Below are positions 1-64,000 of a DNA stretch of 64,000 bases, in pieces; positions within the stretch are counted from its first letter, which is position 1; every line of letters starts with the position of its first letter. The stretch comes from Rhodothermaceae bacterium. Its GTDB lineage: Bacteria; Bacteroidota; Rhodothermia; Rhodothermales; Bin80. Made by a program: the position numbers and the translations under genes. Where the stretch lies: contig VXSC01000008.1 of assembly GCA_009838195.1 (NCBI GenBank), positions 76,288-140,287 on the forward strand. Reading direction: 5' to 3'. The notes below the pieces were generated by a model. The model saw only the letters and a list, made by a program, of their open reading frames with translations. It did no database searches and was not told the DNA's origin.

Positions 1-168
1 TCCGCAGCGGACGTCTCTTTCTCAGAAGCCTTCGTCTCTGAAGCTTCTGTATCGGGTGCTTCTTCCTCAGAAGCCTTCACCTCCGGCACTTCCGCAGCGG
101 ACGTCTCTTTCTCAGAAGCCTTCGTCTCTGAAGCTTCTGTATCGGATGCTTCTTCCTCAGAAGCCTTC
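1..168 (-). repeat. 90-bp in-frame tandem repeat in rpsA tail
   Basis: Bases 1-78 recur at 91-168 with a single difference (position 56 versus 146), so the period is 90 bp or 30 codons. It encodes an acidic Lys-Ala-Ser-Glu-rich sequence in the C-terminal tail of S1. The window edge cuts the array, so the copy number is unknown. Confidence 0.9.
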
Positions 169-2447
169 GTACTGGATGCCTTTTCCTGCTCCTCCAACTT
201 TGCCTTCAGTGATTCAAGTCCACTGAGTTCTCCAATCGTAGTGGGACCACTCGCTGCCTGCTCACGCTTCGTATGTTGACGAACCGCCTTCTCTTCCGAT
301 CGACGCTGCGCACGCTTAGCGTGCTCCTCTTTCTGGCGTTCTTGAGCCTGCTCCTGCCTCTGTCTGGCAGTTTCACTCATCACGATTTCTTTTTGGCTCA
401 CATCCAGTCGAATCACTCGGAGATCCAACTCATCTCCTTCTTGATATGGTGGGAACCCACTCTCGTGCTTGTTCTTGAGCTCATTGCTGGGTACAAAAGC
501 CTCAACTTCAAGAGGCAACTCCACCGTTAGGCCATTACGCTCAATCCGTACAACCTTTGCCTGATGGTCCGTCCCAGTCTCATAAACCGTTGCGAGATTG
601 GTCCATGGATTCGTCTCAATCTGCTTATGTCCTAGAGCAATCCGCTGACGCTTCTCATCCACATCCAGAACAACAACCGAGAGTTCCTGCCTTTTCTTAA
701 TTAATTCACTAGGGTGGCGGATCGTTTTGGTCCAGGATAGATCGGATACATGTACCAACCCGTCAATCCCCTGCTCAATTTCAACGAAAGCTCCAAAGTG
801 AGTGATGTTGCGTACACGGCCTCGAAGCACCGTCCCGGGAGGATAGCGCGTTGCAATACCTTCCCAAGGATTGACCTCGAACTGCTTCATCCCGAGCGAG
901 ATTTTCTTCATATCGTGGTCTATACTCAAGACAGAGACTTTCACGACCTGTCCCAATGAAACCCGCTGCGATGGATGGCGGATATGTCCGGTCCAACTCA
1001 TCTCTGAGACATGCACCAACCCTTCAATACCCTGCTCAAGCTCAAGAAAGGCACCATAGTCCGTGATGGAGACGACTTTGCCTTCCACAATATCCCCCGG
1101 CTTGTAGCGCTCTTCGATATTCTCCCATGGATGAGGCTGTAACTGCTTCAGACCCAATGAAATACGCTGACGTTCCTTGTCGTACTCAAGCACAACAACT
1201 TTCAACTCCTCGTCGAGTGAGACAACCTCGGTTGGATGGGAGACACGGCCCCAGGTGAGGTCTGTGATATGAAGAAGACCGTCAACTCCTCCCAGATCGA
1301 CGAATACCCCAAAGTCTGTGATGTTCTTGGCAATTCCCTCCAGGACCTGCCCCGTCTCCATGGTGGAAAGAATGCTCTCTCGCTGAGAGGCGAGCTCACG
1401 CTCAATCAATGCTTTATGGGAAACGACCACATTCTCGTTCTCGGCATTAATCTTGACGATTTTGAATTGCATCTTGCGATCCAAGTATGAATCAAAATCT
1501 CTCACAGGACGCATGTCAATCTGAGATCCGGGCAAAAACGCTTCCAACCCATCAATCAGATGCACCAGCATGCCACCTTTAATCCGCCGGACGATCGTCC
1601 CTTCCAACACAGTTCCGTTTTTGAACGCATCCTCTACCTGCTCCCAACGTCGAACTTTCTCTGCCCTTTCTTTACTGAGAACGAGTTGGCCATGATAGTT
1701 TTCAATCCGCTCAAGATATACCTCAACCTCATCCCCGACCTTCAACTCACCTGAAAATTCGCTCTTGGGGATCACGCCATCACTTTTGAACCCAATATCG
1801 ATCACGACATCTTTGTCACTGATCGAAATAATTCGTCCCGTTACAATCTCATCTTTCGAGACTTTGCTGAGTGAACTATCAATAAGTTTGATCAGCTCTT
1901 CTGCTTCGGCCTGCTCCTCATCGGTGGTTCCCGCCTGTGCGTCTAGGCTGGAAAGTGGGATGACTTCTCCGAGAATTTCTCCTGTATATCCTACCCTGAG
2001 TGGCTCTTCACCAATATCTTCCGGGGTGGAAGGCTCCGCGTCTTGAGGCTCCTCAGGAGATTCGGCGACCTCCTCGTCACCGGAGGCAGCATCCGAGGGC
2101 TCTAAAGCTGTCTCATCTGCGACCTCCGTCGTATCGGAAGGTGCTTCGTCTTCCGATTCAGTTGACTCCTCGGATGTTTCTGCCGCTGACGTATCTACGG
2201 CAGCATCAGAAGGCGTCTCCGATTCAGTTGATTCCTCCGGTGTTTCCGTAACGGTCTCTACAGCAATAGCCACCTCAGAGGGTTCCGCGGGTTTACTATC
2301 AGCTGTATCGACGGTAGTACTGGGATCAGGCTCCAATGACTGATCCGCCGAACTTGGCGGTGCACTGGCATTATTCTCTTCTATCTTTGGCTCTGGACTT
2401 TCCGCGTTGACAGAGTCCTCTACGATTGCTTGTTTTTCTTCTGACAT
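1..2447 (-). CDS. rpsA: 30S ribosomal protein S1 (3' end beyond window)
   Basis: Ribosomal protein S1 binds mRNA and helps load it on the 30S subunit. The visible 815 codons start at an ATG (2447) and run off the left edge without a stop. After an acidic, Ser/Thr/Glu/Pro-rich extension of about 195 residues, six S1-type OB-fold repeats follow, beginning near residues 200, 275, 362, 449, 535 and 619. Repeats 3-5 carry clear G-x-F-V/G-A-F strands and HV/HIT(S)DLxW motifs. Beyond residue about 690 a charged Arg/Glu/Lys segment leads into an acidic tandem repeat. It lies downstream of cmk on the same strand, a common bacterial pairing. The six S1 repeats make the call secure; the long acidic N- and C-terminal extensions are unusual. 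Confidence 0.95.
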   Translation of the reverse strand, partial: MSEEKQAIVEDSVNAESPEPKIEENNASAPPSSADQSLEPDPSTTVDTADSKPAEPSEVAIAVETVTETPEESTESETPSDAAVDTSAAETSEESTESEDEAPSDTTEVADETALEPSDAASGDEEVAESPEEPQDAEPSTPEDIGEEPLRVGYTGEILGEVIPLSSLDAQAGTTDEEQAEAEELIKLIDSSLSKVSKDEIVTGRIISISDKDVVIDIGFKSDGVIPKSEFSGELKVGDEVEVYLERIENYHGQLVLSKERAEKVRRWEQVEDAFKNGTVLEGTIVRRIKGGMLVHLIDGLEAFLPGSQIDMRPVRDFDSYLDRKMQFKIVKINAENENVVVSHKALIERELASQRESILSTMETGQVLEGIAKNITDFGVFVDLGGVDGLLHITDLTWGRVSHPTEVVSLDEELKVVVLEYDKERQRISLGLKQLQPHPWENIEERYKPGDIVEGKVVSITDYGAFLELEQGIEGLVHVSEMSWTGHIRHPSQRVSLGQVVKVSVLSIDHDMKKISLGMKQFEVNPWEGIATRYPPGTVLRGRVRNITHFGAFVEIEQGIDGLVHVSDLSWTKTIRHPSELIKKRQELSVVVLDVDEKRQRIALGHKQIETNPWTNLATVYETGTDHQAKVVRIERNGLTVELPLEVEAFVPSNELKNKHESGFPPYQEGDELDLRVIRLDVSQKEIVMSETARQRQEQAQERQKEEHAKRAQRRSEEKAVRQHTKREQAASGPTTIGELSGLESLKAKLEEQEKASSTKASEEEASDTEASETKASEKETSAAEVPEVKASEEEAPDTEASETKASEKETSAA

Positions 2448-2601
2448 AAAAATTTGACCCGATGTTAGGTAGGATGCACTTCCTTTGCACCAGCATCAGG
2501 TGAGGGTTTTAAAATTTAAAGGGGACACTTACGTGCAGGAAGTTGCGATATAAATCACAGACACGGGTGCCATGCAGCCCACTTATACTATCCCCAAAAA
2601 T

Positions 2602-3267
2602 TTATCGTTCCAAGATATATTCGAGTACGATAGCTGCCTGCTCATCGGGAGTCAGATCATCCGTATTGATTACGATTGCATCGGACGCTTTTTTGAGGGG
2701 TGCGATCACGCGTTGTGAATCCTGACGATCCCGCTCAATAATTGCATCGCAGACTTCCTGAAAGGAGGTCTCAATCCCTGTTTGAGAAAGCTCGGCAAGT
2801 CGGCGACGGGCTCGTACTTCGGGAGAAGCTGTGACGAAGAATTTCCATTTCGCATCCGGGAAGACCACCGTTCCAATGTCTCGACCAACTGCAACCACCC
2901 CCGGATCTTCATCGAAGCGATCCCCGATCCCATGTTGGACGCCCAGCAAAAATTCCCGGACGCCCCTCAGCATCGCGATCCGACTGGACATTTCTGTGAT
3001 CCGGGAGGTATGAAGCCGGGAGGATACGTCTTCCTCGTCAACGTAAACCTTCGTACGGGATTGAATACAATTGACTTCTAAGTTCATCGTTGGTAGATAG
3101 GCCGCAGCACCGCGCTCGGTACTTTCTATATCGTGCTTAAGGAACCCAAACGCCACTGCCCTATACATCACACCAGAATCCATGAATACGAATCCCGAGA
3201 CTTCAGCAACCTGATGCGCCATGGTACTCTTACCCGACGCAGCCGTACCGTCAATTGCTACAATCAC
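2602..3267 (-). CDS. cmk: Cytidylate kinase
   Basis: Phosphorylates CMP and dCMP with ATP in the cytoplasm. The 221-residue product has the P-loop GTAASGKST at residues 7-15, the CMP kinase segment FMDSGVMYRAVA, the DIGTVVFPDA motif and the RRRLAEL lid region, at normal family length. The start is GTG at 3267; an in-frame stop TAA lies three codons upstream, so no earlier start is possible. It precedes rpsA on the same strand. The divergent methyltransferase gene starts only 11 nt away, so the promoters of the two genes must overlap each other's coding sequence or one gene must be transcribed from within the other. Confidence 0.95.
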   Translation of the reverse strand: MIVAIDGTAASGKSTMAHQVAEVSGFVFMDSGVMYRAVAFGFLKHDIESTERGAAAYLPTMNLEVNCIQSRTKVYVDEEDVSSRLHTSRITEMSSRIAMLRGVREFLLGVQHGIGDRFDEDPGVVAVGRDIGTVVFPDAKWKFFVTASPEVRARRRLAELSQTGIETSFQEVCDAIIERDRQDSQRVIAPLKKASDAIVINTDDLTPDEQAAIVLEYILER

Positions 3268-3278
3268 TTCAACTTAAG

Positions 3279-3809
3279 ATGCGAAAACTCCGTCATGAAG
3301 AAATTGATCGACCATCTGCCGATCAGGTCCGGTTGCTGCCACGTCACCCGGTCACCGTTGTGCTGAACAATATACGATCAGTCCACAATGTAGGCTCCAT
3401 CTTTCGCAGCTCGGATGGTGCCCTTGTTGAACGTATACTCCTCACGGGAATTACGGCAACTCCCGAGAATCCTCAAATGCACAAGACTGCCCTCGGTGCC
3501 CAGGACACGGTGCCTTGGAGCTACGAACCAGACGCAACGGTTGTAATTGATCATTTACGCAGCTTGGGCTATACCATCGCTGTCTTGGAACTTACCGATT
3601 CTTCCATACCCGTTTCCGCGGTCTCCCATGACTATTTTCCGCTTTGTCTGGTCATCGGTAACGAGCTCTCCGGGGTAGACCAGTCCCTGATCAATCAGGC
3701 AGACTATGCCTTGGAGATCCCACAATATGGTGCCAAGCAGTCCCTGAATGTGGCCGTCGCCTACGGCATCGTTATCTTCGACCTCATTAAGATCCTGCGG
3801 AATAAGTGA
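3279..3809 (+). CDS. SpoU/TrmH-family RNA 2'-O-methyltransferase
   Basis: A 176-residue SPOUT methyltransferase that would methylate a ribose 2'-OH of tRNA or rRNA with SAM. Family motifs are visible: motif 1 VLNNIRSVHNVGSIFRSSD, motif 2 VIGNELSGV and motif 3 IPQYGAKQSLNVAVAYGI, which form the trefoil-knot SAM site. An in-frame TTG at 3255 would extend it by eight residues and overlap cmk, but the ATG at 3279 is the better start. It is short, lacking the N-terminal substrate-binding domain of RlmB, so the exact RNA target cannot be assigned. mutA begins right at its stop, suggesting co-transcription. Confidence 0.88.
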   Translation: MRKLRHEEIDRPSADQVRLLPRHPVTVVLNNIRSVHNVGSIFRSSDGALVERILLTGITATPENPQMHKTALGAQDTVPWSYEPDATVVIDHLRSLGYTIAVLELTDSSIPVSAVSHDYFPLCLVIGNELSGVDQSLINQADYALEIPQYGAKQSLNVAVAYGIVIFDLIKILRNK

Positions 3810-3823
3810 TCATCCTTATACAG

Positions 3824-5245
3824 ATGATAGAGCCTCTTGACTTACTGAATTTTTTCCCCGCTGTGGAGGACAAACAATGGCAGGATCTAATCTCGGACGA
3901 TCTATCTTGGCAACCCATCGAGGGAATTGCAGTCCAGCCATATTATCGACGTGGTGCATCGCAGCCGTCTCCTATACTTGATCACAGCGGATGGCTCATC
4001 CGTGCTGATGTTGATCTAGAAGATGCTGCGGCTGCCCTGGATGCTGGTGCAGAAGCACTGGGATTTGTCCTGCCGGAGCCGACCCCTGTTCCAGAAGAGC
4101 TGCCCCTTGGAAGGATCCCTCTCTTTTTCCGCGGCGAAGGGGTAGATCTGGAATTTATCCAAGCTCTCCGCACCAGTACGAAGGAAAAAGGACATGAATC
4201 TGTACAGCTTCGTGGCGCAGCCATCCTCCCCGGACCACAATCAAGCCGTACAAACTTGCAGGCCGCAACGGGAACCGGGTTATGGACGGAGTGCATTGAC
4301 CTTGAGACCTGGCATGACCAGGGCGCAACTCATGTGCAGGAGATGGCCTGCGGATTGGCACAATTATCTGACCTGATGGCGGAGCTTACACCTGACTGCA
4401 GCGCTGAGCATGTCTACTTTCGTGTCCCGGTTGGGGAGCGCTATCCATTAGACATTGCTCGATTGCGTGCACTGCGCCTGTGTGTGAGGGAGGTTCTGCA
4501 GGCCTATTCTGTGCAGATGCAGACCATTCCTGTCGTGGGAGTCCCAAGCCGTCGCTATGAGTCGGTGCTGGATCCCGATACGCACCTGGTCCGTCAGACC
4601 CTCCAGCATGCGGCCGCGATTCTCGGGGGCTGTAACGTGGTGGTCTCCTCCGGTACTGGACCGAACCTGCGAATACAGCAAATATTACGTCACGAAGGGA
4701 ATCTCGGTGTCATTGTGGATGCAGCAGCAGGATCTTGGATGATTGAGCACCTGACAGATGCTCTTGGGCACGCTGCCTGGAAACTCTTTCAAAAGATTGA
4801 AGCATCCGGGGGATTACAAAAAGCAACCCCCTGGATCAAGGAAGAAATCCAACATGCAGATGTGCAGCGAAAAACCGCGGTATACACCGGCAAGGAGATC
4901 ATCGTGGGTGTCAATACATACCTCTCTGATCAGGTGAAGCAAACAGCCCCGCAAACAAGGAGCATTGCCGCCCCACTTGAACATATCCGCCTTCGCGCAA
5001 AGGCGATGGGTAGCCAGACGCGTGTCATGATTCACGGCACGTGCGACCACCTTTGGCTTGAACGTCTTTTGGATTTATGTGCATGCACGATCCATTCTGG
5101 AGAAGCAGATCTTACCGTCACGGAGACCAAGGAAGGATTTCTGGCCCAGAACACTCAAAATGAAGCGGTTCACCTCTCTATCGGGGAGCCACTTCATCTT
5201 GCTGCCGACCGTCTCTTACAACTGCTGGAGAATCATGCGGCCTGA
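3824..5245 (+). CDS. mutA: Methylmalonyl-CoA mutase small subunit
   Basis: Non-catalytic partner of MutB in interconverting succinyl-CoA and methylmalonyl-CoA. The 473-residue product matches the TIM-barrel half of the mutase family (segments such as GVPSRRYES and [24 protein letters not shown], aligning with the equivalent helices of MutB) but lacks a C-terminal cobalamin-binding domain, as in the short MutA of many Bacteroidota. The start is uncertain: a GTG at 3806 overlaps the upstream stop and the ATG at 3824 gives a natural N-terminus; neither has a strong Shine-Dalgarno sequence. It overlaps mutB by 11 nt, indicating translational coupling. Confidence 0.9.
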
Positions 5246-7352
5246 TTTTGCATCCATCCCCTTCCAGCGATCCAAGACCTCTTCTGGGATTGAGCCTGAG
5301 ACCAGCGAAAAAAGCCTCCAGTATGGCGCCGCCGACATGGAAGCATTTGAGCATCTGGATTATGCTGCAGGCATCCCCCCCTTCCTGCGCGGCCCCTATG
5401 CATCCATGTACACGATGCGCCCATGGACGATCCGGCAATATGCCGGATTTTCCACGGCAGAAGAATCCAACACTTTTTACAAAAATGCGCTCGCGGCAGG
5501 CCAACGCGGGCTCTCGGTCGCCTTTGATCTCCCGACACACAGAGGATATGACTCCGACCATGCATTCGTCCATGGTGATGTTGGACAGGCGGGAGTTGCA
5601 ATTGACAGTGTTGAGGACATGCGGATCCTGTTTGCAGATATTCCGCTTGAAAATATGAGCGTGTCCATGACCATGAACGGTGCGGTGTTGCCCATCATGG
5701 CATTTTTCATCGTAGCGGCAGAGGAATTCGGGGTGCAACCCAACCAGCTTAGCGGTACGATTCAGAACGACATTCTGAAAGAATTCATGGTGCGCAACAC
5801 CTATATCTACCCGCCCGCACCTTCCATGCGTATTGCAGGGGACATTATTGAATGGTGTGCCCATAAGATGCCCCGCTTCAATCCCGTATCTGTCAGCGGG
5901 TACCACATGCACGAAGCCGGAGCGCCAGCTGACCTGGAGCTTGCCTACACACTTGCCAACGGACTCGAATACGTACGCACCGGTCTTGATCGCGGCCTGG
6001 AGATTGATTCCTTCGCACCGAGACTCTCCTTTTTCTTCGGGATTGGCATGGATCATTTTACGGAGATTGCCAAGCTCCGGGCCGCCCGTTTGCTCTGGGC
6101 TAGACTCATGCAGTCATTTGCTCCCCGGAACCCGAGGTCCATGGCCCTGCGCATGCATTGCCAGACCTCAGGCTACAGCCTTACTGCACAGGATCCCCAC
6201 AATAATGTAGCTCGTACGACCCTTGAGGCACTCTCTGCCGTTTGCGGCCAAACCCAATCGCTACACACGAATGCACTGGATGAAGCACTTGCACTTCCTT
6301 CAACACACGCGGCCAGAGTTGCCCGCAATACGCAGCTGATTCTGCGGGAGGAATCGAGGCTGACCCGCACGATTGACCTCTGGGGAGGCTCCTACCTGGT
6401 TGAGCATCTAACTCATGCATTAACGCATCAGGCCTGGAAGCATATTCGAGAAATTGAGTCAATGGGAGGCATGACGAAGGCCATTGCGACCGGCTTTCCT
6501 AAGATGAGGATCGAGGAAGCCGCGGCCGCCAAACAGGCACACATTGATCGGGGGGACGAAATCATTGTCGGCGTGAATGCCTTCCAATCCGGGGCAAATA
6601 CCGAGATCCCGCTACTTCGAGTCGACAATGCGGAAGTTCTCGCCAATCAGTCCCGCCGATTAGAAGAACTGAAGAAATCCAGGGATATGACAAAGGTACG
6701 TGCGTCTCTGGAAAACCTACACGCTGCCGCATCCCAAAAGAACTTAAATTTACTGGACGCCGCAGTAGAGGCAGCGCGGGATCGTGCGACGCTGGGAGAG
6801 ATCTCCAGTGCCCTCGAAACCGTATTTGGCCGTTACACTGCCCACAACGAAACCGTTACCGGTATTTACTCTGCCGTTATGGAAACCGATCAAGCTACTG
6901 ATCGCGCCCGCTTCCTTGCAGATCAGTTTGCAGACCGCTCAGGACGCCGACCGCGGATCTTGGTCGCAAAGCTTGGCCTGGACGGGCACGACCGTGGGGC
7001 ACGGGCGATTGCCACGGCATTTGCCGACCTGGGATTTGACGTTGATGTGGGACCGCTCTTTCAATCCCCTGAAGAAGTGGCTCGCCAAGCGATTGAGAAC
7101 GATGTCCATATTACGGGAATTTCCAGTCTTGCTGGCGCTCATAGAACGCTTGTACCTGAGTTCATGAAGATTTTGGAGCAGCATCACCGGGCCGACATTG
7201 AAGTCGTTGTCGGAGGAATCATTCCAGCCGAGGACTACCCCTTACTTCACCAATCGGGGGTCCGTGAAATTTTCGGCCCTGGAACCGTCATCGCAGAGGC
7301 AGCAATTACGATTCTGCACCGTTTACTGGATGATCATGCTCCGAAATCCTGA
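5235..7352 (+). CDS. mutB: Methylmalonyl-CoA mutase large subunit
   Basis: Catalytic, adenosylcobalamin-dependent subunit of methylmalonyl-CoA mutase. From the ATG at 5235 it is 705 residues, the normal length. The N-terminal barrel carries the substrate motif [18 protein letters not shown] and [14 protein letters not shown]. The C-terminal cobalamin domain begins near residue 570 with GLDGHDRGA (the DxHxxG base-off histidine motif, about residues 582-587) and ends with GGIIP and the GTVIAEAA helix. The open frame extends further upstream inside mutA, but that part is not homologous. It overlaps both mutA (11 nt) and meaB (17 nt), so the three genes form one translationally coupled unit. Confidence 0.96.
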
Positions 7353-8307
7353 AATTGAATCATTGGCGGAGGGGATTCTTGCTGGGGATCGCATGAGCCT
7401 CAGCCAGGGGATTACACTTCTCGAAAGTACATTGGAGGCGGACTGGGAAACATCGGAACGTCTACTCAGCTCTCTGCTTCCCAGAACGGATACCGCGCTC
7501 CGCGTTGCAGTCACTGGTGCTCCGGGAGTCGGGAAAAGCACGTTCATTGAGGCACTTGGGATGCATCTGGTTGAGTCTGGAAACAAGGTTGCTGTCCTGA
7601 CGATTGATCCATCCAGCCCCCGAACCGGTGGGAGTATTCTAGGTGATAAAACACGTATGCCCCGGCTTGCAAAACATCCTGACTCATTCATTCGCCCCTC
7701 CCCTTCTGGAACCATCACGGGTGGGCTTGCCCACGCCACACGCTCTGCAATCCTTCTTTGCAATGCTGCGGGATATAACCCTATCCTGGTTGAGACGGTC
7801 GGTACCGGCCAGGGGGAGTATGCCGCACGGCAGACAGTTGACGTGGTCCTTTTACTGGTACTGGCACATGCCGGCGACGAACTACAGGGAATCAAACGCG
7901 GCATTCTTGAGACCGCAGATCTCATTGCCGTCTCCAAGGCAGATGGCCCCCTGAAAGAGAAGGCCTCCCTTACTGCCAAAACCTACCGGCGTGCACTTGC
8001 CCTTTCTCCAAACCGCTCCGCCATTCCCAAAGTCATGATCAGCAGTGCACTCGAAAATACCGGGACTGCAGATATCTGGGATGCAATTAAGGAATTTGAG
8101 CACACAGCAAGAAAAAACGGACAACTCGATCGAAGGCGGCATGAGCAGATCAAATTTGCGATCTTTGAAGCCGCAAAAGAACTCTTTTTGACACGCTTCA
8201 GCAAATCTAAAGATCTTCAGCATGAACTGCAGCAACTTCAGAAACAAGTCATCCAGGGCGAGTGCACGGTCAACGAGGCAGCTCACATTTTACTTCGTGA
8301 TCTATGA
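7336..8307 (+). CDS. meaB: Methylmalonyl-CoA mutase chaperone GTPase MeaB
   Basis: G3E-family P-loop GTPase that protects and loads cobalamin into methylmalonyl-CoA mutase (MMAA/ArgK group). The 323-residue product has Walker [10 protein letters not shown] (residues 61-69), the [21 protein letters not shown] switch region typical of Mea[11 protein letters not shown] and the base-recognition motif SKADG. Two ATGs (7330, 7336) are possible; both lie inside the end of mutB. The mutA-mutB-meaB order is standard and supports function in propionate, odd-chain fatty acid or branched amino acid metabolism. Confidence 0.95.
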
Positions 8308-8459
8308 GATTTGCAATTCGTTTGACTCTGCCCTGCATGCCATGTATGGCGGGGTTCATTATGTCAGAGAAAAAACTCTATGCCGCAAGGGTCATCCTGT
8401 TTCCCTATCCATTGACTGAAACACAACCTAGATAATCCATAAATCCCCATTCTGATTCA

Positions 8460-10724
8460 ATGGCACAATCATCAACTACTAGCGATTTTATCCGAACGAT
8501 CATCAACAGGGACCTTGATGCAGGGACACATGAACGCATCGTTGTGCGATTTCCACCCGAACCGAATGGATTTCTGCATATTGGGCACGCAAAGAGCAGC
8601 ACCCTGAATTTCGGGTTGGCCGCCGAGTACGGCGGTCAATGTCACTTACGTTTTGATGACACAAACCCCGAAACAGAAGACCAGAAATACGTTGACGCCA
8701 TCAAGCGAGATCTACGATGGCTGGGCTTCGATTGGGGCGAGCACGAGTACTACGCCTCCGATTACTTTGAGACGCTGTATGAGTGGGCATGCCAACTTAT
8801 CCAAAAGGGGTTGGCATACGTCGATGATTCTCCAGAAAATATTATCCGGGGAATGCGGGGCACCGTTACTTCTCCTGGGAGCCATAGCCCGTATCGTGAC
8901 CGCTCACCGCAAGAAAACCTGGATCGGTTCGAAGCCATGCGTATGGGGCAGTTTGACGATGGTGCCTGTGTCCTTCGTGCCAAGATTGACATGGCACATC
9001 CAAACATGAAAATGCGCGACCCACTCATGTATCGTGTTCGACATGCGACACATTACCGCAGAGGGGATCAGTGGTGCATCTATCCATTCTATGACTGGGC
9101 ACATGGACAATCGGATGCGATTGAGGGAATCACACATTCGATCTGTACTCTTGAGTTTTCTACCAACCGTGTCCTCTACGACTGGTATCTGGATGCTCTT
9201 GAGATTGACCCCCGCCCTCGGCAATACGAGTTTGCGAGGCTGAATCTAGAATACAGCGTGACCTCAAAGCGCAAGTTGTTGGACCTAGTCCAAGAACATG
9301 TTGTAGATGGCTGGAGTGATCCGCGCATGCCCACTCTGGCCGGACTCAGACGAAGGGGGATACGTCCCGAAGCAGTCCGGACATTTTGTGAATCGGTTGG
9401 AACGACCAAGGTTGACAGCACACACGATCCCTCCCTCCTGGAATACTGCATTCGGGATAACCTGAATCAGCATGCCCCACGCATTCATTGTGTCCAGGAT
9501 CCTCTCCCGGTCACACTGACGAACTTGCCGGAAGATCATGAAGAGAATATCCAGGCCCCCTACTGGCCTCACGATATTCCGCGTACAGGTACTCGCTCCC
9601 TCCCGTTCTCTAACAAAATTTTGATTGAGCGGAGTGATTTTTCCGACGATCCACCGAAAGGCTTCCGAAGATTGACTCCGGGTGGGATTGTTCGGTTGCG
9701 CCATGCATACATCATCCGCTGTACCCATGTAGAGAAAAATGATCATGGACAGGCAGTTCACTTGCACTGTGAACTGATCGAAGGTGCGCGAAGTGGAACG
9801 AATTCTTCGCATACTTCTCAGCCGAAACCCCAAGGGACCATCCACTGGGTGGATGCCAAGCGGTCCCTGCCGATCACGGTCCGGGAATATCACTACTTAT
9901 TATCTGTGCCCACATCAGAAGGGGAGATCTGGGCCGACCTCAATCCTTCTTCTCTCATCGAGCATAGCCATGCACATATTGAGCCGAGTGTGGCGAATGA
10001 CCCGCTTGATCAGAGGTACCAGTTCGCCCGCCTTGGATATTACTGGCGCGATCCAAAATTCATTGAGGAATCCCAGCCCGTCTTTAATTGCATTGTCCCC
10101 CTTCGGGACTCCTCATCGAAAGCAAAAAGCAAACCAGCTGTGGCCGCAGTCGAAAAAAGTAAACCCCAGAGCACTCAGCGCCCCTTGACACCGGACGAGA
10201 AACAGTGGCTGCAGCGAAGTGGACTGAATGCGGCAACAGGTCTGGCCATTTATCAGGTACCGGGCGCACCGGCATTCTTTGAAGAAGCTTCGGAATCCGC
10301 CCCACCCGCGTCTGTCGGAAACTGGATGGCGAATCAGCTTCTGCCCGCTCTAAAAGATCGTTCGCTCTCGGGCCTTCCTTTTGGACCGAATAAGTTCTCA
10401 CAGTTAGTCCAGTTGGTTGACTGTGGGGTTGCCAGCTCGCACGAAACCCGTGAAGTACTCAAGCTCATGCTTACCACCGATGAATCTCCCACTGAGCTGC
10501 TTGCCCACGTGCAGGATTCAATTGTGAGCGACCCCGATGCACTCAAAAAAATGATTGCTGATGTTCTGGACGAATATAGCGACCGCGTACAGGCTTACGC
10601 GGCCGGTAAGGTTGGACTACTCAGCTTTTTTGTGGGACAGGTCATGAAGCGCTCGCATGGAAAAGCGAACCCAAAACAGGTTCAGATGCTGGTTTCCGAG
10701 GAACTTGCCCGAATCACCTCGTGA
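8460..10724 (+). CDS. glnS: Glutaminyl-tRNA synthetase with C-terminal YqeY-like domain
   Basis: Charges tRNA-Gln with glutamine. The class I catalytic domain has PPEPNGFLHIGHAKS (HIGH at residues 40-43) and the KMSKS-equivalent SVTSKRKL near residue 262, followed by the GlnRS/GluRS anticodon-binding barrels. At 754 residues it is about 200 longer than E. coli GlnS. The extra C-terminal part (from about residue 570) resembles the GatB/YqeY tRNA-binding domain also found appended to GlnRS in some other bacteria, for example Deinococcus. The 152-nt gap upstream of it holds nothing recognisable. Its 3' end overlaps the convergent ACT-domain gene by 43 nt. Confidence 0.95.
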   Translation: MAQSSTTSDFIRTIINRDLDAGTHERIVVRFPPEPNGFLHIGHAKSSTLNFGLAAEYGGQCHLRFDDTNPETEDQKYVDAIKRDLRWLGFDWGEHEYYASDYFETLYEWACQLIQKGLAYVDDSPENIIRGMRGTVTSPGSHSPYRDRSPQENLDRFEAMRMGQFDDGACVLRAKIDMAHPNMKMRDPLMYRVRHATHYRRGDQWCIYPFYDWAHGQSDAIEGITHSICTLEFSTNRVLYDWYLDALEIDPRPRQYEFARLNLEYSVTSKRKLLDLVQEHVVDGWSDPRMPTLAGLRRRGIRPEAVRTFCESVGTTKVDSTHDPSLLEYCIRDNLNQHAPRIHCVQDPLPVTLTNLPEDHEENIQAPYWPHDIPRTGTRSLPFSNKILIERSDFSDDPPKGFRRLTPGGIVRLRHAYIIRCTHVEKNDHGQAVHLHCELIEGARSGTNSSHTSQPKPQGTIHWVDAKRSLPITVREYHYLLSVPTSEGEIWADLNPSSLIEHSHAHIEPSVANDPLDQRYQFARLGYYWRDPKFIEESQPVFNCIVPLRDSSSKAKSKPAVAAVEKSKPQSTQRPLTPDEKQWLQRSGLNAATGLAIYQVPGAPAFFEEASESAPPASVGNWMANQLLPALKDRSLSGLPFGPNKFSQLVQLVDCGVASSHETREVLKLMLTTDESPTELLAHVQDSIVSDPDALKKMIADVLDEYSDRVQAYAAGKVGLLSFFVGQVMKRSHGKANPKQVQMLVSEELARITS

Positions 10725-11074
10725 CCGGCTTCTCGAAGTGCAGTGCGGGCCCGATTCAGATCTCGAATCAAAAAATAATCTGTGTCATAGGTTGCAATCG
10801 TTAGGATTGAGAGATCTGCATCCGCCAGTGTCCCCGCAAGCTCAGCCATAATCCCTACAGCGGAAAAATCCAATGGACCCTGACAACCCATCAGATACCA
10901 TCCGCGCTCTGCAGCCTGCTCTGGTGGAATCTGGGACTCCTGACAAATCACAGCAAGCTCTTGTGGTGTTCGTGTGATTGATGTAAACGGTCCTCGTTCT
11001 GCCCACACGGGAATTTTGCTTGCAGGTGGAAAGCGGAGTACTGCAAAAGGCTCTGGATATTCTATTAGCACCAT
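10682..11074 (-). CDS. ACT-domain protein (CASTOR/ACT_7-like)
   Basis: A protein of about 130 residues with the pattern of small double-ACT proteins of the ACT_7 type: FAVLRFPP, the central FTSITRTPQELAVICQE strand, ERGWYLMGCQGPLDFSAVGIMAELAGTLA and SILTIATYDTDYFLI. Such proteins are thought to bind amino acids; no enzymatic role is known. The ATG at 11074 lies 4 nt after the gltX stop and fits the family N-terminus best; in-frame starts at 11101 and 11119 would overlap gltX. Position directly behind gltX suggests co-transcription and perhaps a glutamate-related sensor role, which is inference. Confidence 0.82.
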   Translation of the reverse strand: MVLIEYPEPFAVLRFPPASKIPVWAERGPFTSITRTPQELAVICQESQIPPEQAAERGWYLMGCQGPLDFSAVGIMAELAGTLADADLSILTIATYDTDYFLIRDLNRARTALREAGHEVIRASSSETSI

Positions 11075-11078
11075 TGCA

Positions 11079-12560
11079 TCAGTCCAGAAGGTGGACTGCA
11101 TTCCGTAGGCGTCGGACACATGTATCCCGACCTAGTACATGAAGAAGTGCGAAGAGGCTTGGCCCAGCAGTAGTTCCGCTGACTGCAAGCCGCACCGGAT
11201 GGATGATCCGCCCCGCTCCTACTCCACGCTCCTCTGCTAACGCTCTCAGTTCCGTTTGAAGCGTTTCTTCGTCAAACGATTTAATTGCCTCCAGGCGGTC
11301 GGCGTACCCCTGTACCAAGTCTGCTGCATCTGCCTTCCACCGTTTTTTGACACCAGCCGGATCAAACCTTTCTGGATCTACAAAGCAGTAGCTGAATCGA
11401 GTGGAGAGATCCTCCGCGTGCTCCATTCGGTCGCGAACCAGAAGGCACACCTCCTGCAAAAAGCGATGATCCTGGACCTGAATACCGTGTGCTTCAAGAA
11501 ATGGCAGAGCCCGATTGGCAAGTGCTTCGATATCCAAACGTCGAAGATGTTGGCCATTGAACCAGTTCAGCTTATTCAGGTCGAATTGTGCTGGTGCTGA
11601 ACCAACCCGTTCCAGGCTGAATACCTGCTCTAAATCTTTGAGCCCGAAAACTTCCTCTTCCGATCCGGGATTCCATCCCAGGAAAGCAAGAAAATTCACG
11701 ACAGCCTCAGGCTCGAACCCACGTGCACGATAATCCCGCACATTGATTGGAATCCCTTGTCGCTCAGCACTCCGCTTGGAGAGTTTTCCGCCAGTTGGGC
11801 TCAAAATCAACGGCAAATGCGCCATCTTGGGCGGCTGCCAGCCAAGCATCTTGTAAAGCAGAATATGTTTGGGTGTAGAAGGAATCCACTCATCACCTCG
11901 GATTACATGAGAAATCGCCATATGGTGGTCATCCACTACATTCGCTAAATGATAGGTCGGCATGCCATCCGACTTGATCAGAACTTGATCATCAATGCTT
12001 TCAGAAGAGACCTTTACAGTCCCTTTGATGAGATCATGGAACTGCACTGTTTCGTTTTCAGGAACACGCAGTCGAATGACATGCTCTTCTTTTGCATCCA
12101 ACCGCCGTTGAACAACGTCACCGGATTGAGTCAGGCTGTTATCCATTTGACGCCGCGTCCCTATACCGTACGCCGCATTGGTTTTCCGGAGTGCAGCAAT
12201 CGAATCTGGAGAATCAAACGCATAATAAGCATGCCCGGAGGCCACTAGCGACTCTGCGTATTTCACATACAGAGACTGGCGCTCTGACTGGCGATAGGGA
12301 CCATAGCTACCTCCCTGTTCCGGCCCCTCATTAACCTCCAACCCACACCACCATAATGCCTGAGCGATATCATTCTCTGCATCGGCGACAAACCGTGCAC
12401 GATCGGTGTCTTCTATGCGAAGAACCAGATGACCTCCCTGGCTGCGCGCAAACAGGTAGCAATAAAGCGCGGTCCTTAGGCCCCCAATGTGCAGATAACC
12501 TGTGGGGCTTGGAGCAAATCTAACACGGATTGACGAGCGATTGAATTCTTGCGTACCCAC
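11079..12560 (-). CDS. gltX: Glutamyl-tRNA synthetase
   Basis: Attaches glutamate to tRNA-Glu. The 493-residue class I synthetase has RFAPSPTGYLHIGGLRTALY (HIGG at residues 24-27), the RIEDTD(R) segment, VIRGDEWIPSTPKHILLY and the KLSKR signature near residue 258, then a C-terminal helical anticodon-binding domain. The start is GTG at 12560; no ATG lies at a sensible position. The adjacent glnS and gltX converge. With a dedicated GlnRS present, GluRS is presumably discriminating, but this cannot be read from the sequence alone. The 283 nt upstream hold no recognisable gene. Confidence 0.95.
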   Translation of the reverse strand: MGTQEFNRSSIRVRFAPSPTGYLHIGGLRTALYCYLFARSQGGHLVLRIEDTDRARFVADAENDIAQALWWCGLEVNEGPEQGGSYGPYRQSERQSLYVKYAESLVASGHAYYAFDSPDSIAALRKTNAAYGIGTRRQMDNSLTQSGDVVQRRLDAKEEHVIRLRVPENETVQFHDLIKGTVKVSSESIDDQVLIKSDGMPTYHLANVVDDHHMAISHVIRGDEWIPSTPKHILLYKMLGWQPPKMAHLPLILSPTGGKLSKRSAERQGIPINVRDYRARGFEPEAVVNFLAFLGWNPGSEEEVFGLKDLEQVFSLERVGSAPAQFDLNKLNWFNGQHLRRLDIEALANRALPFLEAHGIQVQDHRFLQEVCLLVRDRMEHAEDLSTRFSYCFVDPERFDPAGVKKRWKADAADLVQGYADRLEAIKSFDEETLQTELRALAEERGVGAGRIIHPVRLAVSGTTAGPSLFALLHVLGRDTCVRRLRNAVHLLD

Positions 12561-12843
12561 GATGAAGTTTGAATAATTGTGATTGATTCATCTCAAGGAA
12601 ACATGAGACCATCCAGCGTCCGCTTATGGCATACCACCTTGTCGGATGGGTTTTAACAAACACTTTGTGCATTGTTCGCTCATCCAACAGCCACCTATTT
12701 TGAGCTTACCTTAAAACAACCTAACAACCACACAAAATTCCTGGAATTTTTTCGGAAGAAACAGATCGGCTCAAATAGTTCGCCTGCTCGAAGCGGAGAG
12801 GGTTAGTGTAGAGTTGTAATCTCCGAGTTTCGGAGGGCGACGA

Positions 12844-13878
12844 CTAGAATGACTGGAACTGCCAGACTACAAGCGTTCTATTGCCCCTCTCACCGGATGG
12901 AAGTAGCTCATACCCCCCGAACGTATACATGAGCCCATTCTTTGTTAACTCAATGTTCAAACCTCGCAAATCCTTGGTGCTTATGCCAGTCTCTGTGTCC
13001 ATATTCACAATGTTCATGTTGAATTCAGCAGGCTCCTCAAACGTCACCATGCGGTGGTTTTGGTCCAACCCATAGATTGCCTTAGAGTACGTAAACTCGC
13101 GCGCAAGTTCCTCCAGTTGAGAATTGAAAATGCTCCTACTCCGAGCAGTCGCATCTCGCTCAGGGGGCCGATAGGACATAGGCCGAAAAAGTACTGGATC
13201 GCTCCCTAGCCATAGAGGCTCCCCATCACTACTCTCTGCGTAGCGGTAGAATATTCCACGATCAAAGCACGCGATCTGGTGCCCGGTATTGCCCCACCCC
13301 GCAGCAGTTGATAGTGGAAACCTAGGCTTCCTGAGATTATAATTTCGCACGTTACCCGATTCAAGGGAGTAGGCATGGATCTGGGGAGACCACCTTCTCT
13401 TATGATTCATGAAGTAAACCGTGTCCTGTCGCTCACAAAATGATGGAAAATTGGGCGGTATCTTCGAGAGTCGCTGGTCACATGATCCGTCTGCGTTGAG
13501 AACATAGACTCCCCTAGATGTGACCACGACCACGCCACCGTTCTTCAGAAATCGTGCTGACCACAAGATCCCGCTATCATTCGAACTACACTGTGAGATG
13601 TCAGTCGTACGGACATGCCGACCGAAAGCTGTAAAAACGTGCACTGGCCCTACCGGAAAATCCATCACCAGGAATTCGCCTTGATCAGATAGATCTACAA
13701 AGCCAAGTGTGCCAAAGGGCACCGAGGCATCAAAACGAATCGTATCTATCGGAGTGAAGAGATTGTCAAACTCCATGAAGTTCGATTCAATCACTCGGTA
13801 TTGTGGACTTGGTGTATGACACGCTGATAGGGACATCAACCAGAAGACACTAATAATCGAACCTATCCTGTACAACAT
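12844..13878 (-). CDS. Six-bladed beta-propeller-type lipoprotein
   Basis: A predicted outer lipoprotein of about 344 residues. The signal peptide ends in a lipobox with Cys (SLSAC) near residue 20. The rest shows repeating beta-strand blocks (FDNLFTPIDTIRFD, GEFLVMDFPVGPVHVFTAFGRHVRT, NGGVVVVTSRGVYVLNADG) like NHL or six-bladed-propeller lipoproteins of Bacteroidota, but it lacks the clear GQGPGEF motif seen in the lipoprotein at 23172. A TTG at 13887 is an alternative start; the ATG at 13878 gives a better signal peptide. Function unknown; ligand or surface-glycan binding is possible. The 277 nt between it and the divergent isomerase gene hold nothing recognisable. Confidence 0.7.
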   Translation of the reverse strand: MLYRIGSIISVFWLMSLSACHTPSPQYRVIESNFMEFDNLFTPIDTIRFDASVPFGTLGFVDLSDQGEFLVMDFPVGPVHVFTAFGRHVRTTDISQCSSNDSGILWSARFLKNGGVVVVTSRGVYVLNADGSCDQRLSKIPPNFPSFCERQDTVYFMNHKRRWSPQIHAYSLESGNVRNYNLRKPRFPLSTAAGWGNTGHQIACFDRGIFYRYAESSDGEPLWLGSDPVLFRPMSYRPPERDATARSRSIFNSQLEELAREFTYSKAIYGLDQNHRMVTFEEPAEFNMNIVNMDTETGISTKDLRGLNIELTKNGLMYTFGGYELLPSGERGNRTLVVWQFQSF

Positions 13879-14155
13879 ATTTGTCAATTACAACTCTCTA
13901 GAAATATAGGCAGAAACTGCCCTTTTCAATCCCTCCGAACAGCAATTTTCATTTTCACCATTACATTCATCTCCATTCCTACAATTTCATTGAAGTAGGC
14001 TGACCTCGCGCACTACGTCTGACGAAATGATAATATCCAATCCCCGATCCGACAAACAATGGTTTCCTAGATTAAACTAGCGAATTGAGTGATCTACGGA
14101 ACCGTTATAGCTGATCATGGTGCAACAGCGGTTCCAAAAAATCAGATTTTCATAG

Positions 14156-16156
14156 ATGAAGTTCGTTCGCTGTGCTGCTTTACTCGCAGCAGTATTCCTA
14201 CTCTCAGATGCCTCTGCTCAGAATACAATCGTGGCAGAAATTGATGGAAAATCTCTGACACTGCAAGAGTTTGAACAGGAATACGCAGAGACTATCGGCG
14301 GTAGAGCCGCTGCGAGTGATGATTCCCTGAAGGAGTATGTCGATTTTTTGGACCGTTATGTGAATTTTCGGCTGAAACTGAAAGAGGCAGATGCTGTCGG
14401 CTACTTTGAAGATGGAGATCTCCTCGCCGAAATCAATGGGCACCGCGCTTCCATTGCAAAATCCCATCTCATTGACAATGAGATTCTAGAACCGATGGTG
14501 CGGGACATTTACGAAAAGCGCAAAGAATACGTCCACGCCAGCCATATTATGGCACTCTTTTCTTCGAATACTCCCTCCCCTGCTGATACCCTGAGAGCCT
14601 GGAATAAGATGCTGACTCTGCAGGATTCTCTCCGAGAAGGTACTCCATTCGGTGACCTTGCAGAACGAATGTCCGATGATCCGTCTGCAAGCAGCCCAAC
14701 ATCCATAAGAGGATATCGTGGAGATCTTGGATGGTTTACCGGAGGGCAAATGATTGAGCCATTCGAAATTGCTGCCTATAACACTCCCATTGGAGGAATA
14801 TCTGACATCATCCGCAGTTCTTACGGCTACCATATTCTCACGGTCCATGATCGTGAGACAACCAAGCCAGACTATCTCGCCTCACATATCATGGTGCGGT
14901 TCCAACGTGCCACGCAGGCCGACACCGCTCGTGCATACGCCAAAATGGATAGCCTAAAAACACTGATTGATCAGGGAATGGATTTTGCCGAAGTCGCAAT
15001 AAACCATTCAGACGATCGGGCAAGCGCGCAGTCTGGAGGCTCCTTGGGAGGGTTGATCCAATTTCGAAACCCTAACCTTGATCGGACCTTTCATGATGCC
15101 CTCTTTGCCCTAAAAACTCCCGGCCAGATATCTGATATCGTTGAAACTCCTTTTGGATTGCATCTGATAAAATTAGACGACATCGTTGCACTGCAAACAT
15201 TGGAACAGTCCTTCGACAGACTAGCCGGGATGGTAGAGAAACTTCCCCGTATCAGAACCGCAGAGGTGGCACTGGAAAAATCACTGCGCGAGCTCTATAC
15301 AAGCACTGTTGATACCCTGTTGTTGACCCGCTTAATTGGAAATGTCCTCCCGGATTCCGTCCAAAAACACCTGCAGAAGTTGGTGGAGAATGACTCCGTC
15401 GGAGCAACACCACTGATTACACTAGAGGACTCGGCCTATACACTGAAAGAGTTTGTCCGCTTTGCATCTACCCAGCCCAATCCAAACAATTCTGGGCTGG
15501 CCTCAACCGGGCAGGTCTTGGTGCACGCGGAGGCCTTCCTTGATGATAAAGTTCTTTTCTATCATTCTTTCGAACTTGAACACACTGACCAGGAGTTCAA
15601 AGAAAAAATGCGAGACTATAGGAATGGGTTTGCCATCTTTAGAATCATGGATGATTCGGTTTGGAGTGCAGCCTCTCAGGATACTCTCCGCCTGCTGCAA
15701 CACTACGAAGCAAACCCTGAGTTGTATCAATGGCCAGACAGATACCGGCTTATAGAGATCTTTGGAGTGTCCGATTCCCTTTTGACCGAAGTAGTGAACC
15801 TGCTGGAACTTGGTGGCGTCTGGGAAGACCTGCAGAATAAGATTGCTGAAGATTCAACATGGACCCTGCAGTTGGATACGGTACTGGTTGCCGAGACCAC
15901 CAACAGTGTCTATGACAATGCGGTCGACCTATCCGTTGGAGGGCATACGGAAATCCTTTCTACACGCAGCCGCAGACTTGTGTTGTATATGGACGGGATG
16001 GAGCCCGCCCGAATGAAAACATTCGAGGAAGCCCTATCCGAGGTTATGGCCGATATCCAGGTTGAACTGGAGCAAAGGCTTCATCACAGGCTGCGCGAAA
16101 AATACCGAGTAACAACTTTCCCTGATCGGCTCAAAAAGGCGTTCCAAGAGCAATGA
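14156..16156 (+). CDS. Periplasmic peptidyl-prolyl isomerase with two parvulin domains
   Basis: A SurA/PpiC-like folding factor of 666 residues. A signal peptide (cleavage after SDASA, about residue 21) is followed by an N-terminal chaperone segment (residues 25-120). Two parvulin domains follow: residues about 125-235 (YVHASHIMALF, DLGWF, SSYGYHILTVHD) and about 238-345 (LASHIMVRF, GGSLGGLIQF, TPFGLHLIKLDD). About 320 further residues contain another chaperone-like region. It overlaps the next gene by ATGA and starts a run of three related genes, so a role in outer membrane or secreted protein assembly is likely. Confidence 0.88.
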   Translation: MKFVRCAALLAAVFLLSDASAQNTIVAEIDGKSLTLQEFEQEYAETIGGRAAASDDSLKEYVDFLDRYVNFRLKLKEADAVGYFEDGDLLAEINGHRASIAKSHLIDNEILEPMVRDIYEKRKEYVHASHIMALFSSNTPSPADTLRAWNKMLTLQDSLREGTPFGDLAERMSDDPSASSPTSIRGYRGDLGWFTGGQMIEPFEIAAYNTPIGGISDIIRSSYGYHILTVHDRETTKPDYLASHIMVRFQRATQADTARAYAKMDSLKTLIDQGMDFAEVAINHSDDRASAQSGGSLGGLIQFRNPNLDRTFHDALFALKTPGQISDIVETPFGLHLIKLDDIVALQTLEQSFDRLAGMVEKLPRIRTAEVALEKSLRELYTSTVDTLLLTRLIGNVLPDSVQKHLQKLVENDSVGATPLITLEDSAYTLKEFVRFASTQPNPNNSGLASTGQVLVHAEAFLDDKVLFYHSFELEHTDQEFKEKMRDYRNGFAIFRIMDDSVWSAASQDTLRLLQHYEANPELYQWPDRYRLIEIFGVSDSLLTEVVNLLELGGVWEDLQNKIAEDSTWTLQLDTVLVAETTNSVYDNAVDLSVGGHTEILSTRSRRLVLYMDGMEPARMKTFEEALSEVMADIQVELEQRLHHRLREKYRVTTFPDRLKKAFQEQ

Positions 16157-16995
16157 GAATTTGGCTGGGAATCACTGCCCTGCTTTTGATCAGCATCTCT
16201 GGCTGCCAGCGGCCCGATTCATCCGACGACTTTGTTGCTCGAGTCGGAGATGCCTACCTGTTACAGTCAGACCTCGATGCCAGTCTCGCAAATCTGGCTT
16301 CCAATCTTGATACCACGCAGGTGCGCAGGCAACTCATTGATCAGTGGATTGATAATGAACTTCTCTATCAGGAAGCACTGCGTTTGCGCTTCTCAAACCG
16401 AGAAGATATCAGACGCCGTCTGGACGAGAGTGCTCGTGCAGTCCTGATTGAAGGATTGATCTCTGACTACCACATGCAGGCTGATCGCGAGATCACTCCG
16501 GTTGATGTGGCTACCTACTATGAAAACAACAGGGAGCAAATGCGTTTTCTGGAACCATTTGTACATATTCGCTATCTGAGTAACCCAAGCCAGGATTCTT
16601 TAGAGCTGGCCCGGCAGTTACTGGATCAGGCAGCCAACCCGGATTCGATATTTGTCACACTGATTGAGCGTTTCAGTAATTCTCCTACTGATGCTCTCGA
16701 AATGAATCAGAACTACCTCCCCGAAACTAGACTCTTTATTGATCAATTCGCGCTTAGCGATCTTCTTAGAAACACCGAGGCCGGACAACCGCCACAAATT
16801 CTGCAGGGAGATTCCCTGTATCATTTCCTACAGGTAATAGCGCGAAATCCGGCGGGTACGATTCCAGAATTACCCTGGGTGGAGACCTTCATTCGAGAGC
16901 AGCTGACGATCCGCTTCAGGAAACAGAATTATACGCGCAGCGTTCAGCACCTACGCGTGGAAGCCGAGTTTCGCGAAGATATTGAGATTAGGTGA
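16153..16995 (+). CDS. SurA-N-like lipoprotein without parvulin domain
   Basis: A predicted lipoprotein of 280 residues. The lipobox is LLISISGC with Cys18. It resembles the N-terminal chaperone module of SurA/PpiD (VARVGDAYLLQSDLDASLANL, then RRQLIDQWIDNELLYQEALRL). The middle and C-terminal parts follow the layout of a PPIase (EPFVHIRYLSNP, SDLLRN), but the glycine-rich FGYHI strand and catalytic residues of a parvulin are missing. It is therefore probably a holdase rather than an isomerase. Overlaps the upstream gene by 4 nt and is 91 nt before surA. Confidence 0.75.
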   Translation: MRIWLGITALLLISISGCQRPDSSDDFVARVGDAYLLQSDLDASLANLASNLDTTQVRRQLIDQWIDNELLYQEALRLRFSNREDIRRRLDESARAVLIEGLISDYHMQADREITPVDVATYYENNREQMRFLEPFVHIRYLSNPSQDSLELARQLLDQAANPDSIFVTLIERFSNSPTDALEMNQNYLPETRLFIDQFALSDLLRNTEAGQPPQILQGDSLYHFLQVIARNPAGTIPELPWVETFIREQLTIRFRKQNYTRSVQHLRVEAEFREDIEIR

Positions 16996-17086
16996 AGATA
17001 TTTTCCAGGGCACCGGCAGCATTCACTAATTGGCCTGCACAATCCGTTCTAGCTGAGTTCCTGGTATAGCTTCCATTTGCATTCGA

Positions 17087-18463
17087 ATGCCCAAATACGC
17101 TCACATTCTCCGGTCGCTCACACTTGTTGCCATATTCCTGGCTCCACATTCCTTCGTGCTGGCACAAGAGGGTGTGGTAGATGAAATTGTGTCGATCGTT
17201 GGGGAGAATAAAATTATCCTGCGCTCAGAGATCGACGGAATCGTGCAGAATATCACGCAACAGCAGAGACTTGAATATAGTGACGAACTCTGGCTCCAGA
17301 CACTACAGCAACTCATTGACCAGGAAGTGCTTGCAGAGCATGCACGACGAGACACCAACATTGTTGTTACTGAAGATCAGGTGGACCAGTCGCTGAACCA
17401 GCGCATCGAAATCATGTCACAGCAACTGGGTGGCGAGGCCAGACTGATAGAAATCTACGGTAAGAGCATCGTTCAGATCCGGGCTGACCTACGCGATGAA
17501 ATACGTGATCGGCTCCTGGCTGAACAATACCAGAGCTCTAAACTCCGCAGTCTGAAGATTACCCCCACCGAGGTACGGGAATGGTTTGCACAATTTCCTA
17601 CCGATTCCCTGCCTGTACTCCCCGCAATCGTACGCGTCTCGCATATTGTTAAGTACCCCGAAGTCCTTCCCGAAGCCACTGAGGAAGCACTTGAGATTAT
17701 CAGTGCAATACGGGATTCGATCACTATGGAGGTGAGTACACTCGAGAGCCTAGCCCGTCGCTACTCGGAAGACACTGGTTCCATCCAAACCGGGGGAAGA
17801 TATGAAGACATGGCATTGGGCGATCTGGTCCCGGAATTTGCTGCAATTGCTGCCCGCATTGATCCAGGCGAATTATCTCAGCCATTCCAAAGCCCATTTG
17901 GGTATCATATCCTTCGAGTGAATGAGCGCGTTGGAGATGTCATAGATTTTAGTCACATCCTCATCAATATTGATCGCTCACGTGCGGATCCGTCAGGGGC
18001 TATCTCAGAACTCGAAGTGATACGAGATTCAATCCTGACCTATGACATTCCCTTCGAACTGATGGCGAGGCGACACTCAGAAGAGGAATCCTCTTCCGAA
18101 ATCGGTGGCCGTGTGATGGACCCGAATTCAGGAGAGCGAGACCTTTTCGTTGATGCCCTAGGACCGGACTGGAAGGATACTACCGACACGCTTGAAATTG
18201 GGCAGATCAGTCAACCGGCAGAAGTTACCCTCCTTGATGGAAACATTGCCTGGCATCTCGTACTGCTCCAGCGCAAAGTACCTTCTCACCGGATCAACAT
18301 CGAAACCGATTATTCTCGTATTCAAACTCTGGCACTGGAAAATAAACGCACCCTGGAAATGCGACGTTGGCTGGACTTACTGCGAGAAGATGTTTTCGTT
18401 GAACTGCTTGGAAAAGCGCTCGAAATACAGCCACCATCCGAAAGTGATTCAGCCAGCAACTGA
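17087..18463 (+). CDS. surA: Periplasmic chaperone/peptidyl-prolyl isomerase SurA
   Basis: SurA escorts outer membrane proteins through the periplasm. A signal peptide ends at HSFVLAQ (about residue 26). The SurA N-terminal domain follows (VVDEIVSIVGENKIILRSEID, LQQLIDQEVLAEHARR), then a first parvulin domain (about 180-285: RVSHIVKYPE, QTGGRYEDMALGDLVPEF, SPFGYHILRVNER) and a second, more degenerate one (about 288-400: DFSHILINID, ESSSEIGGRV). At 458 residues it matches SurA length. Third of three folding-factor genes; moxR starts 4 nt after its stop. Confidence 0.9.
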   Translation: MPKYAHILRSLTLVAIFLAPHSFVLAQEGVVDEIVSIVGENKIILRSEIDGIVQNITQQQRLEYSDELWLQTLQQLIDQEVLAEHARRDTNIVVTEDQVDQSLNQRIEIMSQQLGGEARLIEIYGKSIVQIRADLRDEIRDRLLAEQYQSSKLRSLKITPTEVREWFAQFPTDSLPVLPAIVRVSHIVKYPEVLPEATEEALEIISAIRDSITMEVSTLESLARRYSEDTGSIQTGGRYEDMALGDLVPEFAAIAARIDPGELSQPFQSPFGYHILRVNERVGDVIDFSHILINIDRSRADPSGAISELEVIRDSILTYDIPFELMARRHSEEESSSEIGGRVMDPNSGERDLFVDALGPDWKDTTDTLEIGQISQPAEVTLLDGNIAWHLVLLQRKVPSHRINIETDYSRIQTLALENKRTLEMRRWLDLLREDVFVELLGKALEIQPPSESDSASN

Positions 18464-18467
18464 CATC

Positions 18468-19490
18468 ATGCCACAAATACAAATCAACGAAGAGTCACCA
18501 GTGGAAGACCTTTTCCCCGCCCTCGCCGAAGCCTTACCCTCGGCGTGCAAACGCCTTGAAGGGGAAATTTCAAAAATTATTGTTGGTCAAAAGGAGGTCA
18601 TACGAAATATTCTGGTGTGCCTGTTGGCTCAAGGGCATGTACTGCTTATCGGAGTACCTGGACTCGCAAAAACTCTTCTCATCCGTACGTTGGCGGATGC
18701 ACTGGCCCTGAATTTTACTCGAATCCAGTTCACCCCGGATCTGATGCCCGGTGACATCACAGGTACAGAAATCATTGAAGAGGATAAACGAACCGGCGGA
18801 CGTGCTTTCAAATTTGTCAAGGGGCCCATCTTCGCCAATGTTGTACTCGCAGACGAGGTCAACCGGACTCCCCCAAAGACCCAGGCTGCGCTTCTGGAAG
18901 CGATGCAGGAACATCGCGTTACCGCTGGGGGGAACACCTTCACTCTAGAAGAACCGTTTTTTGTACTTGCCACTCAAAACCCGATTGAGCAGGAGGGAAC
19001 CTATCCTCTGCCCGAAGCGCAACTGGACCGATTCATGCTCAATCTTTGGCTGGATTATCCTTCTCTTGATCAGGAGACCGAAGTCGTTCGCTCAACTACC
19101 GCTGGCCAGACTGTCGTTGTTAGACCTGCAATGTCTCGGACCGAGCTCATTGATTACCAGAAGCTTGTTCGTCATCTACCTGTCGCAAACAACGTCATCG
19201 AATATGCGGTTCGCCTAAGCGCCAGTACACGCCCCAACCGTGAGGGAGCGCCAGATTTTGTCAACGAGTATATCGCATACGGAGCGGGGCCACGTGCTTC
19301 GCAATATCTGATCCTCGGCGCAAAAGCGCTCGCGGCCATTGATGGCCGGTATACTCCCCTGATCAGTGATGTGCAGACACTGGCCACAGCAGTCCTTCGC
19401 CACCGCATCATTGCCAATTTCAATGCGGAGGCGGATGGCGTATCGGTAACCGATCTGATTGAGCGAATCCTTGATACGGTTACCACGTAG
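18468..19490 (+). CDS. MoxR-family AAA+ ATPase
   Basis: A 340-residue MoxR-type ATPase that would act as a chaperone for metalloprotein or membrane complex assembly. Walker A appears as GVPGLAKTLL, a typical MoxR variant, followed by IQFTPDLMPGDITGTE, Walker B VVLADEVNRTPPKTQAALLEAMQE and the sensor segment FFVLATQNPIEQEGTYPLPEAQLDRFML. The ATG at 18468 is the natural start; the frame stays open upstream inside surA. MoxR genes are usually followed by a DUF58/VWA partner, but here the next gene is an EamA transporter, so the partner is elsewhere or lost. Confidence 0.93.
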   Translation: MPQIQINEESPVEDLFPALAEALPSACKRLEGEISKIIVGQKEVIRNILVCLLAQGHVLLIGVPGLAKTLLIRTLADALALNFTRIQFTPDLMPGDITGTEIIEEDKRTGGRAFKFVKGPIFANVVLADEVNRTPPKTQAALLEAMQEHRVTAGGNTFTLEEPFFVLATQNPIEQEGTYPLPEAQLDRFMLNLWLDYPSLDQETEVVRSTTAGQTVVVRPAMSRTELIDYQKLVRHLPVANNVIEYAVRLSASTRPNREGAPDFVNEYIAYGAGPRASQYLILGAKALAAIDGRYTPLISDVQTLATAVLRHRIIANFNAEADGVSVTDLIERILDTVTT

Positions 19491-19576
19491 GCTTACCTTC
19501 GCATTTGGGCGGGGAATCTCCCCATTCGCATCCATCACCGTGACCTGCTGGCTGACTGCTAGCGTGTGATAAAGAT

Positions 19577-20542
19577 ATGTCCCTGCGAGCAGCCAAACTA
19601 CAGCCAACACACGATCTTATCCCGCCACCATCGAAAAATCTCCGGTCTTTCGCATGGATTTCCATTGGGCTAGGATACATGATCTTGGCTGTCTTCTTCT
19701 TCAGCCTGATGTCATTGTTGGCAAAGCTGGTCTCAACGGCCATTCCAACGGGACAGATTGTTCTGGTCAGAGGGGTCGTCGGAAGCATCCTGGCATACTG
19801 GGGAATCCGTGCAATTGGTATCCCGGTCTGGGGAGCCAATAAAAAACTGTTGATTTTTCGAGGGGTAACCGGATTTGGCGCTCTGATGTGCTTCTTCTGG
19901 ACCCTGATTCATCTCCCCCTCGCAGAAGCGACTATACTTTTTTATATGTCTCCCTGCCTCGCGGCAATCCTGGCAACCATCATCCTGCGTGAGCATCTGT
20001 CTATTGGGATGGTGATTGGCTTTTTGATCTGCATCCTTGGAGTAATTCTTGTCATCCAGCCCGAGTTTATTTTCAGTGTGCAGCGACTGCATCTACCATC
20101 TGTCGCTGTGGGAATTCTGGGAGCAATCCTGGCCGCCCTTGCATTCGTATCCGTCCGTAAACTGCGCGAGACCGATCACGCGTTGGTCATCATCTTTTAT
20201 TTCTCATTCGTATCCGCACTTGCAGCTGTCCCCTTCGTAGCCACCCATTATGCAATTCCATCCCTCACGGAGTGGCTGGTATTGATTGGGGTCGGGATCT
20301 GTACCCACACTGCACAGATTTTTCTTACACGCAGTTTGCACCGGGAGCAAACCTCTCGGGCCATGGGAGTGAGTTACATTCAAGTCCTGTTCGCTGTTGT
20401 CTGGGGAATTGTAATCTTTGGAGATCTTCCCAATCTGCTTTCTCTCATCGGAATGATCCTCGTCGCGGGTGGCAGTGTGATTACGGCTCAGCGCCGATCA
20501 GCTAGACATCCAAGTCTTCGGCCTTCCGGGCATTCTCCATAA
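19577..20542 (+). CDS. EamA/DMT-family transporter
   Basis: An inner-membrane drug/metabolite transporter of 321 residues with ten predicted membrane helices in two EamA repeats (first ending near FIFSVQ, second from LPSVAVGILGAI). A short charged cytoplasmic tail follows. The substrate cannot be told. The last 140 bases lie in a 336-bp segment repeated at 27795-28130. Its 3' end overlaps by 41 nt the remnant of a convergent parE gene, and in the ancestral arrangement it would have overlapped the intact parE in the same way. Confidence 0.88.
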   Translation: MSLRAAKLQPTHDLIPPPSKNLRSFAWISIGLGYMILAVFFFSLMSLLAKLVSTAIPTGQIVLVRGVVGSILAYWGIRAIGIPVWGANKKLLIFRGVTGFGALMCFFWTLIHLPLAEATILFYMSPCLAAILATIILREHLSIGMVIGFLICILGVILVIQPEFIFSVQRLHLPSVAVGILGAILAALAFVSVRKLRETDHALVIIFYFSFVSALAAVPFVATHYAIPSLTEWLVLIGVGICTHTAQIFLTRSLHREQTSRAMGVSYIQVLFAVVWGIVIFGDLPNLLSLIGMILVAGGSVITAQRRSARHPSLRPSGHSP

Positions 20543-20738
20543 TAAAGCGGTAACGAACAGATGGATCCCGCCCCATTAATCCAGAAATCGTGGTTTCCGC
20601 ACGGGTTTTTTCGGGGATGGTAACCTGTAGGATTCGGCGTCGCGCCGGATCCAGAGTAGTTTCTTTCAACGTTTGCGGCATCATTTCACCTAGGCCCTTG
20701 AAGCGTTGCACATCAATCTTGGTTCGGGAATTTTTGCG
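20403..20738. repeat. 336-bp direct repeat, left copy (EamA end + parE end)
   Basis: Matches 27795-28130 base for base without gaps; I count 16 differences in 336 bases (about 95%). It holds the last 140 bases of the EamA gene and the last part of a parE-like gene on the minus strand. The match stops at the IS1634-like element starting at 20740. The two copies bracket about 7 kb of mobile-element debris. Confidence 0.93.
20502..20738 (-). pseudogene. parE 3' fragment
   Basis: The last about 79 codons of a type IIA topoisomerase B subunit, nearly identical to the end of the intact gene at 27894-29816 ([24 protein letters not shown] to [11 protein letters not shown], two substitutions in the final 69 residues). 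The 5' part is cut off by the IS1634-like element. An internal ATG at 20711 gives an open frame of 69 residues, but there is no reason to think it is expressed as a functional protein. Confidence 0.9.
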
Positions 20739-20739
20739 A

Positions 20740-22677
20740 CCTGACTTCGACGGTTTGCGGCCGTCTCGGATGTAAAAACCTTGATTTTAAGGCGTTCTGG
20801 GGAGTTTTTCTAGTTATCCGTTTGTGGTGTTCAGTTTTTTGGTACTGCTAATATTTCTTCGTATCTTCGGGGTACAGTCATCTCCACACCGTTCATGTTT
20901 GTCCGGACCTTACGCCGCACCACGACGAAAAATGTCGCGGTCAAGATTGTCGAGAACTACCGCAACAAAAAAGGCCAGCACCGACAGCGGATTGTTCGGC
21001 ATATGGGGAGCGTCCCGGAAGGCAAGCCGCTGGAGGCCCTGGTTCAGCTCGCCCATTTGGAGATGGTGCGAATCCAGGAGCAGATCAAGCCGACCCTTTT
21101 TCCGGCGGAATCCTATGTGGAGGAGGTCGTTGCGGCTCGGTTAACGCCCAAGCACACCGGCCCGCTTCCGATTGCGGATGCGCGCAAGCTGGAGGAAGAG
21201 CGTCGGATCTGTCTGGGCTTTCATGAAGCATTGGGCACGCTGTATGACACGTTGAGTCTTTCGAAGGTGTTTGATGCCCGGCACCAGATGTCTCGTCGGC
21301 TCTTCAAGCAGGCGGTATTGCTGCGTCTGGCGACTCCTGGAGACAGTAAATTGGCCCATTGTCTGCGGATCTCGAAAGAGGCGGGGGTGGAAGTGCCGGT
21401 GGACAAGTTTTACCGGATGATGGATGCGGTGACCGACGAGCGGATTGAAGAGCTCAAGCACCGCGTTTCGGGCGAGATGGTGGGGATGCTTGGAGGCAAG
21501 CTGAAGATGCTCTTTTTGATGTGACCACGCTGAGTTTTGCGAGTGAGCAGGCGGATGATCTTCGCAAACGGGGGTTCAGCAAGGATGGGACGCCGCAAAA
21601 GGTGCAGGTGGTGTTGGCGCTGATCCAGACCTAGGAGGGGCTTCCGGTGACCTACGAGCTCTTTCCCGGCAATACGGCGGATATCAAGACGCTGGAACCG
21701 GCCATGTTGCGTCTGAAAGAACAATTTGATTTGGATCAGATGATTGTGGTGACCGATGCGGGCATGTTGAGTCAGGAGAATCTGTCGTTGTTGCAGAGTC
21801 TGGGCTGTGACTTTGTAGTGGCGGCGCGGCTGCGCTCCTTGAACCAGGTACACACCAAGGCCATAGTTGGGGAGCAATCCTGGACGATGCTCTCCACCGG
21901 GCGCAAGGTGAGTGAACACACGCTGGGCGGGCGGCGATTGATTCTTCGCTATTGTCCCAAGAAAGCGGCCCGCGATGTCCATACGCGGGACCAGGCGGTG
22001 GAGAAGGTGAAAAAGCGATTAGCGCAGGGCGTGAAGGGTGTGGGCCGCAGCGGTCGCTTTCTGAAGGTAGACCCACAGGGCGTACGCTTGGATGAGGCCG
22101 CCATTGCCCGAGATCAGAATTATGATGGACTCCATGGCGTCTGGACGAGTTTGAAGGACATGACGCCCGAACAGGTGTATACGCATTATGGCGAGTTATG
22201 GCGGATTGAAGAAGGCTTCCGCGTGATGAAGCACACCATGGCGGTTCGGCCCATGTTTCACTGGGTCGAGCGCCGGGTGCGTGCGCATGTCGCCATTTGT
22301 TTTGTGGCCTTTGCGCTGCTGCGCATTCTATGCCACCGGTACAATACCCTCTTTGGCGCAAAACAACGACTGAGCGAGGGACAGATCCTGGCCGAACTCA
22401 GCCAAGTGCAGGCCTCGCTCATTCGCGATCGCGGCACCGACGCAGAATATCTCCTACCCTCCAAGGCCAGGGATGAAGCGATTCGACTCTATCATGCCGT
22501 GGGTCAAAAACTCCCACGACAGACCGTCCTCTTCAAACCGGGATCGACCGCCTAACGGGATCCCCCACATTGTAAAATCCCCTGAAATCCCTTCCCAGAA
22601 GGGTCACCTGTGGTGTTCACTTTTTCCAGAAATCCCGCCCCAGTGCCCCTGTGCGCGAGGTGACCGCCGAAGTCAAG
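20740..22677 (+). mobile_element. IS1634-family insertion sequence, decayed
   Basis: About 1.94 kb bounded by imperfect 15-bp inverted repeats: CCTGACTTCGACGGT at 20740-20754 and ACCGCCGAAGTCAAG at 22663-22677 (13 of 15 pair). No target-site duplication is visible next to the ends, which fits later rearrangement. A shorter near-direct repeat (TGTGGTGTTCA followed by a T-run) occurs near 20823 and 22610 inside both ends. The single transposase gene is disrupted. Confidence 0.75.
20895..22555 (+). pseudogene. IS1634-family transposase, frameshifted and amber-interrupted
   Basis: DDE transposase read in two pieces. Piece one (20895-21524, 209 residues) has the N-terminal MFVRTLRRTTTKNVAVKIVE segment. 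The continuation starts in another frame with DVTTLSFASEQADDLRKRGFSKDG (first catalytic Asp), runs to an in-frame TAG at 21632-21634, then continues as ELFPGNTADIKT, VVTDAGMLSQENL (second Asp) and ELWRIEEGFRVMKHT (catalytic Glu) to 22555. The frame change lies at CTCTTTTTG around 21510-21518, where a -1 slip at C-TTT-TTG would restore the frame. Two lesions suggest a dead copy; programmed slippage alone would not explain the amber codon. Confidence 0.88.
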
Positions 22678-23171
22678 ACATCCTTTAATCTATCGTCCGG
22701 GTTCCGTTAAATATCGTGTCGATCATCTGTCAGAGAATACATTTTAGTCCTGTTCAGCGGATGATCGGTGGGTGTGATTTCTTGCCACGCTTAGACCTCC
22801 CCGCGGTCATATTTCTGGGCTGAAATACCTCCCCTCGCTGCGGTTTCTCGGTCAAGATGATTGGCTTCCCTGTAAAACCTTGATGGCTTTCGCTCTTTGC
22901 ACAGTCCATCCTTCCTCCCCCTTTGATGATTGACATCCCTGATCCCCTTCGTAGGTAACGAACACTCTTATGCCCCTGCCACTACATTGCTTCGCTCGTG
23001 TTTCAAAACGGCGGTAACTGGAGATGTTGCATCCCCCCACTCTGGACCAGCTATTGGACCGGCGCTGGTTCAACTTGATTTATCCCGTGAAACAGGAAAT
23101 TAATGCAAATTGGTAGCCATTACCGTTCCCCACCGCTTCTCCGTGTGGTTTCTCGCCTGACATACTTCCCG
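22678..23171. other. Unassigned 494-bp segment between IS and lipoprotein
   Basis: No convincing gene. On the minus strand two overlapping short frames (22754-22936, 22852-23073) and strings such as GGAGAAGCGGTGGGGAACGG suggest the leader of a larger mobile element, possibly a group II intron 5' region cut by the IS at 22677. I cannot confirm this from the sequence alone. Confidence 0.3.
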
Positions 23172-24269
23172 TCACTCTAGGTTAAACTCGTAACCATATA
23201 CATATTCTTCCCACGGTGAAGACACATACAAGTGATCTTTATGCAGGAGGAAATCTGCAGCGGGAATATCCTTGCTCTCTTCCGAGTCGGTGATGGGGCG
23301 GAAGACAATCTTTTTTACAAGCCTGTAATTCTCTTCGGACAAATCGAAAACGTAATGATCAGTTCTGGGGGATCTTGCAATTAGATAGTGGGAATTGATG
23401 AACTTGATTGTACCTATAAATGCTCGCGTGAAAGCTTCCGCTCCGGTTGGAACTCCAGCAGGAAAACCCGAAGGCTGAAAATCACGGACTTGTTTTCCCT
23501 CGAATCGAATCGTTCGCAAATGCCTGAACTGATGATCATAAACAAAGATGTACGGGAATCCCCTATATGCCATGGCAATTCGATCTCCGCCGGGAGAAAC
23601 GGTCAAAACGTTGCTGTTTTCCCCCGTTTGATTCCGAAGATCCAGACGAGGAAGCAATTTAATGGACGAAATCCAGTTATACGGGGTTGACGTGCTGCGA
23701 GCGCAAACGATCCAATCATTCTCTCGTGGGTCCCCCGGACATTGCAGAAACATGTAATCCGGCGAAACCGAAAATCTATTCAATAAATAATCCATGGAGA
23801 AAAACGAATTCACATATTCGAACGTCTCCGAAAACACCTGTATCCGTTCTATTTCCTGGACGAATATGTGCGAACCGCTGTACTGTAGCCCACTTACAGT
23901 CGTAAACTCTCCGGGGCCTTGTCCTTGCTGGCCAATTTTTCGGTTCAGATAGCCATCCGCTCCTACCGAAAAAATGTTATGTCCGAAATCTTCAGAGATA
24001 TAAACACTATCCCCGACTGCGATCATTTGAGACGGCCTACCCAGGATGAGCGAATCACTTGGAAGCCCTAATCGGGTTGTGGCGACCCACCTTTTCGGCT
24101 CAATGTCCGTGTTGACTACGAAGTGCGGTGCAGAATCCAGTAAGCGGTCAATGACCGGGGAATCTTCAAAACGGGTTTGCCCACTTTGACATGCAATTAA
24201 GGGCAAAAGAAACAAAACCGTTGCATACCCACCCCTGATGGGTATGCAACGGTAAGAAGTGGAATTCAT
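23172..24269 (-). CDS. Six-bladed beta-propeller lipoprotein
   Basis: A predicted outer lipoprotein of 365 residues. The signal peptide is hydrophobic (ATVLFLLPLIAC) with the lipobox Cys near residue 27. It contains the propeller hallmark IGQQGQGPGEFTTVSGLQYSG and further blades (IFVQEIERIQVFSETFEYVNSF, GGDRIAMAYRGFPYIFVYDHQFRHLRTIRF), as in the 6-bladed/DUF5128-type proteins abundant in Bacteroidota. Function unknown. It lies inside the mobile island between IS and istA remnants and is intact, so it may be cargo or an older resident gene. A strong hairpin overlaps codons 6-18. Confidence 0.8.
   Translation of the reverse strand: MNSTSYRCIPIRGGYATVLFLLPLIACQSGQTRFEDSPVIDRLLDSAPHFVVNTDIEPKRWVATTRLGLPSDSLILGRPSQMIAVGDSVYISEDFGHNIFSVGADGYLNRKIGQQGQGPGEFTTVSGLQYSGSHIFVQEIERIQVFSETFEYVNSFFSMDYLLNRFSVSPDYMFLQCPGDPRENDWIVCARSTSTPYNWISSIKLLPRLDLRNQTGENSNVLTVSPGGDRIAMAYRGFPYIFVYDHQFRHLRTIRFEGKQVRDFQPSGFPAGVPTGAEAFTRAFIGTIKFINSHYLIARSPRTDHYVFDLSEENYRLVKKIVFRPITDSEESKDIPAADFLLHKDHLYVSSPWEEYVYGYEFNLE
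24217..24253 (-). terminator. Terminator-like hairpin inside signal-peptide codons
   Basis: Perfect 15-bp arms (ACCGTTGCATACCCA at 24217-24231 and its complement at 24239-24253) with a 7-nt loop. Read on the minus strand, the second arm runs directly into TTTTGTTTCTTTT, the form of an intrinsic terminator. It starts 14 nt after the lipoprotein ATG at 24269, so it could attenuate transcription or hide the early coding region. The T-run also encodes the hydrophobic signal peptide core, so that part may be coincidental. Confidence 0.55.
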
Positions 24270-24311
24270 TCATACGCGGTTAATTATGAGTTGCCGAATA
24301 AGCAACCCGCT

Positions 24312-24437
24312 TTATTCCATGGTCTCACCGCACACGGATCCTTCATACCCACCGCGACCTGGAACTATCCCCTCCCATTCGGAGCCATCGTCGCACCTGA
24401 TCTTCATGAAAGAAAAGAGTTCATTTGAGATCACCAT
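24312..24437 (-). CDS. Possible 41-residue peptide upstream of propeller lipoprotein
   Basis: A short frame from ATG 24437 to TAA 24312-24314, 42 nt before the lipoprotein start and on the same strand. The product has two cysteines and a Gly/Glu-rich C-terminus (MKIRCDDGSEWEG, GGYEGSVCGETME). Small cysteine-containing peptides sit next to propeller lipoproteins in other Bacteroidota, but no family motif such as NVEALA is visible. It may be chance. Confidence 0.3.
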   Translation of the reverse strand: MVISNELFSFMKIRCDDGSEWEGIVPGRGGYEGSVCGETME

Positions 24438-24953
24438 TGTGTGACACCCGTTACAGGATACTATTCAAGGAATTTGGGAATAAGCACTCTGGTTTTTTTC
24501 CGACCCAATTTCTGGACTAAAGAACAAAAACAGGCACGTACATGCCAAACAAAGTAAGCGTTTCATCGAAATGTGAAATTAGTTAATGGTTAACAGACGC
24601 AGCTAGTATAGTGACGCGATGTCAAACTTCCAAACGTTTTGGGGAATTCCCAAAAAAGGTTTTACAATCGCAAGGAGATGGATCGTTTTTCCTCGTTGCA
24701 GGGTTCGCATGATATAGCCCATATTGCGTCAAGATTTCTGGGACTCTCTGGTGTATCTGCCCTTGCGATTATGAGTACCCATAACTTCCTACCATGCGAC
24801 CTGATAACGTATCACATTTATGCCTGCATTTGTCCAGCCGTCCCTTGTATACTGAGATTCAAATTGCCCACTTTTGGGCAGTCTGAATCGCGGGTTGGAT
24901 TTTTCGGAGGTTTGCAATCGTTCACCGCATTTTCATGGGGTTCACAATCCCTC
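24438..24953. other. Non-coding stretch before istA remnant
   Basis: About 516 bases with no supported gene. The istA frame stays open upstream to 24639, but that extension (Phe/Cys-rich, no IS21 similarity) looks non-coding. The left end of the IS21-type element should lie here; I could not recognise its terminal repeat. Confidence 0.5.
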
Positions 24954-25720
24954 ATGATCAATGCCCGATTACGAATTTCCATGCAAGACATCCGAACCCT
25001 ACTGCGCCATTACGACGGCGAGCAGTCCAGCAAGCGGGAAGTGGCGCGTTTGCTGCAACTCTCGCCGGGGACGGTGCGCAATTATCTTCGGCGCGCGGAG
25101 GCGGCAGGGCTTTCCTGGCCGTTGCCCGAGCGCCTCACCGACGAAGAGTTGGAAGCGCTACTGTTTCCGCATTCAGGCCCCATTTCCTGTCGTCCCCAAC
25201 CGGACCGGAACCAGGTCCACCAGCAGCTGTCCCGCAAGGGCATGACTCTGGAGCGAATCTTGTTTGATTGGATTCAGGAGTATCCCAATGGGTACAGCTA
25301 TGGGTATTTCTGTGCGTGCTACAAGAAGAGGTGCCGTGCACAAAAGATCACGATGCGGATTCATCATAAGGCAGGAGAGCGGCTGTATGTGGACTTTGCC
25401 GGCAAGAGAATGGAGGTGATGGATCCGAGTACTGGCCAGGTCACAAAGGTCCAGATCTTTGTGGCCGCTATGGGCGGTTCCAATTATACCTATGTGGAAG
25501 CAGTGCCCGATCAAACATTGCGCAGCTGGATTGAGGCCCATGTGCGATGTCTGACGTTTTTGGGAGCCGGCCCCGCATCATTGTCTGCGATAACCTGAAA
25601 GCGGCGGTCACTCGCGCTGACCGGAAGGCCCTCGTGTTCAATACGACGTACGCAGATTTTGCACGGTATTACGATCTGACCCTCTTGGCGGCACGCGTGC
25701 GAAAACCTCAGGATAAGGCA
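24954..25720 (+). pseudogene. IS21-family transposase IstA, frameshifted and truncated
   Basis: N-terminal half of IstA. The first part (from ATG 24954 or 24981) has the HTH segment IRTLLRHYDGEQSSKREVARLLQLSPGTVRNYLRRAEAAGLSWP, then the start of the DDE domain HHKAGERLYVDFAGKRMEV and QIFVAAMGGSNYTYVEAVPDQT. Near 25550 the reading frame changes by one base; the continuation reads FGSRPRIIVCDNLKAAVTRADR and YDLTLLAARVRKPQDKA, then similarity stops at about 25720. The normal protein is about 500 residues and is followed by istB, which is absent. A dead remnant, cut by the recombinase-bearing DNA. Confidence 0.85.
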
Positions 25721-25753
25721 TTGGATCGTCAATTCGATCTGTTGGACACATTA

Positions 25754-27754
25754 CTACGATACCTGGGTTGTTTGAGGGTTGGGATTCAATTTGTACATTT
25801 TGAAGGTACGTTTTGCGTTGGGAATCTCGTAGATTTCCAGATCTGGATGGTCGGACACATGTTTATAGAGATGCGAGTAGGGGACGCCAAGCTCTTCTGC
25901 AAGTTCAGGACCGCTGACACAGCCCTGCGCCCGCAATTGGTCCCGTTTTCGCCGTAGCGCACTGGTCATGTTGTGTCGTTGACGGATCGTACAAATGCTT
26001 CGTCGGGTGAACGGATCTTCGCGGGAATCTGGGTGTCCGCGTCGATTCAGTTCGTTGGCCGCCCGTTCGTCTGCATATCCTTGCTCCAGCAGGAGTTCCA
26101 ATTCCGAAAGGGCTTCTTCAGACACATCACGTCGAATGATCTGCGCCCGGGGTCGGGGTAATTCAACGGGGTTCAGCTTGTGAATCCGCCCTCCGCGCAG
26201 CCGCAGTCCTACGTCCACCTGATAGCCGTTGCGGGTGAGCGTGATGTCCTCCACCAAAAGCCCCAGGAGACGTTTTCGGTCTTCGTTGATGGTTCTGGCA
26301 GCAGTCCAGACCTTGCCAAAATCCTGGTTCAGTTCCAGAATGCGCGCATCCAATTTGGTCTCGGGCATGCTGGCGTGTGCCTTCGCAACCTCCGCTTGCT
26401 CCTAAACCGCCGCTTCGTGGAGTTTTAACTGCGCCTCCCAATCCGCCTCCAGGGTTGAAGCCACCAGGCGATTGGACGGATCCAACTCCATGAATCTTCG
26501 GCGGGCCAGTTCCACCTGATGCCGTAGGGCCTCAATGTGATGCTTTCGCTGCCGATCGGCCACCTCAAAGTCGGTGCGCACCTGCTCGCGTACCATCAGC
26601 GAAAGGGCCAGATTCTCCCGATTGACGGCGGCGACCACAAAGGTACCTACCGCGGCATCCAGCACATCTCCCCGCATACTCTGACAGGTACACGTCCCGC
26701 GTCGGACCCGATTCTCCTTGCACAAATAATACCACTTCGGCTCCAAAGGCCGGTCTTTCCGGCTGGTATAGGACACCTGCATCCGATGCCCGGAAATGCC
26801 ACAAATAATCCGGGAATGGAGCAGGGCCGTCCCTTTTCGTGGAGAGGGTACCCGGTCCCCCTGCAGAAAACTGGCCGCGTTCGCCTGGAGGGTCTTCCGA
26901 TTTTGCTGGTATTCCTCCCAGAAGATATATCCTGGATGGGCTTCAGGAATACACACCATCCACTGATCCATCGGAAGTTTGGCAAACTGCATCGACCCGT
27001 CTGCACGTTGCCGGCACTTGGTCCGACCATAGGCATAGCATCCTGCGTATCGGGGATTGCGCAGGATTCGCTGAATTTGACTGTACGTCGGGACGCTCCA
27101 ACAAAGCGCCCGGCTGCCGGTTCGAGGACGCGAAGGAAGGCGAATGCCCTTCCTTCGAAACCATTTGGTGACCTGCATGGCGGATTGGAGGCGCCGAAAG
27201 GTGCGGAACACCAACTCTATTGCTTCGCGGATCGATTGATCTGGATCCAGAATCACCTGATCGGTTGCGGTGTAGACCAGCCCAATCGCCAAGGGAAGTT
27301 TTAATTCTCCCCGCCTCGCCTTGCTGCGCTGGCCTCCAATCATGCGCGCGCGAATGTTGCGCAGTTCATATTCCGAAAGCTGTCCCTTGATCCCCATCCC
27401 CATCCAGTCGTTGAGATCTCTGGCATCGTAGATCCCGTGTTCGTCCAGAATCAGCGTGTCAGACACCTCAGCAATCCGAAGCAATTGATGCCACTCGGCA
27501 TTGTTTCGACACAGGCGAGAAACTTCCAGACTCAGAATGATGCCGACCTCGGCTGCCCCGACCCGTGCGCGCAGGTCCTGAAAGCCCGTACGCTGGGCGG
27601 TACTGGCCCCGGACTTTCCCTGATCCTCATCAATGATGTCGATTCGATCCTCCGGCCAGCCCAGAGCAAGGGCACGCAGACGCAAATCATATTGACGGTA
27701 CTGGCTTTCCTTATTCATTGCCACCTGACGCAACGAAGACTGTCGGATATACAA
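25754..27754 (-). pseudogene. Large serine recombinase with internal amber codon
   Basis: One 667-codon frame from TTG 27754 to the stop at 25754, interrupted only by TAG at 26402-26404 (codon 451). Part one carries the resolvase domain (catalytic Ser in YIRQSS, then QYDLRLRALALGW, DEDQGKSGAS, LSLEVSRLCRNNAEWHQLL), the recombinase domain and a zinc-ribbon (IICGISGHRMQV, YLCKEN, GTCTCQSM) and a coiled coil. Part two continues in frame with the C-terminal domain and HTH-like region (SGPELAEELGVPYSHLYKHV). A CAG-to-TAG change would explain the stop. The N-terminus runs back into an IS remnant at 27768, so the original start may be lost. Confidence 0.85.
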
Positions 27755-27767
27755 ACACGCCCGTCGA

Positions 27768-27794
27768 CCTGACTTCGGCGGTTTGCGGCCGTCT
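27768..27794 (+). mobile_element. 27-bp left-end remnant of the IS1634-like element
   Basis: Matches the first 27 bases of the element at 20740 with one difference (A/G at the tenth base), then passes straight into EamA-derived sequence at 27795. The shared GTCT at 27791-27794 also occurs in the intact EamA gene at 20399-20402, so the junction looks like a microhomology-mediated deletion of a second IS copy. Confidence 0.8.
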
Positions 27795-27934
27795 GGGGAA
27801 CTGTAATCTTTGGAGATTATCCCAATCTGCTTTCTCTCATCGGAATGATCCTTGTTGCCGGTGGCAGTGTGATTACGGCTCAGCGCCGATCAGCTAGACA
27901 TCTAAGTCTTCGGCCTTCCGGGCATTCTCCATAA
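27795..27934 (+). pseudogene. EamA transporter 3' fragment
   Basis: The last about 46 codons of the EamA gene, without any upstream part, matching 20403-20542 (last helix and tail). It overlaps the end of intact parE by 41 nt. It is truncated by the IS remnant on its left and cannot make a transporter. Confidence 0.88.
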
Positions 27935-28130
27935 TAAAACGGTAACGAACAGATGAATCCCGCCCCATTAACCCAGCAATCGTGGTTTCTGCACGGGTTT
28001 TTTCGGGGATGGTAACCTGTAGGATTCGGCGTCGCGCCGGATCCAGAGTAGTTTCTTTCAACGTTTGCGGCATCATTTCACCTAGGCCCTTGAAGCGTTG
28101 TACATCAATCTTGATCCGGGAATTTTTACG
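27795..28130. repeat. 336-bp direct repeat, right copy
   Basis: Right copy of the segment at 20403-20738. Here the parE part belongs to the intact gene and the EamA part is a fragment, the reverse of the left copy. Confidence 0.93.
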
Positions 28131-29816
28131 TCTTAGTCGCCTTTCAATCCGACTTTTTTCTTCTTCATCCAACGCCCAATAGGTCTCCTTCCCCGCATCC
28201 AGTCTGTAGAGCGGTGGCTCGGCGATATAGATATGTCCCAGATCAATGAGCGGACGCATATAGCGATAAAAGAATGTTAGCATCAGTGTAGCAATGTGGT
28301 GCCCATCCGAATCTGCATCCATCAGAAGAATCACCTTATGGTAGCGCAATTTCTCAGGTTCGAGGTTGTCTCCCATTCCACATCCAAGTGCCTGAACCAC
28401 GTTGGATAACTCGGTGTTGTTTCGCAGCTTTTGGGTAGTTGCCTGCTCTGCATTTAATACCTTTCCACGCAATGGGAGTACCGCCTGTGTTTTTCGATCT
28501 CGGCCCTGCTTTGCAGAACCGCCTGCTGAATCTCCTTCCACAATAAACAATTCTCCCACTGTGGGATCCATGGACGAGCAATCTGCTAATTTCCCCGGTA
28601 GCATCAACCGTCTCCGCTGACGCGCCTTGGAGCGGACCGATTTTGCAGCGGCACGGCTCGCCTGACGTGCTCGCGCTGCCTGGAGTACACGAGCACCAAT
28701 GGCGTCACTGGCCGATGGATGTGAATTCAGAAATTGCTCCAGTGCAACGCGGACTGTGCCACTTACCAGTGAGCGTGCCGAGGGATTATTCAGCTTATCC
28801 TTCGTCTGCCCTTGGAATTGCGGCTCTGACATGAACATATTGATGACTGCAAAAAGCCCCTCACGTATATCTTCGGAGGTAACCTCTACTCCACGAGGGA
28901 TCGCGTTGTGCGTGTCCATCCAGGAACGAACTGCCGTTCTGACCGCATCTTTGTACCCCTGTTCGTGTGTGCCACCGTCATTTGTGGGGATCCCATTGAC
29001 ATAAGATTTCACACATTCACGCGTGGACTCTGTCCACTGGACCGCGACTTCCAATCGTACACCGTTTTCGAATGTATCCTGCTGGATGGAAAAAACCTCC
29101 GGGTGTACTGGAGATACTCCGTCACCTTGGATCAGATGTCCCAGATAATCGACGATACCCCCCTCATGCACAAACTCAACCTCTTCTCCTTGGTTTTCAT
29201 CTCTAAAAATGATCCGTAGTCCACGATTTAAATAAGCTTTGATCTCGAGTTGTGCCCGAATTAGACTCGCATCAAAAGCTACCGAGTCAAAAATATCGGG
29301 ATCTGGGGCAAAGTAGATGCTCGTCCCCGTTAATCGAGTACGCTTGTCCAGGTCCACTAGCTTGCTCACCGGACGCCCACGCTGAAACCGCTGCTCATAA
29401 GTCGTCCCCCCGCGTTTGACTCTGGCAACCAGTTCTTTGGAAAGCGCATTCACTACCGAGGCTCCTACCCCGTGTAATCCACCAGAAGTCACATACTGAT
29501 CTCCCTCGAATTTACCACCGGAATGCAGAGTCGTCATGATGACTTCCAAGGCAGGGATTTTCTTCTGCGGATGGGGATCCACTGGAATTCCACGCCCATT
29601 ATCCTGGACCGTCACACTCGCTGCATCCTTATGAAGCGTGACTTCAATGCAATTCGCATGCCCGTTTACTGCTTCATCTACGCCATTATCCACGATTTCC
29701 CAGAGCAGATGGTGAAGCCCCGGCTTGCCTGTACCTCCGATGTACATACCCGGACGCTTGCGTACGGCCTTCAAGCCTTCCAGAACAATAATATCTGCTC
29801 CTGAATATGAGCTCAT
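27894..29816 (-). CDS. parE: Type IIA topoisomerase subunit B (ParE/GyrB)
   Basis: ATPase subunit of a type II topoisomerase, 640 residues. The GHKL ATPase domain has [24 protein letters not shown] and [15 protein letters not shown]. The Toprim domain has [15 protein letters not shown] (near residue 425) and [24 protein letters not shown], then the conserved tail [11 protein letters not shown]. Length without a large insertion and the DSDGHHI motif favour topoisomerase IV, but gyrase cannot be excluded. Its ATG overlaps the parC stop (ATGA), so the two are co-translated. It ends with TAG. A 3' fragment of it is duplicated at 20502-20738. Confidence 0.92.
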
Positions 29817-32134
29817 GGCAAAGGAATTTCGTGCGGTTCGACCGCGCCGGGTGTTAGCTCTCCCCGCTGGATAATCTTGCGCCCTTTACCGCCTCTGCGG
29901 GCGACTTCATATTTGGTTCGACGAATAATCTCCTGCCGCCCGCGCGGGGTTTCGACAGCAACTCCCTCGCGTACCTGGGCGCTGACATTGGCTCCAATCA
30001 GGATATCTTCCGCACCCACACGCATTCCGATGACTCCTTTCCCAGGTCCACTTATCAAGGGAATCTCCTCTGTTGGGAAAATTAGTGCACGCCCCTTTTG
30101 GGAGACTAAACAAACAAAATCATCCCCGACAACCGGCCATACGCCAGAAACTTCATCTCCTTCACTCAGACGCATACACAACCTTCCCTTACGTGTTGAT
30201 ACATCAGAAAATAGTTGTAATTGCTGTCGAAGAACCATCCCCTTGGAGGTGACCGCCACGAGATACCCTAAGGCAGAAACGTCCTCCTCGTCTGATACTT
30301 TGCCCGCTCGCAATACTCTGGGATCGCAAGGAATCGCACCGACAACCCGCTCCTTATCCTTAAAATCAAATAACTTCTGCAGCGGAATCCCATGTCCGGT
30401 CGTGCTGACAATATCGTTGGCTCGGACCGTGTAGGCCCGTCCAAAATTTGTCCAAAGTACCACTGTAAAGCGTGTTCCAGTGCCCAGTACCCATCCTACT
30501 TCATCTCCTTCTCGAATACGAATAGACTGAATCTCGGTATAGGACCCCTGTCTTTTAATCCAACCAGCACGAGTCACGATCACCACAGTATCCTCATCCA
30601 CGATAAAGTCTTCTTCGGAATACTCATAGAGCCCTTCATCCCCCGAAGCCAGTATCGTACGTCGGTCGGTGGAAAACTTCTGCCGTACTTCCTTTAGTTC
30701 ATTCCGAACCAGCTTCCAACGTGCAAGCTCGTCGGCCAGCAACTCCCGGATCTCCTTGGCCCGTATCTGCTTGACTTTGAGCTCATCTCGTACTGCGTCG
30801 ATTTCCAGCTGTGAGAGCCTGTAGAGCATTGTTTCGAGAATGGCATTCGCTTGAGGTTCGGAAAGTATAAACCGGTGGCGCAAGCGCTGTGACCCGTCCG
30901 CCTTATTCTTTGAGGCCCGGATAATCCTGATTGCCTCATCCAGATCATCAAAGATGATGTCAAAACCATCAAGAATATGAATCCTCTCCTCGAGTTGCCG
31001 CAACTCGTATCGCAGCCTTTGTGTAACCACCTCGAGCCGAAATTCCAAGAAATACTCTAGGGCTTCCTGCAGATTAATCCGTTTCGGTTCACAAATCTGT
31101 GGATTCGTCGTTGGGAGAAGACACGTCAGGTTGACTTGGAATCGCGACTCCAATGGCGTGTACTTGTAGAGATAACCCATGGCTGCCTCCACGTTCGCTC
31201 CGCGCTTCAGATCCATCACAATCCGAATATCATCCGTGGATTCATCCCGAATATCCAATAACTGCGGAACTCGACCATCCCCGATAAGATTGGCGATTTT
31301 CTCAACCAAATCACTTTTGTTGATGGCATAGGGAATGGAGGTGATGACCACCTTTGATTTACGTTCAACCAGATAAGTACCTCTCAGAATAATCGCCCCT
31401 TCCCCCTTCTTGTAGATCTGATGTAACTCCTCTTTGGAATTCATCATTCTCCCGCCGGTCGGAAAATCCGGTCCGGTAATGTAGCGGTCCAGCAAACGGT
31501 TCAGCGCATTTGCCGGCCAGGAATGCTTTGACCGCCGAAGCAAAGACTCTACCATGTAGATGGCTCCACTCACAACCTCACCAAGGTTGTGGGGAGGGAT
31601 GCTGGTCGCCATTCCAACTGCAATGCCAGTAGCACCATTGACCAGTAGATTCGGAACACGCGCGGGCAGCACTACCGGCTCTGATAAGGTTGCGTCGAAA
31701 TTTGGCCTGAATGGAACGGTATTCTGACGGAGTTCCTCAAGAAAGGTCATCGCCAGGGGGCGCAATTTTGCCTCTGTATACCGCATGGCGGCGGGCCGAT
31801 CCCCATCAATAGATCCAAAGTTGCCGTGTCCGTCCACCAACGGGTCGCGCAGAGAGAAGGCCTGTGCCATCCGTGCCATTGCATCATAGATTGCACTGTC
31901 TCCGTGAGGATGATACTTCCCCATGGTATCCCCAACGATGGTCGCACTCTTTCTGTACCTTGCGTCGGGGTACAGTCGAAGACCTGCAAACATTGCATAC
32001 AGGATCCGGCGCTGCACCGGCTTCAACCCATCCCGAATATCTGGTAGTGCTCTACTGGTAATCACCGACAGCGCATAATTCAGATATCTCGAATTTGCAA
32101 GTTCATGAAGTGGCGCAGAATCTGTATGGTCCAT
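29813..32134 (-). CDS. parC: Type IIA topoisomerase subunit A (ParC/GyrA)
   Basis: DNA-cleaving subunit, 773 residues. The winged-helix domain has [20 protein letters not shown], the quinolone-region segment [15 protein letters not shown] (about residues 72-86) and the catalytic Tyr in AMRYTEAKL (about residue 119). The C-terminal beta-pinwheel region follows from about residue 500. A single RRGGKG motif near the C-terminus recalls the GyrA box but sits at the end rather than at the start of the pinwheel, so the ParC assignment is favoured but not certain. It forms an operon with parE through a 4-nt overlap. Confidence 0.9.
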
Positions 32135-32795
32135 CCCCTCAGCACAGATCTGATTTATTCCATGAAAATACTGCCAAAAACATCATGTTCCTTTTATAAT
32201 TGCTACGATTCGGTAAAGATGCCCTGCAGTTGATGCTAGGTCAAGTCCTGTCAATGGTGATACGATCTCAAGCTGTATTGGAACCATGCTGCGCATTTTA
32301 CGACATCAAATGTTTTAGGCATGGTTTTATTCTGGGAAGAACGGTCAGGTTTACCTAACTTCAATAAGGTAACCGGGCGCAAATCAATTCTACCTGATCG
32401 TCCAACCGTGCATCTGGGTAAATTAGGGTACTTCGAAAAAATCGCCCCTGCTAACCCGGAAATAGGAACAATGAGAAGCTTCATTTTACTATGGACCACC
32501 GGGACATTTCCCTCCTGACATGTTTTCTTTGTTAGCCTCCAAAGATGCTCTCTTCATATCAGAGTCCACAATGTGCAACGGAGCCGTATCACTAACCGTG
32601 AACTGGGAAAAGCATCCATGACTTGAGAAAGAAGCTACGAGTATCCATGAGCTTCTTCCACGGGCCCACCACGACTGCACTGAGAATCGAGATGCCCCGC
32701 AGAGGTAATACGATTCTATTGCCTACTTTAGGAAGGAATCCTTTCAGAACCACTAAACCAGTATATGATTACCACTCTGTGCAACCATTATAAAC
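32135..32795. other. Intergenic region between divergent parC and symporter
   Basis: About 660 bases between divergently read genes. Short frames on both strands (for example 32321-32518 plus, 32251-32499 minus) show no family similarity I recognise. Promoters of parC and of the symporter should lie here, but I see no clear consensus boxes. Confidence 0.5.
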
Positions 32796-34586
32796 ATGAC
32801 ACCACTTGACTGGACTATTGTAGGTCTTTATTTCCTGATTGTCCTTGGGATTGCCCTGTATTATTCGAAACGTGCCGGGCAGAATACTTCTGAATTTTTC
32901 CTGAGTGGACGACGGATGACTTGGTGGCTGGCCGGAATCAGTATGGTTGCAACCACTTTTGCGGCAGATACACCAATGGCCGTAACAGAACTTGTGGCTC
33001 AGAATGGCATTGCCGGCAACTGGATTTGGTGGAATTTTGCCTTTGGCGGTATGCTGACTGTGTTCTTTTTTGCACGTTTGTGGCGACGATGCGGAATTCA
33101 GACAGATGTGGAGTTCGTGGAGGTTCGCTACACAGGATCGGCCGCCGCCTGGCTTCGCGGAATTAAGGCCGTATACTTTGGCCTGCTACTGAACATCATC
33201 ATTATTGGCTGGGTCTCGCTTGCAATGGAAACGGCCATCAATGTCTTATGGCCGGAATTGACCATCTTCGGGCATACTACGGTCTCGATCGGTGGACTTA
33301 CGATGAGTGCTGCACTGGTGATTGTCAGTCTACTTGTGGTACTGGTTTCCGTTTTTGCACTGCTATCTGGCTTGTGGGGAGTAGCAGTCACCGATGTGAT
33401 GCAATTCATATTAGCCATGATTGGCTCAATCCTGATGGCAATATTTGTGCTTCGTATTCCCGAAGTAGGGGGAATTGCCGGCCTGAAATCACACTTGCCG
33501 GCAGAAACATTTCGCTTCTTTCCTACGATCGGGGAAGCGTCTGGAGCTGTAGCAGCTTTTGCGCTGTCGATCCCCGCTTTCGTTGCCTTCATTGGAATTC
33601 AGTGGTGGAGCAGTTGGTATCCGGGTTCTGAACCTGGTGGTGGTGGATACAGTGCACAGCGCATGATGGGAACTGCCAGCGAGCGAGATGCGACTTTTTC
33701 AGCCCTTTTATTCACCATCGCTCACTACTGCATCCGCCCATGGCCATGGATTATTGTTGCTCTGGCTTCACTGGTCCTCTACCCTGATCTTACCCACTCA
33801 CGAGAAGGGTTTATCCTAGTCATGCGAGACGTGTTACCGATTGGGGTACTCGGGATTGTATTTGCGGCATTTTTGGCTGCATTCATGAGTACGATTTCAA
33901 CCCAATTGAATTGGGGCGTTTCCTACCTAGTGAATGACTTTTGGCGCAGATTTGTGAATCCTGACCGTAGTGAGCGTCATTATGTTTTCGTTTCGCGAAC
34001 TCTCACGTTCATTGTGGGATTGCTGAGCATTCTTCTGGCCACCCAACTTGAATCTATCAGTCAGGCATGGACATTGATTATCACGGCATCTGCAGGACTC
34101 GGGACGGTACTGATCCTTCGCTGGTACTGGTGGCGGATTAATGCCTGGAGTGAACTCGTGGCAACCCTGGCTCCGATTGTGATGGTCCTACTAACATTGT
34201 TGGGGGTTCCGATTCCCGGAATTCAGGAACCCTTCCCATCCAACTTATTTGTTGTCGTGGGGGTGACCACGGCTCTCTGGCTTATAGCTACCTTCTTGAC
34301 AAAACCGACAGATCCGTCTACTCTCGAGGCCTTTTATACCCTGGTTCGACCCGCGGGTCCTGGCTGGCGCCCGATTGCTGCTCTACATCCAGATATACAA
34401 CCGGATGCGACCATTTCTTCTATGGCACGTCAATGGTGTGCCGGAATTGCACTGGTCTATGCCTGTCTTTTTTCGGCAGGTTATTTGATCCTTGGAAACA
34501 CTTTGGCCGGGATTCTGATGCTGCTTGTGGCAATCGCTTCGACCCTCTATTTAAGATGGACGTTTGATCAAAACAAGGCCCATTGA
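32796..34586 (+). CDS. Sodium/solute symporter (SSS family)
   Basis: An inner-membrane sodium-coupled transporter of 596 residues with about 13 predicted helices. Family features are the N-terminal LDWTIVGLYFLIVLGIALYYS helix, FFLSGRRMTWWLAGISMVATTFAADTP (sodium-site region of helix 1-2), the long loop with GFILVMRDVLPIGVLGIVFAAFLAAFMSTISTQLNWG, and a soluble loop near residues 510-540. The WWxSWYPG motif in the middle suggests a sugar or organic solute, but the substrate cannot be assigned. GroES begins 25 nt downstream. Confidence 0.9.
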   Translation: MTPLDWTIVGLYFLIVLGIALYYSKRAGQNTSEFFLSGRRMTWWLAGISMVATTFAADTPMAVTELVAQNGIAGNWIWWNFAFGGMLTVFFFARLWRRCGIQTDVEFVEVRYTGSAAAWLRGIKAVYFGLLLNIIIIGWVSLAMETAINVLWPELTIFGHTTVSIGGLTMSAALVIVSLLVVLVSVFALLSGLWGVAVTDVMQFILAMIGSILMAIFVLRIPEVGGIAGLKSHLPAETFRFFPTIGEASGAVAAFALSIPAFVAFIGIQWWSSWYPGSEPGGGGYSAQRMMGTASERDATFSALLFTIAHYCIRPWPWIIVALASLVLYPDLTHSREGFILVMRDVLPIGVLGIVFAAFLAAFMSTISTQLNWGVSYLVNDFWRRFVNPDRSERHYVFVSRTLTFIVGLLSILLATQLESISQAWTLIITASAGLGTVLILRWYWWRINAWSELVATLAPIVMVLLTLLGVPIPGIQEPFPSNLFVVVGVTTALWLIATFLTKPTDPSTLEAFYTLVRPAGPGWRPIAALHPDIQPDATISSMARQWCAGIALVYACLFSAGYLILGNTLAGILMLLVAIASTLYLRWTFDQNKAH

Positions 34587-34611
34587 TCTTGACTGGATAC
34601 ATCGTTGAATC

Positions 34612-35001
34612 ATGTCGGAGTTGATTATTGTCGGCGATCGCGTACTCATCAGACCCGATAGCGGTGAACAGCAGACCGAATCTGGGCTGGTTTTACCGGC
34701 ATCCGTGGCTGAACGTGACCGAATTGGATCAGGGCGTATCGAACAAGTCGGTCCTGGTCATCTTATCCCAAATCCTGACTATTCTGATAGTGAACCCTGG
34801 GCAGAACCAAAAAAGATCGGAAGATATCTGCCTCTGGAAGCGAATGTCGGCGATTTGGCTTTCTATCAGCGCAAGGAAGCAATCGAATTCACTTACAAAC
34901 AAACGAAATTCTTCATCGTGCCCCATCACGCCATCCTTGCTCTGGTCAGACCAGATCATGAAGACGTAATCAGTGAACTTCTCGATTCAAATCGGCCCTA
35001 G
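34612..35001 (+). CDS. GroES-like co-chaperonin, divergent
   Basis: A Cpn10-fold protein of 129 residues, longer than the usual 95-100. The family pattern is visible as IVGDRVLIRPDSGEQQTESGLVLP, GSGRIEQVGPG, the NVGDLAFYQRKEAIEF strand and FFIVPHHAILALV. The GroEL-contacting mobile loop (TESGLVLP) is close to the consensus. An insertion between residues about 55 and 75 adds the extra length. No groEL lies nearby, so this is probably a second GroES rather than part of the main groESL operon. Confidence 0.85.
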   Translation: MSELIIVGDRVLIRPDSGEQQTESGLVLPASVAERDRIGSGRIEQVGPGHLIPNPDYSDSEPWAEPKKIGRYLPLEANVGDLAFYQRKEAIEFTYKQTKFFIVPHHAILALVRPDHEDVISELLDSNRP

Positions 35002-35129
35002 CCCGTAGATTGTCCTGGGTCTTGAGAAATGACCCCCATCAAGATATTGATATACGATCCTGATGGTTAACGCGACGCTAGAAGAGCTGTGGGCGGAGGC
35101 TTGAATTACCTGGATGCTCTATGAGAGGG

Positions 35130-35203
35130 TGGCGTGGGAGAGACTCGAACTCTCGACCTTGCGATTATGAGTCGCACGCTCTAACCGACTGAGCTACCAC
35201 GCC
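35130..35203 (-). tRNA. tRNA with CAU anticodon (Met elongator or Ile2)
   Basis: A 74-nt cloverleaf on the minus strand. The acceptor stem pairs 35197-35203 with 35131-35137 (GGCGTGG/CCACGCC). The D-arm is TAGCTCAGTCGGTTAGAGC, the anticodon stem TGCGA/TCGCA, the loop CTCATAA with anticodon CAU (plus-strand 35167-35169), and the T-loop TTCGAGT. CCA is not encoded. The anticodon stem and loop resemble tRNA-Ile2 (lysidine type) as much as elongator Met, so the amino acid is uncertain. It is not initiator-like. Confidence 0.93.
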
Positions 35204-35291
35204 AGATGAACGCTTGAACGGAGATAGTCCGAAACGTGTTGCAACCACCTAGGGAAGCACTGGTACTACAAGCACGGATTTTATAGGAAAC

Positions 35292-36461
35292 ATGCACTGG
35301 GATAGTATTATCGGCCAGGGGAAGGTGGTTGAGCTCTTGAGACGTTCCGTAGATTCTGGACGTGTGGCTCACGCGTATCTGTTTCATGGCATGGAGGGTA
35401 CTGGAAAGCGTGCAGTTGCCCTAGCATTTGCACGAGAATTGCAGTGTGAAGGCTGCAACGGGAGCGAACCTTGCACATCTTGTAGGCAGGCAGCCCAATT
35501 GGAGCACCCTGATATACATGTTTTGATTCCTGAACCCAGTGATGCCAAACCCCGGGATGTAGCCGAACGGATTGCGCTACTGGCTGAAGATCCATACGCG
35601 GCGGTAGATTTTGTTCGCGCTCCTACATTGGGATCTGGAAAAAGTGCACCCGAAAAACTTAAGCAAGCATTTTATTCTGTCGAGCGAATCAACCTGCATT
35701 TACGTCAAAAGATGATGATGCGCCCCCTGAGGGGAAGATATCGCATAGCAATCATTACCGATGCAGATACTATTCGCGAGCAGGCCGCAAATACATTCCT
35801 GAAACTTCTTGAAGAGCCTGGCCCTGACACGCTGTTCATCCTGACGACATCCCGAAAAGACCTACTTTTGCAGACGATCCTATCACGCTGCCAGCACGTG
35901 GCATTTGAGAATCTCTCGCCGGATACGATCTCTCGAGCGTTACGCGAGCGCAAAGGAATTGAGATTGAGCTTGCAGAAATTGTGGCGAATATGTCTCAGG
36001 GCTCCTACCTGCGTGCTCTGGAGCTGACTCAGAGCGAAGAACTCCGACGTGACCGTGACCGAGTTTTAACATTTCTGCGTCTGGCCTTCACAGAAAGGTT
36101 TGTTCAGCAAACGAATCTCATCGCAGAGATCAGTCAGTCCAGTCGGGATCGTATCAGGAATTTGCTTCGGCTTCTGTTGAGTTGGATCCGTGATGTTGCA
36201 TTGTACCGGGAGATCGGAGAAGATGCACCGATCACAAATCGTGACCAGAAACAGGAAATTTCAAAGTTCAGCCAGAATCTTCAAAGTGCCGACCTGGATG
36301 CAATGTCTTGTCTCATTGAAGAAGCACTTCTGTTGAGTGAATCGAATGTGAATACAACATTATTGCTGATGAACCTATCACTGAGCCTGGGCAAAGCCAT
36401 GCGAAGCCCACATAGCGGCAAGTTATTTAAACCCCTTACGAGCCTCCATCCAATTTCATAG
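35292..36461 (+). CDS. holB: DNA polymerase III delta' subunit
   Basis: Clamp-loader subunit of the replicative polymerase, 389 residues. It begins with WDSIIGQGKVVELLRRSVDSGRVAHAYLFHGMEGTGKRA (degenerate Walker A). A four-cysteine zinc module follows (CEGCNGSEPCTSC), then the AAA+ core with NTFLKLLEEPGPDTLFILTTS and SRCQ (SRC motif). It sits upstream of ricT, the holB-yaaT order known from Bacillus. Confidence 0.92.
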   Translation: MHWDSIIGQGKVVELLRRSVDSGRVAHAYLFHGMEGTGKRAVALAFARELQCEGCNGSEPCTSCRQAAQLEHPDIHVLIPEPSDAKPRDVAERIALLAEDPYAAVDFVRAPTLGSGKSAPEKLKQAFYSVERINLHLRQKMMMRPLRGRYRIAIITDADTIREQAANTFLKLLEEPGPDTLFILTTSRKDLLLQTILSRCQHVAFENLSPDTISRALRERKGIEIELAEIVANMSQGSYLRALELTQSEELRRDRDRVLTFLRLAFTERFVQQTNLIAEISQSSRDRIRNLLRLLLSWIRDVALYREIGEDAPITNRDQKQEISKFSQNLQSADLDAMSCLIEEALLLSESNVNTTLLLMNLSLSLGKAMRSPHSGKLFKPLTSLHPIS

Positions 36462-36608
36462 TAATCACCTCTTTTGCCGCATCAAAATTCGGTTCTCCTG
36501 ATGTCAGGACTCTGATTTCTCACACGCTCACAGTTCGAACGTTGTTACGTTCGCGGCGTAAATCCAATTCAGTATGCAAGGCCCCTTACTGAAATAACCA
36601 AATCTATC

Positions 36609-37610
36609 ATGGCTTGTGGCGCAAACGGTGCGTGCGGTTGCAGCGGAAGTTCATTAACCGGCTACGGCGGTTGCAACGATAGTTGTCCGTCTGTGCAGAT
36701 TTTTGACTGGCTTCCTGCATCCTCCAAGAATCCCGGTCGGGACCATTGTGATTTGGTCGAAGTCGTATTTAAGGGCCGACGCAGAAAGGTGTATCAAAAC
36801 AAACAAAAAATACCTGTACATGCTGGCGACGACATTATTGTTTCTGCGCAGCGGGGACTGGATTACGGACAAGTTGCGCTCACTGGTGAGTTGGTACATA
36901 TTCGTGCAAGACAGAACCCAAACTATGGCCAAGTCCTCCGCCTAGCCTCTTCAAATGATCGGAGTATTCACGAGGAGAATAGGGAGGCTGAAAAAGAAGC
37001 CCTGCTCGCTGCGAAATCAACTGTTGGGAGACGGCAACTTCCCATCAAACTTGTGGATGCAGAATGGCAGTTTGATCGAAAGCGGCTATCCATCTTCTAT
37101 ACTTCCCAAACTCGGGTTACGATGCGACCGGTCATTAGTGAACTCTGCCGGCACTTTGAGACACGTGTCGAATTCCTTCGCTTGAGCCCTCGCGAAGAAT
37201 CTGCTCGGATAGGTGGCCTTGGTGTGTGTGGGCGAGAGCTCTGTTGTTCTTCCTGGATGCGACAAATTCCACCGGTATCCGCTTCGGCCGCAAAAAAAAT
37301 GCACTTTCCCCTCACTAGTGAAAGATTGACGGGACGATGTGGGCAACTGAAATGCTGCCTGAATTACGAGCTTGAGCAGTATATGAAAATACTTGAGGAA
37401 TTCCCTCGAAAAAACGCAAAAGTGGATACCTCCAATGGTCCTGGGCGAGTCCGGAGCATGAATATTTTCTCCCGCACGGTCCGCGTAAACCTTAACAATA
37501 ATCTGATTGAGGAATTTGACCTCCAGGACATCACGTACATCAAGAAGAAGCGGCCACCGCAGCGTAGTCGTAAATCCGCACACACAAAAAGTCGATCAAA
37601 GCGGCGCTAA
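36609..37610 (+). CDS. ricT: PSP1-domain protein, RicT/YaaT-like
   Basis: A PSP1-domain protein of 333 residues. The N-terminus is very Cys/Gly-rich (five cysteines in the first 26 residues). The PSP1 core shows VEVVFKGRRRKVY, PVHAGDDIIVSAQRGLDYGQV, and the invariant cysteine segments GGLGVCGRELCCSSW and GRCGQLKCCLNYE. In Bacillus, RicT works with RicA and RicF, binds iron-sulfur clusters and affects RNA processing; the role here is inferred. The C-terminus is very basic. It lies 147 nt after holB. Confidence 0.88.
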   Translation: MACGANGACGCSGSSLTGYGGCNDSCPSVQIFDWLPASSKNPGRDHCDLVEVVFKGRRRKVYQNKQKIPVHAGDDIIVSAQRGLDYGQVALTGELVHIRARQNPNYGQVLRLASSNDRSIHEENREAEKEALLAAKSTVGRRQLPIKLVDAEWQFDRKRLSIFYTSQTRVTMRPVISELCRHFETRVEFLRLSPREESARIGGLGVCGRELCCSSWMRQIPPVSASAAKKMHFPLTSERLTGRCGQLKCCLNYELEQYMKILEEFPRKNAKVDTSNGPGRVRSMNIFSRTVRVNLNNNLIEEFDLQDITYIKKKRPPQRSRKSAHTKSRSKRR

Positions 37611-37846
37611 AACTGAGGTATACTGCAATTAGTAGACGTTCGCTTGATGTGGCCGTGTCATGATTCCTACATATCAATGGAAACAATTCGCCTAATCAAA
37701 CAGATTGTAATCTAGCGGGGTTTGGTCTAAGCGGCTGGCTGAGATCTATCGTATACGGAATTATGGCCTGATTCGTGGATATGATTGGATCACTCAATCA
37801 AAATCACGCTGATGAGCACCTGAATTCCCAATAGATTGAATTCATT

Positions 37847-40489
37847 ATGAATACCTTCAATAATATGATTCAAAAGTGTCTGCCCGTATGGGCAGTGAGC
37901 AGCTTTCTGCTCCTATCAACAGCCCTGGCGCAGGGTACTGCCACGTATGAGCTCACCTTTACTTCAACCTGGTCGGCGTCTACACATCCCACAGATTTTC
38001 CATCGAATCCTCATTTTTCTGGGCTAATTGGAGGGACTCACAACAGTTCAGTTACGTTCTGGAGCACTGGATCAACGGCCAGTGCCGGAATCGAGAGTAT
38101 GGCAGAAACAGGAGGGACATCAACACTTCGCAGCGAAGTTAATCAGGCAATCAGTGCGTCAAATGCGGGTGAAGTCATTAGTGGAGGCGGCATTGGTCGA
38201 TCGCCGGGATCTGTAAAAACTACCTTTCAGGTTACCCCTCAGTGGAATCTTGTGACAGTCACCTCTATGCTCGCACCCAGCCCAGACTGGTTTGTTGGCG
38301 TTTCCGGGCTGAATTTGCTGGATAATGATAATAACTGGAGACAGCGAGTTGAGGTTGACTTGTTTGTCTATGACGCGGGAACCGATAGTGGCCCCAACTA
38401 TACCTCACCGAATGACGATACGGATCCTGCAGAGAATATAAGCCGCATCGGTACGTCTCCGTTTTTGGTTGATGGGTCCGTCAAATCAGTAGGAAGCTTT
38501 GTCTTCGAACTGAAATCAAGCACACCCCAGGTGAGCTTATCGGTAGATAATAATTCTGTAGAAGAGGGAGAGGCGGTTACGGTGACCATAGAGTTGTCCG
38601 AGGCTCTGACGAATAATGTGAGCATCCCCCTAAATCTTACACCTGGGACCGCCGAATCCGACGACTACGACAGTACCTCTCCAGTGAATGTCACGATCAC
38701 TGGAGGTCAGACGGAAGCCGACCATACCATCAACACCTATGAAGATAACGATATTCAGAATGAATCCTTCACTGTGCAAATAGATACAGACAATCTACCC
38801 TCTGGAGTGGTGGCGGGTAGTCCCCTCTCGGCACAGGTCACGATTACAGATGACGATGTACCGGAAGTCTCCCTGTCGGTTGATAATAATTCTGTCGAAG
38901 AAGGAGAGACAGTGACGGTAACCGTGGAATTGTCTATACCGCTGACAAGTAATGTGACTATCCCCCTGAATCTCACATCTGGGACTGCTGAATTCGGCGA
39001 TTATGACAGCAGGACTCCAGTGAATGTCACTATCACCGGTGGCCAAACTGAAGCCGACCATACAATCAACACCTATGAAGATAGCGACGCGAAAGATGAA
39101 TCCTTCAGTGTGGCCATAGATGAGGATAATCTACCCGCTGAAGTGATAGCTGGAAGCCCCCGCTCAGTAAATATCACGATCACAGACCCCGATGTGCCGG
39201 AGGTCTCTTTGTCGGTAGATAAAAATTCTGTGGAGGAAGGAGAATCTGTGACCGTGACGGTCGAACTGTCTGACGATCTGTTCAGTAATGTGACCATTCC
39301 CTTGGAACTTACATCCGGAACAGCTGAATCCAGTGATTATGACAGTACGTCTCCGATCAACATAGAAATCATTAGTGGCCAAACTGAGGCCGAGCACACC
39401 ATCAATACTTACGAAGATGACGACATTGAGGACGAGTCTTTTACAGTGGCTATCGATGAGGACAGTCTGCCATTTGGCACCCTGCTAGGTAGTCCAGCCT
39501 CAGCGGACATCACGATCATAGATGCCAGCATGCCGGAAATTTCACTGTCAGTAGATCAAGATTCTGTAATGGAAGGACAATCGGTGACGGTAACGATAGA
39601 GCTGTCCGAGTCTTTGGCAATCAATACGACCATTCCCTTAATACTCACATCTGGAACCGCCGAATCCGACGATTATGACAGCGCCTCTCCGGTGAACATA
39701 GACATCACCAGTGGTCAAACTGAAGTTGAGCATACCATCAACACCTATGAAGATGCCGATACCGAAAATGAAACCTTCACGGTGGCCATAGATGAGGATG
39801 ATCTACCAACCGGAATTATTTTGGGGAGCTCGATTTCCGCCGAGGTCACGATCACGGATAACGATATGCCGGGGATATTGGCCCCCGTCTCTGTGGAGGT
39901 TGACGAGGGGAAATCAGAAGCAGTTCAAGTTTCGCTTATGACGCAACCTTCAAGCGATGTAACCGTGACCATCACCGGGTATCAGAATACCAACATGGAG
40001 CCTGATCAGGAGACACTGACATTTACGCGAGACAACTATAACACTCCACAGACCGTAACCTTAATCACAACAGAGGACAGTGACCTATTAAACGATGAGG
40101 TGACACTGACACTGGCGGCATCGGGAGGAGGCTACGATGAAGTATCTCACACATTGGCGGTGACGATCAGAGACAATATGGGTGTAGGCATTGAAGATGA
40201 AGAGCCAACCATCTCCATTACGCTTTGGGGGAATTATCCAAATCCGGTGTCAGACCTCACAAAAATAGTGTTCGATCTGCCAGAACCAGCACAAATATCA
40301 ATTCGTGTGACCGACCTATTGGGACGGATCGTTCAGACGACTCCCTACGGATGGTATGAAGCCGGCAGAGATCATACGGTAGAGCTTGGCACAGACAACC
40401 TGACCTCAGGAGTCTATTATTATACACTCAGGATAGATACGGGAGATCAAGTTTTTCAACGATCAAAGGCCATGTCAATCGTGAGATAG
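37847..40489 (+). CDS. Secreted spondin-N/Calx-beta repeat protein with T9SS sorting domain
   Basis: A cell-surface or secreted protein of 880 residues. A signal peptide ends at STALAQ (about residue 28). Residues about 32-225 resemble a spondin-N domain (ATYELTFTSTWSASTHP, HFSGLIGGTHN, WFVGVSGLNLLDNDNNW). Four Calx-beta domains of exactly 112 residues follow, each with SLSVDxNSVEEGE and acidic DYDS calcium-site residues. A fifth beta domain follows, then a C-terminal type A sorting domain (GNYPNPVSDLTKI, SGVYYYTLRI, SKAMSIVR) that directs export by the type IX system. Likely a calcium-dependent adhesin; ligand unknown. Confidence 0.9.
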   Translation: MNTFNNMIQKCLPVWAVSSFLLLSTALAQGTATYELTFTSTWSASTHPTDFPSNPHFSGLIGGTHNSSVTFWSTGSTASAGIESMAETGGTSTLRSEVNQAISASNAGEVISGGGIGRSPGSVKTTFQVTPQWNLVTVTSMLAPSPDWFVGVSGLNLLDNDNNWRQRVEVDLFVYDAGTDSGPNYTSPNDDTDPAENISRIGTSPFLVDGSVKSVGSFVFELKSSTPQVSLSVDNNSVEEGEAVTVTIELSEALTNNVSIPLNLTPGTAESDDYDSTSPVNVTITGGQTEADHTINTYEDNDIQNESFTVQIDTDNLPSGVVAGSPLSAQVTITDDDVPEVSLSVDNNSVEEGETVTVTVELSIPLTSNVTIPLNLTSGTAEFGDYDSRTPVNVTITGGQTEADHTINTYEDSDAKDESFSVAIDEDNLPAEVIAGSPRSVNITITDPDVPEVSLSVDKNSVEEGESVTVTVELSDDLFSNVTIPLELTSGTAESSDYDSTSPINIEIISGQTEAEHTINTYEDDDIEDESFTVAIDEDSLPFGTLLGSPASADITIIDASMPEISLSVDQDSVMEGQSVTVTIELSESLAINTTIPLILTSGTAESDDYDSASPVNIDITSGQTEVEHTINTYEDADTENETFTVAIDEDDLPTGIILGSSISAEVTITDNDMPGILAPVSVEVDEGKSEAVQVSLMTQPSSDVTVTITGYQNTNMEPDQETLTFTRDNYNTPQTVTLITTEDSDLLNDEVTLTLAASGGGYDEVSHTLAVTIRDNMGVGIEDEEPTISITLWGNYPNPVSDLTKIVFDLPEPAQISIRVTDLLGRIVQTTPYGWYEAGRDHTVELGTDNLTSGVYYYTLRIDTGDQVFQRSKAMSIVR
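38531..39874 (+). repeat. Four 336-bp tandem coding repeats (Calx-beta)
   Basis: Units at 38531-38866, 38867-39202, 39203-39538 and 39539-39874, all exactly 336 bp with no length variation. They are similar but not identical in sequence. They encode the four Calx-beta domains of the surface protein. Confidence 0.9.
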
Positions 40490-40606
40490 ATTGACCCGAA
40501 GTCTAGGCCTAGCCCTATCAAGGACATCCCATCCTAGATCGTAGCTAACAAGCTTTTCGCATTTATGCTTGGATTGCAAGTGCCCAAGAACTTGCTTGCT
40601 GACTTT

Positions 40607-42730
40607 CTAATCCTGATCCTCTTTGGCAGCAACAGCCACGACCTTTTCCTGCACATTTCTCGGCATAGCTTGGTAATGGCTAAACCGTGCACTGTGGATC
40701 CCCCGTCCCTGTGTCATCGAACGAACACGGGTGGAGTATTGATATAACTCGGCTTCGGGGACCTGGACGAGAATTTTTTGCATCGTCCCTTCAGCTTCCA
40801 TGCCCTTGATCGTTGCACGGCGTCCATTCAAATCCCCCATCACATCCCCCGTATATGTATCTGGTACAGTGACCTCCACATCATGGATCGGCTCCAGGAT
40901 GACCGGTTTTGCTTTGCGGAATGATTCCCGGAACACCATCCGTGCCGCCGTTCTGAAGGCATTCTCATTCGAATCTACCGAGTGCATTCCCCCATCAAAG
41001 ATGACAAATCGAACATCTCCAACTGGGTAACCCGCCACAGGACCTCTTTGCATGCCTTCCAAGACACCTTTCTGAATCGCACCAAAAAAGCGCCGCATAT
41101 CAATCACACCCCCAACAATTGCATCAATGAACTCAATCGTTGATCCCCAGGCAGTTTGGGATTGCGCAACATTACGCACGTTGATATCCGGTCGCTTCCG
41201 AAATTCACCATCAAGTGGCTCAATCAGAACAGAAATGTCAGCGAACTGTCCCGCACCTCCCGTCTGTTTCTTATGCCGATAGGAATCGCGTGCCTCGGTT
41301 GTAACGGTTTCGCGATAAGCAACCCGCGGACGAGTGTATTCCACCTCTACATTCACCTTGGACTTGAGCCGATACTGAGCAACCTTAAGATGCATCGCCC
41401 CCTGCCCACCCAAAGTGATCTGACTTAAATGCGGCTCATGCATCACCACCAGAGAGGGGTCCTCTGCAGTGATTTGGTGTAGTCCCTGTGCAAGTTTATC
41501 CTCCTCGCCCTCCGTCTTCGCTTGAATTGCCTCACGGTAACGCGGTTCTGGGAAGGGAATGGGGGTAACAACCACCCTGTTTCCTTTCTTGTGAAGCGTA
41601 TTATTGGTATGGGTATCCCGCAGCTTGACCAACGCTCCGATGTCTCCCATATTCATACGCGAGACCGTTTCACGATCGCGCCCACATAATACATAGAGCT
41701 GCCCCAGGCGCTCAGATGTCCCAGATTGAGCATTCTCAAGATCCATTCCCGACTCGATTGCACCGTTGCATACACGAAAGAATGAATAATCTCCGACATG
41801 ATGCTCTGCCATTGTGCGATAGACAAAAACGATCGGATTCCCCTCCATGCTCGGTTCAGCCACCTTACCCTCCGTCAACGGAAGAGAAGCGGCCTCCAAC
41901 GGGGATGGCACTACATTACCGATAAAACTCATCAGGCGGGCAGAGCCCACATTCTCGGTCGCTGCTGTGCAAAAAATTGGATACAGCGATCTCTGCAGCA
42001 TTGCATCACGCAGTCCGGCACGCATTTCATCCTCGGTCAATCGCTCTGACTCCAAATATTTCTCCATCAATTCCTCGTCGCTGACCGCGATGTCCTCTAC
42101 CAATGCATTGTGTAACTCTTCTGCACGTTCGCGAAACTCATCTGGAATTTCACTAAATGTAGGCGGCCCTTGAGAGCTTGAGTCGAAGGTAATTTTCTTC
42201 ATGATCAGCACATCAATCAATTCATTCGGGGCCCCGCCCGGGAATTGAATGACCGTAATCCCAGAACCAAAACGATCTCGCATCTGCGTAATGAGTGAGT
42301 CGACATCCGCTTGGGGGCGATCAATCTGATTAATGACAAACATTGCTGGCTTTTCATTCTCCGTCGCCGCAGCCCAGGCTAGTTCTGTACCCACCTCAAC
42401 CCCTTCCTGGGCATTCATCACAAAAATGGAGGTGTCTGCGACTCGAACAGCTGCAACGACCTCACCAACAAAATCCGGGTATCCTGGAGTATCAATGATA
42501 TTGATCTTGTGCTCTTTCCACTCCGCGTGCAAAAGAGACGAGAAGATGGACATCTGCCTCTCCTTTTCACTCGGCTGATAATCACTGACCGTAGATCCTT
42601 CGGTGACCGTACCTAAACGGCGTGTCTTTTTGCTGACATACAGCATAGACTCAGCCAAGGAGGTTTTTCCACTACCTTGATGGCCGACCAACACAACATT
42701 TCGGATATGCTCAGGATTATATACTTTCAT
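40607..42730 (-). CDS. Elongation factor G-like translational GTPase
   Basis: A 707-residue EF-G-type GTPase. G1 is GHQGSGKT (residues 16-23), G3 DTPGY, G4 NQID instead of the usual NKxD. Domains II-V follow, ending with the EF-G C-terminal fold (DVEVTVPDTYTGDVMGDLNGRR, a clear EF-G domain V motif). The Lys-to-Gln change in G4 is found in a separate EF-G-like subgroup of Bacteroidota. It is not next to rpsL-rpsG-tuf, so it is probably an EF-G paralogue rather than the main fusA. Confidence 0.88.
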   Translation of the reverse strand: MKVYNPEHIRNVVLVGHQGSGKTSLAESMLYVSKKTRRLGTVTEGSTVSDYQPSEKERQMSIFSSLLHAEWKEHKINIIDTPGYPDFVGEVVAAVRVADTSIFVMNAQEGVEVGTELAWAAATENEKPAMFVINQIDRPQADVDSLITQMRDRFGSGITVIQFPGGAPNELIDVLIMKKITFDSSSQGPPTFSEIPDEFRERAEELHNALVEDIAVSDEELMEKYLESERLTEDEMRAGLRDAMLQRSLYPIFCTAATENVGSARLMSFIGNVVPSPLEAASLPLTEGKVAEPSMEGNPIVFVYRTMAEHHVGDYSFFRVCNGAIESGMDLENAQSGTSERLGQLYVLCGRDRETVSRMNMGDIGALVKLRDTHTNNTLHKKGNRVVVTPIPFPEPRYREAIQAKTEGEEDKLAQGLHQITAEDPSLVVMHEPHLSQITLGGQGAMHLKVAQYRLKSKVNVEVEYTRPRVAYRETVTTEARDSYRHKKQTGGAGQFADISVLIEPLDGEFRKRPDINVRNVAQSQTAWGSTIEFIDAIVGGVIDMRRFFGAIQKGVLEGMQRGPVAGYPVGDVRFVIFDGGMHSVDSNENAFRTAARMVFRESFRKAKPVILEPIHDVEVTVPDTYTGDVMGDLNGRRATIKGMEAEGTMQKILVQVPEAELYQYSTRVRSMTQGRGIHSARFSHYQAMPRNVQEKVVAVAAKEDQD

Positions 42731-42878
42731 TAGCTCTTATCTTAGATGTCTCTCGAGATACTCGCCGCAAAATATACAGCCTGGGAAAGAATTTACCTGC
42801 TTTTCTACCTTAATTGTACTAATGGAGAACACCCTCGGATAAAACCGTTTAAGTCGCTATGCTGTAGCACCAAAAACA

Positions 42879-43754
42879 ATGTCTTGGTTCAAAAGAACGA
42901 AAAAGGGAATTCTGACTAGTCGTAGTGGTCAGCACGAGATGCCTGCTGGACAATGGCAAAAGTGCCCAGGATGTGCAGCTGTTAACCCTGTCCGGGCACT
43001 GAATGGTAATCTGAACATCTGCCCCAAGTGTGACTACCATGGTCGCCTAGGTTCAAGCGAATACTTTGCGCTGCTGCTTGACGATGGCTCCTGCCAACTC
43101 CAGGATCAGGAAATTATCTCAACAGATCCCCTTGAGTTTACAGATCGAAAACACTATTCCGATCGGCTTGAGAGCACGCGAAAAAAAAGCGGATTGCCTG
43201 ACGCAGTACAGGCCGCTATCGGACAAATGGATCGGCATACCGTATCTATCGCTGCCATGGATTTTAAATTCATTGGGGGATCGATGGGCTCCGTTGTCGG
43301 TGAAGTCATTGCCCGTTCTATACGTAGAGGGGTTGAACAGAATATTCCCGTCATTGTCATAGCACAAAGTGGCGGAGCCCGGATGATGGAAGGTGCGCTC
43401 AGTCTAATGCAGATGGCCAAAACCAGTGCACACCTTGCCCGGTTACACGAAAAGGGGATCCCATATATCTCCGTATTAACGAATCCAACGACTGGCGGTG
43501 TGACCGCGTCCTTTGCGATGCTTGGTGATATCAATATCGCCGAACCTGGTGCACTCATCGGTTTCGCGGGCCCCCGTGTTATCCGCGAAACGATTGGGCA
43601 AGATCTCCCAAAAGGATTTCAAAGTTCCGAGTTTCTCAAAGACCATGGTTTTGTCGATATGGTCGTGGATCGACGAAAACTTCGTACAACATTGATCCAC
43701 CTTCTCAACCTTTTCCAAGAAGAATCATCTACCAGTAAGACAGATGGTGATTGA
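42879..43754 (+). CDS. accD: Acetyl-CoA carboxylase carboxyltransferase beta subunit
   Basis: Together with AccA transfers CO2 from biotin to acetyl-CoA in fatty acid synthesis. The 291-residue protein has a zinc ribbon (CPGC ... CPKC, residues about 30-52) and the carboxyltransferase core VIVIAQSGGARMMEGALSLMQMAKTSAHL and LTNPTTGGVTASFAMLGDINIAEPGALIGFAGPRVI. Normal length. Its end overlaps nagB by 11 nt. Confidence 0.95.
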   Translation: MSWFKRTKKGILTSRSGQHEMPAGQWQKCPGCAAVNPVRALNGNLNICPKCDYHGRLGSSEYFALLLDDGSCQLQDQEIISTDPLEFTDRKHYSDRLESTRKKSGLPDAVQAAIGQMDRHTVSIAAMDFKFIGGSMGSVVGEVIARSIRRGVEQNIPVIVIAQSGGARMMEGALSLMQMAKTSAHLARLHEKGIPYISVLTNPTTGGVTASFAMLGDINIAEPGALIGFAGPRVIRETIGQDLPKGFQSSEFLKDHGFVDMVVDRRKLRTTLIHLLNLFQEESSTSKTDGD

Positions 43755-44460
43755 ATGCTTCCAAGATTACGAGTCCGTAAGCTCACGTGCTGCGGAACTC
43801 GTATGTGAAGTTATCTCCGAAAATCCCAGCGGTGTATTTGGATTTGCGACGGGGAGTACGCCTGAAAGACTCTACGAGTTACTCGTCACCCGTTATCAGC
43901 GTGGCGAGATCTCGTTTGACCGACTCACTACGGTGAATCTGGATGAATATATCGGGCTTGCCATCAACCATGAGCAATCCTACGCGACTTTCATGCAACA
44001 TCACCTTTTTGGGCATGTCAATGTGCGGCCAGATTCCATTCACTTCCCGGCAACAGTCCCAGACCCGTCAGCGTTTGAGCGACTCATTCAGAACAAAGGG
44101 GGGATTGATCTTCAGATTTTGGGGCTCGGAAGCAATGGCCATATTGGCTTCAATGAACCTGGCTCGCCATTTGATTCCCGTACCCGGGTTGTATCACTTG
44201 CCCCATCGACGATCCAGGACAATGCCCGATTTTTCGATTCCATAGAAGATGTACCCCACCAAGCAGTAACGATGGGGATACAAACAATAATGGAGGCCCG
44301 CAAGATCGTGCTGCTCGCATGTGGCCCCGCAAAAGCCGATGCGGTAGCACGGTGCCTGCAAGGCGCCCAGACAGAAGACGTGCCAGGTAGTTGCCTACAG
44401 GCTCATTCTGATGTCACTGTATTGCTGGATGAAGCTGCATTTTCGGGGCTTAACAAGTAA
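43744..44460 (+). CDS. nagB: Glucosamine-6-phosphate deaminase
   Basis: Converts glucosamine-6-phosphate to fructose-6-phosphate and ammonia. The 238-residue protein has FATGSTPERLY, the active-site NLDEYIGL segment and GLGSNGHIGFNEPGSPFDSRTR, typical of the NagB/short form. It overlaps accD by 11 nt and precedes aroF by 22 nt, an operon mixing lipid, amino-sugar and aromatic biosynthesis. A 6-phosphogluconolactonase is excluded by the NagB motifs. Confidence 0.93.
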   Translation: MVIECFQDYESVSSRAAELVCEVISENPSGVFGFATGSTPERLYELLVTRYQRGEISFDRLTTVNLDEYIGLAINHEQSYATFMQHHLFGHVNVRPDSIHFPATVPDPSAFERLIQNKGGIDLQILGLGSNGHIGFNEPGSPFDSRTRVVSLAPSTIQDNARFFDSIEDVPHQAVTMGIQTIMEARKIVLLACGPAKADAVARCLQGAQTEDVPGSCLQAHSDVTVLLDEAAFSGLNK

Positions 44461-44482
44461 CAACCTAGAATCTACTTTAACC

Positions 44483-45604
44483 GTGATACTCATATTAAAA
44501 CCCAATACGGACCAGGATTCGCCACGGTATGGACTCCTGACGCGTTATCTGGACTCGCTCGTGAACATTACCTATCAAGTCCGGCATATTCAGGGTACTG
44601 GTCAGCGACTGACTGAGATCTACCTACTGGGGGATACCAAATCCCTCTCAATGGAATTCATGCGAAGCCTGCCCTGCGTGCAGCGTGTAGTCCGTGTACA
44701 GGAAGCCTACCGAGTGCTCGGAAGACATGGCCAGGAAGACTTCCCTCATCAGTTTGAATACAACGGAATCACATTCAATCAAACGAATCTCCATGTATTT
44801 GCTGGACTGTGCGCAGTGGATACTCCGGAGCATGTAGAACTCATGATGAAGGCGCTCAAGGAAAACGGGCAAGCCTGCACTCGAATGGGAGCCTACAAAC
44901 CACGTACTAATCCCTATTCTTTCCAGGGACACGGAAAAAACTGTCTCCCCTATGTCTTTCAACTCGCGGGCAAATACGACATCCGAATCATTTGCATGGA
45001 AGTCACGCACGAATCGCATATCCTAGAGATTCATGAGGCTCTCGAGGCCACAGGGCATCCCACCGGCGTCATGCTGCAGATCGGTACGCGTAATACACAG
45101 AATTTTGAACTACTCAAGTGTGCTGGCCGTCAGGATAACTACCCCGTCCTGATCAAGAGAGGATTTGGAATCACATTAAATGAATCACTGAATGCGGCGG
45201 AATACCTGGCCAGTGAAGGGAATCGACGCGTGATCTTTGCACTGCGTGGAATGAAAACGAACCTGGGTGATCCACATCGAAATTTCGTTGACTTCTCGCA
45301 TGTACCGGTCGTCCATCGACTCACTCGAATGCCTGTATGCATTGATCCATCCCACTCTGTCGGCAACAGGCAACGAAGCCCGGATGGATTATTGGATGTG
45401 ATGCATGCTACAGCACAGGGCATTATCGCCGGAGCAAATATGGTACTTGTTGATTTCCATCCAAAACCTGCCAAGGCATTGGTGGATGGCCCCCAGGCAC
45501 TGCGTCCAGATGAACTTCCGCTCTTTCTGGAAGATGTTCAGATTGCACGTGATGCCTATCTCAAACGTGTTGCGCTGGTTCAATCCAGACAAGAGGCCGC
45601 GTAA
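44483..45604 (+). CDS. aroF: 3-deoxy-7-phosphoheptulonate synthase (AroF-type)
   Basis: First enzyme of the shikimate pathway. The 373-residue product has a short N-terminal ferredoxin-like regulatory part (residues 1-75) and a TIM barrel with KENGQACTRMGAYKPRTNPYSFQG, LLKCAGRQDNYPVLIKRGFG and the C-terminal CIDPSHSVGNRQ metal-site motif, features of class I-beta DAHP synthases. The GTG at 44483 gives the natural start; the frame stays open 24 codons upstream. It overlaps the convergent pepF by 25 nt. Confidence 0.93.
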   Translation: MILILKPNTDQDSPRYGLLTRYLDSLVNITYQVRHIQGTGQRLTEIYLLGDTKSLSMEFMRSLPCVQRVVRVQEAYRVLGRHGQEDFPHQFEYNGITFNQTNLHVFAGLCAVDTPEHVELMMKALKENGQACTRMGAYKPRTNPYSFQGHGKNCLPYVFQLAGKYDIRIICMEVTHESHILEIHEALEATGHPTGVMLQIGTRNTQNFELLKCAGRQDNYPVLIKRGFGITLNESLNAAEYLASEGNRRVIFALRGMKTNLGDPHRNFVDFSHVPVVHRLTRMPVCIDPSHSVGNRQRSPDGLLDVMHATAQGIIAGANMVLVDFHPKPAKALVDGPQALRPDELPLFLEDVQIARDAYLKRVALVQSRQEAA

Positions 45605-47367
45605 CAGGCTTCGGCCCGCTCGATCAGTGCTTCGACCTCACTGAGTCCTTTGTGCCAGAATTCTGGATCTTGCAAGTCAACCCCCAAGCGGCCAACAAGG
45701 ATATGTGGCCAATCGGATCCACCTGCCCTCATTAACTCAATGTATTGATCTGGAAATTCGTCAGGAGATTCGAGGTAGCGTTTATACAGGGCCAATACTA
45801 ACAGCTCCCCGAATGCATATGCGTAGACATAGCCTGGTGTATGCAAAAAATGCGGGATATAACTCCACCAGCTACGATACTGCTCAGTGAGTACCACGCT
45901 ATTGCCAAACATAGCTGATTGAGTAGACATCCAGTACTCTGCAAATTTATCCGACGATAATTCTCCCTCCTCACGCCTTGCGGTGTGGATCGCGTGCTCA
46001 AATCGATTCATGGCAACTTGGCGGAAGACGGTTGCCATGGTATCATCAATCTTGCTCACCAGAAGCGTCAGCACATTACGTGGATTAGGCTCTTCCGCCA
46101 ACAAGCGCTGGAACGTAAGCATCTCCCCGAACACAGAGGCCGTCTCCGCCGTAGTTAACGGGGTAGAAGCCTGCAAGTAACCCTGTTCTCTTGAAAGGAA
46201 CTGATGCACCCCATGCCCAAGCTCATGTGCTAGGGTTTGCACATCTCGTGCACGCCCGGTATAATTTAACAGCACGTAGGGATGTACACTGGGGACTGAG
46301 CCATGGCTGAATGCCCCACCCTGCTTGCCCACCTGTACGGGTGCATCGATCCACTTTTCTTCAAAAAACCGCTCGGCAACATCCGCCAGAAGTGTATGAA
46401 ATCCCCGGTAACTCTCCAGGGTAATATGTCTGGCATTACTCCATGAATAGTGGGTGTCGCTCTCTCCGACAGGTGCATACCGGTCATAATCATAAAGTGG
46501 GTTGAGCCCCAGAATTTTAGCCTTAAGTTCATAAAAGCGAGCCACCAGGTCATAACGGCTCACTACCGCCTGCACCAGAGCTTCTGCTGTTTCATCGGCA
46601 ATCTCATTGCCCAGGTTACGGGACTTGAGCCAGTGTGGCAACCCTCGCATACGGTCATTTGCAGCCTTGTCAGCCAGCAGTGTATTGAAGATGTACGTGA
46701 GCGTATGCTCATTCGAGGCGAGCCCTTTTGAAAAGCTGTCCGCAGCCTCTTTGCGTAGTCCCCGGTCGTGGGCATGAAGCTTTGTGAGCAAATGCTCCTG
46801 AGGAAGAACTTCTCCTCGAAGTGTAAAGCGCATTCTACTGGTTGTCTCAGTGAAGTAGCGCATCCAGGCAGATCTTCCGGTCACCTGCGTCTCTGCCAGA
46901 ATCTTCTCCTCTGCCTCTGAGAGGGTGTAGTCCTTAAGAAGTCGTTCACATTCTAGAAAATGACGATATCCGGCAAGTTCGTCACCCTCCATCAATACCC
47001 GAGCCTGATCATCATCCACTCTCATCCACTCCAACCCAAAGAATAGCAGGTTCTTACTAATTTGCGTGGACAACTCACGAACATGCTGCAGAAGTGCGCC
47101 ACGTACCGGATCATCCGTAGCCGTAACCCACGAGAGGTAGGCATAAGTCATTGCGCGACCAACCCGCTCTTGAATCAGCTCGTACTCCGTGATCGCCTCC
47201 TTCATCTGAATTACCTCCAGACTTGCTACCCTGCCCCTCCATGACTTGTTAAACCTTTCCGCGTCACTGGTTACATCAATCAGGTCTTTTCGTAAATCGG
47301 ACTCACTCAGATAAAGATGAGTCAGATCCCAATGTACATTTTCAGCACCGGTCGTTTGAGAGTCCAT
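45580..47367 (-). CDS. pepF: Oligoendopeptidase F
   Basis: A zinc metallopeptidase of the M3 family, 595 residues, which cleaves short peptides in the cytoplasm. The zinc motif is LAHELGHGVHQFLS (about residue 380) with the downstream Glu in SVFGEML. The N-terminal PepF domain (HWDLTHLYLSESDLRKDL) and the C-terminal Tyr/His-rich region are also present. Full length. Convergent overlap with aroF; the divergent ytxJ starts 85 nt upstream. Confidence 0.93.
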   Translation of the reverse strand: MDSQTTGAENVHWDLTHLYLSESDLRKDLIDVTSDAERFNKSWRGRVASLEVIQMKEAITEYELIQERVGRAMTYAYLSWVTATDDPVRGALLQHVRELSTQISKNLLFFGLEWMRVDDDQARVLMEGDELAGYRHFLECERLLKDYTLSEAEEKILAETQVTGRSAWMRYFTETTSRMRFTLRGEVLPQEHLLTKLHAHDRGLRKEAADSFSKGLASNEHTLTYIFNTLLADKAANDRMRGLPHWLKSRNLGNEIADETAEALVQAVVSRYDLVARFYELKAKILGLNPLYDYDRYAPVGESDTHYSWSNARHITLESYRGFHTLLADVAERFFEEKWIDAPVQVGKQGGAFSHGSVPSVHPYVLLNYTGRARDVQTLAHELGHGVHQFLSREQGYLQASTPLTTAETASVFGEMLTFQRLLAEEPNPRNVLTLLVSKIDDTMATVFRQVAMNRFEHAIHTARREEGELSSDKFAEYWMSTQSAMFGNSVVLTEQYRSWWSYIPHFLHTPGYVYAYAFGELLVLALYKRYLESPDEFPDQYIELMRAGGSDWPHILVGRLGVDLQDPEFWHKGLSEVEALIERAEACYAASCLD

Positions 47368-47452
47368 TACACTGTGGAAATTAGCACTCGCGTAGAACCT
47401 TGATTGCTATAAATTGTTGTAATCTGATACCGTAACACAATCCAATACCTTG

Positions 47453-47773
47453 ATGTCCTATCAGTCAATTGACTCCATTAATGATTTCGATGCGATCCTA
47501 AAACAGTCCGATTCGGAAACAGTCGCAGTCTTCAAGCATAGCTCCACTTGCGATCTCTCTGCTACGGCCAAGGATGAAATGGCAAACGTCAAGCTCCCCG
47601 TCTTTGAGCTTGTTGTTCAGACGGCACGCCCTCTGTCCAATCATATTGAGGCTCATTTTGGGATTCGACACGAATCGCCTCAAGTGATTTTAATCTCCCG
47701 AGGCGAGTCCATCTATAACGCGTCTCATCGGGCTGTGACTGCGGACAGTATCCACGCAGCTGCTGCACAGTAG
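47453..47773 (+). CDS. ytxJ: Bacilliredoxin-like protein YtxJ (BrxC family)
   Basis: A thioredoxin-fold protein of about 106 residues that in the family removes bacillithiol from proteins. The segment VAVFKHSSTCDLSATAKDEM holds the single active-site Cys (Bacillus YtxJ has TCPIS; here TCDLS), followed by HFGIRHESPQVILISRG with the conserved cis-Pro. It fits bacillithiol use by this lineage. The ATG at 47453 is one codon after a TTG. Confidence 0.87.
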   Translation: MSYQSIDSINDFDAILKQSDSETVAVFKHSSTCDLSATAKDEMANVKLPVFELVVQTARPLSNHIEAHFGIRHESPQVILISRGESIYNASHRAVTADSIHAAAAQ

Positions 47774-48040
47774 TGGTCCAGGAGTCAGATGAGCCATTCT
47801 AAGCAATCTTGAGGTTCCCCGTCCGCTGGTTAGGGATAATGCTATATCGCTGGCCAGATTTATAGTCGCTTTACCCGGATTTAGGCTGAGAAATTCCGCA
47901 AATTTGTTCGTTATTTGAACAAATTCCTCGTGATCTTCTGGCGACTCTCTCATTCGAGTGATATTTCGCCAGACCCCGAAATATTCCGTATTGAATTTTA
48001 GCCATTTGGAGTCAGGATCATCCTCATTTTCTGGCTTCAT
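47690..48040 (-). CDS. Possible small hypothetical protein
   Basis: A 116-residue frame between ytxJ and metH. Its first about 70 residues (rich in Glu, Asp, Asn) lie outside any other gene; the last 28 codons are antisense to ytxJ. There is no recognisable domain and no strong start signal. It may be real or chance; the rest of this 313-bp gap (47774-48086) holds nothing else I can name. Confidence 0.3.
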   Translation of the reverse strand: MKPENEDDPDSKWLKFNTEYFGVWRNITRMRESPEDHEEFVQITNKFAEFLSLNPGKATINLASDIALSLTSGRGTSRLLRMAHLTPGPLLCSSCVDTVRSHSPMRRVIDGLASGD

Positions 48041-48086
48041 CGCCTCAATGGGGCATTCAGGTTCACAGACTACACCATCGATGCAT

Positions 48087-50717
48087 TCACCCTGCTACTG
48101 CTTCGACTTCTGCTGGATCATAGTTCAAAATCGGCCCTAACCAGCGCTCCACCTCACGCACCTGCATCCCTTTGCGGCGAGCATAGTCCTCAACCTGATC
48201 CCGATCAATCCGGCCAACGGCGAAATAAGTGCTTTCTGGATGCGCAATGTACAATCCAGAAACAGAGGCAGCGGGGATCATTGCACAGCTAGTGGTCAAT
48301 TCCATCCCAATGCGATTCGCGTCAAGCAAGCGAAAAATCGTCTCCTTCTCCGTATGGTCGGGCTGGCAGGGATAACCCGGCGCCGGTCGAATACCAGAGT
48401 AAGCCTCTTTGATTAAGGCTTCATTGTCATAGTTTTCATCCGCCGCATATCCCCAAAGCTCCTTCCGGACACGCTCATGCATATACTCCGCCAGAGCTTC
48501 TGCAAATCGATCAGCAAGGGACTTGATCATGATCGCTGAATAGTCATCGGAATCGGCCTCAAACATTTTGGCAATCTGCTCCGCCTCGGTTCCGGAAGTG
48601 ACCGCGAAGGCCCCAACATGATCACCCACCTCTGCAATGAAGTCAGACAGAGCAAAATTGGCTCGGCCATTGTCTTTTATCATTTGCTGACGAAGTGTAA
48701 AGAACGTTTCGCCAGTATTGAGCTTGATATCGTCACCGTCCCGGGAAGCCTCCCAAAAACCAACAACAGCTTTCGGCTTGAACCAACCCTGATCCATGAT
48801 TTGTTGCAGCATCACCTGGGTATCGCGCCAAAGGTCACGCGCCGCTTTACCTTTCGTCTCGTGTTCCAGGATTTTTGGATATCGTCCAGCTAGGTTCCAG
48901 GTTACGAAATATGGGGTCCAGTCAATGTAGCGAGCGAGCTGTGACAGATCAAAGTCCTCAAAAACTTTGGTGCCTTTATAACTCGGGACTTGAGGAGCCG
49001 GAGTCTGCAGCTTGTGCGCGTGGCTACGTGCTACTTGAATCGAATAGCGTGGCTTTGGTGGACCACCCACTCGGCGGTCACGCATTCGCTGATACTTGGC
49101 CTTTATGGTCTCAACAAAAAGTGGGCGCTCATCATCGGAGAACAATGAGGAGACAGTCCCAATCGCACGGCTTGCATCGGTAACGTGAATAGATGGGCCA
49201 TTGCTGCGGGCCGGGTCGATTTTCACGGCTGTATGCACTGGAGAGGTAGTTGCCCCTCCGATCAACAGAGGCTGTTTCATGCCAAGACGCTGCATTTCGC
49301 CTGCTACATAGACCATTTCGTCCAGACTTGGTGTGATGAGTCCAGAGAGACCAATAATATCAACCTGTTCTTCTTTGGCTTTGTTGAGAATATTCTCACA
49401 CGGCACCATAACGCCCATATCAACAACCTCATAGCCGTTGCACGCAAGCACTACACCGACAATATTCTTCCCGATATCGTGTACATCACCTTTGACGGTG
49501 GCCATCAGGATTTTGCCATTCGAAGCGTCAACGACTCCTAGCTTTTCTTTATCGGCCTGCATGAACGGGTCGAGATAAGCTACAGCCGCTTTCATGACAC
49601 GGGCAGACTTCACAACTTGCGGCAAGAACATTCTACCGGACCCAAACAGGTCACCCACCACGTTCATGCCATCCATGAGCGGGCCTTCAATAACATGCAA
49701 CGGGCGGTCCGCCTCAGCTCTGGCCTCCTCCGTATCCTCGACAATAAATTCGGTGATTCCATTTACAAGTGCATATTCAAGCCGCTTCTCCACAGGGAGT
49801 TTGCGCCAAGACATATCTTTTTGTACCGACTTTCCTTTTTGACCACGGAACTGCTCGGCGTAATCAACGAGCGCCTCTGTCGCGCCCTCATTACGGTTGA
49901 GGATCACATCTTCGACCAGTTCTCGCAGTGTCGGTTCAATCTCGTCATAGATATCCAGTTGACCAGCATTCACAATTCCCATGTTCATCCCGGCAGGGAT
50001 CGCGTGATACAAAAAGACGGAATGCATCGCCCGACGCACTGGCTCATTGCCACGGAAACTGAAGGATACATTCGAGAGCCCACCCGAGATATGACAGCCA
50101 AGGCATGTCCTACGGATGACCCGTGCTGCCTCAATAAAATCAACTGCATAATTATTGTGTTCTGGAATTCCCGTGGCAACGGCAAAAATGTTTGGGTCAA
50201 AAATTATGTCTTCGGCGGGGAAACCAACTTCTTCGGTAAGAATCTTGAATGCCCGCTGACAAATCTCAATCTTGCGTGATGCAGTGTCCGCCTGACCCAC
50301 CTCATCAAACGCCATCACGATGACTGCTGCGCCGTAAGACAGACATGCATGTGCTCGCTCTCGAAACTGATCCTCTCCTTCCTTCAGTGAGATTGAATTG
50401 ACCACGGCCTTGCCTTGGACACATTTGAGACCTGCCTCGATCACTTCCCACTTTGAGCTGTCAATCATGATTGGCACCCGGGCAATGTCGGGCTCGGCGG
50501 CAATCAGGTTGAGGAAGGTTTGCATGGCTTTGACACCATCAAGCATCCCCTCATCCATATTTACATCAATGATCTGTGCACCGCTTTCGACCTGCTGTCG
50601 TGCAACTTCTACGGCGGTCGCATAATCGCCACTCACGATCAGTCTCCGGAACTTGGCGGAACCGGTCACATTGGTCCGCTCACCAATGTTTACAAATGTC
50701 TGGGCAGCTGTACTCAT
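48087..50717 (-). CDS. metH: Cobalamin-dependent methionine synthase, pterin/B12/activation part
   Basis: An 876-residue protein covering the last three modules of MetH. The methyl-THF-binding barrel is residues about 1-290 ([13 protein letters not shown] at the start). The B12 cap and cobalamin domain are about 300-530, with the DVHDIGKN base-off motif near residue 410 and [11 protein letters not shown]. The SAM-dependent reactivation domain is about 590-876 ([31 protein letters not shown]). The homocysteine domain is missing and is encoded by the next gene upstream. Third gene of the met operon. Confidence 0.94.
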
Positions 50718-50811
50718 TCCCTATCCGGGCCTTTGTTTGGCCAGAAGCCCTTGAGGTTATGATTATCAGGATTGGTCACCCTATTGGCCATAGATCCCCT
50801 TCTCCCTCAGT

Positions 50812-51888
50812 TTAATTCGCCAATTCAAAAGATTCCAAGCCCGCAAGTCGTAACGTATCCCTACTTCCGACTGGAATTCGTGGCTGCAAACCCTCTATTG
50901 CCTCCGCGATTGCACAAATATGCTCTGGAGTAGTGCCACAACATCCCCCGAGGATATTCACGATGCCATCCTGAGCCCATTTACCGACTTCGTCTGCGGT
51001 CTCCTGTGGTGACTCCTCATACTGTCCCATCTCGTTGGGCAGCCCAGCATTCGGATACGCGGCAACCCAGGTATCTGCAACACGGGACATAGCGGCAATA
51101 TGCGGACGCATTAGATCGGCACCAAGTGCACAATTGAACCCCACCGCAAATGGTTTTACGTGGCGTATCGAATGCCAAAATGCTTCAACTGTTTGACCTG
51201 ACAGGGTGCGCCCCGACCGGTCTGTAATAGTCCCGGAAATCCAAACCGGTAGCTTTTCAAGGCCTTCTGCCTCGAGATCAACGATCGCTTTGATTGCTGC
51301 CTTGCAGTTTAGTGTATCGGTGACCGTCTCGATCAAATAGAGATGTACTCCGCCTCTATTCAGAGCTTCGATTTGCTCACGATACGCTTGGTAGACCTGG
51401 TCAAATGTTACTTCCCGTGCGCCAGGATCATTGACATCTGCGCTCATGGAGAGCATCTTGTTCAGCGGCCCAATGGAGCCTGCGACGAAGCGTGGCTTCT
51501 GCGGCTCTTTTTTTGTCCACTTATCTGCCGATGCGCGGGCAAGTTTTGCACCTTGGTAATTGATATCAACGACTGACCGGAGATCAAGTGCGTAATCATC
51601 CTGTACGATCGTTGTCGCGGAGAAGGTATTCGTCTCTGAGATATCCGCCCCGGCCGCAAAATAGGCGTCATGCAATTCTGTCACATACTCTGGTCGTGTT
51701 AAGCATAGAATATCATTATTGCCCTTCATATGAACCGGGTATTCTTCCTCAGAGAACCGTGCCCCGCGATAATCCTCTTCTTCAAGCCCCATTCTTTGAA
51801 ACATCGCACCCCAACAACCATCAAGTAGCAATATGCGCTGCTTGACAGCTAAGTAGAGCTGATCAATACGGCCTTGGCGATTGGTCAT
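50812..51888 (-). CDS. Homocysteine S-methyltransferase (N-terminal module of split MetH)
   Basis: A 358-residue homocysteine-binding barrel. The opening RILLLDGCWGAMFQRMGLEEEDYRG and the zinc ligands (Cys in VGFNCALG, about residue 252, and the Cys pair in GGCCGTTPEH, about 312) match the first domain of MetH. It lies 94 nt before the remainder of MetH; together they make one complete enzyme in two chains. A TTG one codon upstream is an alternative start. Confidence 0.92.
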   Translation of the reverse strand: MTNRQGRIDQLYLAVKQRILLLDGCWGAMFQRMGLEEEDYRGARFSEEEYPVHMKGNNDILCLTRPEYVTELHDAYFAAGADISETNTFSATTIVQDDYALDLRSVVDINYQGAKLARASADKWTKKEPQKPRFVAGSIGPLNKMLSMSADVNDPGAREVTFDQVYQAYREQIEALNRGGVHLYLIETVTDTLNCKAAIKAIVDLEAEGLEKLPVWISGTITDRSGRTLSGQTVEAFWHSIRHVKPFAVGFNCALGADLMRPHIAAMSRVADTWVAAYPNAGLPNEMGQYEESPQETADEVGKWAQDGIVNILGGCCGTTPEHICAIAEAIEGLQPRIPVGSRDTLRLAGLESFELAN

Positions 51889-51970
51889 CAAACTTCGGCG
51901 ACGGTTACATAAATGAGCATAGCGAAGCCTGTATCTATCCCTCGACTACGGCGCGAACGAATCCTGAAGA

Positions 51971-51988
51971 GCACTGCCGGAGCAGTGC
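51971..51988 (-). promoter_or_regulatory. Small hairpin between metF fusion and split metH
   Basis: Perfect 7-bp arms (GCACTGC/GCAGTGC) with a CGGA loop in the 141-nt gap. No T-run follows on the minus strand, so it is unlikely to be a terminator; it may stabilise or process the operon mRNA. Confidence 0.35.
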
Positions 51989-52029
51989 ATTGACAATCCG
52001 GTAATGAACAAGAACTTTCCATGGTCCTA

Positions 52030-53910
52030 TTACACCACCGCCTGCGGCTTCAATCCAAGTAATCGACAGGTAGACAGTGCCAAGCTCGCGCGATTAAGCG
52101 TATAGAAATGAAACTCATTCACGCCTTGCTCTGATAGCTTGTGGCAGAGTTCGGCGGCTACATTCGCCGTGATGAATTCACACGTCACCGTATCTTCATC
52201 AGTCCCCTCGTAAAGCTCATGCAGCCAGTCTGGTAAATTGACCTGGCAGAGATCTGCAATACGTTTCATGCCTTTGAAGTTCGGTTGCAGCATGATCCCG
52301 GGTACAATCGGCATGGTAACCCCACCTGCCCGTGCACGGTCAAGAAAGGCAAAGTAGACCGCCGGCTCAAAGAAAAATTGTGTAATCGCGCGGTCAGCAC
52401 CAGCATCCTGTTTGGCTCTTAAAAATGCGATATCCCGGTCCCAGCCTCGACTATGCGGATGTTGCTCTGGATAGCAGGAAACGCTGATTTCAAATCTGGC
52501 ATCAGGCACAGCGTCATGTGCTCGAATCCCCTCAATCAATTCGATGCTATTGCGAAAACCACCTGGATGTTGCTCAAATTTTTCGCCGATGCCTTCGGGA
52601 GGATCGCCTCGCAGTGCCACCAGGTGACGTATGCCCGCTCGCCATAAATCGACTGCGACCTGTAAAACTTCTTCCTTGGTTGCGCTCACACAGGTCAGAT
52701 GCGCGGCCGGCAAGAGCGGAGTGTCCTGTGCAATTTTGGTGACAATCCTTTGCGTTCGATTTCGTGTAGTGCCACCAGCTCCGTAGGTTACAGACACAAA
52801 ACGCGGTGCCATTGGTGTCAGGCGTGCAACCGATTCCCAGAGCTTGGCCTCCATCTTGTCCGTTTTCGGTGGAAAGAACTCGAATGAGACGTTGGGAGCT
52901 GGTTTCGATTGCTGCTCCGCAGCGGCGAGTTGATTCACGCTGTAGCCTCCTGGTGGACTGGCATGCCAAGTCGCCGTCCAAATGAGAACGCTGATGCCCT
53001 GATCAAGTGAGGCGGGTGGGTCAAATTTCTTCACCTGTACGGAAAACCCGGCTGCTTCCGCCCATTGCAGCATATCGTCTTCGGAAATTCCAAGCCGATA
53101 GTGTCCCTGGGATTCACGTAAAAACTCGAGTTCATGCGGGGCAAAATCAACGACAAGAAGTTGCCCTCCCGGTTTGAGAATGCGTGCAGCCTCTGTGATT
53201 ACATCCTCGGGTTTTTCGAGATAATGCAACACTTGATGCACGATAACAAAATCAGCACTATCGCTCTCGAAAGGGGTATGCGTGGCATCACCCTGACGAA
53301 CGCGTGCGTTGCCTATCCCTGCTCGGCTGAGGTTTGCCCGTGCAACAGTTAGCATCTGATGGGCGAGATCAAGGCCTTCGGCCTCCTGTGTGTACGGGGA
53401 CAGCAAAATCAGCATCCGCCCGGTACCGGTCCCAAGATCAATGACGCGCTCAAAGTGGTATGTCCCAATATGATCAAGGATGGCCTGCTCAATTGCTGCA
53501 TCGGGATAATGCAGAGCCCGCAACCGGTCCCAGTCTTCGGCGATTTCTGAAAAGTAGGTCGCGGCTGATTTTGCACGAACTTTGCGAACCCGCTGCAGGG
53601 CTTTAAGGTCAGACGTAAATGGATCACTATCGGTCTCTAATTCAGCAAAGAGTCCCTGCAGTAGCCTTCCGGCCCAACCTTTATTTTGGATTCGATAGAA
53701 TACCCAAGATCCCTCAGGCAGCCGTTCGACCAAGCCCGCCCGTGCCAATGTCTTTAGATGATGTGAGAGACGTGGTTGACTTTGATTGAGAATTTGTGCC
53801 AGTTCACCAACAGCAAGGTCGCCACAGCGCAGCAGCACAAGAATGCGTAGCCGGTTCGGCTCGCCAGCCGCCTTCATAGCACCAATAAGCAGCCTCTGAC
53901 ACACGTCCAT
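52030..53910 (-). CDS. metF: ArsR regulator - SAM methyltransferase - MetF fusion protein
   Basis: One uninterrupted 626-codon frame. Residues 1-90 form an ArsR-type winged helix (GEPNRLRILVLL, VGELAQILNQSQPRLSHHLKTLARAGLVE) without the metal-binding ELCVC cysteines. Residues about 110-312 are a class I methyltransferase (VIDLGTGTGRM, ADFVIVHQVLHYLEKP, ILKPGGQLLVVDF). Residues 340-626 are a complete methylenetetrahydrofolate reductase (NVSFEFFPPKT, RFVSVTYGAGGTTRNRT, HLVALRGDPP, ITQFFFE, HFYTLNRA). MetF makes the methyl-THF used by MetH, encoded just downstream. In Alphaproteobacteria similar ArsR-methyltransferase and metF genes are separate neighbours. Start ATG 53910. Confidence 0.93.
   Translation of the reverse strand: MDVCQRLLIGAMKAAGEPNRLRILVLLRCGDLAVGELAQILNQSQPRLSHHLKTLARAGLVERLPEGSWVFYRIQNKGWAGRLLQGLFAELETDSDPFTSDLKALQRVRKVRAKSAATYFSEIAEDWDRLRALHYPDAAIEQAILDHIGTYHFERVIDLGTGTGRMLILLSPYTQEAEGLDLAHQMLTVARANLSRAGIGNARVRQGDATHTPFESDSADFVIVHQVLHYLEKPEDVITEAARILKPGGQLLVVDFAPHELEFLRESQGHYRLGISEDDMLQWAEAAGFSVQVKKFDPPASLDQGISVLIWTATWHASPPGGYSVNQLAAAEQQSKPAPNVSFEFFPPKTDKMEAKLWESVARLTPMAPRFVSVTYGAGGTTRNRTQRIVTKIAQDTPLLPAAHLTCVSATKEEVLQVAVDLWRAGIRHLVALRGDPPEGIGEKFEQHPGGFRNSIELIEGIRAHDAVPDARFEISVSCYPEQHPHSRGWDRDIAFLRAKQDAGADRAITQFFFEPAVYFAFLDRARAGGVTMPIVPGIMLQPNFKGMKRIADLCQVNLPDWLHELYEGTDEDTVTCEFITANVAAELCHKLSEQGVNEFHFYTLNRASLALSTCRLLGLKPQAVV
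52936..52951 (-). promoter_or_regulatory. Internal Shine-Dalgarno and GTG start for free MetF
   Basis: AGGAGG (plus-strand 52946-52951) lies 7 nt before an in-frame GTG (52938-52936, codon 325 of the fusion). Starting there gives a 302-residue protein beginning NQLAAAEQQSKPAPN and covering all of MetF, close to the usual MetF length of about 300. It falls exactly in the linker between methyltransferase and MetF domains. Confidence 0.55.
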
Positions 53911-53920
53911 CAGAACTCAT

Positions 53921-53943
53921 TATAAATATTTGTTTATATAAAC
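53921..53943. promoter_or_regulatory. Candidate operator/promoter of the met operon
   Basis: TATAAATATTTGTTTATA (53921-53938) is an 18-bp imperfect palindrome (7 of 9 pairs), overlapping the perfect 12-bp palindrome GTTTATATAAAC (53932-53943). It begins 11 nt before the fusion gene ATG and, on the minus strand, contains TATAAT as a possible -10 box. AT-rich palindromes of this kind are typical ArsR-family operators, so autoregulation by the fusion's own DNA-binding domain is plausible. Confidence 0.5.
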
Positions 53944-54380
53944 GCACCTTTTAATGAAAATGTTCAGAAATTGCAAAATTTAAATGTCTTCGGGTCGTCG
54001 AAAGGGGCTCATGCGGGGTCAGGTCCTAATGTGCATCCGATGAATCGCTGTGGTTTCAACTTTTACCTCGAAACGGGAAACCGTAGGTGGAAATGACTGC
54101 TTTTACAGGTTAGTCTACCAACCAAAGCAGTACTTCTATGGGTATCACTGAATATTCTTCCCTTCACGTCTAACCAACCCCAATAAACTCAAAGAGTGGA
54201 CTCCCGTCGCACCACAGACATCGGGAATCTTTGGTCAATAGGGACTACCAGTTTTGTGCTCACCGAGCACTACAATACATTCGTGAATCTGGTAAGTGCA
54301 ATCACAGAGGGGACCCACCCTGGAGCGCTCACATCTAATAGCAAGCGGGCAGGGATGCTCTTTCAGGAAAATGGCAATCA
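53944..54380. other. Non-coding region between met operon and recA end
   Basis: About 437 bases. No gene or riboswitch recognised. A GGGGTCAGGTC string near 54017 recalls the start of some REP-type sequences, but no paired repeat is nearby. Confidence 0.5.
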
Positions 54381-55397
54381 CTACGCACTCTCAGTAGGAA
54401 CACTGAGGCCCAAATTCTCGCGTACGACAGCCTTGATTGATTGGTACTCGTCGGGATTTTCTCTGAGCCAGTTCTTAGCATTATCACGTCCCTGACCAAT
54501 TCGTGCATTTCCATAGCCATACCAGGAACCGCTTTTGGTAATAAGACCAATATTCACCGCTAGGTCAACCAATTCCCCGACAGATGAAATCCCCTCTCCG
54601 TAAATGATATCAAACTCAGCGTTACGGAACGGAGGAGCCACTTTGTTCTTGATCACTTTGACACGCGTTCGGTTACCTATCACTTCGGTCGCACTCTTGA
54701 TTGCACCAATCCTACGAATATCTAACCTGACTGAACTGTAAAACTTTAGGGCTTTTCCACCTGGCGTCGTCTCAGGGTTTCCGAACATCACCCCAATTTT
54801 TTCACGTAACTGATTAATAAAAACCACAGCCACATTCGATCGGTTGATGATACCGGCCAACTTTCTTAGAGCTTGGCTCATAAGGCGAGCTTGCAAGCCA
54901 ACGTGACTATCTCCCATATCCCCTTGAATTTCGGCTGCAGGCACCAGAGCCGCCACCGAGTCAACTACAATGAGATCAAGCGCACCACTGCGCACCAGGG
55001 TTTCGCAAATATTTAATGCCTGTTCTCCTGTGTCGGGCTGCGATATGAGTAGCTGGTCAATATCTACACCTAATTGCTCGGCATAGGATGGATCGAACGC
55101 ATGCTCAGCATCAATAAATGCGCATTGTCCTCCCAACTTCTGTGCCTCGGCAAGGCAATGTGTGGCCAATGTAGTCTTGCCCGACGATTCAGGACCAAAG
55201 ATCTCAACGATTCGTCCACGGGGTATGCCACCTACACCTAGCGCAGCATCCAAAGCTATAGATCCGGTTGGGATAGCTTCCACCTGTACGGGGGGAGAAT
55301 CCCCCATCCTCATGATGGATCCTTTGCCATGTTGTTTCTCAATCTCTTTGATTGCGAGGTTGAGAGCCCGCATTTTAGGGTCTTCTTTTGCACTCAT
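54381..55397 (-). CDS. recA: Recombinase A
   Basis: DNA strand-exchange protein for recombinational repair and SOS induction, 338 residues. Walker A is GPESSGKTT (residues 68-76), Walker [11 protein letters not shown]; also present are the L2 loop region [37 protein letters not shown] and the DNA-binding C-terminal domain. No intein. cinA lies upstream on the same strand, a common pairing. Confidence 0.97.
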
Positions 55398-55721
55398 GAT
55401 TACATTATTGCATTAGGCCGTTCAATGATACAACACTTTGACCAAGTTTTTTACCTCCTTCTGCCACTATTTTGTAACGCACTCTCGAAAAACCTTGATG
55501 TATCGAGACCTAGGCTCCCAGAGACGCATTTGGTGTTAGGTAGCTACTGCTTGTTTGGAGTCCCCATAACCAGGTATATCGGCGTAAAGTACGCAATTTC
55601 CATATGCACTGGTTAACTGGGTCAGGGCGGTTTTGAGGCGCTCTCCGTTGAAATGAAAAACGTAAATCATCGACGGATTCCTGAGGTGGTCATTACGCGA
55701 GACAAGCGGTTCTGACTCCAA
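55398..55721. other. Gap between cinA and recA
   Basis: 324 bases upstream of recA. A 61-residue minus-strand frame at 55536-55721 directly follows the cinA stop but has no similarity I can name. I found no clear LexA-type palindrome. The recA promoter presumably lies here. Confidence 0.45.
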
Positions 55722-57020
55722 TCAACCAATCTTTTCTGGTTGGTTTGAGGGGAAATCAATATTACTACTGCGGTTGCTTCGTTTGCGCAATGACTGAAGT
55801 ACTATATTCAGGGCAGCAACCACACTCTTCTGCTTATTGCGATCACGATCCTGGCCAAATTGATGCTTAACAGCCCATGCTTCGTGGGCGTCCGCATACC
55901 CAATCCAGACCAGACCAACAGGCTTTCCTGCTGTTCCTCCCGAAGGCCCAGCAATCCCTGTCACAGATAACCCTATATCACTGCCAAAGCAAGTGCGCAC
56001 TCCTTCCGCCATTTGCACAGCAACCGGTTCACTCACGGCACCGAATTGATCCAATATATCGACATCCACATCCAAGTGGTGCTGCTTTACGAGATTTGAA
56101 TAAGCAATCACGCCCCCCATAACATAATCAGAAGATCCTGGCACATCAGTTAACCGATCGAGTACCGAGCCACCGGTACAGCTCTCCGCGACGGCAATGG
56201 TCATTCCCTTATTCCTCAATAGACTTCCTAGAATACTTTCCAATGTATCGTCATCTTGGCCGAAGATGACTGACCCAAGTTTCGCTCTGATAAATTTTTC
56301 CGCAGCATCCAGACGCTCACCGGCATCATTCCCCCTGATTGTTAACCTGACACGAACGCTGTAAGCTCCAGGCAGATACGCAATCTGAAGATCTGGCTCC
56401 AATAAATGAGATATAGATTCGATCTTGCTTTGAAGAAGGGTCTCCCCTACTCCGGCAGTCTTGATTGTACGCTGAGCAATCTCTGCACGACCATCCATCT
56501 GCATGATTCGAGGGATTACATGATCAGAAAAAATAGCTTTCATCTCATGAGGAACCCCTGGAAGAAGAACCACCACACTCCCATTTGCTCCTCTGTGCCA
56601 TAGACCGGGAGCTGTGCCCTTGGAATTTGGTAGTATCTCGAAACCACCTGGGACACTCGCAACTCGCTCCGAACCACTTGGTACAGAGCGTCCGAGGGAT
56701 GCGAAGTGACGTTCAATTGCAGCCAAGATTGTGGGATCTACCGTGAGAGGGGAACCGGTAAATGCTGCAGCGGCCTCTCTCGTAAGGTCATCAGGAGTAG
56801 GGCCAAGGCCTCCAGTTACCAAAGTGAGATCACAGCGACGCACACCATCCTCGATCGCAGCTTTTATTGCTTCTTGATCGTCGGCAACTGTTAGCGAATA
56901 CGAAACGGAAATCCCCAAACGAGTCAACTCTGCCGCAAGATAAGACGCATTGGTATCCACCACCTGCCCTACTAGAAGCTCATCTCCTACTGTTACAATA
57001 CTTGCGATGAGCTGTGTCAC
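55722..57020 (-). CDS. cinA: CinA-like nicotinamide-nucleotide amidase / ADP-ribose pyrophosphatase
   Basis: A 432-residue two-domain protein. The N-terminal COG1058/MoCF-like domain has ASIVTVGDELLVGQVVDTNASYLA and VTGGLGPTPDDLTREA. The C-terminal PncC deamidase domain has GMTIAVAESCTGGSVLDRLTDVPGSSDYVMGGVIAYSN and VTGIAGPSGGTAGKPVGLVWIGY. It recycles NMN in NAD metabolism; in some bacteria it is linked to competence. Nine nt separate it from pyrE. Confidence 0.95.
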   Translation of the reverse strand: MTQLIASIVTVGDELLVGQVVDTNASYLAAELTRLGISVSYSLTVADDQEAIKAAIEDGVRRCDLTLVTGGLGPTPDDLTREAAAAFTGSPLTVDPTILAAIERHFASLGRSVPSGSERVASVPGGFEILPNSKGTAPGLWHRGANGSVVVLLPGVPHEMKAIFSDHVIPRIMQMDGRAEIAQRTIKTAGVGETLLQSKIESISHLLEPDLQIAYLPGAYSVRVRLTIRGNDAGERLDAAEKFIRAKLGSVIFGQDDDTLESILGSLLRNKGMTIAVAESCTGGSVLDRLTDVPGSSDYVMGGVIAYSNLVKQHHLDVDVDILDQFGAVSEPVAVQMAEGVRTCFGSDIGLSVTGIAGPSGGTAGKPVGLVWIGYADAHEAWAVKHQFGQDRDRNKQKSVVAALNIVLQSLRKRSNRSSNIDFPSNQPEKIG

Positions 57021-57029
57021 CTCAACCTC

Positions 57030-57677
57030 TCAGTGTTTTAGCGTCCACGCTTGATAATCACTGCGCCACTCCAGAAGAGAATCCCGCAATTCGGAAGTTA
57101 TATGCCCGGTCTCGAATGCAACTTTTAACAAGGCATCAAAATCAGACAGAGTCTCCAGCGGAGCCCCCTTCTTTTGGAATAATTCTGCCACTCCTTCCAG
57201 GTTGTATGTAAAGATCGCCAAGGTGACAACCGGCATTGAGCCAGTGGCTTTTTGTATAGCTTCGGCAGCCTGGATTGACGAGAGACCAGTAGCCACGAGG
57301 TCCTCAATCAACAAGACCTTGCTGGTTTCCGGTAGATAGCCTTCAATCTGATTCTGATGTCCATGGCCTTTGGGCTCCGGTCGAACATAGATTAGAGGCA
57401 AAGAAAGGCGCTCAGCTATCCATGCCGCGTGGGCAATACCAGCTGTTGCCACACCTGCAACGCGATCAAAATCATACTTTGAAGCCTTTTCGATAAACCC
57501 GTCCGTCAGCATTCGTCGGATCTTGGGATAGGAAAGCGTCAGGCGATTGTCGCAATAGAATGGAGACAGCATACCCGAAGACCAGACAAATGGCTTCCCT
57601 GAAGTAATTGCTATAGCCTTGATTCCGAGTAACTCTCGGGCCACTTCAAATGCAATTGACTCAGATTGATCACTCAT
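57030..57677 (-). CDS. pyrE: Orotate phosphoribosyltransferase
   Basis: Converts orotate and PRPP to OMP in pyrimidine synthesis. The 215-residue protein has FVWSSGMLSPFYCDNRLTLSYP, VAGVATAGIAHAAWIA, YVRPEPKGHGHQNQIEG (flexible catalytic loop) and the PRPP motif VLLIEDLVATGLSS. The ATG at 57677 overlaps the end of pgsA by 8 nt; a TTG two codons earlier is possible. Confidence 0.95.
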   Translation of the reverse strand: MSDQSESIAFEVARELLGIKAIAITSGKPFVWSSGMLSPFYCDNRLTLSYPKIRRMLTDGFIEKASKYDFDRVAGVATAGIAHAAWIAERLSLPLIYVRPEPKGHGHQNQIEGYLPETSKVLLIEDLVATGLSSIQAAEAIQKATGSMPVVTLAIFTYNLEGVAELFQKKGAPLETLSDFDALLKVAFETGHITSELRDSLLEWRSDYQAWTLKH

Positions 57678-58254
57678 TGGCAATAGTCACGTTTTTTAGA
57701 TATATGCGAATATAAGACAGTGCACTCAGGCAAGTTACAACAACGACCATTATCATGAATCCATACATGACGTTCCCTTTTAGAAATGCCTCGGCAAGCG
57801 CCTGTGTTTCAGGGAGATACTGCAACGTCAGTGTCAACAGGAACAGACCTAAATACGTCATTTGCAGGGCTGTCTTGGCCTTAGCAAATCGAATGGTTGG
57901 CAATGATCCTCCCGCAGATTCAGCAGTCATTCGCAGTCCTGTCACCAGTGCATCCCGTATTACGATCAACCCAACCGCCCACCAGGGTACCTGCTGTGGG
58001 TGGAGCCAAGCTAGTGCAACAAAGCCTCCCAGAACAAAAATTTTGTCTGCTATTGGGTCAAGATGTCGCCCCAGTCGACTTTGATTCTTTAGCGCCCGTG
58101 CAACGTATCCATCCGCGAAATCCGAAACTGCCCCAAGAATAAAGAGCGTAAACGCAAGCGATGCAAATGAAAGAGTCTTCTGAAAAAGACAGAAAATCAG
58201 AAAAGGGGTTACTAGAATGCGAAATACCGTGATGGCATTCGGAATGAATCGCAT
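57670..58254 (-). CDS. pgsA: CDP-diacylglycerol-glycerol-3-phosphate 3-phosphatidyltransferase
   Basis: Membrane enzyme making phosphatidylglycerophosphate. The 194-residue protein has the CDP-alcohol phosphotransferase signature DxxDGxxARxxxxxxxxGxxxDxxxD at residues 44-67 (SDFADGYVAR ... GRHLDPIADK) and about six membrane helices. The N-terminus PNAITVFRILVTPFLIF is typical. First of a pgsA-pyrE-cinA run on the minus strand. Confidence 0.94.
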   Translation of the reverse strand: MRFIPNAITVFRILVTPFLIFCLFQKTLSFASLAFTLFILGAVSDFADGYVARALKNQSRLGRHLDPIADKIFVLGGFVALAWLHPQQVPWWAVGLIVIRDALVTGLRMTAESAGGSLPTIRFAKAKTALQMTYLGLFLLTLTLQYLPETQALAEAFLKGNVMYGFMIMVVVVTCLSALSYIRIYLKNVTIANE

Positions 58255-58434
58255 GACATAACAATACAGGCAGAATCATTCTACCGTAACTATGACAGTG
58301 CGTTCATCGACTGACAGTTGCATAAATGTCCCATGATCTGCCATTCTGTCCGATGTGATCGGTCGGCAGGATTATTGCCCAATTAGTAATTGTCTTTTGA
58401 ACATAACCTTTTAATAAAAAACCACAAGGGAAAT

Positions 58435-60360
58435 ATGAGTAAGATTATCGGAATCGACCTTGGTACAACGAACTCGGTTGTCTCGGTATTGGAAGGCGGT
58501 GAGCCTAAAGTGATTGAAAACGCGGAAGGCGGTCGTACAACCCCGTCCGTGGTCGCTTTTAAGAAAGACGGTGAGCGTCTCGCTGGTGGACCGGCCAAAC
58601 GCCAGGCCGTGACGAACGCGGAGAACACCGTTTTCTCCATCAAGCGCTTTATGGGCCGCGCCTACGATGAGGTGCCCGGCGAACTTAAAACAGTTCCATA
58701 CAAGGTTGAGAAAGGCGAGAACGGAACCGCGCGTGTACGTATTGACGACAAGCTGTACTCGCCCCAGGAAATTTCAGCGATGATTCTGCAGAAGCTTAAA
58801 AGCACTGCAGAAGACTATCTGGGAGAAAAAGTCACCGAGGCCGTGATTACAGTACCCGCCTACTATAACGATGCCCAGCGCAAAGCGACCAAAGAAGCAG
58901 GGAAAATTGCCGGCTTGGAGGTTCGCCGGATCATTAACGAGCCGACGGCAGCCGCACTTGCATATGGCCTGGGCAAACAGGATAAAGATCGTACAATCGC
59001 CGTCTATGACCTTGGTGGAGGCACCTACGACATCTCAATCTTGGACCTCGGCGGTGGCGTGTTTGAAGTAAAGTCAACCAACGGGGATACCCACCTTGGT
59101 GGTGATGACTTTGACCATAAACTGATTGATTACCTCGCGGACGAATTTCAAAAGTCTGAAGGTGTCGACTTGCGTGCCGACAAAATGGCATTGCAACGGT
59201 TGAAAGAAGCTGCCGAGAAAGCCAAAACAGAGCTTTCCAGTAGTAGCGAAACCTCCATCAATCTGCCATTCATTACTGCGACGGCGGACGGTCCCAAGCA
59301 CCTGACCACCACACTGTCGAGAGCAAAATTTGAGCAGTTGATCGGTAACCTGGTGCAACGTACAGTTGCCCCAATGAAGCAAGCGCTCGAGGATGCCAAG
59401 CTTACGCGTGATCAGATTGATGAAGTCATCCTGGTTGGTGGTTCTACGAGAATTCCACTCGTACAAAAAACGGTAGAGGAGTTCTTTGGCAAGGCGCCAA
59501 ATAAATCGGTCAACCCCGATGAGGTCGTGGCCATGGGTGCAGCAATTCAGGGTGGTGTATTGTCTCAGGACATTGACGATGTTCTGTTGCTTGATGTAAC
59601 TCCGCTCAACCTGGGGATCGAAACCCTTGGTGGTGTCATGACTGCGCTGATTGAGTCAAACACCACAATCCCGACACGGAAACAGGAAATATTTTCAACT
59701 GCATCGGATAACCAGCCTTCCGTTGAGATCCATGTACTTCAGGGCAACCGGGACATGGCAGTCCATAACCGGACTATCGGCAAGTTTCATCTGGATGGTA
59801 TTCCACCGGCAAGACGCGGAACTCCTCAAATCGAAGTTGCCTTCGATATTGATGCAGATGGCATCTTGAATGTGACCGCCAAGGACAAGGCGACAGGACG
59901 AGAGCAATCCATCCGGATTGAAGCATCCAGTGGACTTTCGGAGAGTGAGATTGAGCAAATGCGTCAGCAGGCAAAAGAGAATGCGGATGAAGACAAAAAA
60001 CACCGGAAAGAGGTTGAGCTTCTTAACCAGGCAGACAGTCTGATCTACACCTCCAAGAATAACCTCTCGGAGTATGGGGAAAAACTCTCCGAAGACAAGA
60101 AGGCAAAGATCACCGGAGCCCTCGAGCGACTGGAGAGTCTGCACGAAGCCAAAAACTTCGATGAACTGGAAAGTGGTATTGAGCAGTTAAGTGAGGCTTG
60201 GGCTGCTGCCAGTGAGGAGATGTATGCAGCGCAGCAAGCTGCGGCGCAGGATGAAGCGGCTTCAGGGGAGCCGTCTGCAAACGGTCAGGCATCAGCAGAC
60301 GATGTGATTGATGATGCTGATTTTGAGATCGTTGATGAGGAGGAGCCGGAAGGTAAATAA
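58435..60360 (+). CDS. dnaK: Chaperone DnaK (Hsp70)
   Basis: ATP-driven folding chaperone, 641 residues from the ATG at 58435, preceded by AAGGG. The ATPase domain (1-380) has [39 protein letters not shown] and [12 protein letters not shown]. The substrate domain (about 385-500) has [16 protein letters not shown] and a helical lid ending in an acidic tail [15 protein letters not shown]. The upstream 180 bases hold no CIRCE element, so HrcA control is not evident. No grpE or dnaJ is adjacent. Confidence 0.97.
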
Positions 60361-60368
60361 TCTCCCAC

Positions 60369-61172
60369 TCAATCAAGGTTAAACAGTCGCCGAGCGTTTG
60401 CGCAGGTAATCTCTGCCACCTCGGCAACTGTGCAACCTTTGACCTCCGCAACCTTTTGGGCAACCAATGCCGTCCAGGCTGGCTCATTCCGCTTTCCTCG
60501 ATGCGGAACGGGAGACATATAAGGCGCATCGGTTTCCAGGACGATTTGGCTTAAGGGAATATCACGTATCATATCAGCCACACCTGAGTTCTTGAAGGTT
60601 ACTGCGCCGCCGACTCCGATCAGAAAGCCCAATTCTGCCGCGGCTTCCGGGAGCCAATCCGGTCCGGTAAAGCAGTGAAAAATCCCTCGGGGACGGGCGT
60701 TGTCATTGGAAGGCAATTCACGCTCAAGTATCTGAACAGCATCACGATGCACCTGATCGCGATGCTGTTTATCTCTCAAGTGGATGATCAGTGGCAGATT
60801 TTTTTTCGCAGATAGCTGAATATGGCGGGCAAAGAATTCCGGCTGCCGCTCGTCGTAATACTTATCCCAGTAATAATCAAGCCCAGACTCCCCTACTGCA
60901 ATCACATTCGGCTCATTGCATAAGCGGGTGATCTCATCAAAATCGTGATCCCCTGCCTCTGGAATGTGTGTTGGGTGAATGGCGGCCATCGCATAAATCC
61001 CTTCGTACCGTGCACACAGATCTAGCGCCTGATAGACCGATGGTACATCTACAGCAGGCAAAAGAATACGTTTTACTCCTGCCTCCTGTGCCCTCGATAG
61101 AACGACCTCCAGATCCTGCTGAAACCGATTATCGTAGAGATGTGCGTGCGTATCTATCAACATTGGAATCAT
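60369..61172 (-). CDS. tatD: TatD-family metal-dependent deoxyribonuclease
   Basis: A 267-residue TIM-barrel hydrolase. Metal ligands are visible in IDTHAHLYD, AVGESGLDYYW, LIIHLRD, GIFHCFTG and LETDAPYMSP. Ends with the conserved NARRLFNL. The family removes 3' nucleotides from DNA. It converges on dnaK with only 8 nt between the stops. A second ATG (61163) is possible. Confidence 0.93.
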   Translation of the reverse strand: MIPMLIDTHAHLYDNRFQQDLEVVLSRAQEAGVKRILLPAVDVPSVYQALDLCARYEGIYAMAAIHPTHIPEAGDHDFDEITRLCNEPNVIAVGESGLDYYWDKYYDERQPEFFARHIQLSAKKNLPLIIHLRDKQHRDQVHRDAVQILERELPSNDNARPRGIFHCFTGPDWLPEAAAELGFLIGVGGAVTFKNSGVADMIRDIPLSQIVLETDAPYMSPVPHRGKRNEPAWTALVAQKVAEVKGCTVAEVAEITCANARRLFNLD

Positions 61173-61646
61173 TCTGAAAATTCACTCTCACTGATTGCGA
61201 CGACGATGTTCTACGAAAACTAGCCCGAAGTTTGGTGACCTCACCGGAGGTTAAGCTGATCTGCGACAAGATCCCCAGCATGGAAGATTTCCAGCCTTTC
61301 AAGCGTGAAATTAGTGAATAAATATTCACCATCACGAATCCTTCACTTTCAAGATTTTTTTCGTATGTGGTGATGAAGGAAGCGGATCAATAAACGCTAA
61401 CAATTTCACTCTCCAAGATCTGGACTACGGGCGCTAATTGCGTAAATTGGGAGCCATTTGGCTAAAACGATGCAATAACGCGGCTTACCATTTGCGACAA
61501 ACAGGATGATACTCCTATCTTGTCCGTTGCACCGTAGAGTTGCGAACAACCTGGAGATTTAGAAGGGAATCACAGCATAGCGAACGGGTTTGCTATCTTC
61601 TCCAGTGCTTAACTTATGCCCATCAATAACCAAACTGATCAAAAAT
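61173..61646. other. Intergenic region upstream of the DoxX-esterase gene
   Basis: About 474 bases between divergent genes. The fusion gene frame is open from 61590, but the first 19 codons look non-coding. Imperfect inverted repeats (around 61325-61380, CACCATCAC/GTGGTGATG) are present but not compelling. No other gene seen. Confidence 0.45.
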
Positions 61647-62933
61647 ATGATCTGGACTAAACTGAGCAAACACACCGACTTGGGACTGCTCATCTTTCGG
61701 ATAGGGTTCGGCTTTGGTATGCTGATCTTCCACGGCTGGGGTAAATTAGTGGGAGGCCCTGAAGCCTGGAATTCCGTCGGCCAATCTATGGAGAACTTTG
61801 GAATCGGCTTTGGGCATACCTTCTTTGGATTTATGGCTGCTTTTGCCGAGTCGATCGGAGCCATCTGTATCATTCTCGGGCTCTTCTATCGCCCCGCAGT
61901 CGCAATACTTGGATTCACTATGCTTGTCGCAACCCTGACACATGTCATCTCTGGGTCAGGTAGTCCAGCACATGCTTTCAAGAATTTCTTTGTCTGCGCA
62001 GGTAAGTTCCTGATTGGCCCAGGAAAATACAGCCTCGATCACAAGCTCTCTGGAAAAGTTGTGGGAGGTACCGCAATATTCGCGCTACTTTTTGTGGTGA
62101 TCCCAGGTAGTGCCTTTGCACAGCACAGTACCGTCCATGATGAACTTACGATGCAAAGTGAAATTCTGGATTCGGAACGGAAATTTGCAGTCTACCTTCC
62201 ACCCGATTACCACACAAGTGAACGTAGCTATCCAGCACTGTACTTATTGCATGGCGCCGGAGATGATCAGACCGGATGGATTCAGTTCGGCGAGGTCCGG
62301 CATATCGCAGACAAGGCCATTCGGGAAGGGAAGGCAACCCCTATGATCATCGTCATGCCGGATGCGAATACGGGAGTTCGAGGATATTTCAATGACGTGA
62401 CCAACTCATGGCGCTATGAGGATTTCTTCTTTGAAGAACTGATCCCCCATGTAGAAGAGCGGTTTCGGATTAAACCCAAGAAACGCTATCGCGCCGTTGC
62501 TGGCCTCTCCATGGGCGGAGGAGGCTCATTTATTTATGCACTCCGCCGCCCCGAACTTTTTTCTTCTGCTGCCCCACTGAGCGCATGGGTTGGACCGAGT
62601 TCTGCTGAGGAATACAAGAGTACGATGGAGCGCTGGGGCAACGATCTGTCGGGCATCTCAGATGATGCAATTGAGGAATATGTCAAACGACACAATGCTG
62701 TCGAGTTGATCCGTACGTTACCAGAAGATGGGCTGCGGTCTGTTCGGTGGTTTATAGATTGCGGAGATGATGATTTTCTGTACGAAGGTAACTCGCTTGC
62801 GCATATTGAGCTGCGAAAACGTAGAATTCCACATGAGTTTCGTATTCGGGACGGTGGACACACATGGACCTACTGGCGTGACAGCCTTCCAGTTGTCCTT
62901 CACTTTGTCTCTCAAGCATTCCATCAGTACTGA
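61647..62933 (+). CDS. DoxX-family membrane protein fused to a secreted esterase
   Basis: A single 428-residue frame. Residues 1-133 are a complete four-helix DoxX protein (GLLIFRIGFGFGMLIFHGWGKLVGG to the typical end GPGKYSLDHKL). Residues about 134-155 look like a signal peptide (VVGGTAIFALLFVVIPGSAFAQ). Residues about 160-428 are an alpha/beta hydrolase of the esterase D/antigen 85 type, with AGLSMGGGGS (nucleophile Ser, about 288), CGDDD (about 371) and GGHTW (His, about 405). DoxX topology would place the hydrolase in the periplasm. No stop or obvious second start separates the parts. Confidence 0.88.
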   Translation: MIWTKLSKHTDLGLLIFRIGFGFGMLIFHGWGKLVGGPEAWNSVGQSMENFGIGFGHTFFGFMAAFAESIGAICIILGLFYRPAVAILGFTMLVATLTHVISGSGSPAHAFKNFFVCAGKFLIGPGKYSLDHKLSGKVVGGTAIFALLFVVIPGSAFAQHSTVHDELTMQSEILDSERKFAVYLPPDYHTSERSYPALYLLHGAGDDQTGWIQFGEVRHIADKAIREGKATPMIIVMPDANTGVRGYFNDVTNSWRYEDFFFEELIPHVEERFRIKPKKRYRAVAGLSMGGGGSFIYALRRPELFSSAAPLSAWVGPSSAEEYKSTMERWGNDLSGISDDAIEEYVKRHNAVELIRTLPEDGLRSVRWFIDCGDDDFLYEGNSLAHIELRKRRIPHEFRIRDGGHTWTYWRDSLPVVLHFVSQAFHQY

Positions 62934-63015
62934 TTCAGTGCGACGGTTAGCTGACAAATGGTGATTTGGTCATCTGAAACTCCTCTTATTTCGGGCACAG
63001 CATCACTTAATCTGC

Positions 63016-64000
63016 TTATTGTGTCCCACTGAACAGACTTAAGAGCTCGGCAACGGTAATGTTGCCCATCTGTTGACTAAGTTTCGCATCGCGTATCGGG
63101 GCAATTGCCTCATCAAAGCGTCGCTTTTCGCTTTCTGAAAGATCAATAATGTGGACACCCGCCTCCTTTGCCATCCGCAAACCATTAGCACCTGAGCGAG
63201 CGAAGGCATCGGCTCCGGCCGTGGAGAGGGAGAGGTCCGCAACCTGATCTATCCATCCCTGTTCTTCTGGTGAAAGTGCTTCGTACACTCCCCGGTTCAT
63301 TAACAGAGCGAATGGAAGTCCAGACAAAGGAAGCCAAGTCGTCAAGAAGTTAGCTGGCTCATGAAGCTGAAATGATTCAATTCCCGAAGGCGAAACCGCT
63401 ACACCGTCGATGACGCCTGTTGTCAGACTCTGATGAAGGACCGTAGCGGACTGCATGATGGCACTGGCACCGAGAGCTTCAATGTATGGGATGGCGCTGC
63501 GAGTTGAGACCCGGATCTTTAGTCCATGCATGTCTTCAGGCGTCCGTACGGGTTTGTCGCGAGTAAGAAGCATCGGCGCATCATTGGACCAGAGTCCCAA
63601 AACCTTCGCTTCGTATTCCGCCTCCAAAATCGACCGGGCACGCTGCAAGGCCTCAGTGCATTCAATTGCGGTCTTGCAGACACCTGGAAAGCTGATGAGA
63701 TCGGTCTTCGGGAAAAGATCAGCAGTATAGGCAGGGATGATAAGAGCAATATCGGATACCCCGCTGAGCAAAATTGAGTACTGCGCTGGTGCCGACGAGT
63801 TCAGCGCTCCTGCGGGGTACTGCCGAACAGTCAATTTTCCACCCGAAAACTTCTCCAGTTGCTGCGACAGTGGTGTAAACATGCCGTCATTTAGGACATG
63901 ACCCGCCGACAAAAAATGCGCCAACGACAATTCTCTGATCTCAGATTTTTCTCCACATCCACCCGTAAATAGAAGCACAAGCACCAAAATAAACCTGCGT
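63016..64000 (-). CDS. TRAP transporter substrate-binding protein (5' end beyond window)
   Basis: A periplasmic DctP-type binding lipoprotein, 328 codons visible. The signal sequence (RRFILVLVLLFTGGC, lipobox Cys) continues past the right edge, so the true start is outside; a TTG at 63987 is internal. Family features are LSLAHFLSAGHVLNDGMFTPL, GKLTVRQYPAGAL, GLKIRVSTRSAIPYIEALGA and LTTGVIDGVAVSPSGIESF. The ligand, usually a carboxylic acid, cannot be told; DctQ/DctM genes would lie outside the window. Confidence 0.9.
   Translation of the reverse strand, partial: RRFILVLVLLFTGGCGEKSEIRELSLAHFLSAGHVLNDGMFTPLSQQLEKFSGGKLTVRQYPAGALNSSAPAQYSILLSGVSDIALIIPAYTADLFPKTDLISFPGVCKTAIECTEALQRARSILEAEYEAKVLGLWSNDAPMLLTRDKPVRTPEDMHGLKIRVSTRSAIPYIEALGASAIMQSATVLHQSLTTGVIDGVAVSPSGIESFQLHEPANFLTTWLPLSGLPFALLMNRGVYEALSPEEQGWIDQVADLSLSTAGADAFARSGANGLRMAKEAGVHIIDLSESEKRRFDEAIAPIRDAKLSQQMGNITVAELLSLFSGTQ

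Follow-up and report, generated by a model that had tools for sequence, protein, structure and literature searches.

SahR, a SAM-cycle regulator of Alphaproteobacteria, has an ArsR winged helix, metF and metH as neighbors, and a palindromic operator at its own gene (PMC4239095, PMC8877191). Its predicted core regulon includes ahcY, metK, and metH, and Leyn et al. assign SahR to the Hyphomonadaceae (PMC4239095). In Ensifer aridi, where SahR is a protein of about 340 aa, deletion of sahR leads to higher sahR promoter activity (PMC8877191). S-adenosylhomocysteine (SAH) is the effector of Desulfovibrio SahR, as cited in PMC8877191; the Desulfovibrio protein is a distant relative, and a SAH effector for the subfamily considered here would be carried over by analogy. 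ArsRM of Brevundimonas sp. M20, from the operon metRFHH (arsRM-metF-HMT-metH), is an unfused protein of two domains that binds its own promoter in EMSA, at a TTTATA-type palindrome, and is reported from a coupled assay to methylate As(III) (PMC10190100). That paper does not use the word SahR, yet operon and palindrome fit SahR, and SahR and ArsRM are probably a single family under two names.

Among self-repressing enzymes, PutA switches through flavin redox and membrane binding. Trifunctional PutA is a metabolic enzyme whose own N-terminal DNA-binding domain acts on its own operon (PMC5293562). In eukaryotic MTHFR, the catalytic barrel is linked to a SAM/SAH-binding domain (PMC5995969), and among bacteria MTHFR is known in fused form from a homocysteine S-methyltransferase/MTHFR bifunctional protein of methionine synthesis (NF006396 / PRK08645). 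Here we describe SahR::MetF from a genus of Rhodothermaceae. SahR and MetF are each known already; what is new, so far as the literature was searched, is their covalent joining. The open-access literature yielded no description of such a joining and only the paper on unfused ArsRM (PMC10190100), in line with the original prediction, whose author knew of no described fusion, and a report elsewhere is possible. We think it probable, at roughly three chances in four, that the protein is an autorepressing, SAH-responsive SahR::MetF that arose by operon transfer and fusion.

The window, a stretch of 64,000 nucleotides, contains at 52030-53910 on the minus strand a single ATG-started open reading frame of 626 aa, and its assignment as a fusion gene draws on the ORF call, profile matches, and comparison with congeners. 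On the same strand, an ArsR-type winged-helix DNA-binding domain (residues 10-95; 53626-53883) with the recognition stretch QSQPRLSHHLK is followed by a class I SAM-methyltransferase-fold domain (residues 141-315; 52966-53490) with an intact glycine motif, DLGTGTG. A junction linker (residues 319-334; 52909-52956), a product of the fusion event, then leads into the MTHFR (MetF) TIM barrel (residues 339-620; 52051-52896). Pfam matches to the 626-aa protein agree with this layout: HTH_5/ArsR at residues 18-62 (E 3.5e-14), Methyltransf_11 at residues 158-252 (6e-23), and MTHFR at residues 336-616 (1.1e-84). Pfam and NCBIfam together put the methyltransferase fold at about residues 154-260. An ArsR winged helix, a SAM methyltransferase, and MetF in one 626-residue frame, as had been claimed from the letters, are thus borne out by the ORF, Pfam, and TIGR00676. 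An AlphaFold model built with 56 sequences folds all three domains with confidence (mean pLDDT 89), confines disorder to residues 319-334, and leaves the relative placement of the domains uncertain (pTM 0.53).

An SahR/ArsRM-type HTH followed by a SAM-methyltransferase-fold domain is the arrangement of SahR, and on sequence grounds we identify the first half of the protein as alphaproteobacterial SahR. The winged helix had been expected to lack the metal cysteines of classical ArsR, and it does: the ELCVC-type alpha-3 site of ArsR/SmtB is absent, GDLAVGEL stands at the corresponding place, and the only cysteines upstream of residue 407 in the window protein, C4 and C29, are not conserved in the genus. 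The fusion nevertheless scores above the cut-off of NF033788 despite the absent metal cysteines, and "metalloregulator ArsR", as an automatic label, is misleading in this case.

For the other half, the fusion scores 305.2 bits against the curated cut-off of 293.7 for the NCBIfam equivalog TIGR00676 (MTHFR), and its barrel is about 43% identical to E. coli MetF (1b5t, 3fst) in Foldseek structure alignments. All Foldseek matches listed fall on the MTHFR half, and the HTH-methyltransferase half is assigned from sequence and model. Like MetF, the fusion has a complete TIM barrel with the active-site residues kept: equivalents of E. coli E28, D120, Q183, and F223 are all present in the alignment to 3fst (itself the F223L mutant, with F at the aligned place in the fusion), their roles being taken partly from mutant E. 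coli structures and partly from general knowledge. Unlike E. coli MetF, it carries a 335-residue extension with DNA-binding and SAM-fold domains. The C-terminal domain is probably a working methylenetetrahydrofolate reductase, judged by these conserved residues and by its unfused relatives.

ArsM enzymes act through conserved cysteines. Residues 96-335 of the window protein, which include the whole methyltransferase-fold domain, contain no cysteine, and none is conserved there in the genus, which speaks against arsenite methylation by this domain. A middle domain that works as an active methyltransferase, for example as the arsenite methylase claimed for the unfused Brevundimonas homolog in the same operon context (PMC10190100), is very unlikely, given both the missing cysteines and an operon, operator, and regulon that point to the methionine cycle. 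The Brevundimonas protein shares with the fusion its two domains and the gene order of its operon; it differs in being separate from MetF and in its description as an arsenite methylase.

All 10 species examined of this Rhodothermaceae genus carry the fusion in one frame, at 624-633 aa and 70-100% identity. The genomes are metagenome-assembled (Rhodothermales or Rhodothermaceae MAGs) and come from several independent projects. Metagenome assembly is what might lead one to suspect that two genes were merged by an assembly or sequencing error, but an identical frame of near-constant length in 10 species and several independent assemblies refutes an artefact, the chance of which we regard as negligible. 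A missed stop or frameshift, for which a check of the reads had been proposed, does not show up in this comparison. The prospect that relatives encode two separate genes came true in the alphaproteobacterial donor group but nowhere inside the genus, where every genome examined has the fused form.

No fusion was found in other genera among 245 genomes of the class, outside the genus among 394 genomes of the phylum, or in 299 Caulobacterales and 385 Alphaproteobacteria genomes. The full-length matches examined in the last two sets were in-frame neighboring genes with an intervening stop, or long spurious frames. A scan of contigs from 84,980 species, which depends on exact short peptides, returned the fused form in this group alone. 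Other genera of the family and order have only a distant metF, at about 30-38% identity. Among the genomes searched, the fusion is therefore restricted to one Rhodothermaceae genus. It is also the only MTHFR detected in the window genome, and likewise in congeners among the matches listed.

The closest proteins outside the genus are encoded by separate genes in Henriciella and other Hyphomonadaceae, which agrees with the earlier statement that separate ArsR-methyltransferase and metF neighbors exist in Alphaproteobacteria. The Hyphomonadaceae ArsR-methyltransferase is 63-74% identical to the regulator half of the fusion and the metF product 77-80% identical to its MetF half; a split metH comes next, at 73-88% identity to that of the genus. 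A tree built from 59 concatenated SahR+MetF pairs gathers the fused proteins in one clade (support 100), which sits within a clade holding 12 Henriciella-like rows (support 100), itself inside the alphaproteobacterial tree. Since the fused clade is nested in this way, the data indicate that the operon was acquired horizontally from Hyphomonadaceae by an ancestor of the Rhodothermaceae genus and then fused.

As had been predicted, the fusion heads a met operon. Both parts of metH follow on the minus strand: the N-terminal part with the homocysteine S-methyltransferase domain (359 aa; 50812-51891) as the second gene, and the C-terminal part with the pterin, B12, and activation domains (876 aa; 48087-50717) as the third. 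The split of metH (48087-51891) is common to the window and its Hyphomonadaceae relatives, and therefore would have been part of the operon when it was transferred. In some Hyphomonadaceae the metH parts are separated by extra genes; the window has none there. DUF3470 typically makes up the tail of a ferredoxin. A 116-aa ORF just 3' of the operon (47690-48040, minus strand) matches DUF3470 at residues 12-50 as its sole Pfam domain and is possibly a remnant.

In the window, the met operon stands between recA and an oligopeptidase F-like gene (45580-55397). It adjoins recA in the genus genomes G000, G001, and G002; in G004 (L158, L159) it lies on a different contig, and the oligopeptidase F-like gene follows recA without the operon. 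This arrangement rules out a constant location across the genus: the operon relocated within the genus or was inserted differently.

The unfused Hyphomonadaceae pair mostly overlaps by four bases (ATGA). Compared with the unfused genes, the fused ones show a net change of +1 nucleotide at the junction, 5' of the old stop. We propose that this change at the ATGA overlap joined sahR to metF and that the separate metF start then decayed. In the window, the position of the ancestral metF ATG is taken by GTG (codon 325; 52936-52938, minus strand), so that internal initiation might yield a free MetF chain and the cell might hold both fusion and free enzyme. GTG also occupies exactly this ancestral start position in two congeners (L033, L037), but the aligned codon is a non-start in six others (L034, L035, L038, L039, L040, L041). 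Three of these (L038, L039, L041) have no ATG, GTG, or TTG within the 45 codons preceding the FEFFPP motif, and their next ATG lies inside the barrel. The start codons being gone, MetF in at least those species would be producible only as part of the fusion, and a free chain made by internal initiation at GTG 325 seems to us extremely doubtful.

Upstream of the gene, a candidate SahR operator lies 11-28 bp 5' of the start codon (53921-53938): the palindrome TATAAACAAATATTTATA on the coding strand, an inverted repeat of the form TATAAA-N6-TTTATA. It is found at the corresponding place in 10/10 genus genomes with zero or one mismatch, whereas the sequence around it has diverged. Whole genomes of the genus hold 2-14 such sites each, and we estimate that any given 60-bp stretch would contain one by chance with a probability of about 1e-4 per genome. 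Of 44 unfused sahR genes from Alphaproteobacteria, 40 are preceded by the same palindrome (≤2 mismatches). Among Hyphomonadaceae and relatives, five genomes also have it before ahcY, one before metK, and one before metH1, matching core targets predicted for SahR (PMC4239095). In Hyphomonadaceae (L042-L051, L143-L149), the operator ends a few bases from the sahR start and touches the ahcY start, which suggests that these transcripts are leaderless.

No operator was found near the ahcY and metK starts in the fused genus, with up to two mismatches allowed, and metH lies inside the fusion's own operon. The regulon therefore appears cut down to that operon, although a distant promoter is possible. 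SahR in the donor group targets ahcY, metK, and metH; unlike it, the fused protein is in frame with MetF, occurs in Rhodothermaceae, and retains its operator solely at its own operon.

The loss of the wider regulon, together with a recipient in another phylum where promoters differ, raises the question of whether the SahR half is no more than a relic, in which case the fusion would be a plain MTHFR with a nonfunctional N-terminal leftover of the transferred operon. Selection argues otherwise. The HTH has the same median dN/dS, 0.070, whether fused or unfused; for the methyltransferase domain the medians are 0.082 in the fused group and 0.103 in the unfused, all these values being rough since dS is near saturation in many pairs. 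Such low values imply that every domain is under selection and, as estimated from these codon comparisons, purifying selection on the HTH is as strong in the fusion as in the unfused gene. QSQPRLSHHLK in the window is the same as in unfused relatives, and the operator has been kept in all 10 genomes while its flanks diverged. A vestigial SahR half is consequently quite unlikely.

With an intact DLGTGTG in a SAM-fold domain that is now covalently attached to the enzyme, SAM or SAH bound there might also control the MTHFR barrel allosterically, on top of transcriptional control. That such control can act across a linker is known from eukaryotic MTHFR (PMC5995969); its SAM domain, unlike that of the fusion, is C-terminal, has an unrelated fold, and comes with no DNA-binding part. 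The linker of the fusion, on the other hand, is short, evolves fast (dN/dS about 0.27), and is disordered in the model, which speaks mildly against allosteric control, and the domain placement is uncertain. We consider this added layer unlikely. There is an outside chance, then, of two-level methyl control in one polypeptide, in which the SAM/SAH-fold domain gates both operator binding and MTHFR activity; if true, bacteria would have evolved an equivalent of SAM-regulated MTHFR, plus a DNA-binding domain, through one frameshift after horizontal transfer.

Returning to the reading of SahR::MetF as an autorepressor, we propose the following scheme. A sahR-metF-metH1-metH2 operon would have passed from a Hyphomonadaceae-like alphaproteobacterium to the ancestor of the genus and become its only source of MetF. 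The winged helix would still bind the SahR palindrome 5' of its own gene. At low SAH, the fusion would sit on the operator beside the start codon and limit transcription of its own gene and metH. The methyltransferase-fold domain most likely senses SAH (or the SAM/SAH ratio) and thereby lifts this repression at times of greater demand for methyl-THF in the methyl cycle; rising SAH would release the fusion, and more methyl-THF and methionine synthase would then remove homocysteine. Repression and the response to SAH are read here from unfused relatives and conserved residues. The original prediction had proposed SAM or SAH as the signal, which remains likely, and repression of its own operon, which the conserved operator makes probable; it had left out membership in SahR, the horizontal acquisition of the operon, and the restriction to one genus. 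Two points count against autorepression. It is unusual for a repressor to be locked to an enzyme in a 1:1 ratio, and, with no operator near ahcY and metK, the regulator has shed most of its original job.

The layout of the fusion is that of a PutA-like trigger enzyme, with enzyme and DNA-binding domain in one chain and a candidate operator at its own gene; domains and pathway are unrelated to those of PutA. Unlike the NF006396 / PRK08645 protein, an enzyme-enzyme fusion without a regulator, SahR::MetF joins a regulator to an enzyme. Its 1:1 ratio of repressor to enzyme leaves one asking how a repressor can function at the abundance required of a housekeeping enzyme. Self-repressing enzymes such as PutA and BirA are usually met fully formed. 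For SahR::MetF, the two-gene ancestral state can be seen alongside the junction and the descendant species, so that the origin of a self-repressing enzyme can be traced stepwise: from transfer of the operon, through a one-nucleotide offset that removed the stop, erosion of the internal start, and retention of the operator, to the narrowing of a multitarget regulon to one operon.

Follow-up and report, generated by a model that had tools for sequence, protein, structure and literature searches.

The window analysed here, a 64,000-nucleotide stretch of a Rhodothermaceae bacterium (contig VXSC01000008.1), carries a gene in which an alphaproteobacterial SahR-type regulator is joined to MetF (methylenetetrahydrofolate reductase, MTHFR). 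The sequence AGGAGG-N7-GTG in the linker between the two is most probably the fossil translation start of a formerly separate metF gene, and this internal start is probably no longer used. Compared with its relatives, the gene provides a base-by-base record of a gene fusion after an apparent inter-phylum transfer, from the donor state through a one-base fusion to the decay of the start across ten species, and the resulting chimera of regulator and enzyme is the only MetF of the genus.

The fused gene and its linker

The fused gene and the elements of its internal start site are the following:
52030-53910, minus strand: fused gene encoding an ArsR HTH, a SAM methyltransferase domain (SahR-type) and MetF, 626 aa; a single uninterrupted ORF in all 10 genomes of the genus
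52966-53910, minus strand: SahR-type part, residues 1-315, from Pfam matches
52894-52965, minus strand: linker, residues 316-339, holding the internal start; poorly conserved within the genus
52033-52893, minus strand: MetF part, residues 340-626, from PF02219 and TIGR00676
52946-52951, minus strand: AGGAGG, probable relic Shine-Dalgarno (SD) sequence of the formerly separate metF, from comparison with unfused metF starts
52936-52938, minus strand: GTG where the ancestral metF had its ATG (ATGA overlap)

The SahR-type part comprises an ArsR HTH at residues 18-62, recognized as an ArsR-type DNA-binding domain by PF01022 (52.8 bits, cut-off 22) and NF033788 (79.2 bits, cut-off 55), and a methyltransferase domain at residues ~154-291 (PF08241, 81.7 bits). 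The MetF part exceeds both curated cut-offs of its family (PF02219, 284.7 bits against 24; TIGR00676, 305.2 against 293.7) and aligns over its full length with solved bacterial MTHFRs; it differs from these in its N-terminal regulator and in belonging to a genome without a free copy. Its SFEFFPP, RGD and TQFFF segments align with those of the solved enzymes, indicating that the catalytic residues, which we take to be Glu, Asp and Gln, are kept. AlphaFold2 run on the ten-sequence alignment returned a poor model (mean pLDDT 57), with linker values mostly below 50. Among the papers listed by literature searches, none dealt with an ArsR/SahR-MetF fusion.

The nine congeners of the window genome carry fused genes 71-84% identical to that of the window, and in each of the ten genomes the fused gene is the sole MTHFR. 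In six other genomes of the family the fusion is absent and MetF is encoded separately, with an identity of 31-34%. Within the genus, the linker around the internal site is far more variable than both flanking domains.

On the minus strand the linker reads ...CCA CCA GGA GGC TAC AGC GTG AAT CAA CTC..., and the sequence confirms the initial annotation in placing AGGAGG exactly 7 nt (52939-52945) ahead of a GTG that shares the frame of the 626-aa ORF. Initiation at this GTG would give 302 residues up to the stop at 52030, and the accompanying claim of a normal MetF length also holds, the separate metF genes of the nearest relatives encoding 303-304 residues in eight of nine cases (the ninth, L047 on a short contig, encodes 261).

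Probable descent from separate sahR and metF genes

A contig scan with the SahR part and two peptide patterns yielded 78 loci, the set to which all counts of fused and unfused genes refer; besides the congeners, nearly all come from Hyphomonadaceae and other Alphaproteobacteria. Four were left out (three truncated, one without a SahR match), and the 74 that show both parts divide into 65 with separate genes and nine fused ones, which are the nine congeners. Among the 65 separate pairs, 57 have a metF start that overlaps the sahR stop as NTGA, in 54 cases in the metF frame, and AGGAGG precedes seven of these 57 overlaps, in every case with a spacing to the start of exactly 7 nt. The close unfused relative L038 (AGGAGGCTGCCGCATGAGCCAGCTCGCC) nearly matches the window (AGGAGGCTACAGCGTGAATCAACTCGCC) around the site, and other close unfused relatives carry weaker forms (AGGAAG, AAGAAG and similar). 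In one separate pair, that of Ponticaulis koreensis DSM 19734 (L076, ~5915-5980), the metF frame looks broken soon after the ATGA start; the near-identical L077 lacks this break, and L076 represents either a real disruption or an assembly error.

Between the last conserved SahR residue and the MetF domain lie 60 nt in the fused genes, against 59 nt in the nearest separate ones. Relative to L038, the extra base can be placed equally well anywhere from about -18 to -14 from the GTG, which is 1-5 nt upstream of AGGAGG, and the addition of one base takes sahR out of the frame of its old TGA and into that of metF. The fused genes are monophyletic within the unfused Hyphomonadaceae set in all four trees, which were computed with FastTree (SH-like support) from tblastn segments after removal of three of the 74 loci for insufficient length, the support for the fused clade being 1.0 for sahR and metF together, 0.996 for sahR, 0.992 for metF and 0.902 for the adjacent S-methyltransferase. 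The constant distance and the single clade point to a single event in the common ancestor of the fused genes, and by sequence comparison the whole sahR-metF/S-methyltransferase/metH cluster (48087-53939) seems to have come by transfer from Hyphomonadaceae-like bacteria, metH being included by adjacency only. The features concerned are:
52952-52956, minus strand: best-placed interval of the putative fusing one-base insertion, window against L038
50812-51891, minus strand: homocysteine S-methyltransferase (MetH N-terminal module), part of the apparently acquired cluster
48087-50717, minus strand: MetH remainder (pterin, B12 and activation domains), part of the apparently acquired cluster

We propose the following course of events. 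The comparison shows that in a Hyphomonadaceae-like donor sahR and metF lay next to each other and shared four bases (ATGA), with an SD sequence ahead of the overlap in some lineages. The ancestor of one Rhodothermales genus would have gained sahR, metF and the methyltransferase, as the trees of these three genes indicate, possibly along with the adjacent metH. A net insertion of one base 1-5 nt upstream of the SD sequence, evident from the constant distance of 60 against 59 nt, would then have put sahR in the frame of metF and produced the fusion, probably in one event. In a recipient with no visible use of SD sites, the old start signal would have lost its purpose and decayed, the ATG disappearing in ten species and AGGAGG being left in the window copy. 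The full-length protein would act both as SahR and as the sole MetF, as the presence of one MTHFR per genome suggests.

Present use of the internal start

AGGAGG is confined to the window copy among the ten fused genes and is missing from all nine congeners, one of which (L036) retains GGAG. At the position of the GTG the nine congeners have GTG, ATA, GTA, GTA, GTG, GGG, AAG, GTC and GAT (GTG in two of nine), and the ancestral ATG is present in none of the ten fused genes. The initial annotation had proposed that one mRNA yields both a fusion and a free MetF, or else that the site is a relic of a recently fused metF gene. The relic part is supported, the site having the homologous position and the 7-nt spacing of unfused metF starts, except that the fusion is common to the ten genomes of the genus and predates the window species; the two-product part is not supported, since the check named by the annotation itself, conservation of the site among relatives with the fusion, turns out against it (AGGAGG in none of nine, GTG in two) and the genome gives no sign of SD use.

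We therefore regard it as unlikely that the window species makes both the SahR-MetF fusion and a free 302-aa MetF, in spite of a perfect SD sequence at the donor spacing, a valid start codon and a predicted length nearly identical to that of separate MetF, because the nine congeners without AGGAGG have the fusion as their only MetF. Some genes yield two products through an internal in-frame start; the fused gene resembles these in that a longer gene encloses an SD sequence and a start codon sharing its frame, but conservation and SD use by the host, which are supportive there, are not found here. A literature search on internal initiation with retapamulin found nothing. The start-context score of the window GTG exceeds that of 99% of internal ATG/GTG codons and 70% of predicted starts (for the nine relatives it falls from the 11th to the 83rd percentile of internal codons), which speaks for a second product, but the score is confounded because coding sequence has a codon periodicity that the linker lacks. 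The predicted folding at the GTG (-7.2) argues in the opposite direction, being like that of internal codons (mean -7.1) and unlike that of starts (-4.4).

SD use in the genome likewise argues against a second product. With a simple gene caller that sets the start at the earliest ATG in the first 60 codons of the longest ORF, and whose start calls are approximate, no excess of SD-like tetramers at starts was found in ~0.69 Mb of the 3.0-Mb window genome plus the window (35 of 389 starts, 9.0%, against 253 of 2639 internal ATG, 9.6%); in 28 loci of Hyphomonadaceae and relatives this procedure gave 64 of 159 starts (40.3%) against 19 of 641 internal ATG (3.0%). Two more genomes, from the family and order of the window genome, give a similar picture, with 3 of 39 and 3 of 35 SD-like starts. 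The nine pooled loci of the genus are mildly higher (7 of 44 starts against 28 of 415 in the background), many of these genes being mutual homologues, and the SD profile of the window genome has a small bump at -10/-11. The anti-SD in the 16S rRNA tail is intact, which would favour a live internal start; in Bacteroidia, according to passages of two papers, the anti-SD is present yet sequestered by bS21, bS18 and bS6 (PMC9976891, PMC8710568). The word Rhodotherm... is absent from the main text of both papers, and a literature search combining Rhodothermales and Shine-Dalgarno found nothing relevant. The rpsU gene for bS21 in locus L172 (1477-1728, minus strand) has no ATG near its expected start, so that GTG, TTG or ATT is needed, and no strong SD sequence is visible ahead of it.

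Under the preferred reading as a relic, the survival of AGGAGG in the window copy has to be accounted for. Given the identity of 50 of 74 around the site, the six SD bases would all be kept with p ~0.095, so no selection is needed and slow decay suffices. Of 28 ancestral bases at fourfold sites that the unfused sister group conserves, the window retains 12, and by this yardstick the six-base retention is rarer (0.43^6, below 1%), which counts against the relic reading. A functional second start in the window species is possible, though not needed for the explanation.

A chance origin of AGGAGG and GTG in a variable linker, unrelated to any metF start, is less probable still. The motif AGGAGG-N7-GTG occurs once in the window and is by itself unsurprising, since at least one match appears in 39 of 100 shuffled windows (mean 0.52). 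AGGAGG located 5-9 nt before an in-frame NTG deep inside a gene was found at 18 sites, that of the fused gene included, among 413 predicted genes drawn from ~0.76 Mb of the window genome, a frequency that is compatible with coincidence and that also weighs against a second product. The internal site nevertheless exceeds chance because it is homologous to the site at which separate metF genes start, with which its position, hexamer, 7-nt spacing and flanks all agree, and this alignment with the donor start strongly disfavours coincidence. An artefact of assembly or sequencing, such as a missed frameshift, has a negligible probability: a single net base separates the fused from the unfused state, but ten genomes have the identical open frame and distance, which excludes this origin unless all of them share one error.

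Possible translation mismatch and regulation of the cluster

A tentative explanation for the fusion is adaptive repair, in which an SD-started donor metF, the second gene of the ATGA pair, would have been under-translated in an SD-indifferent host until the one-base insertion allowed its translation as a continuation of sahR; the window site might then be a fossil of the fusion step itself. Adaptive repair is compatible with everything seen, but SD-poor bacteria may translate ATGA-coupled genes efficiently by re-initiation. A literature search on SD, transfer, fusion, overlap and frameshift jointly found nothing. If adaptive repair is true, a change in the type of translation initiation may drive gene fusion after horizontal transfer, and the ten fused genes make it testable whether operons tend to fuse after transfer into a host with an incompatible translation-start system.

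Passages of two papers describe SahR as an SAH-responsive, autoregulated ArsR-family repressor of SAM-cycle genes in Proteobacteria, including Hyphomonadaceae (PMC4239095, PMC8877191). The regulator in the window resembles SahR as described in these passages in its ArsR HTH, in its neighbours metF, S-methyltransferase and metH and in its own upstream palindrome, and differs in its fusion to MetF and its presence in Rhodothermales; the passages on SahR do not discuss a methyltransferase domain, which is present in the fused gene and in the homologous loci (PMC4239095, PMC8877191). The palindrome is the following:
53921-53939, minus strand: putative SahR operator, palindrome ATATAAACAAATATTTATA, just upstream of the fused gene, with counterparts at fused and unfused homologues

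When the upstream regions of 10 fused and 11 separate genes were compared, a palindrome of the ATATAAA-N6-TTTATA type was found directly upstream of the separate sahR genes and in a less perfect form at the fused ones. Nowhere else in the genome does the pattern occur exactly as at 53921-53939; no wider SahR regulon was found there, the one other palindrome match having one mismatch and not rising above what the reversed control gives (2 hits). In the Rfam search of the window solely a tRNA reached the gathering score, and a known riboswitch was therefore rejected as the control of the cluster.

The conserved palindrome suggests that the fusion probably still represses its own promoter and cluster, which would lock the levels of regulator and enzyme one to one. 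A comparable arrangement is ArsRM, reportedly a bifunctional protein of an ArsR repressor and an arsenite methyltransferase; ArsRM is likewise a repressor fused to an enzyme of its own pathway but involves a different enzyme and pathway, and to our knowledge it has no relic start site. The clustering of SAM-cycle genes is maintained, as the metF part, the S-methyltransferase and metH follow one another in the window, an order shared by most related loci. The S-methyltransferase ORF opens with TTGATG (51886-51891), of which the ATG is a likelier start than the TTG.
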